This document shows, in pieces, positions 1-45,345 of a stretch of DNA of 45,345 nt (the first letter of the stretch is position 1; every line of letters starts with the position of its first letter). The position numbers were made by a program, and so were the translations under genes. Below the pieces are notes generated by a model. The model was given only the letters and a program-made list of their open reading frames with translations, had not been told where the DNA came from and did no database searches. Origin of the DNA: Alcaligenaceae bacterium (GTDB lineage Bacteria > Pseudomonadota > Gammaproteobacteria > Burkholderiales > Burkholderiaceae_B); the NCBI GenBank assembly GCA_947378965.1, contig CANCMG010000028.1:1-45345 (forward strand). The letters are read 5' to 3'.

Positions 1-2
1 GG

Positions 3-530
3 AAAAAGGCGAAAGGCAAAGTTCAAAAGATTCACGCCGCTATTGCGAATGCCAGAAAAGATTTCTTGCATAAGACCAGTACCACGATCAGTCAAAACCA
101 CGCGCTCGTATGTATTGAGGATTTGCAGGTCAAGAACATGTCACAGTCCTCCAGGGGCAATCGCGAGCAGCACGGCAAGCGGGTGAGGCAGAAGTCCGGC
201 TTGAACCGCTCTATCCTTGACCAAGGCTGGGGTGAGTTCAGGCGACAACTCGACTACAAGGTCCAGTGGAACGGCGGCTTGTTGTTGGCCGTGCCGCCGC
301 AGCATACAAGCCAAACGTGTCCGGCCTGCGGCCACGTATCCAAAGAGAATCGACAGACTCAGGAAAAATTCCTGTGTATCGATTGTGACTATGAAAATCA
401 CGCTGACGTCGTTGGCGCGATCAATGTTTTAGAGCGGGGATACCGCTTGTTAGCCCGCGGAGAGTCGGTGCAGTCAGGCCGCTCAGTGAAGCAGGAACCC
501 ACCGAAGTGACTCAGGCAGCTTTTGCCTGA
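3..530 (+). CDS. tnpB: TnpB (OrfB) RNA-guided transposon nuclease, C-terminal part
   Basis: TnpB is the RuvC-type nuclease of IS200/IS605 elements. It is guided by an RNA made from the element's right end and cuts DNA next to a short target-adjacent motif. The reading frame is open from base 3, so the protein is cut by the window edge and the TTG at 66 is not its true start. Visible parts are the helical stretch with NARKDF, the second RuvC motif CIEDL with the catalytic Glu (codons near 114-128), a zinc ribbon with CPAC and CIDC (codons near 319-390), and the third RuvC motif with HADVVGAIN that supplies the catalytic Asp. The C-terminus is intact, with TGA at 528-530. The visible catalytic residues are conserved, so nothing in this part points to decay. 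Confidence 0.9.
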   Translation, partial: KKAKGKVQKIHAAIANARKDFLHKTSTTISQNHALVCIEDLQVKNMSQSSRGNREQHGKRVRQKSGLNRSILDQGWGEFRRQLDYKVQWNGGLLLAVPPQHTSQTCPACGHVSKENRQTQEKFLCIDCDYENHADVVGAINVLERGYRLLARGESVQSGRSVKQEPTEVTQAAFA

Positions 531-598
531 GCACCGTAGGAATCCCCGTCCTTTGCGCGCAAGCGGCAGTCATCGACTGAGGGCGAGAAGGATGTCAA
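440..598 (+). ncRNA. Putative omegaRNA (reRNA) of TnpB, scaffold region
   Basis: In IS200/IS605 elements the guide RNA scaffold overlaps the 3' end of tnpB and the right end, and the guide is the flanking DNA just past the right end. Here the tnpB 3' end, the palindrome at 553-562 and the terminal GATGTCAA fit that layout. The 5' boundary is only a guess. The guide would begin at about 599 and read into the 3' end of the adjacent nucleotidyltransferase gene. This rests on family knowledge and position, not on a computed fold. Confidence 0.4.
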
Positions 599-606
599 AT
601 ATAAGC

Positions 607-1680
607 TTAAGTACCCTTTGCAAAAAAAATCTCGCGTATATTTCTCCACAGCCGAGCCGGTAAGTTATGCCAAAGGCCGACCCGTCCTTCACGAATACAG
701 TTCAGGGTACGTTGATAAAAATTAGACAAACGCGCTAACCTTTGATATCTAAGTCGGTCTACGTAAAGTGTATTTGTATTGAAATCAGAAGCCACTCCAA
801 ATGCGTGGCGTAAATAGGTAAAGAACATGTTGGCCGGCCCAGACCAAGGCTTTTGAGACAAACGTTGAAAAGGCTCTGACTTGAGGACATTTGGCCCAAC
901 TAGCGTGAGTCTTTCTACTAAATCATGCGTTTTCATCAGCGACACTTGCCCAGTCGGAAACTGGTTTTCGCTCATGTGCACACATTGAATATAAGCATGC
1001 ATGGCTTGATCCACTGGGTCGAGCACGCCTACCTTTTCCCCTTCCCACTCATGCCATTGAGTATGATTGAGCGCGGGTCCATCTGGTAGCAATGGTGAGT
1101 ATCGGCTTCGAACCAAGGATGCATGAAACTCCAAGCGAGCTGACTCGCCATTTTTTAACAACGGTGGGTAGTGATGATCCCCTCCAAGCAATTGCCCGCC
1201 CTCTTCTGCCACGGACTCATAACCTAGCTCAGCAAGTTGTTTAAACGCGGTGTCATGTTGACCTTGATGCGGTATCCAAACGTCTAGATCTAACATGGTA
1301 CGAGGCGATTGCTGCCAATCGGCACGTAGCAAATGCGTGGCGCCTTTAAGCCACACGTGCACGATATCATGTTGATTCAAACATACAGTGACAGCTTGCA
1401 CTTGCGCTCTAAGACGGCTGTTTAACAGCACGTTCAGATCAAAAAAACCCTCTAGAGCTTGCCCGACCTCATTTGGTACACAATCAAGCAATTGCTTTCG
1501 AACTAGTGCTCGATAAAGCAATGGCAGCACCATACCCCGATGCGCCTGAGCCATGACCCTATCCCAGTCTAATTGACCTGATTCAATCGCTTTGGCCACT
1601 TCAGTGCTGTCGACGAGCGGCGAGATAGCGGAGCACAACCAATAATGGGTCGCTAATTGATCGATAGGTCTTTTAAACAA
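607..1680 (-). CDS. Family-5 nucleotidyltransferase of an HPr-rel-A-like cassette
   Basis: This 357-residue protein resembles the uncharacterised nucleotidyltransferase family NTP_transf_5. The core signature is visible: a WLKGA segment at residues 110-114, then DLDVW at 131-135, whose two aspartates would bind metal. The N-terminal helical region (residues 1-100) is typical of the family. Such proteins presumably move a nucleotidyl group onto a small molecule or protein, but the substrate is unknown. The only possible start is TTG at 1680, because the frame is closed by a stop a few codons upstream; a GAAGAG Shine-Dalgarno-like sequence lies 8 bases before it. It overlaps the upstream kinase gene by 28 bp, which indicates co-translation. 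The IS right end lies just downstream. Confidence 0.75.
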   Translation of the reverse strand: MFKRPIDQLATHYWLCSAISPLVDSTEVAKAIESGQLDWDRVMAQAHRGMVLPLLYRALVRKQLLDCVPNEVGQALEGFFDLNVLLNSRLRAQVQAVTVCLNQHDIVHVWLKGATHLLRADWQQSPRTMLDLDVWIPHQGQHDTAFKQLAELGYESVAEEGGQLLGGDHHYPPLLKNGESARLEFHASLVRSRYSPLLPDGPALNHTQWHEWEGEKVGVLDPVDQAMHAYIQCVHMSENQFPTGQVSLMKTHDLVERLTLVGPNVLKSEPFQRLSQKPWSGPANMFFTYLRHAFGVASDFNTNTLYVDRLRYQRLARLSNFYQRTLNCIREGRVGLWHNLPARLWRNIREIFFAKGT

Positions 1681-2981
1681 GCATTTATCTCTTCAAAGTG
1701 AGCGTACTCTATGGCAAAACACGGCAAGCGGCTCAATGCGTTTAAAGCATGGTCTATGGTTTGAATCGTGGGTGCGCCAAACATAGACAAACCCGCAGTG
1801 AGCAAGCCTTGCAAAGCCAAAGCAGGCCTTAAAGCCTGCACCTTTAGCGCTTGATCAGGCACAAAACGTGGCAGGATAATTGCATCCCAACTTGACGCTG
1901 TCTGATGGATGGCAGTGTGGGCGATGGGTAAGTATTTTGCTTCTTTCCCACCATAGCCATAGGGAAAAACTGATAAGTCAGCCAACTCAGAATAAAGTGT
2001 CAACAGTCTCGGCCAACTCCCTGACTTTAAACTGATTGCGGTCGGAAAGCGCAACAAACCTAACGACGGTGTTGACTGATCAACCTGATTGAGCTCAATG
2101 GCCAGAATATCGTCACCGAGCAATTCCCACCCGGCCTTTGCCAACAAAGCTGAAAGCGTGCTTTTACCCACACCAGACACGCCCGCTAGCGCCAAGCATC
2201 GCCCCTGCTTAACCCCGGCAGCATGTAGCGCAAACACCACGTCGCGCGCTGGATATGAGACGCCTATCATGGCTTCATACACGAACCCCATCTCCAGGCC
2301 TGCTTCAAGACGACGCGCTTGCTGATCGCCACTGTCCTGCAAGACGATATGTTTATCGTCAATTGATACGGTCACCCAGCCAGCTCCCGAAGGCCGCTTG
2401 TCAAGCTTGGCGAAACCCTCACAAATGGCGATCAGTCGCTCTGTGAACCCTTGTGTTGACGGATCAATCACCACCTTAGTGGTAGAAGAGCGAATTTGAA
2501 GTTCAAACGCCACATCTCCAAAGCAATAAAAGCCTTGGTGAATCACGTGATCACAAAAGGGCTCATCGGCAATTCTACTGAACGCCTTTGACTCAGGAGA
2601 GACCTGCTCAGCAGGCAAACAAAGACGCCACGTGTTCGAAACGTCACGAACGACCCAACCATACTGCAACCAGTTAGCCAAGCACACGTCGACATCACCA
2701 CGAGCCTGAGCTAGGGGCAAAGCGAACAAATCTGCATATTCTTTGACGATCTCATCGTCACTGGTGGCGTCACTGGTGAGGTCACTGGTGAGGTCACTGA
2801 GCAATAACCAAATGGCAGCAGACGCAGGATTGTGCAACTCAATGTGTCTTTTTTTAAGGTCGCAAGTCACGAGATGGTCGTCATACAACCAAGCACCAAA
2901 ACTCGAACTTTGCCCTAAACAATAAAGATACCGGTCATGTAATGCGATACTCAAATTTTTAACCATCAAAAATTGGGCCAA
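1653..2981 (-). CDS. PqqD-like domain fused to HprK-related kinase
   Basis: This is a 442-residue two-domain protein. Residues about 38-112 look like a PqqD-type peptide-binding domain: a beta strand region, then the NPASAAIW helix start at 51-58, and a C-terminal LANWLQYGW. Residues about 145-442 look like an HPr-kinase-like ATP-binding domain with a Walker A loop GVSGVGKST at 267-275 and GDD at 289-291. In most relatives I know, PqqD and the HprK-related kinase are separate neighbouring genes; here they are one chain. PqqD domains usually hold a precursor peptide for a modifying enzyme, so a kinase acting on a peptide is a fair inference. The start is uncertain: TTG at 2981 or ATG at 2966, neither with a clear Shine-Dalgarno. 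A 4-residue repeat (SDLT) lies at residues 62-75. Confidence 0.75.
   Translation of the reverse strand: MAQFLMVKNLSIALHDRYLYCLGQSSSFGAWLYDDHLVTCDLKKRHIELHNPASAAIWLLLSDLTSDLTSDATSDDEIVKEYADLFALPLAQARGDVDVCLANWLQYGWVVRDVSNTWRLCLPAEQVSPESKAFSRIADEPFCDHVIHQGFYCFGDVAFELQIRSSTTKVVIDPSTQGFTERLIAICEGFAKLDKRPSGAGWVTVSIDDKHIVLQDSGDQQARRLEAGLEMGFVYEAMIGVSYPARDVVFALHAAGVKQGRCLALAGVSGVGKSTLSALLAKAGWELLGDDILAIELNQVDQSTPSLGLLRFPTAISLKSGSWPRLLTLYSELADLSVFPYGYGGKEAKYLPIAHTAIHQTASSWDAIILPRFVPDQALKVQALRPALALQGLLTAGLSMFGAPTIQTIDHALNALSRLPCFAIEYAHFEEINACLKDLSIN
2757..2800. repeat. 12-bp in-frame tandem repeat inside the kinase gene
   Basis: A GTCACTGGTGAG unit is present about 3.7 times, one copy with a GC for AG change. 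It encodes SDLT/SDAT repeats in the linker between the first strands and helices of the PqqD-like domain. Since 12 is a multiple of three, gain or loss of units would change linker length without a frameshift. Confidence 0.9.
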
Positions 2982-3040
2982 GTGGCCAATGCTGGTGCAT
3001 AAAACATGACAAACGGTTTTAGCAATCTCGTTTGCTAGAA

Positions 3041-3211
3041 TCAGTAGGCGTGAGCGGGTTTATGGGATAACGCCAACACAGCGGGTATGGCGTATGCCGC
3101 GTACTTTCCAATTCGGCTCAAGGCCTTACGTCTGGTTTAATTCTCATCTGCTAACAAGTCATCGGATTTCTGATCGGGTTGGTTTGTGCCGGTTTGATCT
3201 GTCGGTTACGT
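3041..3211 (-). pseudogene. Decayed tandem copy of the small peptide gene
   Basis: This stretch is a clear diverged copy of the 59-codon gene at 3327-3506, in the same orientation. The codons match almost one by one across positions 2-45, including RRKAL, RIGKY and AYAIPAVLAL. The start codon has become ACG (3209-3211), the second codon is TAA (3206-3208), and a further TAA interrupts the frame at 3137-3139. The frame then runs on to TGA at 3041-3043 with a different tail. It is therefore a pseudogene lying between the intact copy and the kinase gene. Confidence 0.75.
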
Positions 3212-3326
3212 AAAATTAATCCTTAAGGTTGAGTCTGAAGCCAGTTAACTGATGATCACTTTAACTGCACAGACTGAACCAGGATCCCACTCGGCTCCCC
3301 GCTTATGATCCTGAGTCAAATGGTTA

Positions 3327-3506
3327 TTAACCATCACCTGAAACAGGTGTTGCTTTGGCTGTCAAAGCCAAAACCGCAGGTATTGCGTATGCTGAATACT
3401 TACCAATTCGACCTAATGCCTTACGTCTGGCTTGCTTCTCATCAGATCTCAAGTCATCAGATTTCTGATTGGGTTGATTTGTAGCAGTTTGATCTGTTGG
3501 TTTCAT
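3327..3506 (-). CDS. Small peptide (59 aa), possible substrate of the kinase cassette
   Basis: This short ORF starts with ATG at 3504-3506 and ends with TAA at 3327-3329. The N-terminal 25 residues are hydrophilic and rich in Gln, Asn, Asp and Lys. Then comes a basic ARRKAL segment (residues 26-31), a short hydrophobic stretch AYAIPAVLAL (39-48), and a small tail ending PVSGDG. Evidence that it is a real gene is the tandem decayed copy, which keeps the same codons in the core. It lies upstream of and on the same strand as the PqqD-kinase fusion and the nucleotidyltransferase. I infer that it could be a precursor peptide bound by the PqqD domain. The RR plus hydrophobic stretch also recalls an export signal. 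The Shine-Dalgarno is weak (GAG about 8 bases upstream). I do not recognise a named family. Confidence 0.6.
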   Translation of the reverse strand: MKPTDQTATNQPNQKSDDLRSDEKQARRKALGRIGKYSAYAIPAVLALTAKATPVSGDG

Positions 3507-3832
3507 AAAAATAATCTCAAAAGTTGTAAATTCAACGTGGCTGCTGCACCTATCTCCTATCTTAGCCTAACATGACAAGTCGCGCCCCTAGGGGCTTAAA
3601 CGCCGCTTGTGGTGGCTTGGCTAAGCTAAGCAGCCGGGGTAATCATTGAGGCCTAGGGCACGTAATGTCGGGTTTGGCATGGCTTGGTGCTGCGATGACA
3701 GCGATCCAGGTGCAATCGCATTTATTGAATTCAGTACCATGGCAGCACCATGAAAATCGCGAGCCTAAAAACACAAAAGTGAAATACGCCAGAGAGCCGC
3801 ATCAATAAACGGCTCACAACCCCAAGAGCCGC
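3507..3832. other. Non-coding stretch between the peptide gene and tRNA-Lys
   Basis: No convincing gene is visible on either strand. It holds a perfect 12-bp palindrome GCCCCTAGGGGC at 3584-3595 and several short GAGCCG/CGGCTC inverted copies around 3794-3831. The promoter of the peptide-kinase cassette presumably lies in 3507-3600, but I see no good -35/-10 pair. Confidence 0.5.
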
Positions 3833-3874
3833 AAAAACAAAAGGCCTCAAAGCATTTACGCTGAAAGACCTTTG
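3833..3874 (-). terminator. Likely Rho-independent terminator of tRNA-Lys
   Basis: Reading the minus strand, an imperfect stem (CAAAGG...CCTTTTG, with inner pairing of CAGC and GCTT) encloses a short loop and is followed by TTTTGTTTTTG. It lies just downstream of the tRNA-Lys gene in the transcription direction. Confidence 0.5.
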
Positions 3875-3882
3875 AATTTACT

Positions 3883-3959
3883 TGGTGGGCTGGGCGAGAC
3901 TCGAACTCGCGACCAACGGATTAAAAGTCCGCTGCTCTAACCAACTGAGCTACCAGCCC
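3883..3959 (-). tRNA. tRNA-Lys (anticodon TTT)
   Basis: A full cloverleaf reads on the minus strand. The acceptor stem GGGCTGG pairs with CCAGCCC, followed by A and an encoded CCA at 3883-3885. The D arm contains TAGCTCAGTTGG. The anticodon loop is CTTTTAA with anticodon TTT, closed by the GCGGA/TCCGT stem region. The T arm is GCGAG, TTCGAGT, CTCGC. Lysine identity follows from the anticodon. Confidence 0.97.
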
Positions 3960-4168
3960 CAAGCCCGCTATTATGACTTTTTACTGTTTTACTGTCAAAC
4001 CGCTACTGCAACTGCTGCTGCCTAGCCTAGGGAAAATGCCACTTGTGCAGAAGTTTCAGCAGTCTTAACATTGTTGTAGTTTATTTGTCTGTAACAGTAC
4101 TTTTTTAAAAAGTCTATACAGATCAAAGAACTAAATTCAACCGCCCTTATCCTCACAAGGAATCCAGC

Positions 4169-4843
4169 ATGAACAAATTGAAATTAATCGCCACCATCGC
4201 TACGACTGGTTTGCTTGGTATGGCGGGTCAAAGCGCGCAGGCGCAGGCCGAAGCATGGCAAGGTCCTTGGGTGCATGCTGGAGTTGGCGCCGCAACGTTC
4301 ATCCCTGGTTTTTCGGGCGGTCAATACCTGGGCGCCTATCCTTACTCTGGAACCAAAAAAGACATCAACACGGCCATTGCTAGCATCTCTGCAGGCTACA
4401 CGCTTGCAATCTCTGGCCCTTGGAGCCTCGGCCTCGGCGCCACGATCGCCCCCGGCACAAGCCCATCTGCCGACTATGCCATTTTAATCACCACTCCTCG
4501 CGGTACGTCCACCGGCCCTGGTACGTATAACGTTGCTAACATCTACAGCCTCACGCTGCAACCAGGTTACGCGATTGACAAAGAAAAACTCGTCTACGCC
4601 AAAGTTGGTTATACGGGTGCCACTGCCAACACCAACTCAGACTCTTTTGGTAAGGCCTCAAGCGCTATAAGCGGCTACGCCTTAGGTCTTGGTTACAAGC
4701 AAGTGATCTCAGGTGGTCTATACGGCTATGCTGAGTTTAATTATGCCAACTACAGCAACGTCAACGTTCCGTACTCGCAACTGAGTGGCACCATCAATGC
4801 AACTGGCATGGATGTCATCGTCGGTTTGGGCTGGAGATTCTAA
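4169..4843 (+). CDS. Small outer-membrane beta-barrel protein
   Basis: This 224-residue protein has a Sec signal peptide: a KLK positive start, a hydrophobic core to about residue 20, and a likely cleavage after AQAQA. The mature part is rich in Gly, Tyr, Ser and Thr, with alternating strand-like segments such as GPWVHAGVGAA and YALGLGYKQV. It ends in GLGWRF, and a C-terminal Phe is the usual signal for BAM-dependent barrel assembly. This fits an OmpW/OmpA-like 8-stranded barrel domain without a periplasmic domain. Its exact function cannot be told from sequence. An AAGGAA ribosome binding site lies 8 bases upstream of the ATG. A strong terminator follows at 4901-4940. Confidence 0.8.
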   Translation: MNKLKLIATIATTGLLGMAGQSAQAQAEAWQGPWVHAGVGAATFIPGFSGGQYLGAYPYSGTKKDINTAIASISAGYTLAISGPWSLGLGATIAPGTSPSADYAILITTPRGTSTGPGTYNVANIYSLTLQPGYAIDKEKLVYAKVGYTGATANTNSDSFGKASSAISGYALGLGYKQVISGGLYGYAEFNYANYSNVNVPYSQLSGTINATGMDVIVGLGWRF

Positions 4844-4900
4844 GCTCTACGATCAGCACCCCAAAAAACTTGTAAAAAGTCTGCTGGGCGTGAAGTCGCA

Positions 4901-4940
4901 AAAAAACTGCCGCAAATCCTTCAACTCGCGGCAGTTTTTT
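4901..4940. terminator. Bidirectional Rho-independent terminator
   Basis: A perfect 13-bp inverted repeat, AAAAAACTGCCGC and its complement, encloses a 14-base loop. It gives a GC stem with A and T runs on both sides, so it can end transcription of the barrel gene on the plus strand and of the thiolase gene on the minus strand. Confidence 0.9.
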
Positions 4941-4957
4941 ATCCCCTTGCAACAAAC

Positions 4958-6151
4958 CTAGCAGCGCTCAAAAATCCCAGCTGCACCCATCCCTGTACCC
5001 ACGCACATCGTCACCATCGCGTATTTCAGATTGCGTCGGTGCAAGGCATGAATCGCCGTTGCACTGCGAATTGCACCGGTGGCACCCAAGGGGTGCCCCA
5101 GAGCGATTGCACCACCCAACGGGTTCACTTTAGCCGGATCAAGTTGTAGCTCTTGCATGACCGCCACCGCTTGCGCCGCGAACGCCTCGTTCAACTCGAT
5201 CCAATCGATCGCGTCTTGCTTTAAGCCGGCCAAGCGCAAGGCAGCGGGGATCGCCTCTTTAGGGCCAATCCCCATGATCTCTGGTGCCACCCCTTTAATC
5301 GCAAAGCTCACAAACCGGGCCAGCGGCGTCAAATTAAATTGCTTTAAGGCTTTTTCGCTCACGATCAGCAAGGCGCCTGCGCCATCAGACGTCTGCGAAC
5401 TATTACCCGCTGTCACACTGCCTTTGGCCGCAAACACCGCGCGTAATTTAGCCAAACCTTCAAGTGTCGTGTCGGCGCGCGGTCCTTCGTCTTGGGTAAA
5501 AGACTGCCACGACACATCGACCTCGCCAAGTGCCAGATTCATCTTGCGTTGTGCGACTTGTACCGCAAACGTTTCAGCGCTGAACTCGCCAGCCGCTTGC
5601 GCTGCTAAGGCTTTTTGATGTGATGCCAAAGCGAAGGCGTCTTGCGCTTCGCGACTGACTTTCCATTGCTGAGCAACTTTCTCGGCGGTTAGCCCCATGC
5701 CATAGGCAATGCCAATATTTTCATCTTTAAAAATATCAGGGGATAAGGATGGGGTGTTGCCGCTCATGGGCACCATACTCATCGACTCAACACCGCCGGC
5801 GATCATGACATCAGCTTCGCCGACACGGATTCGATCGGCGGCCATCGCGATCGCATTGAGCCCCGAAGAGCAAAACCGATTGATCGTGATCCCACCTACG
5901 GTATTCGGCAGGCCCGCCAACAACAGTGCAATACGAGCGACATTTAGGCCCTGCTGCGCCTCAGGCATCGCGCAGCCAACGATCACGTCTTCGACTGCCT
6001 TTGGATCTAGACTTGGCGCCTGCGACAGCAAATGTTTAAGCGTTTGTGCAAAGAGGTCATCGGGCCGCGTGGTGCGCAGCGCGCCGCGGCCTGACTTGCC
6101 GACCGGGGCACGGGTTGCGGCGACGATATAGGCATCTTGAAGAGCTTTCAT
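4958..6151 (-). CDS. fadA: Acetyl-CoA C-acyltransferase (thiolase)
   Basis: This is a thiolase of 397 residues, the usual length. It performs the last step of beta-oxidation, splitting 3-ketoacyl-CoA with CoA into acetyl-CoA and a shortened acyl-CoA. The acyl-accepting cysteine is Cys94 in NRFCSSGLNA. The C-terminal catalytic residues are His353 in GHPLGATGA and Cys383 in CVGTGMGAAG. The start ATG at 6151 is preceded by AGGAAA at good distance. It lies 89 bp downstream of the FadB-like gene and is the last gene of the regulator, acyl-CoA dehydrogenase, FadB, FadA run. The family also includes biosynthetic thiolases, but the context favours the degradative type. Confidence 0.93.
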   Translation of the reverse strand: MKALQDAYIVAATRAPVGKSGRGALRTTRPDDLFAQTLKHLLSQAPSLDPKAVEDVIVGCAMPEAQQGLNVARIALLLAGLPNTVGGITINRFCSSGLNAIAMAADRIRVGEADVMIAGGVESMSMVPMSGNTPSLSPDIFKDENIGIAYGMGLTAEKVAQQWKVSREAQDAFALASHQKALAAQAAGEFSAETFAVQVAQRKMNLALGEVDVSWQSFTQDEGPRADTTLEGLAKLRAVFAAKGSVTAGNSSQTSDGAGALLIVSEKALKQFNLTPLARFVSFAIKGVAPEIMGIGPKEAIPAALRLAGLKQDAIDWIELNEAFAAQAVAVMQELQLDPAKVNPLGGAIALGHPLGATGAIRSATAIHALHRRNLKYAMVTMCVGTGMGAAGIFERC

Positions 6152-6240
6152 AAATAGTTTCCTTTCGCGATTATTTCTGACTTTGGCCGAGCAGCGACTT
6201 TTGCGACTGCTACGGCACCTGAGTCAATGACTATTTTTTA

Positions 6241-8697
6241 CTAATTACGCACAGGCTTGCCGTCTTGCAGCAGGCCCATCACGCGCTCGATCGATTTTGG
6301 ATGGGCAATCAGCTCGATAAACGCTTTGCGTTCAAGCTTAAGCAACCACTCTTCAGACACCAGCGTACCCGCCTCAACATCACCACCCGTGATGATGTCG
6401 ATGATTTTTTTAGCAATGAAACAATCATGCTCTGAAATAAATCCGCCATCGCGCATGTTGACTAGCTGTCCCATCACGGTGGCGGCCACTGACCGACCTG
6501 CCACGGCGATCGGAGCTTTGACGGGAGGGCGATAGCCTGCGTAGTGCATGGCCTTGACTTGCGCCTGGGCCTGCGCCAATAACTCATACACATTGGCCAC
6601 AATGATGTCCTCTGACTTGAGGTAATCCATCTTCAAGGCCTCATGCGCCGAGCCAGAGACTTTTGCCATCGCCGCATTTTCAAACGAAGCTGTGATGAAA
6701 TTCAAAAAGTTTGCTGCGGCGGGTAACTGACCGATTTTTTCGACACTGCGCGCAGCCCTGAGCGCGGCTTCTTTCAAGCCGCCACCAGCAGGCAGCAGGC
6801 CCACGCCGATTTCTACGAGTCCGATATAACTTTCGATGGTGGCAACACGCCTTGCGGCCTGCAGTATCAACTCGCAACCGCCCCCCAGCGCAATCCCAGA
6901 TACCGCGCAGACCACGGGGACTTGCGCATACTTCACGCGCATCATCGTATCTTGAAACAATTGCACAAAGGGCTCGACCCCTTGCGGGCCACCTTGCATC
7001 ACCAACGGCATAGCCGCCTCTAAATTGGCCCCTGCCGAAAATGGGCCGCCCGGCACGCCCGACTGCAGCGAACTCGTCTGCCAGATGACGACGCCAGCGA
7101 ATTGATTTTCAGCCAAGTCAATGGCTTGCTGAATGCCGTTCAACACGTCTGAACTGAAAGTGTTCATTTTTGAGCGAAACGACACCACCAACACCTCTGG
7201 TTGCCCGGCATCGACCCACGCACGCAAGTCAGTATTTTCAAAAATGGTTTGACCTGCCTTGCGTGGATCGGGCGAACCGTCTCCAAGCAAGGGGGCTCTG
7301 AACACTTGTTTTTGATAGACCGGCAGGTTTGAACGCGGCACATAGGTTTTTTGTTGAGCTGACCAAGAACCCTCTGGCGTATGAACGGCCTGGCGCTGTG
7401 CCACCGGGCCGGCAAAGACCCACTCTGGCAACGGCGCTGTACTCAGGGCCTTGCCTTGTTCAATATCTTCTTTGACCCACTGCGCCACTTGCGACCAGCC
7501 CGCATCTTGCCAGTCTTCAAACGGACCGCGCGCCCAGCCATAGCCCCAGCGCATGGCAAAATCAATTTCGCGTGCTGAGTCGGCAATCGACTCGAGATGC
7601 ACGGCGATGTAGTGGAAAATATCCCGAAAAATAGCCCATAAAAACTGCGCCTGCGGCTCGTCGGTTTCACGCAATAGGGCGAAACGCTCGGCCACCGGTT
7701 TTTTGAGTATGCGGTCTACGATTGGCGCAATGGTAGCGGTAGAGGGCTCGTACTCTTTGGTTGCCGCGTTCAGTACCAAGACCGCTTTGCCTTCTTTTTT
7801 AAAGAAGCCTGCTTTGGTCTTTTGGCCTAAGCGTCCTAAGGAGATCAAAGACGCTAGCACTTCAGGCACTTTAAACAACGCAGAAAAGGGATCTTGCTTG
7901 AGGCCGTTTTCCATTGTGCGGATGACATTGGCCAAGGTATCAAGCCCCACCACATCACTAGTACGAAAGGTCGCTGATTTTGCGCGGCCAAGCTTACTGC
8001 CTGTGAGCACATCCACCACATCAAAACCTAGCTTGTATTTTTCGGCCTCGGCAAAAACGGCCAAGATCGCAAACACGCCAACGCGATTACCAACAAAATT
8101 AGGCGTATCTTTCGCGCGCACGACTCCTTTGCCCATGGTCGACGTCATAAAGGTTTCGAGCTGATCCAGAATCAAAGGATCGGTCGCTGGCAAGGGGATT
8201 AACTCAAGCAAGTGCATGTAACGCGGCGGATTAAAAAAATGCACGCCGCAAAAGCGCTTTTTCAAGTCGCCTGAAAATCCGGCCGACAACTCGGCAATCG
8301 ATAATCCAGAGGTATTAGTCGCAAAAATTGTATGCGCTGCAATGTGTGGCGCCACTTTTTCGTAGAGCGCATGCTTCCAGTCTAAGCGCTCGGCGATGGC
8401 CTCAATCACCAAATCGCATTCGGCTAACCGCGCCAGGTCATCGTCATAATTAGCGGGCTGAATCAAGTCGGCGCTGGCGGCAACAGTCAAGGGCGCGGGG
8501 CTTAGTTTTTTTAAATTATCAATTGCCCTAAGCGCAATCGTATTGTTATGTTGCGGCTTACCGTCTTTTGTTAACGGGGCCGCCAAATCAAACAAAATCA
8601 CGGGCACGCCCACGTTGACGCAATGAGCGGCGATTTGCGCCCCCATCACACCGGCACCCAAAACTGCCACTTTACGTATTGGTCGATTCACTTGCAT
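6241..8697 (-). CDS. fadB: 3-hydroxyacyl-CoA dehydrogenase/enoyl-CoA hydratase, bifunctional
   Basis: This 818-residue protein catalyses two middle steps of beta-oxidation: hydration of enoyl-CoA and NAD-dependent oxidation of 3-hydroxyacyl-CoA. The NAD-binding loop GAGVMGA is at residues 14-20. The dehydrogenase signature with HFFNPP follows near 150, with further dehydrogenase C-terminal helices to about 420. A crotonase-type hydratase domain is at the C-terminal side (about 485-720), with the oxyanion-hole segments SAGANL and SGIALGGGCEL. This order, dehydrogenase first, is opposite to E. coli FadB and like the FadN type of Bacillus. A GAGGA site precedes the ATG. It sits between the acyl-CoA dehydrogenase and thiolase genes on the same strand. 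Confidence 0.92.
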   Translation of the reverse strand: MQVNRPIRKVAVLGAGVMGAQIAAHCVNVGVPVILFDLAAPLTKDGKPQHNNTIALRAIDNLKKLSPAPLTVAASADLIQPANYDDDLARLAECDLVIEAIAERLDWKHALYEKVAPHIAAHTIFATNTSGLSIAELSAGFSGDLKKRFCGVHFFNPPRYMHLLELIPLPATDPLILDQLETFMTSTMGKGVVRAKDTPNFVGNRVGVFAILAVFAEAEKYKLGFDVVDVLTGSKLGRAKSATFRTSDVVGLDTLANVIRTMENGLKQDPFSALFKVPEVLASLISLGRLGQKTKAGFFKKEGKAVLVLNAATKEYEPSTATIAPIVDRILKKPVAERFALLRETDEPQAQFLWAIFRDIFHYIAVHLESIADSAREIDFAMRWGYGWARGPFEDWQDAGWSQVAQWVKEDIEQGKALSTAPLPEWVFAGPVAQRQAVHTPEGSWSAQQKTYVPRSNLPVYQKQVFRAPLLGDGSPDPRKAGQTIFENTDLRAWVDAGQPEVLVVSFRSKMNTFSSDVLNGIQQAIDLAENQFAGVVIWQTSSLQSGVPGGPFSAGANLEAAMPLVMQGGPQGVEPFVQLFQDTMMRVKYAQVPVVCAVSGIALGGGCELILQAARRVATIESYIGLVEIGVGLLPAGGGLKEAALRAARSVEKIGQLPAAANFLNFITASFENAAMAKVSGSAHEALKMDYLKSEDIIVANVYELLAQAQAQVKAMHYAGYRPPVKAPIAVAGRSVAATVMGQLVNMRDGGFISEHDCFIAKKIIDIITGGDVEAGTLVSEEWLLKLERKAFIELIAHPKSIERVMGLLQDGKPVRN

Positions 8698-8811
8698 GGA
8701 TGAAATCCTCTTTGCTGCGCGAGTTTTTTTAAGTTCAAGAGCTCATCACTACACTGTACTAAATGAGCTCCGTGGTTTTAATAGATCATAAGCACTAATT
8801 CATAACATTCG

Positions 8812-10605
8812 TTAAAACAGCGCGGCCTCAAGGCTCATCAAGCTGGCCTCACCCGAGCGCGCCAACTGCGCTTGATAAGCAGCCTCGGGTAACAACCGCG
8901 CGAAATAAAAACGTGCGGTCGCCAACTTAGCCACGTAAAACGTATCGCCACTTTTTTTATTTGCTAGTGCCACTTTCGCCATGCGTGCAAACAAATAGGC
9001 GTAAACAAGATGGCCCAATACGCGTAAATACGGTACGGCGGCGGCCCCGACCTCGTTATGATTAAACATCGCTTTAATACCGATGTCTTTAGTTAACTTT
9101 TCAGCTTGCTTAGCCAACTCTGCGAGCGGGTCGATGAACTCTGCCATCTCTTTGCGTACGCCTTCAGCTTCAATAAAAGCCTCAATCATTTTGCCAAATT
9201 TTTTGAGCTTGGCGCCCATATCCGACAAGACCTTACGTCCGAGCAAATCGAGTGACTGAATGGTGTTAGTGCCTTCATAAATCATGTTGATACGCGAATC
9301 GCGCACAAACTGCTCCATGCCCCAGTCTGCGATATAGCCGTGCCCACCAAACACCTGCAGGCCTTCGTTGGTGGCTTCAAAGGCATTGTCGGTAATAAAG
9401 GCCTTAACGATTGGGGTCAACAAAGTCACTAGGTCGGCGTGAGCCTCGCGCTCGGCTTTCTCAGGATGATTCTGCTCAACATCAATCATCAATGCAATCC
9501 AATAGGCAAAGGCGCGAGCGCCCTCGGCATAGGCGCGCTGCGTCAAGAGCATTCGACGCACATCGGGGTGAACGATGATTGGGTCTGCCACCTTTTCAGG
9601 AGCCTGCGCGCCTTTCAGGCTACGCATTTGCAAACGTTCTTTTGCGTAGGCAGCTGAGTTTTGATAGGCAACCTCTGTTAAGCCAACACTTTGCATCCCA
9701 ACGCCCAGGCGTGCGGCATTCATCATAATGAACATGGCACGCAGGCCTTTGTGGGGCTCGCCAACTAAGGTGCCACGCGCGCCGTCAAAGTTCATCACGC
9801 AGGTCGCGTTACCGTGGATGCCCATTTTGTCTTCAAGCGAACCGCAGCTCAGCATGTTTTTGTTTTGCGCGTTGATATCGCCAGCGGCGCTGGGCAGATA
9901 TTTTGGCACCACAAAAAGCGAAATCCCTTTGGTGCCGGCGGGCGCATCGGGTAAGCGCGCTAACACCAGATGGATAATATTTTTACCCAAGTCATGCTCA
10001 CCACTTGAAATAAATATTTTGGTACCGGTGATGGCATAACTACCGTCAGCTTGCGGCTCGGCTTTGGTTTTGAGTATGCCGAGATCGGTACCGCATTGCG
10101 GTTCGGTCAGGCACATCGTGCCAAGCCATTCGCCCGAGACGAGTTTTTCTAGGTACAGCGTTTTTTGCTCGGCTGTACCGTGCGCTTGCAAACACTCGTA
10201 AGCACCGTGAGAGAGCCCCGGGTACATGGTCCAAGCCTGATTGGCTGAATTCAGCATTTCGTACAGCACGGTATTTAAGAGCACGGGCAGCCCCTGGCCG
10301 CCGTGCTCGGGGCTGCACGCCAGCGAGGGCCATCCTGCTTGGACATACTGCTCATAGGCTTGCTTAAACCCGTCAGGCGTTGTCACTGCGCCATCCGGGT
10401 GGCGAGTGCAGCCTTGCTTGTCGCCGTTTTGATTCAGAGGTTGCACCACCTCTTTTGCAAACTTGGCGGCCTGTTCAAGGATTTGGTTAACCGTATCTCG
10501 GTCAATCTCTTTGTGCGCGGGTAAGGATTTAAAGACGTCTGTGACGCCCAGAACCTCATGCATGACAAACTGCATATCTCGTAATGGTGCGGTGTAACTA
10601 GGCAC
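8812..10605 (-). CDS. Acyl-CoA dehydrogenase with C-terminal extension
   Basis: This flavoenzyme of 597 residues oxidises acyl-CoA to trans-2-enoyl-CoA, the first beta-oxidation step. It has the short N-terminal acyl-CoA dehydrogenase extension, then the helical and beta domains with CLTEPQCGTD and the flavin-contacting GTKIFISSGEHD. The C-terminal domain has RINMIYEGTNTIQ, whose Glu is the catalytic base position of this subfamily, and a further helical extension to the end. It starts with GTG at 10605, supported by AGGAG five bases upstream. It overlaps the TetR gene stop by 8 bp, so the two are co-translated. The FadB-like and thiolase genes follow. Confidence 0.93.
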   Translation of the reverse strand: MPSYTAPLRDMQFVMHEVLGVTDVFKSLPAHKEIDRDTVNQILEQAAKFAKEVVQPLNQNGDKQGCTRHPDGAVTTPDGFKQAYEQYVQAGWPSLACSPEHGGQGLPVLLNTVLYEMLNSANQAWTMYPGLSHGAYECLQAHGTAEQKTLYLEKLVSGEWLGTMCLTEPQCGTDLGILKTKAEPQADGSYAITGTKIFISSGEHDLGKNIIHLVLARLPDAPAGTKGISLFVVPKYLPSAAGDINAQNKNMLSCGSLEDKMGIHGNATCVMNFDGARGTLVGEPHKGLRAMFIMMNAARLGVGMQSVGLTEVAYQNSAAYAKERLQMRSLKGAQAPEKVADPIIVHPDVRRMLLTQRAYAEGARAFAYWIALMIDVEQNHPEKAEREAHADLVTLLTPIVKAFITDNAFEATNEGLQVFGGHGYIADWGMEQFVRDSRINMIYEGTNTIQSLDLLGRKVLSDMGAKLKKFGKMIEAFIEAEGVRKEMAEFIDPLAELAKQAEKLTKDIGIKAMFNHNEVGAAAVPYLRVLGHLVYAYLFARMAKVALANKKSGDTFYVAKLATARFYFARLLPEAAYQAQLARSGEASLMSLEAALF

Positions 10606-11260
10606 GGAGGCTCCTGTTTTGGTCTATGGTCTGTTGAATCGATTGCGTTGCGATCTCAACGCTTCGAGAAATTTGTAAAAAACGTGCATCGTGATGCAAG
10701 CCTTGTACGTAACTGTAAATTTGAAACAGCATGGCGTCGGGCGCACAGTCTTTTTTAAGATCACCCACTTCGACGGCTTGCTCGATCGCGCGCTTGAGTG
10801 CGGCGCGCCAGGTTTGCACGCTGCGCACGAGCTCATCGCGCACTAGGCCCGGCCGATCATCAAACTCAACCGCACCCGAGATAAAAATGCAGCCGGCGCT
10901 AAGCTCTTGGATACTGGTCTGCATCCAAAGATTAATCATCCTTTGCAAACGCGCAAGGCCTCTGGGCTCTTGCAGCGCAGGTTGAAAGACCTGAGCCTCA
11001 AAACGACGGTAGTACTCTCGTACCACCGCGAGCTGGAGTTCTTCACGCGAACCAAAATGGGCGAACACACCACTTTTGCTCATCGCGAGGGCCTCTGCCA
11101 AGAGCCCGACCGTCAAGCCCTCGAGCCCCTGATGACTTGCGATTTTCAGGGCTTGATCAACGATCATCGCCTTGGTCAGGGCGCCCTTTGACCGTGCCGT
11201 CACCACAGGCTGAGCCGCAGTCGGGATGCTTGGAAGGTGCGTCAGAGAAGGTTGAGTCAA
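10598..11260 (-). CDS. TetR/AcrR-family regulator of the beta-oxidation locus
   Basis: The N-terminal helix-turn-helix is clear: a KAMIVDQALKIASHQG helix, then LTVGLLAEALAMSKSGVFAHF, typical of TetR. The C-terminal part is a helical ligand-binding domain of the size seen in acyl-CoA-responsive members. Gene order (regulator, acyl-CoA dehydrogenase, FadB, FadA, with FadD divergent) suggests a fatty-acid degradation repressor of the FadR/PsrA kind that lets go on binding acyl-CoA. The frame is open up to a TTG at 11281, but a good promoter at 11286-11314 would start RNA near 11279, so I prefer the TTG at 11260. A GTG near 11206 is also possible. Confidence 0.85.
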   Translation of the reverse strand: MTQPSLTHLPSIPTAAQPVVTARSKGALTKAMIVDQALKIASHQGLEGLTVGLLAEALAMSKSGVFAHFGSREELQLAVVREYYRRFEAQVFQPALQEPRGLARLQRMINLWMQTSIQELSAGCIFISGAVEFDDRPGLVRDELVRSVQTWRAALKRAIEQAVEVGDLKKDCAPDAMLFQIYSYVQGLHHDARFLQISRSVEIATQSIQQTIDQNRSLRA

Positions 11261-11285
11261 AACGATTACCCGGGATGTCAATCAG

Positions 11286-11314
11286 ATTGTAAGTTTCAAG
11301 GCTTTAAGTTTCAA
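11286..11314 (-). promoter_or_regulatory. Sigma-70-type promoter of the tetR-acyl-CoA dehydrogenase operon
   Basis: On the minus strand, -35 TTGAAA (complement of 11309-11314) and -10 TACAAT (complement of 11286-11291) are separated by exactly 17 bases. Both boxes match the consensus in five of six positions. The -35 box is at the edge of the heptamer repeat tract. Confidence 0.6.
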
Positions 11315-11449
11315 AATTTCGAGATTTCGAGATTTCAAGTTTCAAGTTTCAAGTTTCAAGTTTCAAGTTTCAAGTTTCAAGTTTCAAGTTTCAAGTTTCA
11401 AGATTTCAAGATTTCGAGATTTCGAGATTTCGAGATTTCGAGATTTCAA
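11315..11449. repeat. 7/8-bp tandem repeat tract between divergent fatty-acid genes
   Basis: The core is nine perfect GTTTCAA heptamers at 11339-11401. On the left are octamers AATTTCGA, GATTTCGA and GATTTCAA (11315-11338). On the right are GATTTCAA, four GATTTCGA and one more GATTTCAA (11402-11449). It lies between the promoter of the TetR gene and the fadD leader. Such perfect short tracts are prone to slippage, so copy number probably varies between strains. Confidence 0.95.
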
Positions 11450-11453
11450 ATAA

Positions 11454-11470
11454 TAGCACGATCGTTCGTA
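11454..11470. promoter_or_regulatory. Candidate TetR operator upstream of fadD
   Basis: The 8-bp palindrome ACGATCGT at 11458-11465 is embedded in TAGCACGATCGTTCGTA. Short GC-containing palindromes of this kind are common TetR operators, and this one is between the two divergent gene sets, just after the repeat tract. The assignment is by position and symmetry only. The rest of the leader to 11589 is AT-rich, and I see no clear second promoter. Confidence 0.35.
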
Positions 11471-11589
11471 TTTTTTGATATATTTCTGTTTCGTCTACTA
11501 GTTAAAACGCCAATAGTGTTTACCGAGCGACCACGACTATATTGATACCGCAACAAATTTTTCAGCGTCTGCCAAGCTAAAGGACACAC

Positions 11590-13278
11590 ATGACCGAACC
11601 AATTCAGAACAGCAAGCCTTGGCTCAAAAATTATCCAAAGGGCGTACCTGAAAATATTGATATTTCTGGGTGCTCCTCGCTTGTTGCTCTATTTGAAGAT
11701 TCGTTTCAACGCTTTGCCCAACGCAACGCTTACCTGTACATGGGTAAGGCTTTGACCTTCGCTCAACTTGATGCGCAATCTCGCAGCTTTGCGAATTACC
11801 TGCAAACTCTGGGGCTAGAGCCTGGGGCAAGAGTCGCCATCATGCTGCCAAACGTCTTGCAGTTTCCGATTGCCATGATCGGCGCCCTTCGAGCCGGTTG
11901 CGTCGTGGTCAACACCAATCCTCTTTACACGGCCCGCGAACTTGAACATCAACTGAGCGACAGTGGTGCCAGCGTATTGATTGTTTTAGAAAACTTTGCG
12001 CATATCTTTCAAAGCCTCCAGGGCAAAACGCCAGTCAAACATGTGGTTGTGACAAGTTTGGGCGAACATATCGGGCTCAAAGGAAAAATCGTCGATTTTG
12101 TGGTGCGGCATATTAAAAAACTCGTGCCTCAGTGGAGTCTTCCGGGGCACGTCAGCTTTGCCCAGGCTCTCGCGACGGGCAGATTGCAGCAGGCACAAGC
12201 GGTCACACTGACCCATGACAGCGTTGCCTTCTTGCAGTACACCGGAGGGACCACAGGCGTGTCAAAAGGCGCCGTGCTGCTGCACCGAAACATTCTGGCA
12301 AACCTTGAACAGGTTGATGCGTGGTTGGCACCCGCCCTGAACCGTCGCCCTATCGAACAGCTCGTGTTTCTTTGTGCGCTACCGCTCTATCATATCTTCG
12401 CACTCACCTCTTGCGCAATGGTCGGGCTTCGCGAGGGTGGCACAAATATTTTAGTGCCCAATCCTAAAGATATCGCGGGCTTCATCAAGCTCTTAGCCCA
12501 ACACCCTGAGATTCATATTTTTCCCGGTGTCAACACTCTCTTCAACGCGTTAAGCCACCATCCTGAGTTTGCCAAGGTCAAACTCCCCAACTTACTTGTG
12601 ACGATTGGCGGTGGCATGGCGGTTCAAAAACCCGTGGCAGATCGTTGGCAAGAATTAACCGGCACACCGATTGTCGAAGGCTATGGTTTGTCAGAAACGT
12701 CTCCGGTGGCCTGCGTGAACACGACCATCATCGAGCATTACACGGGCCACATCGGTTTGCCGGTTCCAAGCACAGAGATTCGCATCTTGGCTGACGATGG
12801 CACTGAAGTCGCGCTCGGTTCGCCCGGAGAAATTGCGATTCGAGGCCCGCAAGTGATGGCGGGCTATTGGAACAAACCACAAGACACTGCAGCGGTGATG
12901 ACGGCCGACGGGTTCTTTAAAAGTGGCGATATCGGATTTATGGATTCGGGGGGCTACGTCAAAATCATCGATCGCAAAAAAGACATGATCGTCATCTCGG
13001 GCTTCAAAGTGTTTCCGAATGAACTTGAAGAGGTGATCGCGCGCTTGCCCAGCGTATTAGAGTGTGCCGCAATCGGTGTCTCTGATGAGCATACCGGCGA
13101 AGCCGTCAAATTGTTTGTGGTGAAAAAGGACCCTACCCTGACAGAACAACAGATTCAGGCCTATTGCAAAGAGCAATTGACAAATTACAAGCGGCCAAAA
13201 CAGATCGTCTTCAAAACAGAGTTGCCCAAATCAAATGTGGGCAAGATCTTGAGGCGCGAGCTGAGGGATGTCGCGTGA
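11590..13278 (+). CDS. fadD: Long-chain fatty-acid-CoA ligase
   Basis: This is an AMP-forming acyl-CoA synthetase of 562 residues, the usual FadD length. It activates fatty acids to acyl-CoA at the membrane before beta-oxidation. The AMP-binding loop YTGGTTGVSKG is at residues 217-227, the central VEGYGLSETSP motif follows, and the C-terminal hinge DRKKDMIVISGFKVFPNE contains the FACS signature region. The catalytic Lys region KSNVGKILRR is close to the C-terminus. An AAAGGA site lies before the ATG. It is transcribed divergently from the TetR and beta-oxidation genes, matching a shared control region. It ends 22 bp from the convergent GH31 gene, with no visible terminator. Confidence 0.94.
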   Translation: MTEPIQNSKPWLKNYPKGVPENIDISGCSSLVALFEDSFQRFAQRNAYLYMGKALTFAQLDAQSRSFANYLQTLGLEPGARVAIMLPNVLQFPIAMIGALRAGCVVVNTNPLYTARELEHQLSDSGASVLIVLENFAHIFQSLQGKTPVKHVVVTSLGEHIGLKGKIVDFVVRHIKKLVPQWSLPGHVSFAQALATGRLQQAQAVTLTHDSVAFLQYTGGTTGVSKGAVLLHRNILANLEQVDAWLAPALNRRPIEQLVFLCALPLYHIFALTSCAMVGLREGGTNILVPNPKDIAGFIKLLAQHPEIHIFPGVNTLFNALSHHPEFAKVKLPNLLVTIGGGMAVQKPVADRWQELTGTPIVEGYGLSETSPVACVNTTIIEHYTGHIGLPVPSTEIRILADDGTEVALGSPGEIAIRGPQVMAGYWNKPQDTAAVMTADGFFKSGDIGFMDSGGYVKIIDRKKDMIVISGFKVFPNELEEVIARLPSVLECAAIGVSDEHTGEAVKLFVVKKDPTLTEQQIQAYCKEQLTNYKRPKQIVFKTELPKSNVGKILRRELRDVA

Positions 13279-13300
13279 AGTGAGTAGAGGGGAGTAAAAC

Positions 13301-15469
13301 TTAACGCGCGCGTGAAATACGAACTTCCGCACCGCGGCGCTTAACTTCAAGCCCTTCGCTGGGCGAAATCCGCAAACCCTCAAGCCCTTTGATGTAGCTT
13401 GAACCCTGCATTTGCATCACGCGAATTTTATTGCGCATGACCACCGGGTTGTGGACGGGCATCCCGAACATCCAGACCTCGTCAAGAATACGGGCAGAGT
13501 TAAATTCGCCTGTGTGTTTGGCCGTGGGGCCTAAGCACAACATATGACCTTCTCGACCGAAGGCCGGGATAGTGCCGAGTCCACAGGAGATTGTCCAGAC
13601 CGAGCCGCCCTCGTAGCGCCAACCGGTGTTTAAATCCCACCAGGCCTCTCCTTTTGGCAAATAGACTTGGAGTTCAGTGCCGGGCTGCATTGCTGGGGCC
13701 ACCAACACGGCCGGGCCCAACATATATTGAGTATCCCAGCGCTGCGCCTCAGCGTCTGCCGGAAACGACAACGCCATCGAACGCTGCACGGGTAAGCCCG
13801 TACGCGCAGCATCTTCGATTGCACCTAAGACATAAGGAATTAAACGGTAGCGCCACTGTAACCACGTCTGAACGTGCGCACGAGTCGCTTCGTCAAAATT
13901 TGTAGGAATAAGTTGCGCATTAGACTGAAACGCAAAGTTTGCTGAGAAGACGGCCATTGCAAGCCAACGCAAGTACAACTCTGGCGTCATCTCATCGGTA
14001 GGAGACTGCGCGTTACCCAAAGCATGCATTTGTACAGGCACGCCGCTTGCGCCAATGGAGAGCGCGGTGCGCAAGGTATGCTGCAACCCAGCCCAAGTGT
14101 TTGGTACGCGCGGGGCACTTTGCCACAGCAGTCGCTGTGCCCCTGCGAATAAATCCGAGCTAAAGACAACCCCTTCAGGGGGTACACGATGACCGGCAGC
14201 TGCCTCGAATAACGCACGGCGCGCCAGGGCCGGATAAATCGAGCGCAATACCGCACCGGTCTCACCGCCACGAGCCACTACAGAGTCTGGGATATCAAAT
14301 TGCACATCACAGGCTGTTGCACCAACACCGTCTTCAGCTAGATGACGATGGCGTTCTGACCACATGTTCAAAACGTCGCGATGAGTCAGATCTAACAAGC
14401 CGAAGGGCTTGCCACCCGTTGCAACAACACCTTCAAAGATATGGGCATCGCCCTGTTCATTGGCCAGCAACCAGCCACGATCTTCAAGCTCTGTAAAGTT
14501 GGTGGTACCGGCAAGCGTGGCCGGGATCGTATGCAAGCACAGATGCACAGCGTGTTTACTAAAGACACCCATTATTTGCTTGGGGTCAGGAAAGCGCTCG
14601 CTATCCCAATCAGGTAAGAGCTTTGAATCTTGGTATGTCCAGGCAGCGGGGGGCAACATCAACACCCCGTCAACTGACACGTGCTGCGCTCGAAAATCAG
14701 CGATCATTTCGGCGGTTTGCGTGGCACTGTGGCCCTGCGGCTGTTCAACCCAAACACCCATTGACCACAACGCCGGCTGCCCGGCGCGCCCGGTGAGTTG
14801 GGTATATTGGTTGAGGATTTCAGCGGGCTCGCCGGCAAACAGAAAAAAATCTAAGACGGCGTCTTCAAGAGCAATCGCGTACTCATCGGCGCTTTCGCTA
14901 CCGAGGTCGTGTTCAACGCGACCCAAAGAGTTGACATACACGCCCCACCCGCTTGGGCTCCAGGCCAAAGGCAAGGCACGGTGCTCAGGGTCATCAGACA
15001 AGATAGTTTCGCCACGACGATCGAGATCACCGTGTGTCTCGCCCAAGCCAAATATTTTTTCGTTTGGTTGAAGCTCAAAGCCGAGCGTCCAAAAGTTTTC
15101 AGCGCCCTGTATGCCGGCAGCAGACAACACCAACAAGGGTTTACCGTGGCGTTTTAAAATTAATTGAAAGGGATTTGACTGCAACTCAAGGGTCGAGTCA
15201 CCTTGAGTGAGCTGCCAGCCCTTGACGCCATCCGTTAAAGGCTCAAGTACCGACTCACCAATCGCCTCAGAGCGCGCTAACAACACCTCAGCGTGAGCAC
15301 GACCACGACTGCCAGGCAAAATATCCGCAGCGAGCGCCTCGGGGCGACCACAACGAATTCTGTAAACACCCGGAGCGTGAGGCTCAACCGCAAGCCTAAA
15401 TCCACCACCCACGTCGAAGCCTGCCTTAGTGGGCAGTGTCTCAATCAGCTTTAGGGTGTCTAGATACAT
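13301..15469 (-). CDS. Divergent GH31-family glycosidase-like protein
   Basis: This 722-residue protein has the GH31 layout: an N-terminal beta sandwich (1-230, with NEKIFGLGET at 136-145), a TIM barrel beginning near WSMGVW at 235, and C-terminal beta domains after about 600. The usual family nucleophile Asp would correspond to Asp388 in TACDVQFD. The usual acid/base motif WSGD is not present: the matching segment reads WQSAPRVPNTW (449-459). The DIGGF-like motif is replaced by ALGN near 483. It may therefore be inactive as an alpha-glucosidase, or use another residue or substrate. ATG at 15469 is the start. A 24-bp dyad lies 65 bases upstream. It has no carbohydrate genes next to it. Confidence 0.75.
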   Translation of the reverse strand: MYLDTLKLIETLPTKAGFDVGGGFRLAVEPHAPGVYRIRCGRPEALAADILPGSRGRAHAEVLLARSEAIGESVLEPLTDGVKGWQLTQGDSTLELQSNPFQLILKRHGKPLLVLSAAGIQGAENFWTLGFELQPNEKIFGLGETHGDLDRRGETILSDDPEHRALPLAWSPSGWGVYVNSLGRVEHDLGSESADEYAIALEDAVLDFFLFAGEPAEILNQYTQLTGRAGQPALWSMGVWVEQPQGHSATQTAEMIADFRAQHVSVDGVLMLPPAAWTYQDSKLLPDWDSERFPDPKQIMGVFSKHAVHLCLHTIPATLAGTTNFTELEDRGWLLANEQGDAHIFEGVVATGGKPFGLLDLTHRDVLNMWSERHRHLAEDGVGATACDVQFDIPDSVVARGGETGAVLRSIYPALARRALFEAAAGHRVPPEGVVFSSDLFAGAQRLLWQSAPRVPNTWAGLQHTLRTALSIGASGVPVQMHALGNAQSPTDEMTPELYLRWLAMAVFSANFAFQSNAQLIPTNFDEATRAHVQTWLQWRYRLIPYVLGAIEDAARTGLPVQRSMALSFPADAEAQRWDTQYMLGPAVLVAPAMQPGTELQVYLPKGEAWWDLNTGWRYEGGSVWTISCGLGTIPAFGREGHMLCLGPTAKHTGEFNSARILDEVWMFGMPVHNPVVMRNKIRVMQMQGSSYIKGLEGLRISPSEGLEVKRRGAEVRISRAR

Positions 15470-15533
15470 GGTTAGCGCAAAGGTTTAAGCGACCAAAGGC
15501 GCTATTCTGACGGATTTAGGCACTTTAATAAAC

Positions 15534-15557
15534 TTAAACCGTATAAATACGGATTAA
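15534..15557. promoter_or_regulatory. 24-bp dyad, candidate operator of the GH31 gene
   Basis: TTAA, A, CCGTAT, AA, ATACGG, A, TTAA: the sequence is symmetric about 15545/15546, with 22 of 24 positions paired. It lies in an AT-rich intergenic stretch of 190 bp upstream of the minus-strand GH31 gene. This is the form of a dimeric repressor site, but no regulator gene is adjacent. Confidence 0.5.
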
Positions 15558-15659
15558 ATCTTATTTGGAAGCGACCGAAGGGTATGAGAAATACGTACAC
15601 GTCATCTGCTTGCAGCATCAATGAACCATTAAAATTGCTCTTTATTCATCAATAAACTG

Positions 15660-17471
15660 CTAATTTTTACTAATCTTTGCAATTATATCGTTTTCTAGGG
15701 GCAAAGGCTCATTCATGAGGGGCGCGGCAATCAGATCGCCCGCTAAGCTGGCCCAAGTCAGCCCGCGAGAGGCATAGCCCGCCGCCACCCAGAGCCCGAC
15801 AGAACCCGCAACAGGCCCAACAACCGGAAACCGGTCCGGCACAACGGCGCGCTGCCCACCCCAACCTGTTAACAGTGGCTGTGGACAAGCGCTAGGCGGC
15901 AAGGTGATGTTCAGCAATTGCGCGCCGCGCTCAAGGTTCTCTTGTCGGGCTAACGCCACGGTCTCGGCTGAGCCAGCTTCGTTCAGGTAGCTACCACCCA
16001 CCACACATTGCCCCTGCAACGCAGGCAACACATAGCCGTCACCTGACACGATGCAACGAGGCCCGCCCGCGAGCAGCGCTTGATCCACATAGGTCAGCTC
16101 ACCCCCTAGCCCGTACATCGACGCTAAACGCGAACTCGTCGTGAGCAGCCCACTGGCCGCCAGCAGGTGTTGGGTAGCGAGACCCGCAGCAAACACCACC
16201 TGTGGCGCCTCGATCACCACCCTGCCGGTACGATCGAGCACACGCCACTGCCCAAGGCCGCGCTCGACACGGGCCACCTGCGCACTCAGGCAGGTGATGC
16301 CTTCTGTTTGTGCAAGCCTGACCAGTAAAGGCCGAGGCTGCACCCTGCGCGCCGTCGGAAAATGCAGGCCACCACGCGCAAGAGGCATGCCCGCTAACTC
16401 ACTAGCCTGCGCAGCGTCCACAAAATGCATAAATTGCTCTGAGAACCCCAGCCCCTCAGCGAGGCTTTTTAAATCGACGATACGCCCGCTAGCCCGCTGC
16501 AACTGAAGCGCACCACAAGGCGTCACGATTGCATCAGGCAGCTGCGCCCAGCGCGCCTGAGCACGCAAAGACCCTGCACGCGACAGCCGTGCGTACTGAT
16601 CATCTTGGCGCGAAACCACCGGCGTCAAGGCCGCGGCAAGATGATCGGACGGCAGCTGAGCCTGCCCCATACTGGCCTCAAGTACCGTGACACGCCAGCC
16701 TCGTAGGGCCAAGGCCTGCGCCACATGCAAACCGGCGAGCCCGCCCCCAACCACAACCAGATGGCGCAGCGCCGTTGACGAATCACAAGACACGCTCGCC
16801 GCACACGCGAACGTCCGCGGCGACACGCGCGCTCGTAGTAAAGAGTTTGGAGAGGTTGGCTCGGGATGCTTGAGCCCCGCCTCAAGCCGATAAGTGGTTT
16901 GCTCATGGAAAACCAGACTTGTTTCAAACCAGGCAGGCCATGCCGCCTTAGTTGCACACGCCAACAACACAGTATTGGCTTTGATTAAGCGCCCTAGCCA
17001 AACTGCCTCTGTCTTTTGACTGGGCGCTAGCTGGATCAACTGTGCCTCAGACAACAGCACTGCCTCGGCCGCAAGGGTCAAGCGCGAGAGCATCACCTGT
17101 GCGGGGCCTACGGCCAGCGTTAACGTCACATTCAGCGCCTCGAACTCAAGTCGATGCACCCCCGGCAGATTTAAGGGCCATTGCTTCACCAGTTGTTCGG
17201 CAAGCGCATGATCCTGCTCGGGCAGCGCACTGAGCAAGCGGCCCTGCAAGTTGCTAGCCAAACTAAGCGCTTGAACCACCAAGACAACATGCAGCCTCGC
17301 ACAACGTTTGGGATCGCTGCGCCATTGGCTCCAAAGCGTCACAAAGCGCAACCCGTCGTCGTCATCCAAATCAAGCAACGTATAAGACTCTTGACCCGCC
17401 CAGGCGTGAGGTAGGTCTAACAATCTGAGCACTTGCGCTCGCAGCGCCGCTCGGGCATTTTGCGTATTCAT
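15660..17471 (-). CDS. mnmC: MnmC-like tRNA-modification protein with degenerate methyltransferase half
   Basis: MnmC completes mnm5s2U34 in certain tRNAs: its C-terminal FAD domain removes the carboxymethyl group and its N-terminal MnmD domain methylates the product. Here the C-terminal half (about 236-603) is a normal DAO-type oxidoreductase with VVVGGGLAGLHVA at 239-251 and a C-terminal GYASRGLTWASLAGD. The N-terminal half (about 25-195) keeps the expected size and a few family residues such as the LTLAVG segment. It lacks the SAM-binding GxGxG loop (DLDDDDGL is in its place, 34-41) and the DxFxPxxNPxMW motif. Methyl transfer from this half is thus unlikely. ATG at 17471 has GGAGCGG upstream. 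Confidence 0.8.
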   Translation of the reverse strand: MNTQNARAALRAQVLRLLDLPHAWAGQESYTLLDLDDDDGLRFVTLWSQWRSDPKRCARLHVVLVVQALSLASNLQGRLLSALPEQDHALAEQLVKQWPLNLPGVHRLEFEALNVTLTLAVGPAQVMLSRLTLAAEAVLLSEAQLIQLAPSQKTEAVWLGRLIKANTVLLACATKAAWPAWFETSLVFHEQTTYRLEAGLKHPEPTSPNSLLRARVSPRTFACAASVSCDSSTALRHLVVVGGGLAGLHVAQALALRGWRVTVLEASMGQAQLPSDHLAAALTPVVSRQDDQYARLSRAGSLRAQARWAQLPDAIVTPCGALQLQRASGRIVDLKSLAEGLGFSEQFMHFVDAAQASELAGMPLARGGLHFPTARRVQPRPLLVRLAQTEGITCLSAQVARVERGLGQWRVLDRTGRVVIEAPQVVFAAGLATQHLLAASGLLTTSSRLASMYGLGGELTYVDQALLAGGPRCIVSGDGYVLPALQGQCVVGGSYLNEAGSAETVALARQENLERGAQLLNITLPPSACPQPLLTGWGGQRAVVPDRFPVVGPVAGSVGLWVAAGYASRGLTWASLAGDLIAAPLMNEPLPLENDIIAKISKN

Positions 17472-17643
17472 CTCTTACCGCTCCTGTTGCGACTTTACCG
17501 GAATTGAACGAAAAGCTTGGACGCTAGAGGGCGCAGAGTCGGCTAAATGCAAAAGCCCGTGCGCTGATTCGTGCATTTCAGGGTAGTATCTCGACACACC
17601 TGATTCGCAGCCCTTTGGTCACCTTTTACAGCAAGCTCATCGC

Positions 17644-18687
17644 ATGTCTCAGCCTACTCTTGTCAGTACGTCGCCATTGCGCGACAAAATCAATGGCGTT
17701 TTGTTTGTCGGTTTACTGGCAGCTGCCGTCGTGCAATTGGCCACCACCCCTGCTGTCAAGGCAATGGGGTTTAGCCCCTTGGTGGTCGGTATTGTCTGTG
17801 GGATGCTGTACGGTAACTTTTTGCGCGGTACCATGCCCGCCGAATGGGGTGTCGGCGTGCACTTTACGGCCCGTCGCGTACTGCGGGTTGCCGTCGCGTT
17901 TTACGGGTTAAATATCAGCGTCCAGCAAATCATCGAAGTCGGCTTACCCGGCATTATTGTTTCAACCGCAATCGTCTTAAGCGTGCTTATCCTAGGTACG
18001 CTTGTGGGCACACGGCTACTTAAACTTGATCGCGACACCGCCATGCTCACGGCCGCAGGTAGCGCCATTTGTGGGGCTGCCGCAGTACTCGCTTTCGAAT
18101 CTACGCTTAAAGCTGAGCCGCATAAAAGTGCCGTTGCGGTAGCCACGGTGGTCTTGTTTGGCACCATTTCAATGTTTGTATACCCTCTGCTGTTTCAGTT
18201 TGGCTGGATCAACCTTGACCCGCGTAGCTTCGGGATTTTTTTAGGTGGCACCGTGCACGAAGTGGCTCAAGTCGTCGCGTCGGCAAGCAACATTGACGCC
18301 GCCACCACTGAGGTTGCCACCATCGTCAAAATGACGCGCGTCGCCTTACTGGTACCTGTGCTGCTTGTTCTTGGCTTTTGGCTGCAGCGCTCGAGCGCAA
18401 CCGCAGTCGGCCCAACCGGTGCCAAACCGAAGCTTCCAATCCCCTGGTTTGCGATTGGGTTCGTGGTGTTGGCCTTGATCAATTCGGCGCACATTATCCC
18501 CGCACCAATGCTTCAAGCGTTGCGCACCCTCGACATCTTTATGCTGACCATGGCGATGACCGCCCTCGGTATCGAGACACGCTTTGCGCAAATACGCAAA
18601 GCTGGCCCACGGGTCGTGGTCTTAGGCGTGATCTTGTTTATACTATTGGGGTTAGGTGGTTACGCGCTTGTCAAGCTTGTTGCTTGA
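17644..18687 (+). CDS. yeiH: YeiH-family putative sulfate/anion exporter
   Basis: This is a 347-residue inner membrane protein of the UPF0324 (YeiH) family, usually annotated as a putative sulfate exporter. About ten hydrophobic segments can be seen from residue 17 to the C-terminus. Family hallmarks include GFSPLVVGIVCGMLYGN near 40-56, the GSAICGAAAVLAFES segment near 140, and GTVHEVAQVVASA near 203-215. Proven substrates are few, so the transport claim is family inference. The start ATG at 17644 gives the standard N-terminus. It is divergent from MnmC with a 172-bp gap in which I see no obvious regulator site. Confidence 0.85.
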   Translation: MSQPTLVSTSPLRDKINGVLFVGLLAAAVVQLATTPAVKAMGFSPLVVGIVCGMLYGNFLRGTMPAEWGVGVHFTARRVLRVAVAFYGLNISVQQIIEVGLPGIIVSTAIVLSVLILGTLVGTRLLKLDRDTAMLTAAGSAICGAAAVLAFESTLKAEPHKSAVAVATVVLFGTISMFVYPLLFQFGWINLDPRSFGIFLGGTVHEVAQVVASASNIDAATTEVATIVKMTRVALLVPVLLVLGFWLQRSSATAVGPTGAKPKLPIPWFAIGFVVLALINSAHIIPAPMLQALRTLDIFMLTMAMTALGIETRFAQIRKAGPRVVVLGVILFILLGLGGYALVKLVA

Positions 18688-18757
18688 TCGCCCCTAGCAG
18701 TTCTAGCCTTGCACGTTAGTTTGAACAGTACGTTTGCCCGGCAACGACTCATGACCC

Positions 18758-20218
18758 ATGACTACACCTGACGCCACAACACCGGTTGGTCGCCTTGACC
18801 CCGAAGACGCACAGCTCGCACTCGCGACGGTGCAAGAGGTGTTGCATCGCCACGCACTGGTCGAAAACCTGGTACATCGACAAGAGCAAAATGACTCGCG
18901 GTCTAATTTAGTCGAGGGCTTGTTACACCGACAGCACGAGGCCGAACTCTCGGCGCTGGTCAACAGCCTGCATCCTGCCGACATCGCCTTTATTCTCGAG
19001 TCGTTACCAAGCGATGACCGCCTCTTGATCTGGCGCCTCGTCGGCTCAGAGCACGATGCCGACGTTTTGCTTGAAGTCGCAGACTGGGTTCGTGAATCGC
19101 TGATCGAGGCAATGGATCGCCAAGATCTCGTTGCCGCCACCGGCAACATGGACGCCGATGAACTGGCAGACCTCGCACCTGATCTGCCACCTGATGTCGT
19201 AGCCGAAGTGCAAAAGGGTCTCACCATTGAAGAACGCGCCCGCCTGATTGAAGCCATGGGCTACCCCGACGATAGCGTTGGCAGCATCATGGATTTTGAA
19301 ATGGTGCGCGTTCGCGAAGACGTGTCACTTGAGGTTGTTTTGCGCTATCTCAGACGCCTACCAGAACTACCCGATCATACCGATCAGATTTTTGTCGTTG
19401 ATCGAAAAGACAAACTTCTTGGCACCTTGACCTTATCTGCTTTGTTGGTCAACGAGCCTGAGGTAGATGTGTCGTCAGTGATGAGTCCAGATTACCTCTC
19501 GCTCAGCCCACTCGACTCTGACTCTGAAGCCGCCGGGGCCTTCGAACGCTACGATCTAGTGTCTGCACCTGTCGTTGACGACCTAGGCCGCTTGGTCGGG
19601 CGCGTCACCATCGCTGAGGTCGTGGACGTGATCCGCGAAGACTCTGATGAACAAGCCTTGTCACGCGCCGGTATGCAAGAAGAGGATATCTTCGCGCCAG
19701 TCTCGATGGCCTTACGTAACCGTGCCCCTTGGCTGTTGCTCAACTTGTGTACAGCAGCGATTGCCTCATTTGTCGCGTCGCGCTTTGAAGATACCGTCAG
19801 CACAATCGTGATGCTCGCATTTTTAATGTCAATTGTGGCCGGCATCGGCGGTAACTCAGGCAATCAAACGATGACCTTGATTATTCGTGCACTTGCTGTC
19901 GGCCGTATTACTGACAAGAATGTTTGGCAGTTGGTCAAACGCGAAATGCTCGTCACGTTCTTAGTCGGCCTAGTCGGCAGCGCAGTGGCAGCCGTATTTG
20001 CCTGGGGCATTTCAGGCTCGATTCCGATTGCGCTTGTGATGATGGCAGCAATGATCTGTAACATGCTGATTGGTGCCACGATTGGCGTGCTAGTGCCCGT
20101 GGTGCGCACACGCTTTGGCAAAGACCCCGCAATGGGGTCATCGGTATTGCTAACCTTTGCAACCGATTCGCTGGGTTTCTTTATCTTTTTAGGCCTGGCA
20201 ACGATATTTTTGCTTTGA
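18758..20218 (+). CDS. mgtE: Magnesium transporter/channel MgtE
   Basis: MgtE is a homodimeric Mg2+ channel gated by cytosolic magnesium. The 486-residue protein has the usual parts: an N-terminal helical MgtE_N superhelix (about 60-165, LHPADIAFILESLP), two CBS domains (about 180-310, including VMSPDYLSLSP and APVVDDLGRLVGRVTI), a connecting helix, and five transmembrane segments from about 325 to the end. The pore signature GIGGNSGNQ is present near residue 364. It follows YeiH on the same strand after 70 bp. A convergent cupin gene follows, with no clear terminator between. Confidence 0.95.
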   Translation: MTTPDATTPVGRLDPEDAQLALATVQEVLHRHALVENLVHRQEQNDSRSNLVEGLLHRQHEAELSALVNSLHPADIAFILESLPSDDRLLIWRLVGSEHDADVLLEVADWVRESLIEAMDRQDLVAATGNMDADELADLAPDLPPDVVAEVQKGLTIEERARLIEAMGYPDDSVGSIMDFEMVRVREDVSLEVVLRYLRRLPELPDHTDQIFVVDRKDKLLGTLTLSALLVNEPEVDVSSVMSPDYLSLSPLDSDSEAAGAFERYDLVSAPVVDDLGRLVGRVTIAEVVDVIREDSDEQALSRAGMQEEDIFAPVSMALRNRAPWLLLNLCTAAIASFVASRFEDTVSTIVMLAFLMSIVAGIGGNSGNQTMTLIIRALAVGRITDKNVWQLVKREMLVTFLVGLVGSAVAAVFAWGISGSIPIALVMMAAMICNMLIGATIGVLVPVVRTRFGKDPAMGSSVLLTFATDSLGFFIFLGLATIFLL

Positions 20219-20299
20219 TTGTTTAGCAGGCTCACTTGTTGTGTTGGCGAGGCTAATCTTGTGCTGCGCATCGCTAGGCCATGTACCTGCTCGCGGTTG

Positions 20300-20920
20300 T
20301 TAGTCTACTCGCTGCACTGAGGTCAGCACACGATTGACGTGTGTGCTGACACGCTCAGAATCGATGCCATAGACATGCAGTGACACCGCAGGCGCAGGAT
20401 CATCGTACGAGGCGTTACCCAGACGATGAATCAGTTCTAGCCCAGCGTGACCGCAAACACTTTGCCCGGCGATTCGCGCCATGCTATTAAAGGGGTAGGC
20501 GTGTCCAGCGGCCGCATCCCAAGCGTAATGCGTTTCACTTAAGGCGCCGCTCAACACTCGGTAGGCGCACCACGTGTAATGCGCATGTACAGGGCTAAAT
20601 TGTCCTGGCGCCCAAACCAAAGCCACGACAGTAAAGCGCCCTTGAGGATCAGCATGTAAGACATGGCGCGAATAGGTTTGCTCGGCCCGAGGCAGATTCA
20701 GCAAGCCTGCCACAACCCCCGGGACAAGTGCCTGTGTCAAAGAGCGATTTAAAGCTTGCCGAACACGGTAAGGCACTAAATCAGGGGCCTCGCGGCACGC
20801 CTGCGCGAGCGCAGTCGAACACCCTGGCAGCAATTGATCAAGCCTAGACTTGACCGGGTGAGGGTAACGCAACGCCGTAGGGCTAGGGGTAAGTAGAGTC
20901 GTCAATGATGTATGTGCCAT
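20300..20920 (-). CDS. Cysteine-dioxygenase-like cupin protein
   Basis: The protein belongs to the thiol dioxygenase (cysteine dioxygenase type I) cupin family. These enzymes use a three-histidine ferrous centre to oxidise the thiol of cysteine or 3-mercaptopropionate to a sulfinate. The first two ligands are seen in HAHYTWCAYRVLSG, and the third in SLHVYGID, with the HRLGN segment before it as usual. Length is 206 residues, a normal size. The ATG at 20920 is preferred over the GTG just before it. Substrate choice cannot be read from sequence. The divergent Lrp/AsnC regulator suggests amino-acid-responsive control. Confidence 0.82.
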   Translation of the reverse strand: MAHTSLTTLLTPSPTALRYPHPVKSRLDQLLPGCSTALAQACREAPDLVPYRVRQALNRSLTQALVPGVVAGLLNLPRAEQTYSRHVLHADPQGRFTVVALVWAPGQFSPVHAHYTWCAYRVLSGALSETHYAWDAAAGHAYPFNSMARIAGQSVCGHAGLELIHRLGNASYDDPAPAVSLHVYGIDSERVSTHVNRVLTSVQRVD

Positions 20921-21148
20921 CACTCTATGTTAGACAAGACGCCAGAGAAATTGCTTGCTTTTTTTTGTCAATATTGGGATAAAAGAGTAATATTTTCTAT
21001 GATAATTACATAAATCAGAAAATAATTTCTTTTATAAATCTCGACTATTTTTGATCCTCATTTGTGGTGCTCGACCAGGCGACACACAGCTATTTGTTAG
21101 GCAGGTCGATAGAGGAAGAAAAAATACAACTCTGTTTTGTAACGATCT
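20921..21148. promoter_or_regulatory. AT-rich divergent control region of the cupin and Lrp genes
   Basis: This 228-bp gap is strikingly AT-rich at 20950-21055 compared with its surroundings. It must hold the promoters of both divergent genes and is a natural place for Lrp-type binding. I see no single decisive motif. Confidence 0.4.
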
Positions 21149-21616
21149 ATGGCCATTGATAAAAAAGACCGAGAAATTCTGCAGCTGCTGCAAACCAATG
21201 CAAGCCTGTCGTTAGCCGAGGTGGCGAGTGCGGTCAATCTGACTCAAACACCGTGCTGGCGACGCATCCAAAAACTGCAAGGCGATGGCGTCATTCAAAA
21301 ACAGGTGGCCCTCTGTGATGCCAAAAAACTCAATCTAGGGCTCACCACGTTCGTCACCATTCGTACCAGTCAGCATAACGAGCAATGGATGGAGCGTTTT
21401 GTCGCGGGCGCGACAAGCATTTCTGAAATTGTTGAGATTTATCGTTTGAGCGGCAACTCTGACTATTTGCTAAAAATTGTAGTGCCAGATATTAGCCGCT
21501 ATGACAGCGTCTACAAGCGGCTCATCCGCACCGTTGATTTGCTTGACGTGAGCTCAGCCTTTGTGATGGAAACGATCAAGTGCACCACGGCCTTACCACT
21601 AGAGTATGTTGAGTAG
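21149..21616 (+). CDS. Lrp/AsnC-family transcriptional regulator
   Basis: This is a 155-residue regulator with the classic Lrp layout. The N-terminal helix-turn-helix begins with IDKKDREILQLLQ (3-15) and continues with LAEVASAVNLTQTPCWRRIQKL. The C-terminal RAM domain (about 65-150) has the effector-binding strands, including LSGNSDYLLKIVV. Such proteins sense amino acids and form octamers. It is divergent from the thiol dioxygenase-like gene, so control of cysteine or related sulfur metabolism is a reasonable guess. No strong Shine-Dalgarno lies before the ATG. Confidence 0.93.
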   Translation: MAIDKKDREILQLLQTNASLSLAEVASAVNLTQTPCWRRIQKLQGDGVIQKQVALCDAKKLNLGLTTFVTIRTSQHNEQWMERFVAGATSISEIVEIYRLSGNSDYLLKIVVPDISRYDSVYKRLIRTVDLLDVSSAFVMETIKCTTALPLEYVE

Positions 21617-21639
21617 ACCAGAGACGCATCACTAAAGAC

Positions 21640-21670
21640 TGCGAGGCTCGCTCGCTGGGTGGGCCTCGCA
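21640..21670. terminator. Possible weak terminator hairpin
   Basis: TGCGAGGC at 21640-21647 and GCCTCGCA at 21663-21670 form a perfect 8-bp stem with a 15-base loop between two convergent genes. There is no U-run, so intrinsic termination is uncertain. Confidence 0.35.
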
Positions 21671-21682
21671 TACCTTGTACGT

Positions 21683-22741
21683 TCAGGCGTCTACGTCAGC
21701 TGCAATCGTCTCTGACATCCAGGCTTGCACCAACGTGTAGGTCACCGCGAGGGCAACTGGCCCAACAAAAATACCAATCAATCCAAAGCTCAACAAACCG
21801 CCGATGACGCCGGCAAAGATCAGTAATAAAGGTAAATCTGCGCCGCGCTTAATCAGCATCGGTCGCAAGACATTATCAAGGCTCACAACGACCAGGCTCC
21901 AGACCAATAAGAACATTGCCCAACCGGTCTCGCCTTGCCAAAACATCCAGCCGACAGCAGGAAACAGCACCAAGCTCGGACCAATTTGTGCGATACACAG
22001 CATCAACATCACCGCCGACAATATTGCTGCAAACGGCACACCTGCGATCACCAAGCCAAGACCACCCAGCACAGTTTGCACAATCGCAGTCACGCCAACG
22101 CCCAACGCGACTGCTCGAATCGCTTGCCCAGCCAGCACCATCGTACCTTCGCCACGCTCGCCCGCTAAACGACGACCAAAGCTGCGCATCATTTTGGCGG
22201 CCTCTTCACCCGACGAATACAAAATCGCAGAGATCGTGACCACTAATAAGAATTGAATCAGCATGCCGCCCAAGCCGCCAAACTGCGACAACACCCACTT
22301 CCCGGTTGAGGCAGCATAAGGGGCAACATGATCCATAAAACCTGTCGCACCGCCTGCAATCAAATCCGTCCATGCGGTGTTGATTTTTTCACCCACAAAC
22401 GGAATATGTTCGACCCACTCGGGTAGCGCCGGCAAGCCATTGCTGGCCAGGCTTTTACCCAACACCATGAACTGGTCTGACTTCTGGGTGATCGTACTGA
22501 TTGCCCACCACAAGGGCGCGACCAAAAGTAATAACATGCCCACAGACATCAGCAACACGGCAGGCGCGCGCCGCCCACCAAAGGTTTTTTGCAAAGCGAT
22601 CAGCCACGGCCACGTAGCCACCACAAGCATGGTTGACCAAACGGTAGCCGCTAAAAAGGGGCGAAGCACCCATAGTGATAGCGCAAGCAGCCCGACGATA
22701 CAAAAGACGGCGAGCGTATTGCGAGTTAAGTCATGATGCAT
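21683..22741 (-). CDS. AI-2E/PerM-family membrane protein (YdiK type)
   Basis: This 352-residue polytopic membrane protein of the AI-2E transporter (PerM/YdiK) superfamily has the usual pattern: two or three hydrophobic segments near the N-terminus, a hydrophilic stretch at about 85-155, then five further segments. The late conserved part PMLIKRGADLPLLLIFAGVIG and GLIGIFVGPVALAV is a family hallmark. Some relatives export autoinducer-2 or exchange sodium and protons, but the substrate here is unknown. ATG at 22741 is preceded by GGAGAG. It lies 76 bp downstream of the SbmA-like gene on the same strand. Confidence 0.85.
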   Translation of the reverse strand: MHHDLTRNTLAVFCIVGLLALSLWVLRPFLAATVWSTMLVVATWPWLIALQKTFGGRRAPAVLLMSVGMLLLLVAPLWWAISTITQKSDQFMVLGKSLASNGLPALPEWVEHIPFVGEKINTAWTDLIAGGATGFMDHVAPYAASTGKWVLSQFGGLGGMLIQFLLVVTISAILYSSGEEAAKMMRSFGRRLAGERGEGTMVLAGQAIRAVALGVGVTAIVQTVLGGLGLVIAGVPFAAILSAVMLMLCIAQIGPSLVLFPAVGWMFWQGETGWAMFLLVWSLVVVSLDNVLRPMLIKRGADLPLLLIFAGVIGGLLSFGLIGIFVGPVALAVTYTLVQAWMSETIAADVDA

Positions 22742-22817
22742 AGATCTCTCCGACTACGATTGTAAATCTAAGCGATGACAAATTCGTGGCACTGTGACCG
22801 TCGCCGGGTAAGCTCTT

Positions 22818-23801
22818 CTAGCTTTTGACTACCGCTTTAATATTTGCCTCAAACGCCCGAAGCCGTTTAAACACAGACATCAACTCGACCATCGAGGCCC
22901 AGTTACGCACTAAAACCTGAAAAGAGGTTTGAATACGCTCAAACGAGCGTATTGTCTGCGCAAACATACCCAAGGTCAATGTGCCAGCAATCACCGTGGG
23001 GCCCAACACCAAAAACGGCACCACAATCCCAAACTGCAAATACGTCAGCTTACCGGCATCAAAGTACAAGTAGTGAAAGAACAAGCGGTGGTAGCTTTTT
23101 TTAAGCACGCTAAACAGTTGCTGCACCACGGGCGTTGATCCGCGCTGAGTGTCGTCTTCGGCATATACCAACTCTTTGCGATAGGCCGCCTCAGCTTTTT
23201 GATTGTCGAACTCGAGTCCAGGCAATTTAATTCCGACCAATGCCAAGATCACGGTGCCCGCCAGAGCATAGGCGATCGCGGCATACACCAACGCATGGTC
23301 AACTTGACCAAAAAACGGGATGTGGTGGACGTTCTTTGAGATCACCCAAAGGATCGGCAAAAACGCAAACAAAGTCAACACCGCTTCAACCACACTGGCA
23401 CCAATCAATTCGAATGTGGCGGCAAACCTCTTGGTATCTTCTTGCACACGCTGACTGGCTCCCTCGACCGTTCTGAGTACGGGCCAATACAACATGTAGT
23501 GGTCGTTCATGGCTTGCCGCCACCTAAAAACCCAGTGCTTGATATAAAAACCTAATGCCACAACCAGCACCACGTACAGTAGTACTAGTTGCGTCAACGC
23601 CCAAACGATCGCCTCAAATGCTGCTAACTCAACTGAACCAGGCTGCGACAAGCTCTGTTGCATCACATCAAACAGTTCGCCAATCCCAGAGTTTAGGGCA
23701 ACGTCGATTTGCACCTGGCAGGCGATTCCGGAAACGATCAATACAACGCCGGGCCAAGCCCAGAACAGATATCGCCTTGCAGCAAAAAAAGACTCGAACA
23801 A
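22818..23801 (-). CDS. SbmA/BacA-like peptide transporter, short form
   Basis: SbmA and BacA are proton-driven inner-membrane proteins that take up peptides such as microcins and proline-rich antimicrobial peptides. This 327-residue protein matches the family over its core: WVFRWRQAMNDHYM (90-103), GASQRVQEDTKRFA, VGIKLPGLEF, AAYRKELVYAEDD, and a C-terminal VELMSVFKRLRAFE. It is about 80 residues shorter than E. coli SbmA and lacks the first transmembrane region, beginning near the second. The start is TTG at 23801, well supported by AAGGAG six bases upstream. It lies just downstream of secA on the same strand. Confidence 0.85.
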   Translation of the reverse strand: MFESFFAARRYLFWAWPGVVLIVSGIACQVQIDVALNSGIGELFDVMQQSLSQPGSVELAAFEAIVWALTQLVLLYVVLVVALGFYIKHWVFRWRQAMNDHYMLYWPVLRTVEGASQRVQEDTKRFAATFELIGASVVEAVLTLFAFLPILWVISKNVHHIPFFGQVDHALVYAAIAYALAGTVILALVGIKLPGLEFDNQKAEAAYRKELVYAEDDTQRGSTPVVQQLFSVLKKSYHRLFFHYLYFDAGKLTYLQFGIVVPFLVLGPTVIAGTLTLGMFAQTIRSFERIQTSFQVLVRNWASMVELMSVFKRLRAFEANIKAVVKS

Positions 23802-23839
23802 GGCGACTCCTTCGTCTGAGATGGTCGCCGCAAACAGCG

Positions 23840-26593
23840 CTATTTAAGCTGGCCGTGACACTGCTTGTATTTTTTACCGCTACCGCAAGGACATGGCTCG
23901 TTACGACCCACCTTGGGCATCATGTTGCGAACCGTACCTGGATGCTCTGAGGCCGGCGCCGGAACCGCTGCCGGTTGAGCGCCACCCTCTTGATATTCTG
24001 AGTGCTGATATTCAATCTGTTGGTTCTGCGCCGCCAACGCCGCAGCCTCTTCTGCCTGCTGCACTTCTTCGGCCGATTGGATTCGCACGGTCATCAACAC
24101 TTTGATCGCATCATCACGCACGCGATCGAGCATGTCTGAAAACAGTTCAAACGCCTCGCGCTTGTATTCTTGTTTGGGATTTTTTTGCGCGTAACCACGC
24201 AGGTGAATGCCCTGACGCAAGTGATCAAGCGCTGACAAATGTTCACGCCACTGCGAGTCGATGACCTGCAGCATAATCGAGCGCTCAAAATTAGCCCACG
24301 ATTCGGCCCCAACAATCTCTGCCTTTTGCTGATAGGCTTGACGCGCGGCCGTCAACACGCGCTCGAGCACGTCTTCATCCGTCATGCTCTTTGACTGCTT
24401 AACCAAATCTGTCAACGCAACGCTCATTTGCCACTCAGACTCGAGCGAGAGCTGCAAGGCATCAATATCCCATTGCTCTTCGACTGAGTTTTCTGGCACA
24501 AACTTATGAACCACATCGGTAAATGTGCCATCGCGCAAGCTATCAATCGTTTCAGTAATCGCCTGAGCCTCAAGCACTTCATTGCGTTGCGCATAAAGAA
24601 CTTTACGCTGATCATTGGCAACGTCATCGTACTCAAGCAACTGCTTACGCACATCAAAGTTACGGCCTTCAACCTTACGTTGCGCGGATTCGATTGAACG
24701 CGACACCATGCCCGCTTCGATCGGCTCACCTTCAGGCAGCTTTAGCCTTTCCATGATCGAGCGCACGCGATCGCCGGCAAAGATGCGCATCAGCGGATCT
24801 TCAAGCGACAAATAAAAGCGCGACGAACCCGGATCACCCTGCCGGCCCGCACGACCACGCAGTTGGTTGTCAATACGTCGCGACTCGTGACGCTCGGTAC
24901 CGATAATTCGCAGGCCACCCGCAGCCTTAACGCGATCGTTTAAAGGCTGCCACTCTTGGCGAATCTTTTCGATTTGCGCCAACTTTTCGGCCTCTGAGAG
25001 GTCTGTCTTGGCGCGAATGATTTCAACTTGTTTTTCGATGCTGCCGCCCAGCACAATATCGGTGCCACGGCCCGCCATATTGGTCGCGATCGTAATGTGA
25101 CCGGGTCGGCCGGCCTCAGCCACGATCTCGGCTTCGCGCGCGTGTTGCTTAGCATTGAGCACCTCGTGCACAAGCTTCGCTTTATCAAGCAGACCCGACA
25201 ACAACTCAGAGTTTTCGATGCTGGTCGTACCCACTAGCACAGGCTGCCCACGCTCTTGGCAGTCGCGAATGTCATCCAAAATCGCATTAAATTTTTCAGG
25301 TGCTGACTTAAAGATCTGATCATTTTGATCGGCACGCACCATCGGGCGGTTGGTTGGCACAATGACGGTTTGCAGGCCGTAAATCTCTTGAAACTCATAG
25401 GCCTCGGTATCAGCCGTGCCGGTCATGCCGGCAAGCTTTTCGTACATTCTAAAAAAGTTCTGAAACGTAATCGATGCAAGCGTTTGGTTTTCGAGCTGAA
25501 TCTTGACGCCCTCTTTGGCTTCGACAGCTTGATGCAAGCCATCAGACCAGCGACGCCCGACCATCATCCGGCCCGTAAATTCATCAACGATAACAACCTC
25601 GTCATCTTGCACAACATAGTGCTGATCACGAAAAAACAAGGTGTGGCCGCGCAGCGCCGCCATTAAATGATGCATCAACGAAATATTGCGAGGCTCGTAT
25701 AAAGACTGCCCCTCTGGCAATAACTGCAAGCGCGTCAGGATGCCCTCAGATTTTTCATGCCCAGCCTCTGAGAGATACACCGTGTGATTTTTTTCATCCA
25801 CCCAGTAGTCGCCTTCTGGTTCAGGCTCGGTTGGCTTGGGCTCGGCAGTCATACGCGTGAGCAACGCAGGCACCGCATTCATGCGCACATACAGCTCAGT
25901 GTGGTCTTCGGCCTGCCCTGAAATAATCAAAGGCGTGCGTGCCTCGTCGATCAAAATCGAATCCACTTCATCGACGATTGCAAAAACAAGTGAACGCTGG
26001 CGTCTGTCTTCAACGCGGTGTTCCATGTTGTCGCGTAAATAATCAAAGCCAAACTCATTGTTTGTGCCATACGTAATATCGGCACGGTAGGCTTGGATTT
26101 TTTCGGCATTATCTTGCTGAGGAACAACCACCCCAACAGTCAAGCCCAAAAATCCATACAAGCGCCCCATCCACTGAGCATCGCGCCTGGCCAAATAGTC
26201 ATTGACAGTCACAACATGCACCCCACGGCCCTGTAGGGCGTTGAGGTATACCGGCAAGGTCGCCATGAGAGTCTTGCCTTCGCCGGTGCGCATCTCTGCA
26301 ATTTGGCCATGATGCAACACCATTCCGCCCAGCAACTGCACATCGAAATGGCGCATACCAAATACTCGTACGCCGGCTTCGCGAACGACAGCAAAGGCCT
26401 CGGGCAATAACTGATCTAAGGTTTCACCGGCAACCAGTCTGTCTTTAAAGGCGCCAGTTTTAGCTTGTAATTGCTCGTCAGACAGGGCCTGCATTTGAGG
26501 CTCGAGAGCATTAATCTGCGCAACATGACGGCGTAGCTGCTTGAGCAACCGATCATTGCTACTACCAAATATTTTTTTAAGTAGTGAAAACAT
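23840..26593 (-). CDS. secA: Protein translocase ATPase SecA
   Basis: SecA drives preprotein export through SecYEG. The first Walker motif [13 protein letters not shown] is near residue 100, the DEAD-type [17 protein letters not shown] segment near 210, and the second nucleotide-binding part with [14 protein letters not shown] near 500. The C-terminus has the SecB- and lipid-binding zinc motif [15 protein letters not shown] choose the ATG at 26593, which gives the standard [11 protein letters not shown] beginning; a GTG five codons earlier is less likely. Length is then 917 residues. The gene lies 174 bp after the M23 peptidase gene, with a 14-bp palindrome between them. Confidence 0.97.
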
Positions 26594-26654
26594 ACGCGTC
26601 AGACCCACACTGACCCCTGCAAACTACACACCGGTCAGCGCCTAAAAGAGTTAA

Positions 26655-26668
26655 GGCAGCTAGCTGCC
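26655..26668. other. Perfect 14-bp palindrome upstream of secA
   Basis: GGCAGCTAGCTGCC is a perfect dyad 62-75 bases upstream of the secA ATG. On the minus strand it is followed by TTAACTCTTTTAG. It could be a weak terminator after the M23 gene or a site in the secA leader. Nothing decides between these. Confidence 0.4.
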
Positions 26669-26767
26669 AGTAAGCCTCGCAGTTTAACGCAGGCGGGGCT
26701 TTCTCGTCAGGGTGGCGATTGAACCGCATCCCAGGCTGCGACTCAACGACTGACAACGGCACACTTG

Positions 26768-27703
26768 TTACCTGCCGGTGTCCACCCTGGCCGTGGTAGG
26801 CACAATAGGGCTGCCGGTCAAATAAGCCCTCGGGTCTACCGGCTTGTCGTCCTGCCGGACTTCAAAGTGCAGATGTGGCCCAGTCGATAGCCCTGTCGAC
26901 CCCACGCGCGCGATCATTTGACCTCGCCTCACCAGATCCCCTTGTTTCACCAAAAGTACCTTGGCATGGGCGTAGCGGGTCAAAAGACCTTCTCCATGAT
27001 CAATTTCGATCAGATTTCCAAAGCCGCCGTGATTGGCAGCCGTGCGTACGACGCCCCCTGAGGCCGCCAAAATCGGAGTACCCAGCGGCGCCGCAAAGTC
27101 TAACCCCTCGTGCAAACTGGGCCCAGCGTGAAACGGGTGCCGCCTCCAGCCATACGTTGAACTTAAGTGTGGCGAAGAGGCGATTGGCATCGCGGTTGGT
27201 TGCCTGGCAATTGTTGCAGCATGCTTGGTCAGCACCAGATCAAGCAATTGAAAATGCTCTGTCTTTTTGACCAGAGCGGCCTGAAGGGCGCGAAGCTGTT
27301 GCCCCGTGCCAGCCAGCGGCTTGGTCTCGACCCACGCTCTGGGCGCAGACAGATTGGCGATTTCAGAGACAATTTGCAGGTCAGCCGCAGGCAAACCCGC
27401 CAGACCAGCCACTCGCCGACTTAGTGCATCCAGTCGTTGATAGTGTGCCTGCAAGACGCCCACCTGAACAAACAATGCATCTAACGACTGCTTATCCGCA
27501 TACGGCCACGTGTAAGCGGTACTTGAACGAGGCTGGTGTTCTCTTGTGTGGTCAGTCATCCTGACCTGAAAAACCCGCTGCAGCTGGACCCAAACAAACA
27601 CAACCAACACAAGTAAGGCGAGGCCACATAGCAGACACTGGGCTAAGCTGAGCGATACGGAACCATGCACGACCCGCTCGCGAGGCATAATGACTACCTT
27701 CAT
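26768..27703 (-). CDS. M23-family (LytM-type) metallopeptidase, membrane anchored
   Basis: The protein has one N-terminal transmembrane segment (about residues 20-42 of the 311-residue form), a coiled-coil-like middle, and a C-terminal peptidase M23 domain. Zinc ligands appear as HEGLD (HxxxD) in the HEGLDFAAPLGTPI segment and HLHFEV (HxH) near the end. Such proteins cut peptidoglycan cross-links or activate amidases in the periplasm. I choose ATG at 27703, with AAGGA six bases upstream, over the further upstream GTG or ATG. The gene precedes secA. It is divergent from a DUF721 gene and its 5' end overlaps that gene slightly if the latter starts at 27690. Confidence 0.9.
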   Translation of the reverse strand: MKVVIMPRERVVHGSVSLSLAQCLLCGLALLVLVVFVWVQLQRVFQVRMTDHTREHQPRSSTAYTWPYADKQSLDALFVQVGVLQAHYQRLDALSRRVAGLAGLPAADLQIVSEIANLSAPRAWVETKPLAGTGQQLRALQAALVKKTEHFQLLDLVLTKHAATIARQPTAMPIASSPHLSSTYGWRRHPFHAGPSLHEGLDFAAPLGTPILAASGGVVRTAANHGGFGNLIEIDHGEGLLTRYAHAKVLLVKQGDLVRRGQMIARVGSTGLSTGPHLHFEVRQDDKPVDPRAYLTGSPIVPTTARVDTGR

Positions 27704-28271
27704 ACAAAAATCCTTATCACTTATGGTTACGACTCCTCGCAGGCCATCTGGCAACCCAACAAAGGGAGCACACCTGATCGGCTGGTTAGGTCACGATGCC
27801 CAAGCGGCAAGCGTGCTTGCGACGGCTCAGTTACACCTCAAGCTGCGTGCGGTGGTTGAGCAGACCCTGCCTGCCACCATGCGTGGAGCCTTTGATATTT
27901 TAAAAATCGAACAGAGCACACTAACCTTAATGGTTTCAAGCGCAGCCTTTGCCGCCAAATTTCGTCAATTGGCGCCCAGAGTAACTGCTCACATACAAGC
28001 AGCGGGCTGGAATCTCACGGAAATCAAACTGCGAGTACAAGGTGGGCTTGGGATCCCAGTCGCTGTTCAACCTCCGAAAGAGGCGCGAGCGCTTGACCAA
28101 CAAGACTTAAAAACGTTTGAAGCTTTGACGCAGCAATTACGGCCTGGGCCGCTCGCTGATGCTGTCGCCCGACTGTTAGCGCACCATCAACCAGCTCAGC
28201 CCCAAGAGCTCAAGCCAGTTTCCACTCGTGGCGAAATGCCAGTGGGGCCTGCGCCGCAGACGCGTAGGTGA
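27690..28271 (+). CDS. DUF721/DciA-like protein
   Basis: This 193-residue protein has the DUF721 domain, found in the bacterial DciA helicase loaders. The core is at about 40-125: a helix with [14 protein letters not shown], then [26 protein letters not shown], a KH-like pattern, and strands with [10 protein letters not shown]. The C-terminal tail is Pro/Gln-rich and probably disordered. Two starts are possible: ATG at 27690, with GAGG five bases upstream, and ATG at 27723 without a visible site. I choose the first. The 3' end overlaps the convergent lpxC gene by 62 bp. Confidence 0.75.
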
Positions 28272-29133
28272 TAACTTCGAAGGCATCTGGCTGTGCCAAG
28301 AGTTTGAGCGCCAGTTGATTATTTAACGCGTGACCCGACTTACATGCCACATAGCGTGCCACCAAGGGCTTACCAATTAAGTACAGATCGCCCACCGCAT
28401 CCAGAATTTTATGTTTGACGAACTCGTCGTCGTAACGCAAACCATCTGAATTTAAGACACGGTACTCGTCCATCACAATGGCGTTATCAAAGCTGCCACC
28501 GCGCGCAAGACCCGCTGAGCGCAAGGCCTCAACCTCGTTGACAAAGCCAAAAGTACGTGCGCGAGCAATTTGCTTGACGTAGGAGTCGGTTGCAAAATCG
28601 ATTTCTGCGAAGCTTGCAGTCGAAGCGATCGCTGGATGACGAAAATCGATTGAAAACGCAACTGCAAACCCTTCGTGTGGCTCAAGACGAGCCCATTTGG
28701 CATCTGCTCCGTCGCCCTCACGCACTTCGATGGGCTTTAACACCCGTAAAAACTGTTTTGGACTGGCTTGCTCTTGAATACCCGCCGAACGCAACAGATA
28801 CACAAACGTTGCAGCGCTGCCGTCCATGATGGGAACTTCTTCGGCAGTCAGGTCAACGTGCAGATTATCAATGCCTAAGCCTGCGAGGGCTGACATTAAA
28901 TGCTCGACGGTAGAGACTCTGACTTGACCATTAGACAAGACAGACGCCATTCGGGTGTCTTTCACCATCGCGGCCTGGGCCGGTAAGTCAACCACCTCAG
29001 GCAAATCGACTCGATGAAAGACGATTCCGGTATCTGGTGCCGCAGGGCGCAGCGTCAACTCAACCCGCCGACCCGAATGCAGGCCGACTCCGGTGGTTTT
29101 TACAAGTTGCTTGATGGTGCGTTGCTGAAACAT
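28210..29133 (-). CDS. lpxC: UDP-3-O-acyl-N-acetylglucosamine deacetylase LpxC
   Basis: LpxC is the zinc enzyme of the first committed step of lipid A synthesis. The start ATG at 29133, after AGG, gives the standard MFQQRTIK beginning and 307 residues. Family motifs are GVGLHSG near the N-terminus, TVEHLMSAL with a zinc His (about 75-83), the VPIMDGSA segment, and the C-terminal [10 protein letters not shown] with the second zinc site, followed by SGHALNN. It closes the dcw region as in other proteobacteria, separated from ftsZ by a terminator. Its 3' end overlaps the DUF721 gene on the other strand. Confidence 0.97.
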
Positions 29134-29164
29134 AGAGCCTAAAAATCTTAATAAAACTTGTTTA

Positions 29165-29170
29165 ATTGTA
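29165..29170 (-). promoter_or_regulatory. Candidate -10 box of lpxC
   Basis: TACAAT on the minus strand, about 32 bases upstream of the lpxC ATG, matches the -10 consensus in five of six positions. No convincing -35 hexamer lies at 16-18 bases, so the call is weak. Confidence 0.3.
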
Positions 29171-29211
29171 GCGCTTTTAGCCACTTCTGCACTAAATCCT
29201 GCAGGCGACAA

Positions 29212-29239
29212 CGCACCTGGGTTGGGAAACCCAGGTGCG
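29212..29239. other. Strong hairpin between ftsZ and lpxC
   Basis: A perfect 12-bp stem (CGCACCTGGGTT paired with AACCCAGGTGCG) closes a 4-base GGGA loop. There is no U-run on either strand, so it is not a classical terminator. It lies between the ftsZ terminator and the lpxC start. Confidence 0.7.
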
Positions 29240-29292
29240 CAACCAACCACCCCATCGGAGCGACTGGTAGAGGGAGCGATGCAAGCGAACTC

Positions 29293-29317
29293 AAAAACAG
29301 CGTTTACACGCTGTTTT
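29293..29317 (-). terminator. Rho-independent terminator after ftsZ
   Basis: On the minus strand AAAACAGCGT pairs perfectly with ACGCTGTTTT around a 4-base loop and runs into TTTTTGAG. It follows the ftsZ stop codon by about 20 bases and ends the dcw transcript. Confidence 0.75.
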
Positions 29318-29337
29318 CAGCCCACTTCAATCCTGAC

Positions 29338-30495
29338 TTAATCAGCCTGACGGCGCAAAAACGCCGGTATATCGTAATGCTCCATTCCTGAGGTTTCGAG
29401 AGCACGAACCTGAGCTTGAGCCTGTGCACCACGTCCGCGCATCACGGTTGGCGCGGTGATTTCTGTGCCGTTGGCCATCGTCAGACCGTCGGTACCGTTA
29501 CGCAAGCCTACCGCAGTCTCAGGTACCTGCACCAACTTGGGCTTCGTGCGACCCAAACCAGTTGCCACGACGGTTACGCGCAGATTATCGCCCATCGATT
29601 CGTCGTACGCCGTACCGAAGATCACTGTGGCATCGGCCGAAGCAAAGCTCTTAATATGCTCCATTACCGCACGGGTTTCTTTCATTTTAAGCGAGCTGCT
29701 TGCGGTGATGTTCACCAACACGCCGCGCACACCGTTCAAGTCAACACCCTCGAGCAATGGACACGCGACGGCTTGCTCAGCTGCAATCCTGGCGCGATCA
29801 GGCCCGCTAGCAATCGCAGTACCCATCATGGCCTGACCCTGCTCACCCATAATGGTTTTAACGTCCTGGAAGTCAACGTTGATATTGCCCTCGACGTTGA
29901 TAATCTCAGCAATACCCGCGCAGGCATTGTGCAACACATCATCAGCCGCCTTGAAGCAATCAGCCTGGGTGGCATCTTCGTCCATCAACTCATACAAGTT
30001 TTCGTTGAGCACCACGATGAGCGAATGCACATGCTTTGAGAGCTCGTCGATACCTTCTTCAGACATTTTCATGCGCCGGTTACCCTCGAACGAAAAGGGC
30101 TTGGTGACCACACCAACAGTCAAAATACCAAGATCTTTTGCAACTTCGGCAACAATTGGACCGGCTCCGGTACCCGTTCCGCCACCCATACCTGCAGTGA
30201 TAAAGACCATATGAGCACCCGTCAATGCCGAGCGAATTTCTTCGCGCGCCGATTCGGCAGCCGCACGGCCTTGATCAGGCTTAGCACCCGCACCAAGCCC
30301 TGAGCTACCCAAGCGAATCTGCACGGGCGCATTGGTTGCAGCCAACGCTTGCGCGTCGGTATTGCAGCAAATGAAATCAACTCCTTGCACACCCGAACGG
30401 ATCATGTGCGAGACGGCATTACCACCCGCGCCGCCCACACCCACCACTTTAATGACCGTGGATTTTTTTGCGTTATCTAACATTTCAAACATCAT
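29338..30495 (-). CDS. ftsZ: Cell division GTPase FtsZ
   Basis: FtsZ forms the cytokinetic ring. The GTPase domain is complete: VGVGGAGGNAVSHM near the N-terminus, the tubulin signature GGGTGTGAGPIVAEVA near 104, and the synergy region with NVDFQDVKTIM. The C-terminus carries the conserved peptide with DIPAFLRRQ, the docking site for FtsA and ZipA. ATG at 30495 is preferred (GGGAG six bases upstream, sequence MMFEML); the TTG further up falls in the ribosome binding site itself. It gives 385 residues. A 172-bp gap separates it from ftsA. Confidence 0.98.
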   Translation of the reverse strand: MMFEMLDNAKKSTVIKVVGVGGAGGNAVSHMIRSGVQGVDFICCNTDAQALAATNAPVQIRLGSSGLGAGAKPDQGRAAAESAREEIRSALTGAHMVFITAGMGGGTGTGAGPIVAEVAKDLGILTVGVVTKPFSFEGNRRMKMSEEGIDELSKHVHSLIVVLNENLYELMDEDATQADCFKAADDVLHNACAGIAEIINVEGNINVDFQDVKTIMGEQGQAMMGTAIASGPDRARIAAEQAVACPLLEGVDLNGVRGVLVNITASSSLKMKETRAVMEHIKSFASADATVIFGTAYDESMGDNLRVTVVATGLGRTKPKLVQVPETAVGLRNGTDGLTMANGTEITAPTVMRGRGAQAQAQVRALETSGMEHYDIPAFLRRQAD

Positions 30496-30561
30496 GATTG
30501 ACTCCCTCAAGTCGTAACTACAAAACGTTTCTAAAAGTCCCCAACTACGTTATTTAGAAAT

Positions 30562-30606
30562 CGTTTCAAACGCGATGCCGATCGTATCCGCACCGAGTTT
30601 GAAACG
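30562..30606. promoter_or_regulatory. 10-bp inverted repeat in the ftsA-ftsZ gap
   Basis: CGTTTCAAAC at 30562-30571 and GTTTGAAACG at 30597-30606 are perfect reverse complements, 25 bases apart. This lies in the 172-bp gap ahead of ftsZ, the only long gap in the dcw run. It could be a control site or an mRNA hairpin for ftsZ. Confidence 0.4.
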
Positions 30607-30667
30607 CCTCTCTAGCAGACCGGCAGTATGGTAGCTGCCCATCTGTTTGGCGTCGGATGACGCCAAT

Positions 30668-31894
30668 TCAATGCATAAACCACTCTTTCATTCGAATCAA
30701 TACCGCTTTAAAACTACCAGACTGCTGCGTGACTTTACGGCCCCGCAGGCGTTGCATGCGCGCCTCGCTTAACAAGCCCATCACGGTCGAAAAGCGCGGG
30801 TTACGCATGACATCTGCGAGGCTGCCTTGGTACTCGGGCACTGCAACGCGCACGGGCTTTAAGAAGATATCTTCTGCGAGCTCAACAATGCCTGGCAATA
30901 AAGCCGTACCGCCCGTCAAGACCACGCCTGACGACAACAGATCTTCGTAACCCGAATCTCGCACAACACCCTGAACCAGATCGAATAACTCCGCCACCCT
31001 TGGCTCGATGATCGCACCAAGTGTCTGACGCTTGACTAAGCGTGGGGCGCGATCGCCTAGACCAGGCACCTCGACCGTATCGTCGGGGTTTGCCAACACT
31101 TCTTTAGCAACGCCATATCGCAATTTGATGTCTTCAGCGTCAGGAGTGGGTGTACGCAACCCTTGCGCAATATCATTAGTAATTTGATCGCCCGCGATGG
31201 GCAACACTGCAGTATGGCGAATCGCGCCTCCGGTGTAGATCGCGACATCGGTTGTCCCTCCGCCAATATCGACCAACACGACGCCAAGATCTTTTTCATC
31301 CGCAGTCAGGCAGGTTTGACTTGAAGCCAGTGGCTGCAAAATCAAATCCTGCACTTCAAGTCCGCAGCGACGCACGCACTTCACAATATTTTGTGCTGCG
31401 CTGACTGACCCCGTCACAATATGCACCTTGACCTCTAGACGTAAACCACTCATGCCAATTGGTTCGCGAATATCCTCTTGCCCATCAACAATAAACTCTT
31501 GCGTCAGAATATGTAGTACCTGCTGGTCGGTTGGGATGTTTACCGCTTTTGCCGTCTCAATCACTCTGGCGACATCGGTGGCAGTGACCTCTTTGTCTTT
31601 GACCGCGACCATCCCACTAGAGTTAAAGCTTCGAATATGGCTGCCTGCAATGCCGGTGTACACATCTCGAATTTTGCAATCCGCCATGAGCTCGGCTTCT
31701 TCTAGGGCGCGCTGGATGGCGGTGACCGTCGCCTCGATGTTGACAACAACACCTTTGCGCATACCGCTTGATTCATGCTGGCCCAAGCCCAGCACTTCAA
31801 AGCGGCCCTCTGGCAGTATCTCGGCCACGACAGCAACGACTTTGCTGGTGCCGATATCGAGAGCGACGATCAGATCCTTGATGTCACGGGTCAT
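30668..31894 (-). CDS. ftsA: Cell division protein FtsA
   Basis: FtsA is an actin-like ATPase that tethers FtsZ to the membrane. The ATG at 31894 gives MTRDIKDLIVALDIGTSK, with the phosphate 1 motif, and 408 residues. Further ATPase motifs are DIGGGTTDVAIY near 205-216 and LTGGTALLPGI in the phosphate 2/adenosine region near 335. The C-terminal SFKAVLIRMKEWFM helix is the expected amphipathic membrane anchor. The start lies only 4 bases after the ftsQ stop, and the frame continues upstream without a better start. Confidence 0.97.
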   Translation of the reverse strand: MTRDIKDLIVALDIGTSKVVAVVAEILPEGRFEVLGLGQHESSGMRKGVVVNIEATVTAIQRALEEAELMADCKIRDVYTGIAGSHIRSFNSSGMVAVKDKEVTATDVARVIETAKAVNIPTDQQVLHILTQEFIVDGQEDIREPIGMSGLRLEVKVHIVTGSVSAAQNIVKCVRRCGLEVQDLILQPLASSQTCLTADEKDLGVVLVDIGGGTTDVAIYTGGAIRHTAVLPIAGDQITNDIAQGLRTPTPDAEDIKLRYGVAKEVLANPDDTVEVPGLGDRAPRLVKRQTLGAIIEPRVAELFDLVQGVVRDSGYEDLLSSGVVLTGGTALLPGIVELAEDIFLKPVRVAVPEYQGSLADVMRNPRFSTVMGLLSEARMQRLRGRKVTQQSGSFKAVLIRMKEWFMH

Positions 31895-31898
31895 AGCG

Positions 31899-32705
31899 TT
31901 ATCGTTTCTTTTTCGGTTGAGTAGGTTCTGGTAGGGCGGCAAGCGTAATCGCAAAGCCGTTGGGGTAGCGCAGGTCGGCATGCGTCAATGCACGTCCACC
32001 CGTTCTTTGATTGATTTGAGGCATTGCCTGCACAAATCGCTCGATCCCTTCTGAGAAGGGCAAGGCTCCTGGGATCCCGCCTTTCGAATCGGCTGCTTCT
32101 GCGCCAGGATCGCGCGCGAGCGCCAAAGTCATACCATTCGAGAGTTTGACCTGCCAGGCCAGACGGTTGTTCAGAGACAACTCTTTGACCGTTAGCCCGA
32201 GCGGCGCAAACCAGCGCTCGAGCTCTGCATAGCGTGACACCACCAACCCTTCTTTGCCCTCGGGGCCCTCGAACTGCGGCAAGTTCACATCGTCTTCGAG
32301 CTCGCCCTGGTTTGCAGTAAAAACCTGCGCCCACGTATTGATTATCTGGTTGTCGTTCCAGAGAGCAAGCGGTTGGTGCTCTTCGACCGTCACGCGCAGG
32401 GTGTTGGGCCAAATGCGGCGTACCGAGGCGGTTCTGACCCACGGTACTTCTTCGAAGACAGTTTGTGCTTCGGCTAAGCGGATTGTAAAAAAATTGCCCG
32501 TTAATTTGCTGGCGATAGAGGCTTGAACGTTTTCGGGCGTCACGTAGCGCAAACTGCTGTTGCGTGTCGGCTCGAGTTCGATCGCCTGCAGGCTGAACAT
32601 CGGGCGCTGCATGACCCAGTACACGCAGCCGGCGAGCACGGCTAACACCGCCATCACCGCTAAGGTGTTGGCAAGTCTGTTGATCGTACGCGCTTCGTTC
32701 CACAC
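31899..32705 (-). CDS. ftsQ: Cell division protein FtsQ
   Basis: FtsQ is a bitopic divisome protein that joins FtsL and FtsB. I choose the GTG at 32705, which gives the VWNEARTINRLANTL beginning typical of betaproteobacterial FtsQ, a single membrane segment (about 11-35), the POTRA domain (about 40-115, with SLQAIELEP and a later VPWVRTASVRRIWPNTL), and the FtsQ beta domain. A further upstream ATG at 32780 would overlap ddlB by 64 bp. With GTG the gap to ddlB is 11 bases and the product is 268 residues. The C-terminal tail ends in Lys-rich residues. Confidence 0.93.
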   Translation of the reverse strand: MWNEARTINRLANTLAVMAVLAVLAGCVYWVMQRPMFSLQAIELEPTRNSSLRYVTPENVQASIASKLTGNFFTIRLAEAQTVFEEVPWVRTASVRRIWPNTLRVTVEEHQPLALWNDNQIINTWAQVFTANQGELEDDVNLPQFEGPEGKEGLVVSRYAELERWFAPLGLTVKELSLNNRLAWQVKLSNGMTLALARDPGAEAADSKGGIPGALPFSEGIERFVQAMPQINQRTGGRALTHADLRYPNGFAITLAALPEPTQPKKKR

Positions 32706-32716
32706 AATCGGGCTCG

Positions 32717-33670
32717 CTAGTTTTTGTTGCCAGACAGATGCCCAATCTTGCAGCGGGCATCCTTCAAAATTTGCATACACAATTCGGGGTAACTCATGCC
32801 GATGGCTTTGGCCGCCATGGGCACTAAAGAATGCCCAGTCATGCCAGGTGACGTATTCATCTCAAGCAGCCACGGGCGATTATTCTGATCTAACATCAAA
32901 TCAGCACGTCCCCAGCCTTCGCATCCCAAGGCACGGTAGGCTTTCACACTCATCTCTGCAATTTCAGCTGCTAGTGCCTGCTCGAGCGGCGCAGGGCATA
33001 CGTACTGGGTATCGTCTGAAAAATATTTGTGCTGATAGTCATAGTTACCATGAGGCGCAACAATTTCAATGACAGGCAACGCACGCGCCTCTTTACCGCG
33101 ACCCAAGATCGCAACTGTCAATTCGCGTCCTGCCACAAACTGCTCGGCTAAGACCACCTCGTCGTATTGCGCGGCAACTTCATAAGCTTGAGCGAGCTCA
33201 GAGGCTGCAGCCGCTTTCACGATGCCCAACGTGGATCCCTCGTGGGGAGCTTTCATCATCAGCGGCAAACCCAATGCCTGCGCTGCTGCACTCACCTCGC
33301 TCACATCAGTCAGCGCTCGATATCCTGGTGTCGGCAAACCAGCCTCTAACCACACCCGCTTTGTCATCACTTTATCCATCGCAAGGCTCGATGCCATCGG
33401 GCCGCTGCCGGTGTACGGAATCCCCAACAGTTCAAGCGCGCCTTGTAAGGTTCCGTCTTCGCCATAGCGCCCGTGCAGGGCGATGAACAGGCGATCGAAA
33501 TGCTGCGCAGCAAGGTCAGCCAAACTATCCTTGCCCGTGTCAAACAAATGCGCGTTGACCCCCTGGCCACACAGTGCCGCATGCACACCCGTTCCGGACA
33601 TCAGCGACACTTCGCGCTCTGCCGAGCGACCGCCGTACAACACGCCGACCTTGCCAAAAGCCTCTGTCAT
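32717..33670 (-). CDS. ddlB: D-alanine-D-alanine ligase
   Basis: Ddl joins two D-alanines for the peptidoglycan stem. The 317-residue protein has the ATP-grasp fold: an N-terminal [19 protein letters not shown] at 8-26 with the catalytic Glu, [20 protein letters not shown] near 65, and a C-terminal [11 protein letters not shown] and [14 protein letters not shown] with metal-binding Asp, Glu and Asn. It belongs to the dcw type (DdlB). Its ATG overlaps the murC stop in ATGA form, so translation is coupled. Confidence 0.97.
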
Positions 33671-35064
33671 GTCGGAACTCCTAATTGATGGGGAACTTTA
33701 CTAATCGAACCTGCGCCCATCACGATCACCACATCGCCATCTTGCGCAAAATTTAAAATCGCTTCGGGCATCGCCGCGACATCTTCAACGAATAAGGGCT
33801 CGACCTTGCCCGCAACACGCACACCCCGCGCAAGTGCGCGCCCATCTGCAGCCACTAACGGCGACTCACCCGCAGCATAGACCTCGGTCAACAGCACGGC
33901 ATCGGCAGAGCCCAAGACGCTGACGAAGTCTTCGAAGCAATCACGCGTTCTGGTGTAACGGTGAGGCTGAAACGCCAATACGACTCGACGATTGGGCCAG
34001 GCGCCACGCGCCGCGGCCAGAGTGGCTGCCATCTCGACCGGGTGATGTCCATAATCGTCCACCACTCTAAACGTACCGCCCTTCTTGGTCGCGAAATCGC
34101 CAATTTGCGTAAAGCGGCGTCCGACACCCCTAAACTCTGAAAGCCCTTGCGCAATGGCAGCATCGCTGACGCCAAGCTCTGTCGCCACTGCAATCGCCGC
34201 CAACGCGTTGAGCACGTTATGAACCCCTGGAAGATTCAAACTGATCGCCAATGGGCTGAGTTCACCCTCGCGCGTTTGACGCCGCACCTCAAACTGCATG
34301 CGTGTGCCAAGCGCCTTGACGTTTGTCGCCACTACCTGAGCGTCAGGCGACAAACCATAGGTTGTGATGGGCCGCGATATAAATGGAATAATTTCACGCA
34401 CGTTGGCGTCGTCTGCACAAACAATCGCACTGCCATAAAAAGGTAAACGTTGGGTGAACTCGACGAAGGCACTTTTGAGTTTCGCTAAATCATGCCCATA
34501 GGTATCCATGTGATCAGCATCGATGTTGGTGATGATGGCCATCACCGGAAGCAAATTCAAAAAAGAGGCGTCTGATTCGTCTGCTTCGACAACGATAAAG
34601 TCACCCTGACCCAAGCCAGCGTTCGCTCCGGCCGCAGTCAGTCGACCGCCGATCACAAAGGTTGGATCGAGTCCGCCTGCCGCCAAGACGCTGGCAACTA
34701 GACTCGTGGTGGTGGTTTTGCCATGTGTGCCCGCCACAGCAATCCCTCTTTTCAAGCGCATCAGCTCAGCCAGCATGACTGCGCGAGGTACCACGGGAAT
34801 TCGCGCCTGACGCGCGGCAATCACCTCGGGATTGTTATTGGCAACAGCCGTCGAGGTCACGAGCGCATCGGCGCCCGCAATGTTCTCGGCCTGATGACCA
34901 AGTGCGATACGTGCGCCCAGACTCGCCAAGCGTTGTGTCGCAGCAGAGTCTGCAAGGTCTGATCCTGATATGCGGTAGCCCAGGTTAAGCAGCACCTCTG
35001 CGATGCCACTCATCCCAGAACCGCCAATGCCAACAAAATGAATGTGTTCAATGCGATGTTTCAT
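33667..35064 (-). CDS. murC: UDP-N-acetylmuramate-L-alanine ligase MurC
   Basis: MurC adds the first amino acid, L-alanine, to UDP-MurNAc. The 465-residue protein has [18 protein letters not shown] at 8-25, the ATP loop [13 protein letters not shown] near 117, the conserved [11 protein letters not shown], and a C-terminal [17 protein letters not shown]. These are diagnostic for MurC among Mur ligases. It overlaps ddlB and murG by 4 bp each. Confidence 0.97.
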
Positions 35065-36140
35065 GCTGACGCCCCCGCAAGTTCTTCGCAGATATCTGCA
35101 ATGCGTTGCGCTGCCTGAGGGCGCGCATGAGTTCGTGCACGTTGTGCCACGCCGCTAAGCTCTGGACGATTGCGCGCCAGTAACCACTGACTGAGTGTAT
35201 CGGGTGTTAACTCTTTTTGCTGGATGAGCCAAGCGGCCATATCGTGACTTAAGAAACGAGCGTTGGCCGACTGATGATCGTCCACAGCATGGGGGTAAGG
35301 GACAAACAAGGCAGCAACTCCGGCGGCAGCGACCTCGGCCACTGTCATTGCACCTGCTCGACAAATTAACAAGTCGGCGTCAGAAAGTGCCTCTGCAATA
35401 TTCTCAATAAAGGGCACGCAGTCAGCACTGACACCAGCTTGCTTGTAGGCTGCTAACAGCGTAGTGAGGTGCTGCGCGCCAGCTTGATGGGTCACGCAAG
35501 GGCGTTGTGCTAACGGGATCATGGCCAAGGCCTTCGGCAGCAATTCATTTAACGCAGTCGCTCCTAAACTGCCGCCAAGCACTAGTACGCGCAAGGGTCC
35601 TGAGCGATTCTCGTACCGCTTCTGAGGATCGACCAAAGCCGCGACATCCTGCCTGACTGGATTGCCCACCACTTCGGCACCTTCGATGGCCTTTGGAAAA
35701 CCGACCAAGACACGCTGCGCGATGCGCGATAGCCAACGATTGGCCATTCCTGCTATGGCATTTTGTTCATGTAGCACCAAAGGTGTGGCGCGCAAGGCGC
35801 TGACAACACCGCCAGGAAATGCCACGTAACCACCCATCCCAAGCACGACAGTTGGGCGAATCGTTGAAAACTGTTGCCATGCTTGTGTCATGGCACGCAG
35901 CAATAAGAAAGGAGCTTGAAGCTTGGCAACTAAGCCCTTGCCACGAAAGCCCGCAAAACGTAGCGCAGCAAGCGAATAACCGGCAGCGGGCACTAGCTTG
36001 CCCTCCATTTTGTCGGGGTTGCCCAACCAGCAAACCGTCCAACCGCGCGCCCGCAACACATCAGCGACGGCCAGGCCGGGCATGATGTGTCCGCCCGTGC
36101 CGCCTGCCATGATCAACACCACAGGAGAATGGACGGTCAT
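35061..36140 (-). CDS. murG: MurG glycosyltransferase
   Basis: MurG adds GlcNAc to lipid I, making lipid II at the inner membrane face. The 359-residue GT28 protein has the glycine-rich [15 protein letters not shown] motif near residues 13-27, [11 protein letters not shown] near 100, LHEQNAIAG, and the C-terminal [18 protein letters not shown] with [12 protein letters not shown]. These match the canonical UDP-GlcNAc-binding family. It overlaps ftsW and murC by 4 bp, both ATGA. In Bordetella, MurG is described as a scaffold for Mur ligases including MurEF. Confidence 0.97.
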
Positions 36141-37330
36141 GAGCGAACTCCCCGCATCATGTTGCGATTCTCAAAGTCAACTCTTAACACCAGAGCGATT
36201 GCGCACAAATTCATCACGATCCCAGTACCACCGTAACTCACAAGCGGTAAGGTCAAACCTTTGGTGGGTAACAAGCCCAGACATACGCCAATGTTGATAA
36301 ACGACTGCACACCAAACCAAATGCCCACACCCTGTGAAACGAGCCCACCAAAGGGCCGCTCCATCGCAATGGCTTGGCGTCCAATTTCAATACAACGATG
36401 CACTAAAACACCGAACAAGGTAATCATCAATAAAATGCCAACAAACCCGAGCTCTTCTCCGATCACTGCCATGATGAAATCGGTGTGCGCTTCTGGTAAG
36501 TAGTGCAGCTTTTCTACACTCCCACCCAACCCAACACCAGTCCATTGCCCTCGACCAATCGCCACCAGCGAATGAGAGAGCTGATAAGAATCTTTAAGTA
36601 TATTTTCTGGATTCCATGGGTCTAAATAGGCAAAGATGCGCCGTGTCCTGAAGGGAGATAGCCAGATGATGAGCGCAAACGCAGAGGTCAAGAGCAGGGC
36701 AATTCCTGAAAAGATGTGCGCGTTGATACCACCTAAAAACAAGATCCCCATTGAAATCGCGACCACCACGATCACCGCACCTAAGTCAGGCTCTTTTAGC
36801 AAAAGCCCTGCCACTACGGCCAACGCCACTGCGATCGGCAAAAAGCCACGCAGGGTGCTGTGCATTTGGTCTTGCTTGCGTATGGTGTAGTCCGCCGTAA
36901 ATAGCAATGCAGCGAGCTTCATCAACTCAGAAGGCTGAAAGGTGACTGGGCCAACAGGCAACCACCGCATGGCACCATTCACCTTGCGACCGATCCCTGG
37001 GATCAACACCGCCACCAATAGCAACATCGTGATAATAAAAATCCACATGGTGGTTCGTTGCCAAGCCTCGATTGGCACCGTCAAGACAAAGGCGGCAACA
37101 AACAGACCGACACCGACATAGAGCGTTTGACGCAGCACGAAGTAATAGCGCCCGTAATTTGCGAAGCGCGGGCCATCGGCCAAAGCAATTGCAGCTGAAT
37201 ACACCATCAAAATACCGATTGCAACCAACAAACTTGTCGCCACAACCAACGGCAAATCGTAGTTGCGCATCGTGGTGCGGGTTGGGCGCACGGCGTTCAC
37301 GCTGTTGGTTAACTCAGCGAAGAGGCTCAT
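36137..37330 (-). CDS. ftsW: Septal peptidoglycan polymerase FtsW
   Basis: FtsW is a SEDS-family glycosyltransferase that works with FtsI in septal wall synthesis. This 397-residue protein has about ten membrane segments starting near 27, a [22 protein letters not shown] segment in the first large loop, and the family [18 protein letters not shown] with its conserved Asp. The C-terminal [19 protein letters not shown] is a classic SEDS signature. Overlaps of 4 bp tie it to murD and murG. Confidence 0.97.
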
Positions 37331-38859
37331 GCCACCTCTCCCTGACTTAACGCAAGTTCATGCGCGGCATCAACAAAGACTAGGCCACGATGCCCATAGT
37401 TGCGAAACATATCCAAACTCGCGCAGGCTGGCGAAAGCACAACCGCATCGCCCTCTTCGGCTTGAGCAAAGGCAAGCTCAACCGCCTGGGGCAACGTGTC
37501 GGCGAGTAGACATGGGACTCCGGTTGGGGTGAGCGTATCAAGAAGCAAACGCGCATCTTGTCCAATTAACACGACAGCGCGTGCGTGCCGCGCTACAACT
37601 GAAACCAGAGGCGAAAAATCCTGACCTTTTCCGGCGCCGCCAGCAATCAACACTGAACGCCGCCCCAACCCTTCTAACCCGGCCACCGTCGCGCCAACAT
37701 TGGTTCCTTTGCTGTCGTTAAAGAAATCAATACCGCGCACACTGCGGATAAATTCCATGCGATGCGGCTCGCCAACATAGTCGCCCGCCGCGCGAAGAAT
37801 TGGCCCTAAACCAGCGCCTACTGAGCGAGCCAACAACAGCGCCGCTTGTGTATTCAGTGCGTTATGCAGGCCGCGCAGCCCCAGAGCATCCATTGGCATG
37901 AGACGCACCAAGCGGCCCGATGCACGTTCGGGAGGTGGCGCATTTTTTTTACGCTTAACGGGCCCGGGCAAGTCATCTTCAAACTCGGTCACTTCCGAGG
38001 CGGTCAGCCACCGAACATCGTGACTGCTTTCGAGTCCGACGTCGCCCGTCAACATTGGCGTATCGCGACCAAAACTTCGAACGTTAATCGCCGCGAGTGA
38101 TGCACACATTGCCATGACCGTTGGGTCATCGCGATTGACGACTAGTACATCGGACATATCGTAAATACGGGCTTTAGCCTGCCCATACGCCTGCATATTG
38201 CCATGCCAATCTAAGTGATCTTGCGTGACATTCAGCACGACAGCTGCGGTCATGCGAAGACTGCGGGTTGTTTCAAGTTGAAAGCTAGACAACTCGAGTA
38301 CCCAAACATCTGGCAGTGTGTTTGTCTCTAAAGCATCGATTAACGACTCAAGTGCGGCTGGACTAATATTGCCAGCGGCTCGCACACGCATACCCGCAGC
38401 GGCCAACATATGACGAGTCAGTGCCGTGACGGTTGTCTTGCCGTTCGTACCCGTCACGCCCAGCACACGTGGTACATATTGCTGCGTAGTCTGCAGTTGC
38501 TGTAAAGCACGCGCGAACAATTCGATTTCGCCAATCACCTCAATGCCGGCGGCCTCGGCCTGCTCTAGCAACTCTTTAACTGGCGAAAGGCCTGGCGCGA
38601 GGCCCGGACTCAGCACCAATATGCCCACACCCTCGAGTAACGACGCGTCAAAAATATCGCAACCAAGGTGCAACTCTAGCGCGGCGACATCAACTGACTT
38701 TGTCAGCGCTTCGAGCCCGGCTGGGTTCTGCCGCGTATCAGCCACCCGTACGGCAGCACCGTTGCGCACGCACCAGCGCGCCGCGGCGACACCCGTCTCA
38801 CCGAGCCCAACAATCAGGGCACGCGAAGGCAGCGAGGAGGACAATACTGTTTCGTTCAT
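37327..38859 (-). CDS. murD: UDP-N-acetylmuramoylalanine-D-glutamate ligase MurD
   Basis: MurD adds D-glutamate to UDP-MurNAc-L-Ala. ATG at 38859 is chosen: it overlaps the mraY stop in ATGA form and gives [18 protein letters not shown]. The product has 510 residues, longer than the roughly 440 of E. coli. The excess includes a charged, Pro-rich insert near 270-300 ([14 protein letters not shown]) that seems common in this group. The ATP loop [14 protein letters not shown] is near residue 135, and the [17 protein letters not shown] segment is in the C-terminal third. The preceding upstream in-frame ATG would overlap mraY by 58 bp. Confidence 0.95.
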
Positions 38860-40028
38860 CGAATCTTCAGCGAAGCTAACCCAATTAACACCAGCATCAT
38901 GCTGATGATCCAAAAACGCACGACGACTTGGGTTTCTTTCCAGCCACCGACTTCAAAGTGATGATGCAATGGTGCCATTTTTAAAATACGCTGCCCCTTA
39001 CCATAGCGATAGCGTGTGTATTTAAACCATGACACCTGCAACATCACCGACAACGTTTCAACGACAAAAACGCCGCCCATAATGAACAGTACGATTTCTT
39101 GTCTTACGATGATTGCAATCGTGCCTAGCATGCCACCAAGTGCCAAAGCGCCAACATCGCCCATGAACACCTGAGCGGGATACGCGTTAAACCATAGAAA
39201 GGCTAAACCAGCGCCTGCAAGTGCTGCGCATAACACCATTAGCTCACCAGCGCCCGGCACATAAGGAAACAACAAATAGCGCGAGTAGTCGACGCGCCCG
39301 ACGACATATGCAAACACACCTAAAGCCGAGCCGACCATGACGGTTGGCATAATCGCCAAACCATCAAGGCCATCGGTAAGATTGACTGCATTACTGGTGC
39401 CCACGATGACGCACCAACTCACCACCACAAAGCCTAGGGCACCCAGCGGATAGCTGAAAGTTTTGAAAAATGGCACTAAAAGGTCTGCACGTGCAGGGAG
39501 CGTGACAGAGAAATCGCTCGTCGCCCAGTCTACCGCCACAGTCCACAAATTAGCAGAGCTCGGTGCCGAGATCGCAAACATCAGGTACAGCGAGGCTACT
39601 GCGCCGATCAAAGCCTGCCAAAAGAATTTCTGACGCGCAGGCATTCCCTCAGGATCACGATGAACCACTTTGCGATAGTCGTCAACCCAACCCACCAAGC
39701 CAAAGCCAAGCGTCACCAACAACACCACCCACACATAACGGTTACGCAAATCAGCCCACAGTAGGGTACTCACTGCGATCGAAATTAAAATTAACACACC
39801 ACCCATCGTTGGCGTACCGGTTTTCACTAAATGGGTTTCAGGCCCGTAGCTGCGAACAGCCTGGCCAATTTTGAGCTCTGTCAGCTTGCGTATGACCCAA
39901 GGCCCCGCGACCAAACCGATCAAGAGCGAAGTGGCACACGCCAACACTGCGCGCAAGGTGATGTATTCAAATACTGAAAACCCGCGTGCGTAGTTCTCGG
40001 CCAGCCAGCCAGAAAGTTCAAACAGCAT
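38856..40028 (-). CDS. mraY: Phospho-MurNAc-pentapeptide translocase MraY
   Basis: MraY makes lipid I by moving phospho-MurNAc-pentapeptide to undecaprenyl phosphate. This 390-residue, ten-segment membrane enzyme has a [10 protein letters not shown] stretch, [22 protein letters not shown] with the catalytic Asp pair, [13 protein letters not shown] near 220, and [11 protein letters not shown]. The C-terminal [14 protein letters not shown] carries the HHH motif. The ATG overlaps the murEF stop by 11 bp, so it is translationally linked. Confidence 0.97.
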
Positions 40029-42855
40029 GTTTCACCACGTCGTTATCACTTGCCTCAAACTGTTCGAGGCAAGTGCGTACAATTTTTTCCATGCGCATGA
40101 AGCGCGACCCTTTGATCAAGACGCTTTTCACGAAGTGTTGTGCAATCCAGTCGCTTGCCTGTTCATTCGTTTCACACACAACCGCTTGCGAACCAAACAC
40201 GGTTGCGGCCAGTCGCGTTGCCTGCCCAAGCGTCAACAAATGCTCGATGCCGCACTCGCGAGCGTACGCGCCAACCTCTTCGTGCATGGCAGGTCCGTTG
40301 TCACCCACCTCGCCCATATCACCCAGCACCAGCACCCGCGGAGCCGGTAGCGAGGCGAGAACATCAATCGCTGCGCGTACCGAGTCTGGGTTCGCGTTAT
40401 AAGAGTCATCAATCAGCATCACGCCATCGGCCAAACGATGCGGCTGCATCCGACCTGAAACGGCATGAAATGCAGCAAGCCCATGCTCGATCGCCTGCAT
40501 AGGAACCCCTGCGGCTACGGCGCAGGTCGTTGCCGCCAAGGCGTTCAGCAGGTTGTGCCTTCCCGGCACAGACAAGGCAACCCGCCCCTCGCCTACCGGC
40601 GTATGAACAATGAAGCTTGTCCCCAAGGCGTCGGCTCGGATTTCACTGGCCCACACCTCAGCGTCTGCGCTCATTCCAAAACGCAGACTGGCATGCTCGC
40701 TCGCGAGGTCTAGCCACAACTGCGAAAAGGTATCAGCATTTGGAAAGACTTTGATCCCCCCAGGCATCAACGAGGCATAGACAGCCGCGTTTTCACGCGC
40801 GACGGCCTCGACGTTCACCATAAACTCTTGGTGTTCGCGCTGCGCGTTGTTCACCAACGCGACCGTTGGCTCGGCGGTCTGAGCCAGGATTGCGATTTCG
40901 CCCGGATGATTCATGCCCAACTCAATGACGGCGGCTTGATGCTCGTGCCGCAAGCGCAACAAGGTCAATGGCACACCTAATTCGTTATTCAAATTACCAA
41001 TAGTGGCCAACCGATGCCCTTCACCCAGCCACGATGCCAAGATGGCAGAAATCATCTCTTTGGTGGTGGTTTTGCCATTGCTACCCGTCACCGCAATCAT
41101 CGGGATGGCAAACTGCCGTCGCCAGGCCCGCCCAAGCTGCAGCAACGCTGCGCGGGTATCGCCCAGAGCGACTTGCGCCAAGCCAGGCACAGGTTGAATC
41201 GTATCCACAATGGCGACGCATGCACCTGCCGTCTGAATCTGCTCAAGATAGTCGTGACCATCAAAGTGGTCACCTTTGAGCGCCAAAAATATTGCACCCG
41301 CCTCAAGACGACGCGAGTCGGTTTGAATCGCTCGATGCTGTTGAAGCAACAGCGCAGCTTGAGCCCATTGCCGATCATCGAAAGGCGCGCGCACACCGGC
41401 AACCTCTTGATAGGTTTCGTGACCTTTACCGGCAATCAGCACCACATCGTTGCATGCCGCGCCTAAAACCGCAGCCAAAATTGCCTGAGCCCGATCGGAC
41501 TCAATTGTGATCTTTGCGCTCGAGGCAGGTAAGCCGGCAACGATCTGAGCAATAATCGCCTGCGGATCTTCATCGCGCGGGTTATCGCTTGTCACAATCA
41601 CACGATCAGCCAAACGCTGTGCGACCTCGCCCATCATTGGGCGTTTACCGGCATCACGATTGCCACCACAACCAAAGACACACCAAACATTTGCGCGACG
41701 CGCCTGTGCGAGCTCGCGCGCCACCTCTAACGCGCGAGCAAGCGCATCTGGGGTGTGAGCGTAGTCAACTAATACGGTAGGTACAGCGCGGTCAGCCAAC
41801 AAAGGCTCAACGGTTTGGAGCCGCCCCTCGACAGGTGCGAGGGTAGCGAAACTAGCAGCGATCTTAGCCAAAGGCCAGTCGAGAATCTTGAGCAAGCCCG
41901 CGACGCATAAAAGATTTGCAATATTGTGCCGTCCGACCACTTTCGTTTGCACCGCGACGTGCTCGCTCTGATCATGCAACAACCAATGCCCGGTGCTCAT
42001 TGAGTCGACTAAAAGCTCGGCACGCAAGGCGACCGCGCCCTCAGCCGTATGCTTCGCGAGACTGTAAGTCACCAACGGATAGGTTGCGCCTTTGCCGAAG
42101 CTAACACTGATCGGATCGTCTGCATTCAGCACCCCTGCGTGCAATCCCGGCCATGCGAACAGGCGCGCTTTAGCCGCCGCATAAGCTTGCATGGTGAGGT
42201 GATAGTCAAGGTGATCACGCGAAAGATTGGTAAACCCAGCGGCAAATATTCGTACACTAGCAAGACGACCTTGCTCTAACCCAATAGACGACGCCTCAAG
42301 TGAGACATATTGTGCGCCCGCCTCTCGCAGCGCAGCTAGGCTTCGGTGCATCGAAATCACATCGGGGGTCGTCAACGCACCTGCACAAACAGAGCCATCC
42401 GGAAAGCGCGCGCCTAAAGTGCCCAGCGCCCCTGCCGAGTAACCGGCCGACTGTAAGGCATCGGTCAGCCATTGCACACAACTTGTTTTGCCATTGGTGC
42501 CCGTCACCGCCATGACCTTCATGTGCGCCGAAGGTTTGTCATACCAAAGATCTGCAAGTTCGCCGAGCCGTTCAGTTAAGTCGGGCAACCCCAGCACAGG
42601 CACGCTGAAATCAGTCGCCTGCCACGCAGTCGTTGCGTCAGCGTGCATGAGAACCGCCCCAGCCCCCTGCTCGATCGCTGCGGCGATGAAATGCCTGCCG
42701 TCGCCGGTCAAACCTGGGCATGCCAAAAATACATCGCCTGGACACACAGTCCGCGAATCGAGATGCAAGTGTGCACCGCACTCAATTTTGCTACGCAACA
42801 GTGCAACGATGTTCTCGGTTGACAGCTCTGTAGCAAGAAGAACCGCACGCGTCAT
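40018..42855 (-). CDS. murEF: Fused MurE-MurF ligase
   Basis: A single open frame of 945 codons encodes both ligases. Residues 1 to about 505 are MurE, which adds meso-diaminopimelate: the ATP loop VTGTNGKTS is at 117-125, and DNPR at 424-427 signals meso-DAP specificity. Residues from about 508 are MurF, which adds D-Ala-D-Ala: [15 protein letters not shown] at 512-526, the ATP loop [12 protein letters not shown] at 589-600, and [17 protein letters not shown] towards the end. The junction is tight, with the usual first helix of MurF missing. Fused MurE-MurF is known in Bordetella and relatives. ATGA overlap with ftsI, and 11-bp overlap with mraY. Confidence 0.95.
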
Positions 42856-44576
42856 CGCGAGCCCCCCCCAACCGCCACCACCGCCGATTCGAGCGCCGTA
42901 TCAGGCTGCACGTTCATCGTGCGCAACGTCCCACCGACAATCGCCGCAAACACCGGCGCCGCCACCTTACCGCCGTAATACACCCCTGCCTGTGGCTCAT
43001 CAATCGTGACCGCAACCACGATGCGCGGATCCGAAACCGGGGCGAAACCAACAAATGACCCACGATAACGGCTTGTGCTGTATCTACCATCCACAATCTT
43101 GCGCGCGGTACCGCTTTTGCCTGCGACGCGATACCCCTGCACTTGTGCAGCTTTTGCACCTTCTGGTCCTGCAGCCGCTTCAAGCCATAAACGAATTTTT
43201 TGTGCGACGTCTGGCGGGTAGACCTGCGTCGTGGTGGGCTGGTCTTCGCGCTTGACCAGACTTAATCCGACCATATCGCCCTCACGCGCAAACACGGTGT
43301 AGGCGCGTGCCATTTGCAAAAGCGAAACGGATAACCCGTATCCGTATGACATCGTGGCTTTTTCAATGAGTCGCCAGCGCTCGTAGGGTCGCAGTCGTCC
43401 AGCTGCTGCACCCGGAAACCCAGTCTGCGGGACTTGCCCCAGCCCGAGCTCGTTAAATCGGGTCCACATTTCACGCGACTGCAGCTTTTCTGAAATCAAC
43501 GTCATCCCAATGTTGCTTGACTTTAGCAACACACCCGCCGGATCAAGAGTGCCGTTCGCACTCACATCACTGATTGTTGCACCCTGATAACTAAACTTAC
43601 CGTTGCCCGTGTTAAACAACGTGGCCGGCGTAATGCGCTTGAGATCAAGTGCAAGACCAACGGTAAAAGGCTTCATGATCGAGCCCGGTTCAAACGTATC
43701 GGTGAGGGCTTGATTGCGTAGGTTACCGCCTCGAAACGAGTCGCGCCGGTTGGGGTCATAGGTCGGCATATTGCCTAGCGCTAAGATCTCACCCGTCTTC
43801 ACATCAATCACAACGGCTGCGGCGCCCTTCGCCTTGTTTGTCACCATCGCGTCTTGTAGGGCGCGGTAAACCTGATATTGAATTCGGGTATCGAGTGACA
43901 ACTTGATATCGTGACCATCCACCGGAAAATCAACCGCACCAACGCTCTCAATCGTGCGACCTAAACGGTCTCGCATAATGCGTCGACTGCCAGCCTGTCC
44001 AGAAAGTTGTTCGTTAAACGCAAGCTCAACACCCTCTTGACCACGGTCTTCTAAATTATTAAAACCAACAACATTGGCCATGACCTCGCTTTCAGGGTAC
44101 AAGCGGCGATTGTCTGGTTGCTGGATCAAACCCGGGATGCGTAAGTCAGTTATTTTTTGTGCGATCTCAAGTGGCACCTGACGCTTTAAATATACGAAAG
44201 GCTTTTCTTCAGCAATTTTTTTACGCAATTCGTCAGACGTGAGGTCAAGCAACTCAGCAAGTTGCTGCAATTTTTTTGCTGAAGCCTCTTTTGTATCCTT
44301 AGGACGAATCGCGATCGATCGCGCAGGCACACTTGCTGCAAGCACGACGCCATTACGATCTAAAATCTTGCCGCGGCTGGCGTGTAAGGTCAGCGTACTT
44401 TCATAAATTCGCTCGCCGCGTTGCTGTAAAAATTCAGTGGTGATGCCCTGCAGGTATAGCGCACGCAGAGCCAAGGCCAAAAAGGCTAGCCCTAACAAGA
44501 TCAGCACTAAGCGACCACGCCACAGCGGGTAATGCACACGCAGCACGGGATTATCAAAAAATGGGAGCCGCTTCAT
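42852..44576 (-). CDS. ftsI: Septal transpeptidase FtsI (PBP3)
   Basis: FtsI cross-links septal peptidoglycan. The 574-residue protein has a short cytoplasmic tail, one membrane anchor (about 23-43), a pedestal domain, and a class B transpeptidase domain. The active-site motifs are complete: SIMK with the acylated Ser299 at 299-302, SSN at 353-355, and KSGT at 487-490. The C-terminal tail after about 560 is low-complexity. The ATG overlaps ftsL by 4 bp, and the stop overlaps murEF by 4 bp. Confidence 0.97.
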   Translation of the reverse strand: MKRLPFFDNPVLRVHYPLWRGRLVLILLGLAFLALALRALYLQGITTEFLQQRGERIYESTLTLHASRGKILDRNGVVLAASVPARSIAIRPKDTKEASAKKLQQLAELLDLTSDELRKKIAEEKPFVYLKRQVPLEIAQKITDLRIPGLIQQPDNRRLYPESEVMANVVGFNNLEDRGQEGVELAFNEQLSGQAGSRRIMRDRLGRTIESVGAVDFPVDGHDIKLSLDTRIQYQVYRALQDAMVTNKAKGAAAVVIDVKTGEILALGNMPTYDPNRRDSFRGGNLRNQALTDTFEPGSIMKPFTVGLALDLKRITPATLFNTGNGKFSYQGATISDVSANGTLDPAGVLLKSSNIGMTLISEKLQSREMWTRFNELGLGQVPQTGFPGAAAGRLRPYERWRLIEKATMSYGYGLSVSLLQMARAYTVFAREGDMVGLSLVKREDQPTTTQVYPPDVAQKIRLWLEAAAGPEGAKAAQVQGYRVAGKSGTARKIVDGRYSTSRYRGSFVGFAPVSDPRIVVAVTIDEPQAGVYYGGKVAAPVFAAIVGGTLRTMNVQPDTALESAVVAVGGGSR

Positions 44577-44866
44577 TTTTCGCCTCGTGGGGTGGCGCTT
44601 GAAGCAGACTGATTAATATAAATTGTGCGCTCGGGCACAATCGAAGTCATTTTCAATTGCTCGCGGGCAAGCTTGTCAACGTTCGCATTACGCGCTTGCT
44701 CTGCTCGATCAAGCTGCAACTGCCGCCACTCAATATCAAAATTCAGTGCCTGCGTTTTTGAACGATCAAGCTCAACATAGAGTTGTCGGGCTTGGTAGCG
44801 TGCCGTCACCAGCGATATCGCCGAGATCATCAATACACCAGCCACCAAGAGACACAGACGCCCCAT
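44573..44866 (-). CDS. ftsL: Cell division protein FtsL
   Basis: FtsL is a small bitopic divisome protein that forms a coiled coil with FtsB and helps activate FtsWI. This 97-residue protein has an N-terminal membrane segment (about 4-22), then a heptad-like region RQLYVELDRSKTQALNFDIE and LQLDRAEQARNANVDK. Assignment rests on size, topology and place between rsmH and ftsI. The start ATG overlaps the rsmH stop as TGATG; the stop overlaps ftsI by 4 bp. Confidence 0.9.
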   Translation of the reverse strand: MGRLCLLVAGVLMISAISLVTARYQARQLYVELDRSKTQALNFDIEWRQLQLDRAEQARNANVDKLAREQLKMTSIVPERTIYINQSASSATPRGEK

Positions 44867-45345
44867 CAGTGCGCCCCTTTTTTGCCACGTCTGACCGCGC
44901 GCTTTGGTGCCGGCGAATAGGCGGCAGCGCCTTGCGCACCTAGCGCAGTTGAAGTGCGCTCTGCAACGCGCAAGACCGCCGAGCGCGAGCGCGTGTTTTC
45001 GGAGATTTCGCTATGCGTTGGCAGCACCCGCGCAAGCGCCAGCAACACTGGTTGTGGCATTTCGCTTTCACGCAAAGGGAGGCGGGCGTACGCGGCTTCA
45101 GGTTTAGAAGCCGCGGTAATGAACTGCTTGACAACGCGATCTTCCAGCGAGTGGAAGCTAATCACGGCCATACGTCCGCCTGTTTTTAATAAATTCAGAG
45201 CTGCCTGGAGGGCGCTCTCGAGTTCTTCGAGTTCACGATTGAGGTAAATCCGTAAAGCCTGAAAGGTGCGTGTAGCCGGGTGTTGACCCTTTTCGCGCGT
45301 ACGGACGACACTTGACACGAGCTCGGCGAGCTCGAGCGTGGTGTT
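44866..45345 (-). CDS. rsmH: 16S rRNA m4C1402 methyltransferase RsmH, C-terminal part
   Basis: RsmH (MraW) methylates N4 of C1402 in 16S rRNA. Only the C-terminal 159 codons are in the window; the gene runs off the right edge, and the frame is open to 45345 (LELAELV before the GTG at 45318, which is not a start). Visible signatures are TREKGQHPATRTFQALRI, ALNLLKTGGRMAVISFHSLEDR near the middle, and the low-complexity end. It is the first dcw gene present here; mraZ would lie beyond the window. Confidence 0.95.
   Translation of the reverse strand, partial: NTTLELAELVSSVVRTREKGQHPATRTFQALRIYLNRELEELESALQAALNLLKTGGRMAVISFHSLEDRVVKQFITAASKPEAAYARLPLRESEMPQPVLLALARVLPTHSEISENTRSRSAVLRVAERTSTALGAQGAAAYSPAPKRAVRRGKKGAH

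Follow-up and report, generated by a model that had tools for sequence, protein, structure and literature searches.

The window, by which we mean the whole stretch of 45,345 nucleotides that was analysed, starts with the first nucleotide of its contig and carries the cassette described here, all features of which lie on the reverse strand. The cassette begins with a gene for a 59-residue precursor-like peptide (3327-3506; 59 codons with an ATG start in the ORF list). It is followed by a second, decayed copy of this gene (about 3041-3211), whose start codon is changed and which contains two internal stops, by a gene for a 442-residue fusion of a PqqD-type domain, or RRE, with an HprK-like kinase (1653-2981; TTG start in the ORF list), and by a gene for a 357-residue nucleotidyltransferase-like protein of the NTP_transf_5 family (PF14907; 607-1680). 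The last two genes overlap by 28 bp (1653-1680), and in the relative L152 the corresponding overlap is likewise 28 bp. This gene order agrees with the original prediction, since the reading frames lie where it had placed them and the copy that it had called decayed matches at 3056-3208, with 75% identity and two TAA stops. A C-terminal piece of TnpB is found near the contig edge, and two genomes of the same genus lack the cassette beside the tRNA-Lys. A promoter and terminator scan returned fewer promoter-like sites and slightly more terminator-like sites than shuffled sequences, and was left unused.

The peptide can be divided into a leader (residues 1-48) and a putative core (about residues 49-59), both within 3327-3506. 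Alignments define a conserved leader block, RRKALGRIGKYSAYAIPAVLAL, at residues 27-48 (3363-3428), with the family pattern RRxxLxxxGKxAxYxxP. The segment YAIPAV (residues 40-45; 3372-3389) fits the motif [Y/W]xxPx[L/V/I/A/F/Y], which is bound by lasso RREs according to the available part of a published account (PMC13381572). The strict YxxPx motif is confined to 8 of 54 family peptides, a set obtained by removing five of 59 rows that came from loci fetched twice (L153, L158 and L161); three of the 54 were without an anchor in a shuffle test. Peptide model A2, which served to find later peptides, held the window row. Window-free models, the rows of which were drawn from searches with A2 or another model containing the window row, were therefore applied to the window itself. 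With such a model the window peptide ranked best of 499 window ORFs (E 1e-9; next 0.38), and in the host's own 4.5-Mb genome the only strong matches were the two window copies (E 9e-9, the decayed copy, and 1.3e-7; next 0.145). Between the intact and the decayed copy the leader is conserved and the core diverged, with dN 0.04 and dS 1.92 over the 22 codons of the leader block; the leader has been under purifying selection as the two copies diverged.

In the core, Ser56 of PVSGDG (3339-3341) is the candidate phospho-acceptor. A core Ser occurs in 59 of the 61 anchored family peptides and is missing from two (62 unique peptides were available, one without a clear anchor), and the SG motif occurs in 29 of the 61. 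This shared Ser is weak evidence of phosphorylation, because Ser is frequent in such segments. Among short peptides, 17 of 26 have a C-terminal Ser or Cys, a feature that the window peptide does not share.

Many family leaders resemble twin-arginine signal peptides. The peptides could be mainly Tat/Sec signal peptides of small exported proteins, with the PqqD domain acting as a signal-peptide-binding chaperone and the two enzymes modifying the exported part or controlling export. RRxFLK-like starts and AxA-like ends are seen in many family members, L082 and L084 have weak TAT_signal matches (E 0.081 and 0.57, respectively), L082 also matches formate_TAT (E 0.016, 15.5 bits against a cut-off of 48), and stand-alone HprK_rel_A kinases adjoin larger proteins with similar twin-arginine N-termini. 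However, the matches in L082 and L084 are all under cut-off, and the window peptide matches no Pfam or NCBIfam model at E<=1, TAT_signal (PF10518) included; none of the peptides tested exceeds the cut-off of any model of these collections. Moreover, the window and Ancylobacter-type peptides have few residues past the hydrophobic block, which leaves almost no cargo. We consider a signal-peptide role unlikely, if worth bearing in mind.

The fused protein is predicted to combine a lasso-type RRE domain with a kinase of the HprK/PEPCK-type fold. The PqqD/RRE domain (residues 26-113; 2643-2906) would consist of three strands followed by three helices (E28-33, E36-41, E46-50, H52-66, H75-85 and H90-107 in the AlphaFold2 model), a winged-helix arrangement like that of lasso RREs. 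The start codon of the kinase is uncertain, and residues 1-25 have low pLDDT. A PqqD-like domain had been claimed from the start; although the window protein scores below the gathering cut-off of PF05402 (19.3 against 23.4 bits), the assignment gains support from relatives, profile alignment and fold. Three of nine other fused kinases pass that cut-off (L157, 45.0 bits; L152, 32.1; L138, 24.2), and the remaining six have no PqqD match at E<=0.01. In hhalign comparisons with stand-alone PqqD proteins, residues 26-113 align with a probability of 89%. Foldseek matched the kinase model to the lasso RRE TbiB1, whose structure has a bound leader (TM 0.70 by target length, rmsd 2.8 over 84 columns, probability 1.00, E 0.044; matched range not printed), and a profile match to TbiB1 covers profile positions 21-79 (E 0.054). 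The assignment rests on Foldseek, hhalign, the PDB profile and secondary structure because the kinase domain filled the VIA-align list.

The HprK/P-like kinase domain (residues 245-442; 1656-2249) has the HprK/P fold in the structure model and, by alignment, the P-loop GVSGVGKSTL (residues 267-276; 2154-2183). G270, G272, K273, T275, L276 and the downstream D290 are invariant in 11 kinase sequences selected without any P-loop pattern; these were used instead of alignment A4, in which P-loop invariance is partly by construction, its loci having been found by a P-loop pattern. The score against HprK_rel_A (TIGR04352) is 54.2 bits, under the cut-off of 200. One candidate, L102, has no PqqD-like N-terminus and was excluded from the counts of fused kinases.

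The nucleotidyltransferase belongs to NTP_transf_5, since it exceeds the gathering score of PF14907 (E 3e-25, 89.6 bits against 31.2) and carries the signature KG...R...D-L-D, with its KG, R and DxD elements, at residues 112-133 (1282-1347). K112, G113, R127, D131, D133, Y154 and H186 are invariant in 13 sequences, and a PDB sequence search with this protein gave no match. These intact enzymes bear on the idea that the family is real and the window copy a decaying, functionless remnant. Such decay would be in line with the broken peptide copy, the TnpB piece close to the contig edge and the absence of the cassette beside tRNA-Lys in the two genomes mentioned; it is nevertheless improbable, given that the kinase and nucleotidyltransferase frames are open and keep the family-invariant residues and that the other peptide copy is intact.

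A toxin-antitoxin or defence module built on the nucleotidyltransferase and the kinase is highly improbable. In a toxin-antitoxin system of the phosphorylation-neutralised kind the toxin is reportedly a nucleotidyltransferase. The existence of a system neutralised by toxin phosphorylation is described in the available part of PMC7205606. However, a PADLOC search at E<=0.01 matched neither the peptide nor the nucleotidyltransferase and, for the kinase, gave only VakA (E 0.007) over the P-loop, and neither an RRE domain nor a precursor-like peptide is expected in such modules.

The original prediction of an unstudied peptide-modifying cassette had been staked on the peptide family not occurring without the kinase genes, and it has withstood comparison across genomes, being supported by co-occurrence, adjacency and leader/PqqD co-variation. 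In 398 genomes of the phylum, a strong peptide match (E<1e-10) was found in 12 and a fused kinase in 13, with both in 12, seven of the peptide-positive genomes having supplied seed rows of the peptide model; the co-occurrence probabilities ignore shared ancestry. In the thirteenth kinase genome (G817) the peptide search gave a weak hit (E 0.0054), located next to the cassette. All five non-seed peptide genomes (G846, G861, G950, G687 and G990) contain a fused kinase. The first three, which neither model used as seeds, have the peptide at a distance of 57-127 bp from a kinase overlooked by a single-sequence search. Among 39 genomes of the genus of G818, itself a seed, the identical ten hold both peptide and fused kinase, each kinase having a single peptide at 1.1-1.2 kb. 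The proposed search for the peptide beside kinase genes elsewhere was also productive: at loci picked by the kinase alone, the peptide adjoins 13 of 15 fused kinases (three being seed loci), and in the plasmid loci examined it does so in four of four. Leader distances track PqqD-domain distances (partial r 0.36, p 0.0004, n=21, one leader, L163, having been shortened by the anchor rule).

Members of the system occur in Rhizobium, Sinorhizobium meliloti, Ancylobacter and Thalassotalea, and we take the named hosts of the fused kinases to be Pseudomonadota. Some family peptides sit far from any kinase. No adjacent peptide was found at the fused-kinase loci L083, L165 and L166, and the nearest peptides to L090 and L094 are as far as about 50-70 kb off. 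Plasmid records of Sinorhizobium/Ensifer hold family peptides for which one query found no kinase on the same record. This apparent exception is explained for Ak57, the strain checked, where genes for both enzymes, kinase and nucleotidyltransferase, lie on its other replicon; most records lie beyond that check, and a second query listed the kinase on three further records. In 268 genomes of the host's family the peptide was found in its own genome only, a single-sequence search of genome contigs with the window kinase returned no close relatives, and viral contigs gave no relative. Two Cupriavidus plasmids gave weak hits to the peptide, which were put down to chance, as the hit in the plasmid inspected overlaps with the beginning of a porin gene.

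Co-occurrence and leader-domain co-variation would suit any binding partner, and modification of the peptide is itself putative. The peptide might therefore activate or inhibit the kinase rather than serve as its substrate, the kinase targeting another protein. There is only a slight chance of this, since a conserved leader with a variable tail and tandem arrays of three to six peptides per kinase (L153-L156 and L160) are typical of precursors, and the closest studied kinases, in the available parts of the reports on them, modify the peptide of their own cluster.

Taken together, the occurrence of peptide, RRE-kinase and nucleotidyltransferase in many bacteria points to an unstudied chemical tagging of small peptides. 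The cassette is probably a RiPP-like peptide-modifying system, a reading built on domain content, fold, intact signature residues, gene linkage, co-occurrence and leader conservation. The N-terminal PqqD domain, as an RRE, would grip the twin-arginine/proline leader RRKALGRIGKYSAYAIPAV, and the fused kinase would phosphorylate a Ser near the peptide C-terminus, with Ser56 as the candidate site. The PF14907 enzyme may then act on the phosphopeptide, adding a sugar or nucleotidyl group. Both the role of the peptide as substrate and this chemistry are inferred; export and a biological role of the peptide are likewise presumptive. In the available parts of the reports, LPP and paeninodin/pseudomycoidin provide precedents for an HprK-like kinase with such a nucleotidyltransferase (PMC13381572, PMC9266682), and PsmN acting on pseudomycoidin provides one for the PF14907 step (PMC9266682).

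The HPr-rel-A system (TIGR04352, and TIGR04353 or PqqD_rel_X) has the same order of PqqD, HprK-like kinase and nucleotidyltransferase, and its kinase is related to the fused type (L050, 423.9 and 55.8 bits). However, the window kinase (54) and five other fused kinases (65-100) fall short of the TIGR04352 cut-off of 200, PqqD is a separate TIGR04353 gene there and fused (residues 26-113) in the window, and the linked protein is mostly of 130-260 residues instead of a short peptide. In comparison with HprK/P (1kkl, 1jb1, 1ko7 and 3tqf), whose substrate is the protein HPr, the window kinase has a fused RRE and a linked peptide gene. TbiB1 (5v1u, 5v1v), which we take to be a stand-alone protein from a lasso pathway, shares its fold with the N-terminal domain at 17% identity and has a leader-bound structure.

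Linear polyphosphorylated peptides (LPP) of Bacilli involve LppA, LppK, LppB, LppS, LppD and LppN and the leader motif YxxPxVLxHQxIxFETxxS; in the available part of the report their NTP transferase is uncharacterised, and deletion of its gene caused no detectable change (PMC13381572). As described there, LPP resembles the window in its HprK-like kinase, RRE and NTP transferase and in a short peptide whose leader contains YxxPxVL, and has no lasso macrolactam cyclase. The motif reads YAIPAVL in the window leader, whereas the HQxIxFET part is absent from it and from the family pattern RRxxLxxxGKxAxYxxP. The RRE, discrete in the LPP account, is fused to the kinase in the window, and the LPP of that account are from Bacilli whereas we place the named hosts of the fused kinases in Pseudomonadota. 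Inspection by eye revealed neither an SpI peptidase nor an MsbA exporter among the neighbours, no lasso genes beside the cassette, and no macrolactam synthetase (C) or B2 peptidase among the window ORFs. In paeninodin and pseudomycoidin, according to the available part of the source, PadeK and PsmK modify a C-terminal Ser of the linear precursor, and PsmN, a nucleotidyltransferase-like partner, acts on the phosphoserine of pseudomycoidin (PMC9266682). The likeness lies in the pairing of kinase and nucleotidyltransferase-like partner and in several relatives of the window peptide that end in Ser; unlike in those systems, RRE and kinase form a single protein in the window.

HprK-related kinases, PqqD_rel_X chaperones and PF14907 proteins are already named families. 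Our literature searches turned up no substrate established for any of them except in lasso and LPP clusters, and nothing under the name HPr-rel-A. What the present work adds is a family of candidate substrates, its leader motif and a set of hosts amenable to culture or manipulation.

A broader reading, which we regard as quite unlikely, is that kinases of the fused type, or with a separate PqqD, carry out a Pseudomonadota-wide phospho-tagging of exported peptides or proteins with twin-arginine/proline leaders, in which PF14907 would extend the phosphoserine with a sugar to give an exopolysaccharide primer or anchor. The primer or anchor is suggested because several cassettes adjoin polysaccharide-export or dTDP-rhamnose genes. 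By eye, the window and L140 have no such neighbours, and L086, L089, L138 and L143 do; annotated polysaccharide genes lie beside the cassettes of L194 and L195.

A cassette of a small peptide gene, a gene for a PqqD domain fused to an HprK-like kinase and an NTP_transf_5 (PF14907) nucleotidyltransferase gene is real and conserved. ORF and domain searches confirmed the gene order, strand, domains and overlap of the original prediction. The minus strand carries the gene for the 59-aa peptide (3327-3506), its decayed copy, recognized by sequence match (about 3041-3211), the fused gene (1653-2981) and the NTP_transf_5 gene (607-1680), the last two overlapping by 28 bp. The window peptide is a real gene. 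Leader differences between the intact and the decayed copy are mostly synonymous (dN 0.093 and dS 1.06 over 45 codons; in the RRKAL..LAL stretch, dN 0.04 and dS 1.92 over 22 codons, small numbers with one stop codon omitted), and nine of the ten codons compared past the leader change meaning. A conserved leader followed by a variable tail is the usual pattern of precursor peptides. No NCBIfam or Pfam family matched the tested peptides above cut-off.

The cassette is followed by a tRNA-Lys gene (3883-3959, minus strand), and adjoins, near the contig edge, a sequence for the C-terminal end of a TnpB-family protein (66-530, plus strand; NF040570, E 4e-36). The tRNA-side flank was searched in 26 genomes of the genus and four regions were fetched, in two of which the contig ends at the site. 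The other two regions (L184 and L185) carry other genes past tRNA-Lys and no cassette, the locus being therefore variable. Near the same tRNA-Lys site, L185 contains a short ORF (3777-3968, plus strand) with the C-terminus ...VVVLDVSDDALEQAAGGGTAYAQVSWLNLQTHCVA, which resembles a further precursor peptide.

An order sample of 399 genomes contained no close relative of the window kinase, other scores reaching about 34 bits at most, and a single-sequence search of genome_contigs found none either. The best matches in the phylum sample scored 76, 72, 67 and 58 bits, three of them being taken as Mariprofundus (L161), Ancylobacter polymorphus (L153) and Thalassotalea (L158). The fused kinases of these best-match loci have 384-418 aa and a short peptide nearby with a leader of the RRxxLxxxG[KRN] type, which is weak in L088.

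The original prediction named a peptide family occurring without the cassette as the result that would count against it, and at the thresholds used no such case appeared in the phylum and genus samples. Among 398 phylum genomes, the peptide model detected 12 (E<1e-10) and the kinase model detected a full-length fused kinase in 13 (E<1e-69), including all 12. In the thirteenth, G817, the peptide match adjoining the cassette is weak (E 0.0054). Peptide seeds came from seven of the 12 genomes; the kinase is present in all five others, of which G687 and G990 supplied kinase seeds and G846, G861 and G950 none. In these last three the peptide lies 57-127 bp from a kinase that an earlier single-sequence search had missed. 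In the genus of G818, the same 10 of 39 genomes carry fused kinase and peptide, none having one alone at the thresholds used; with the seed G818 omitted, such an overlap has a chance probability of 1/C(38,9), or about 6e-9, calculated by hand and ignoring ancestry. One peptide lies 1.1-1.2 kb from the kinase in all ten, a gap occupied in L096 by a nucleotidyltransferase gene and long enough for one in every case.

Plasmids of Sinorhizobium and Ensifer provided an apparent exception. A Rhizobium peptide query matched 70 plasmid records, 40 of which were listed. Seven records matched over much of the query (67-100%), and all of these contain the fused kinase. The remaining 63 are from Sinorhizobium and Ensifer; the 33 of these that were listed matched only part of the peptide, and a search of the 63 with the Rhizobium kinase at E 1e-10 gave no kinase. 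Loci from two of them (L188 and L189, which with L193 were those read from the 33) hold true family members by the model (E 1e-15 to 1e-22). A second kinase query detected the kinase in 27 records, including three of the 33 (NZ_CP021802, NZ_CP083373 and NZ_CP098809); in four loci selected from the 27 (L192, L194, L195 and L196) the peptide is always beside the cassette. In S. meliloti Ak57 this query found the kinase on a 3.7-Mb record, where a peptide adjoins the kinase/nucleotidyltransferase pair, and a further peptide is encoded on another replicon of the strain, which is among the 33. The kinase can therefore be in trans, and the counter-example of peptides without a kinase on the same record is partly resolved. 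R. tropici CIAT 899 showed a partial kinase match and no peptide-query match. The 3.7-Mb Ak57 record (CP090106.1), labelled pSymB, carries hisD and infA and looks like a chromosome.

Starting from the kinase, a pattern search gave 22 loci, 15 of them with a fused kinase. A peptide lies within 1.5 kb of 13 of these 15 (three being seed loci, and the L157 and L159 peptides being identical); none was found near those of L165 and L166, nor adjacent to the fused kinase of L083. Among the 2423 ORFs of the kinase-pattern loci, all 29 peptide matches at E<1e-3 are within 1.5 kb of a kinase. Ancylobacter/Xanthobacteraceae loci (L153-L156 and L160) contain arrays of three to six peptides.

Over 21 peptide-kinase pairs, leader distances correlate with PqqD-domain distances (r 0.52), and still do so after control for HprK-domain distance (partial r 0.36, p 0.0004). 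The partial correlation of leader with HprK domain is also strong (0.45), so that shared ancestry may underlie the leader-PqqD tracking. YAIPAV of the window peptide fits the lasso leader motif, whose strict form occurs in 8 of 54 family peptides (0.6 expected from shuffling 51 segments).

LppK of the linear polyphosphorylated peptide (LPP) pathway phosphorylates Ser3 of the LppA core (PMC13381572), and paeninodin and pseudomycoidin involve PadeK, PsmK and PsmN, the last adding hexose to phosphoserine (PMC9266682); HprK-like kinases with recognition domains (RREs) thus act on peptides. The peptide is likely the substrate of the cassette enzymes, by a putative chemistry. Since searches of a literature library retrieved no described system closer than LPP, no paper mentioning "HPr-rel-A" and none containing the leader strings, we found no earlier description of the cassette; "kinase" is absent from the main text of both the RRE-Finder paper and a 2025 structure-based RRE paper.

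Stand-alone HprK_rel_A kinases (TIGR04352), which belong to the HPr-rel-A system with a separate PqqD_rel_X (TIGR04353), are in many loci (L034-L052, L092-L103) adjoined by a 130-260-aa protein with an RRRLxKG...P-like twin-arginine N-terminus. This protein may be the substrate of that system. A leader model built from ten of these proteins matched in ten further loci (E<=0.01; 43 searched) and gave E 1.7 with the window peptide; the link to the short peptides is therefore a pattern, not a significant match. In L148 (7442-7816, plus strand) and L149 (6474-7043, minus strand), peptide-model matches (E 2e-6 and 2e-4) with RRRLLKxGAYVPPAI leaders adjoin a nucleotidyltransferase and an HprK-like kinase that is not fused. 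In L033, a peptide of 54 aa containing the lasso-like leader motif KKTWVTPKV is encoded 15-179 bp upstream of a divergent HprK-like kinase (5486-6385, minus strand), with collar-type proteins nearby by eye. Genes for exopolysaccharide export, dTDP-rhamnose or other polysaccharides adjoin the cassette in L086, L089, L138 and L143, as judged by eye from sequence, and polysaccharide genes do so in L194 and L195 according to annotation.
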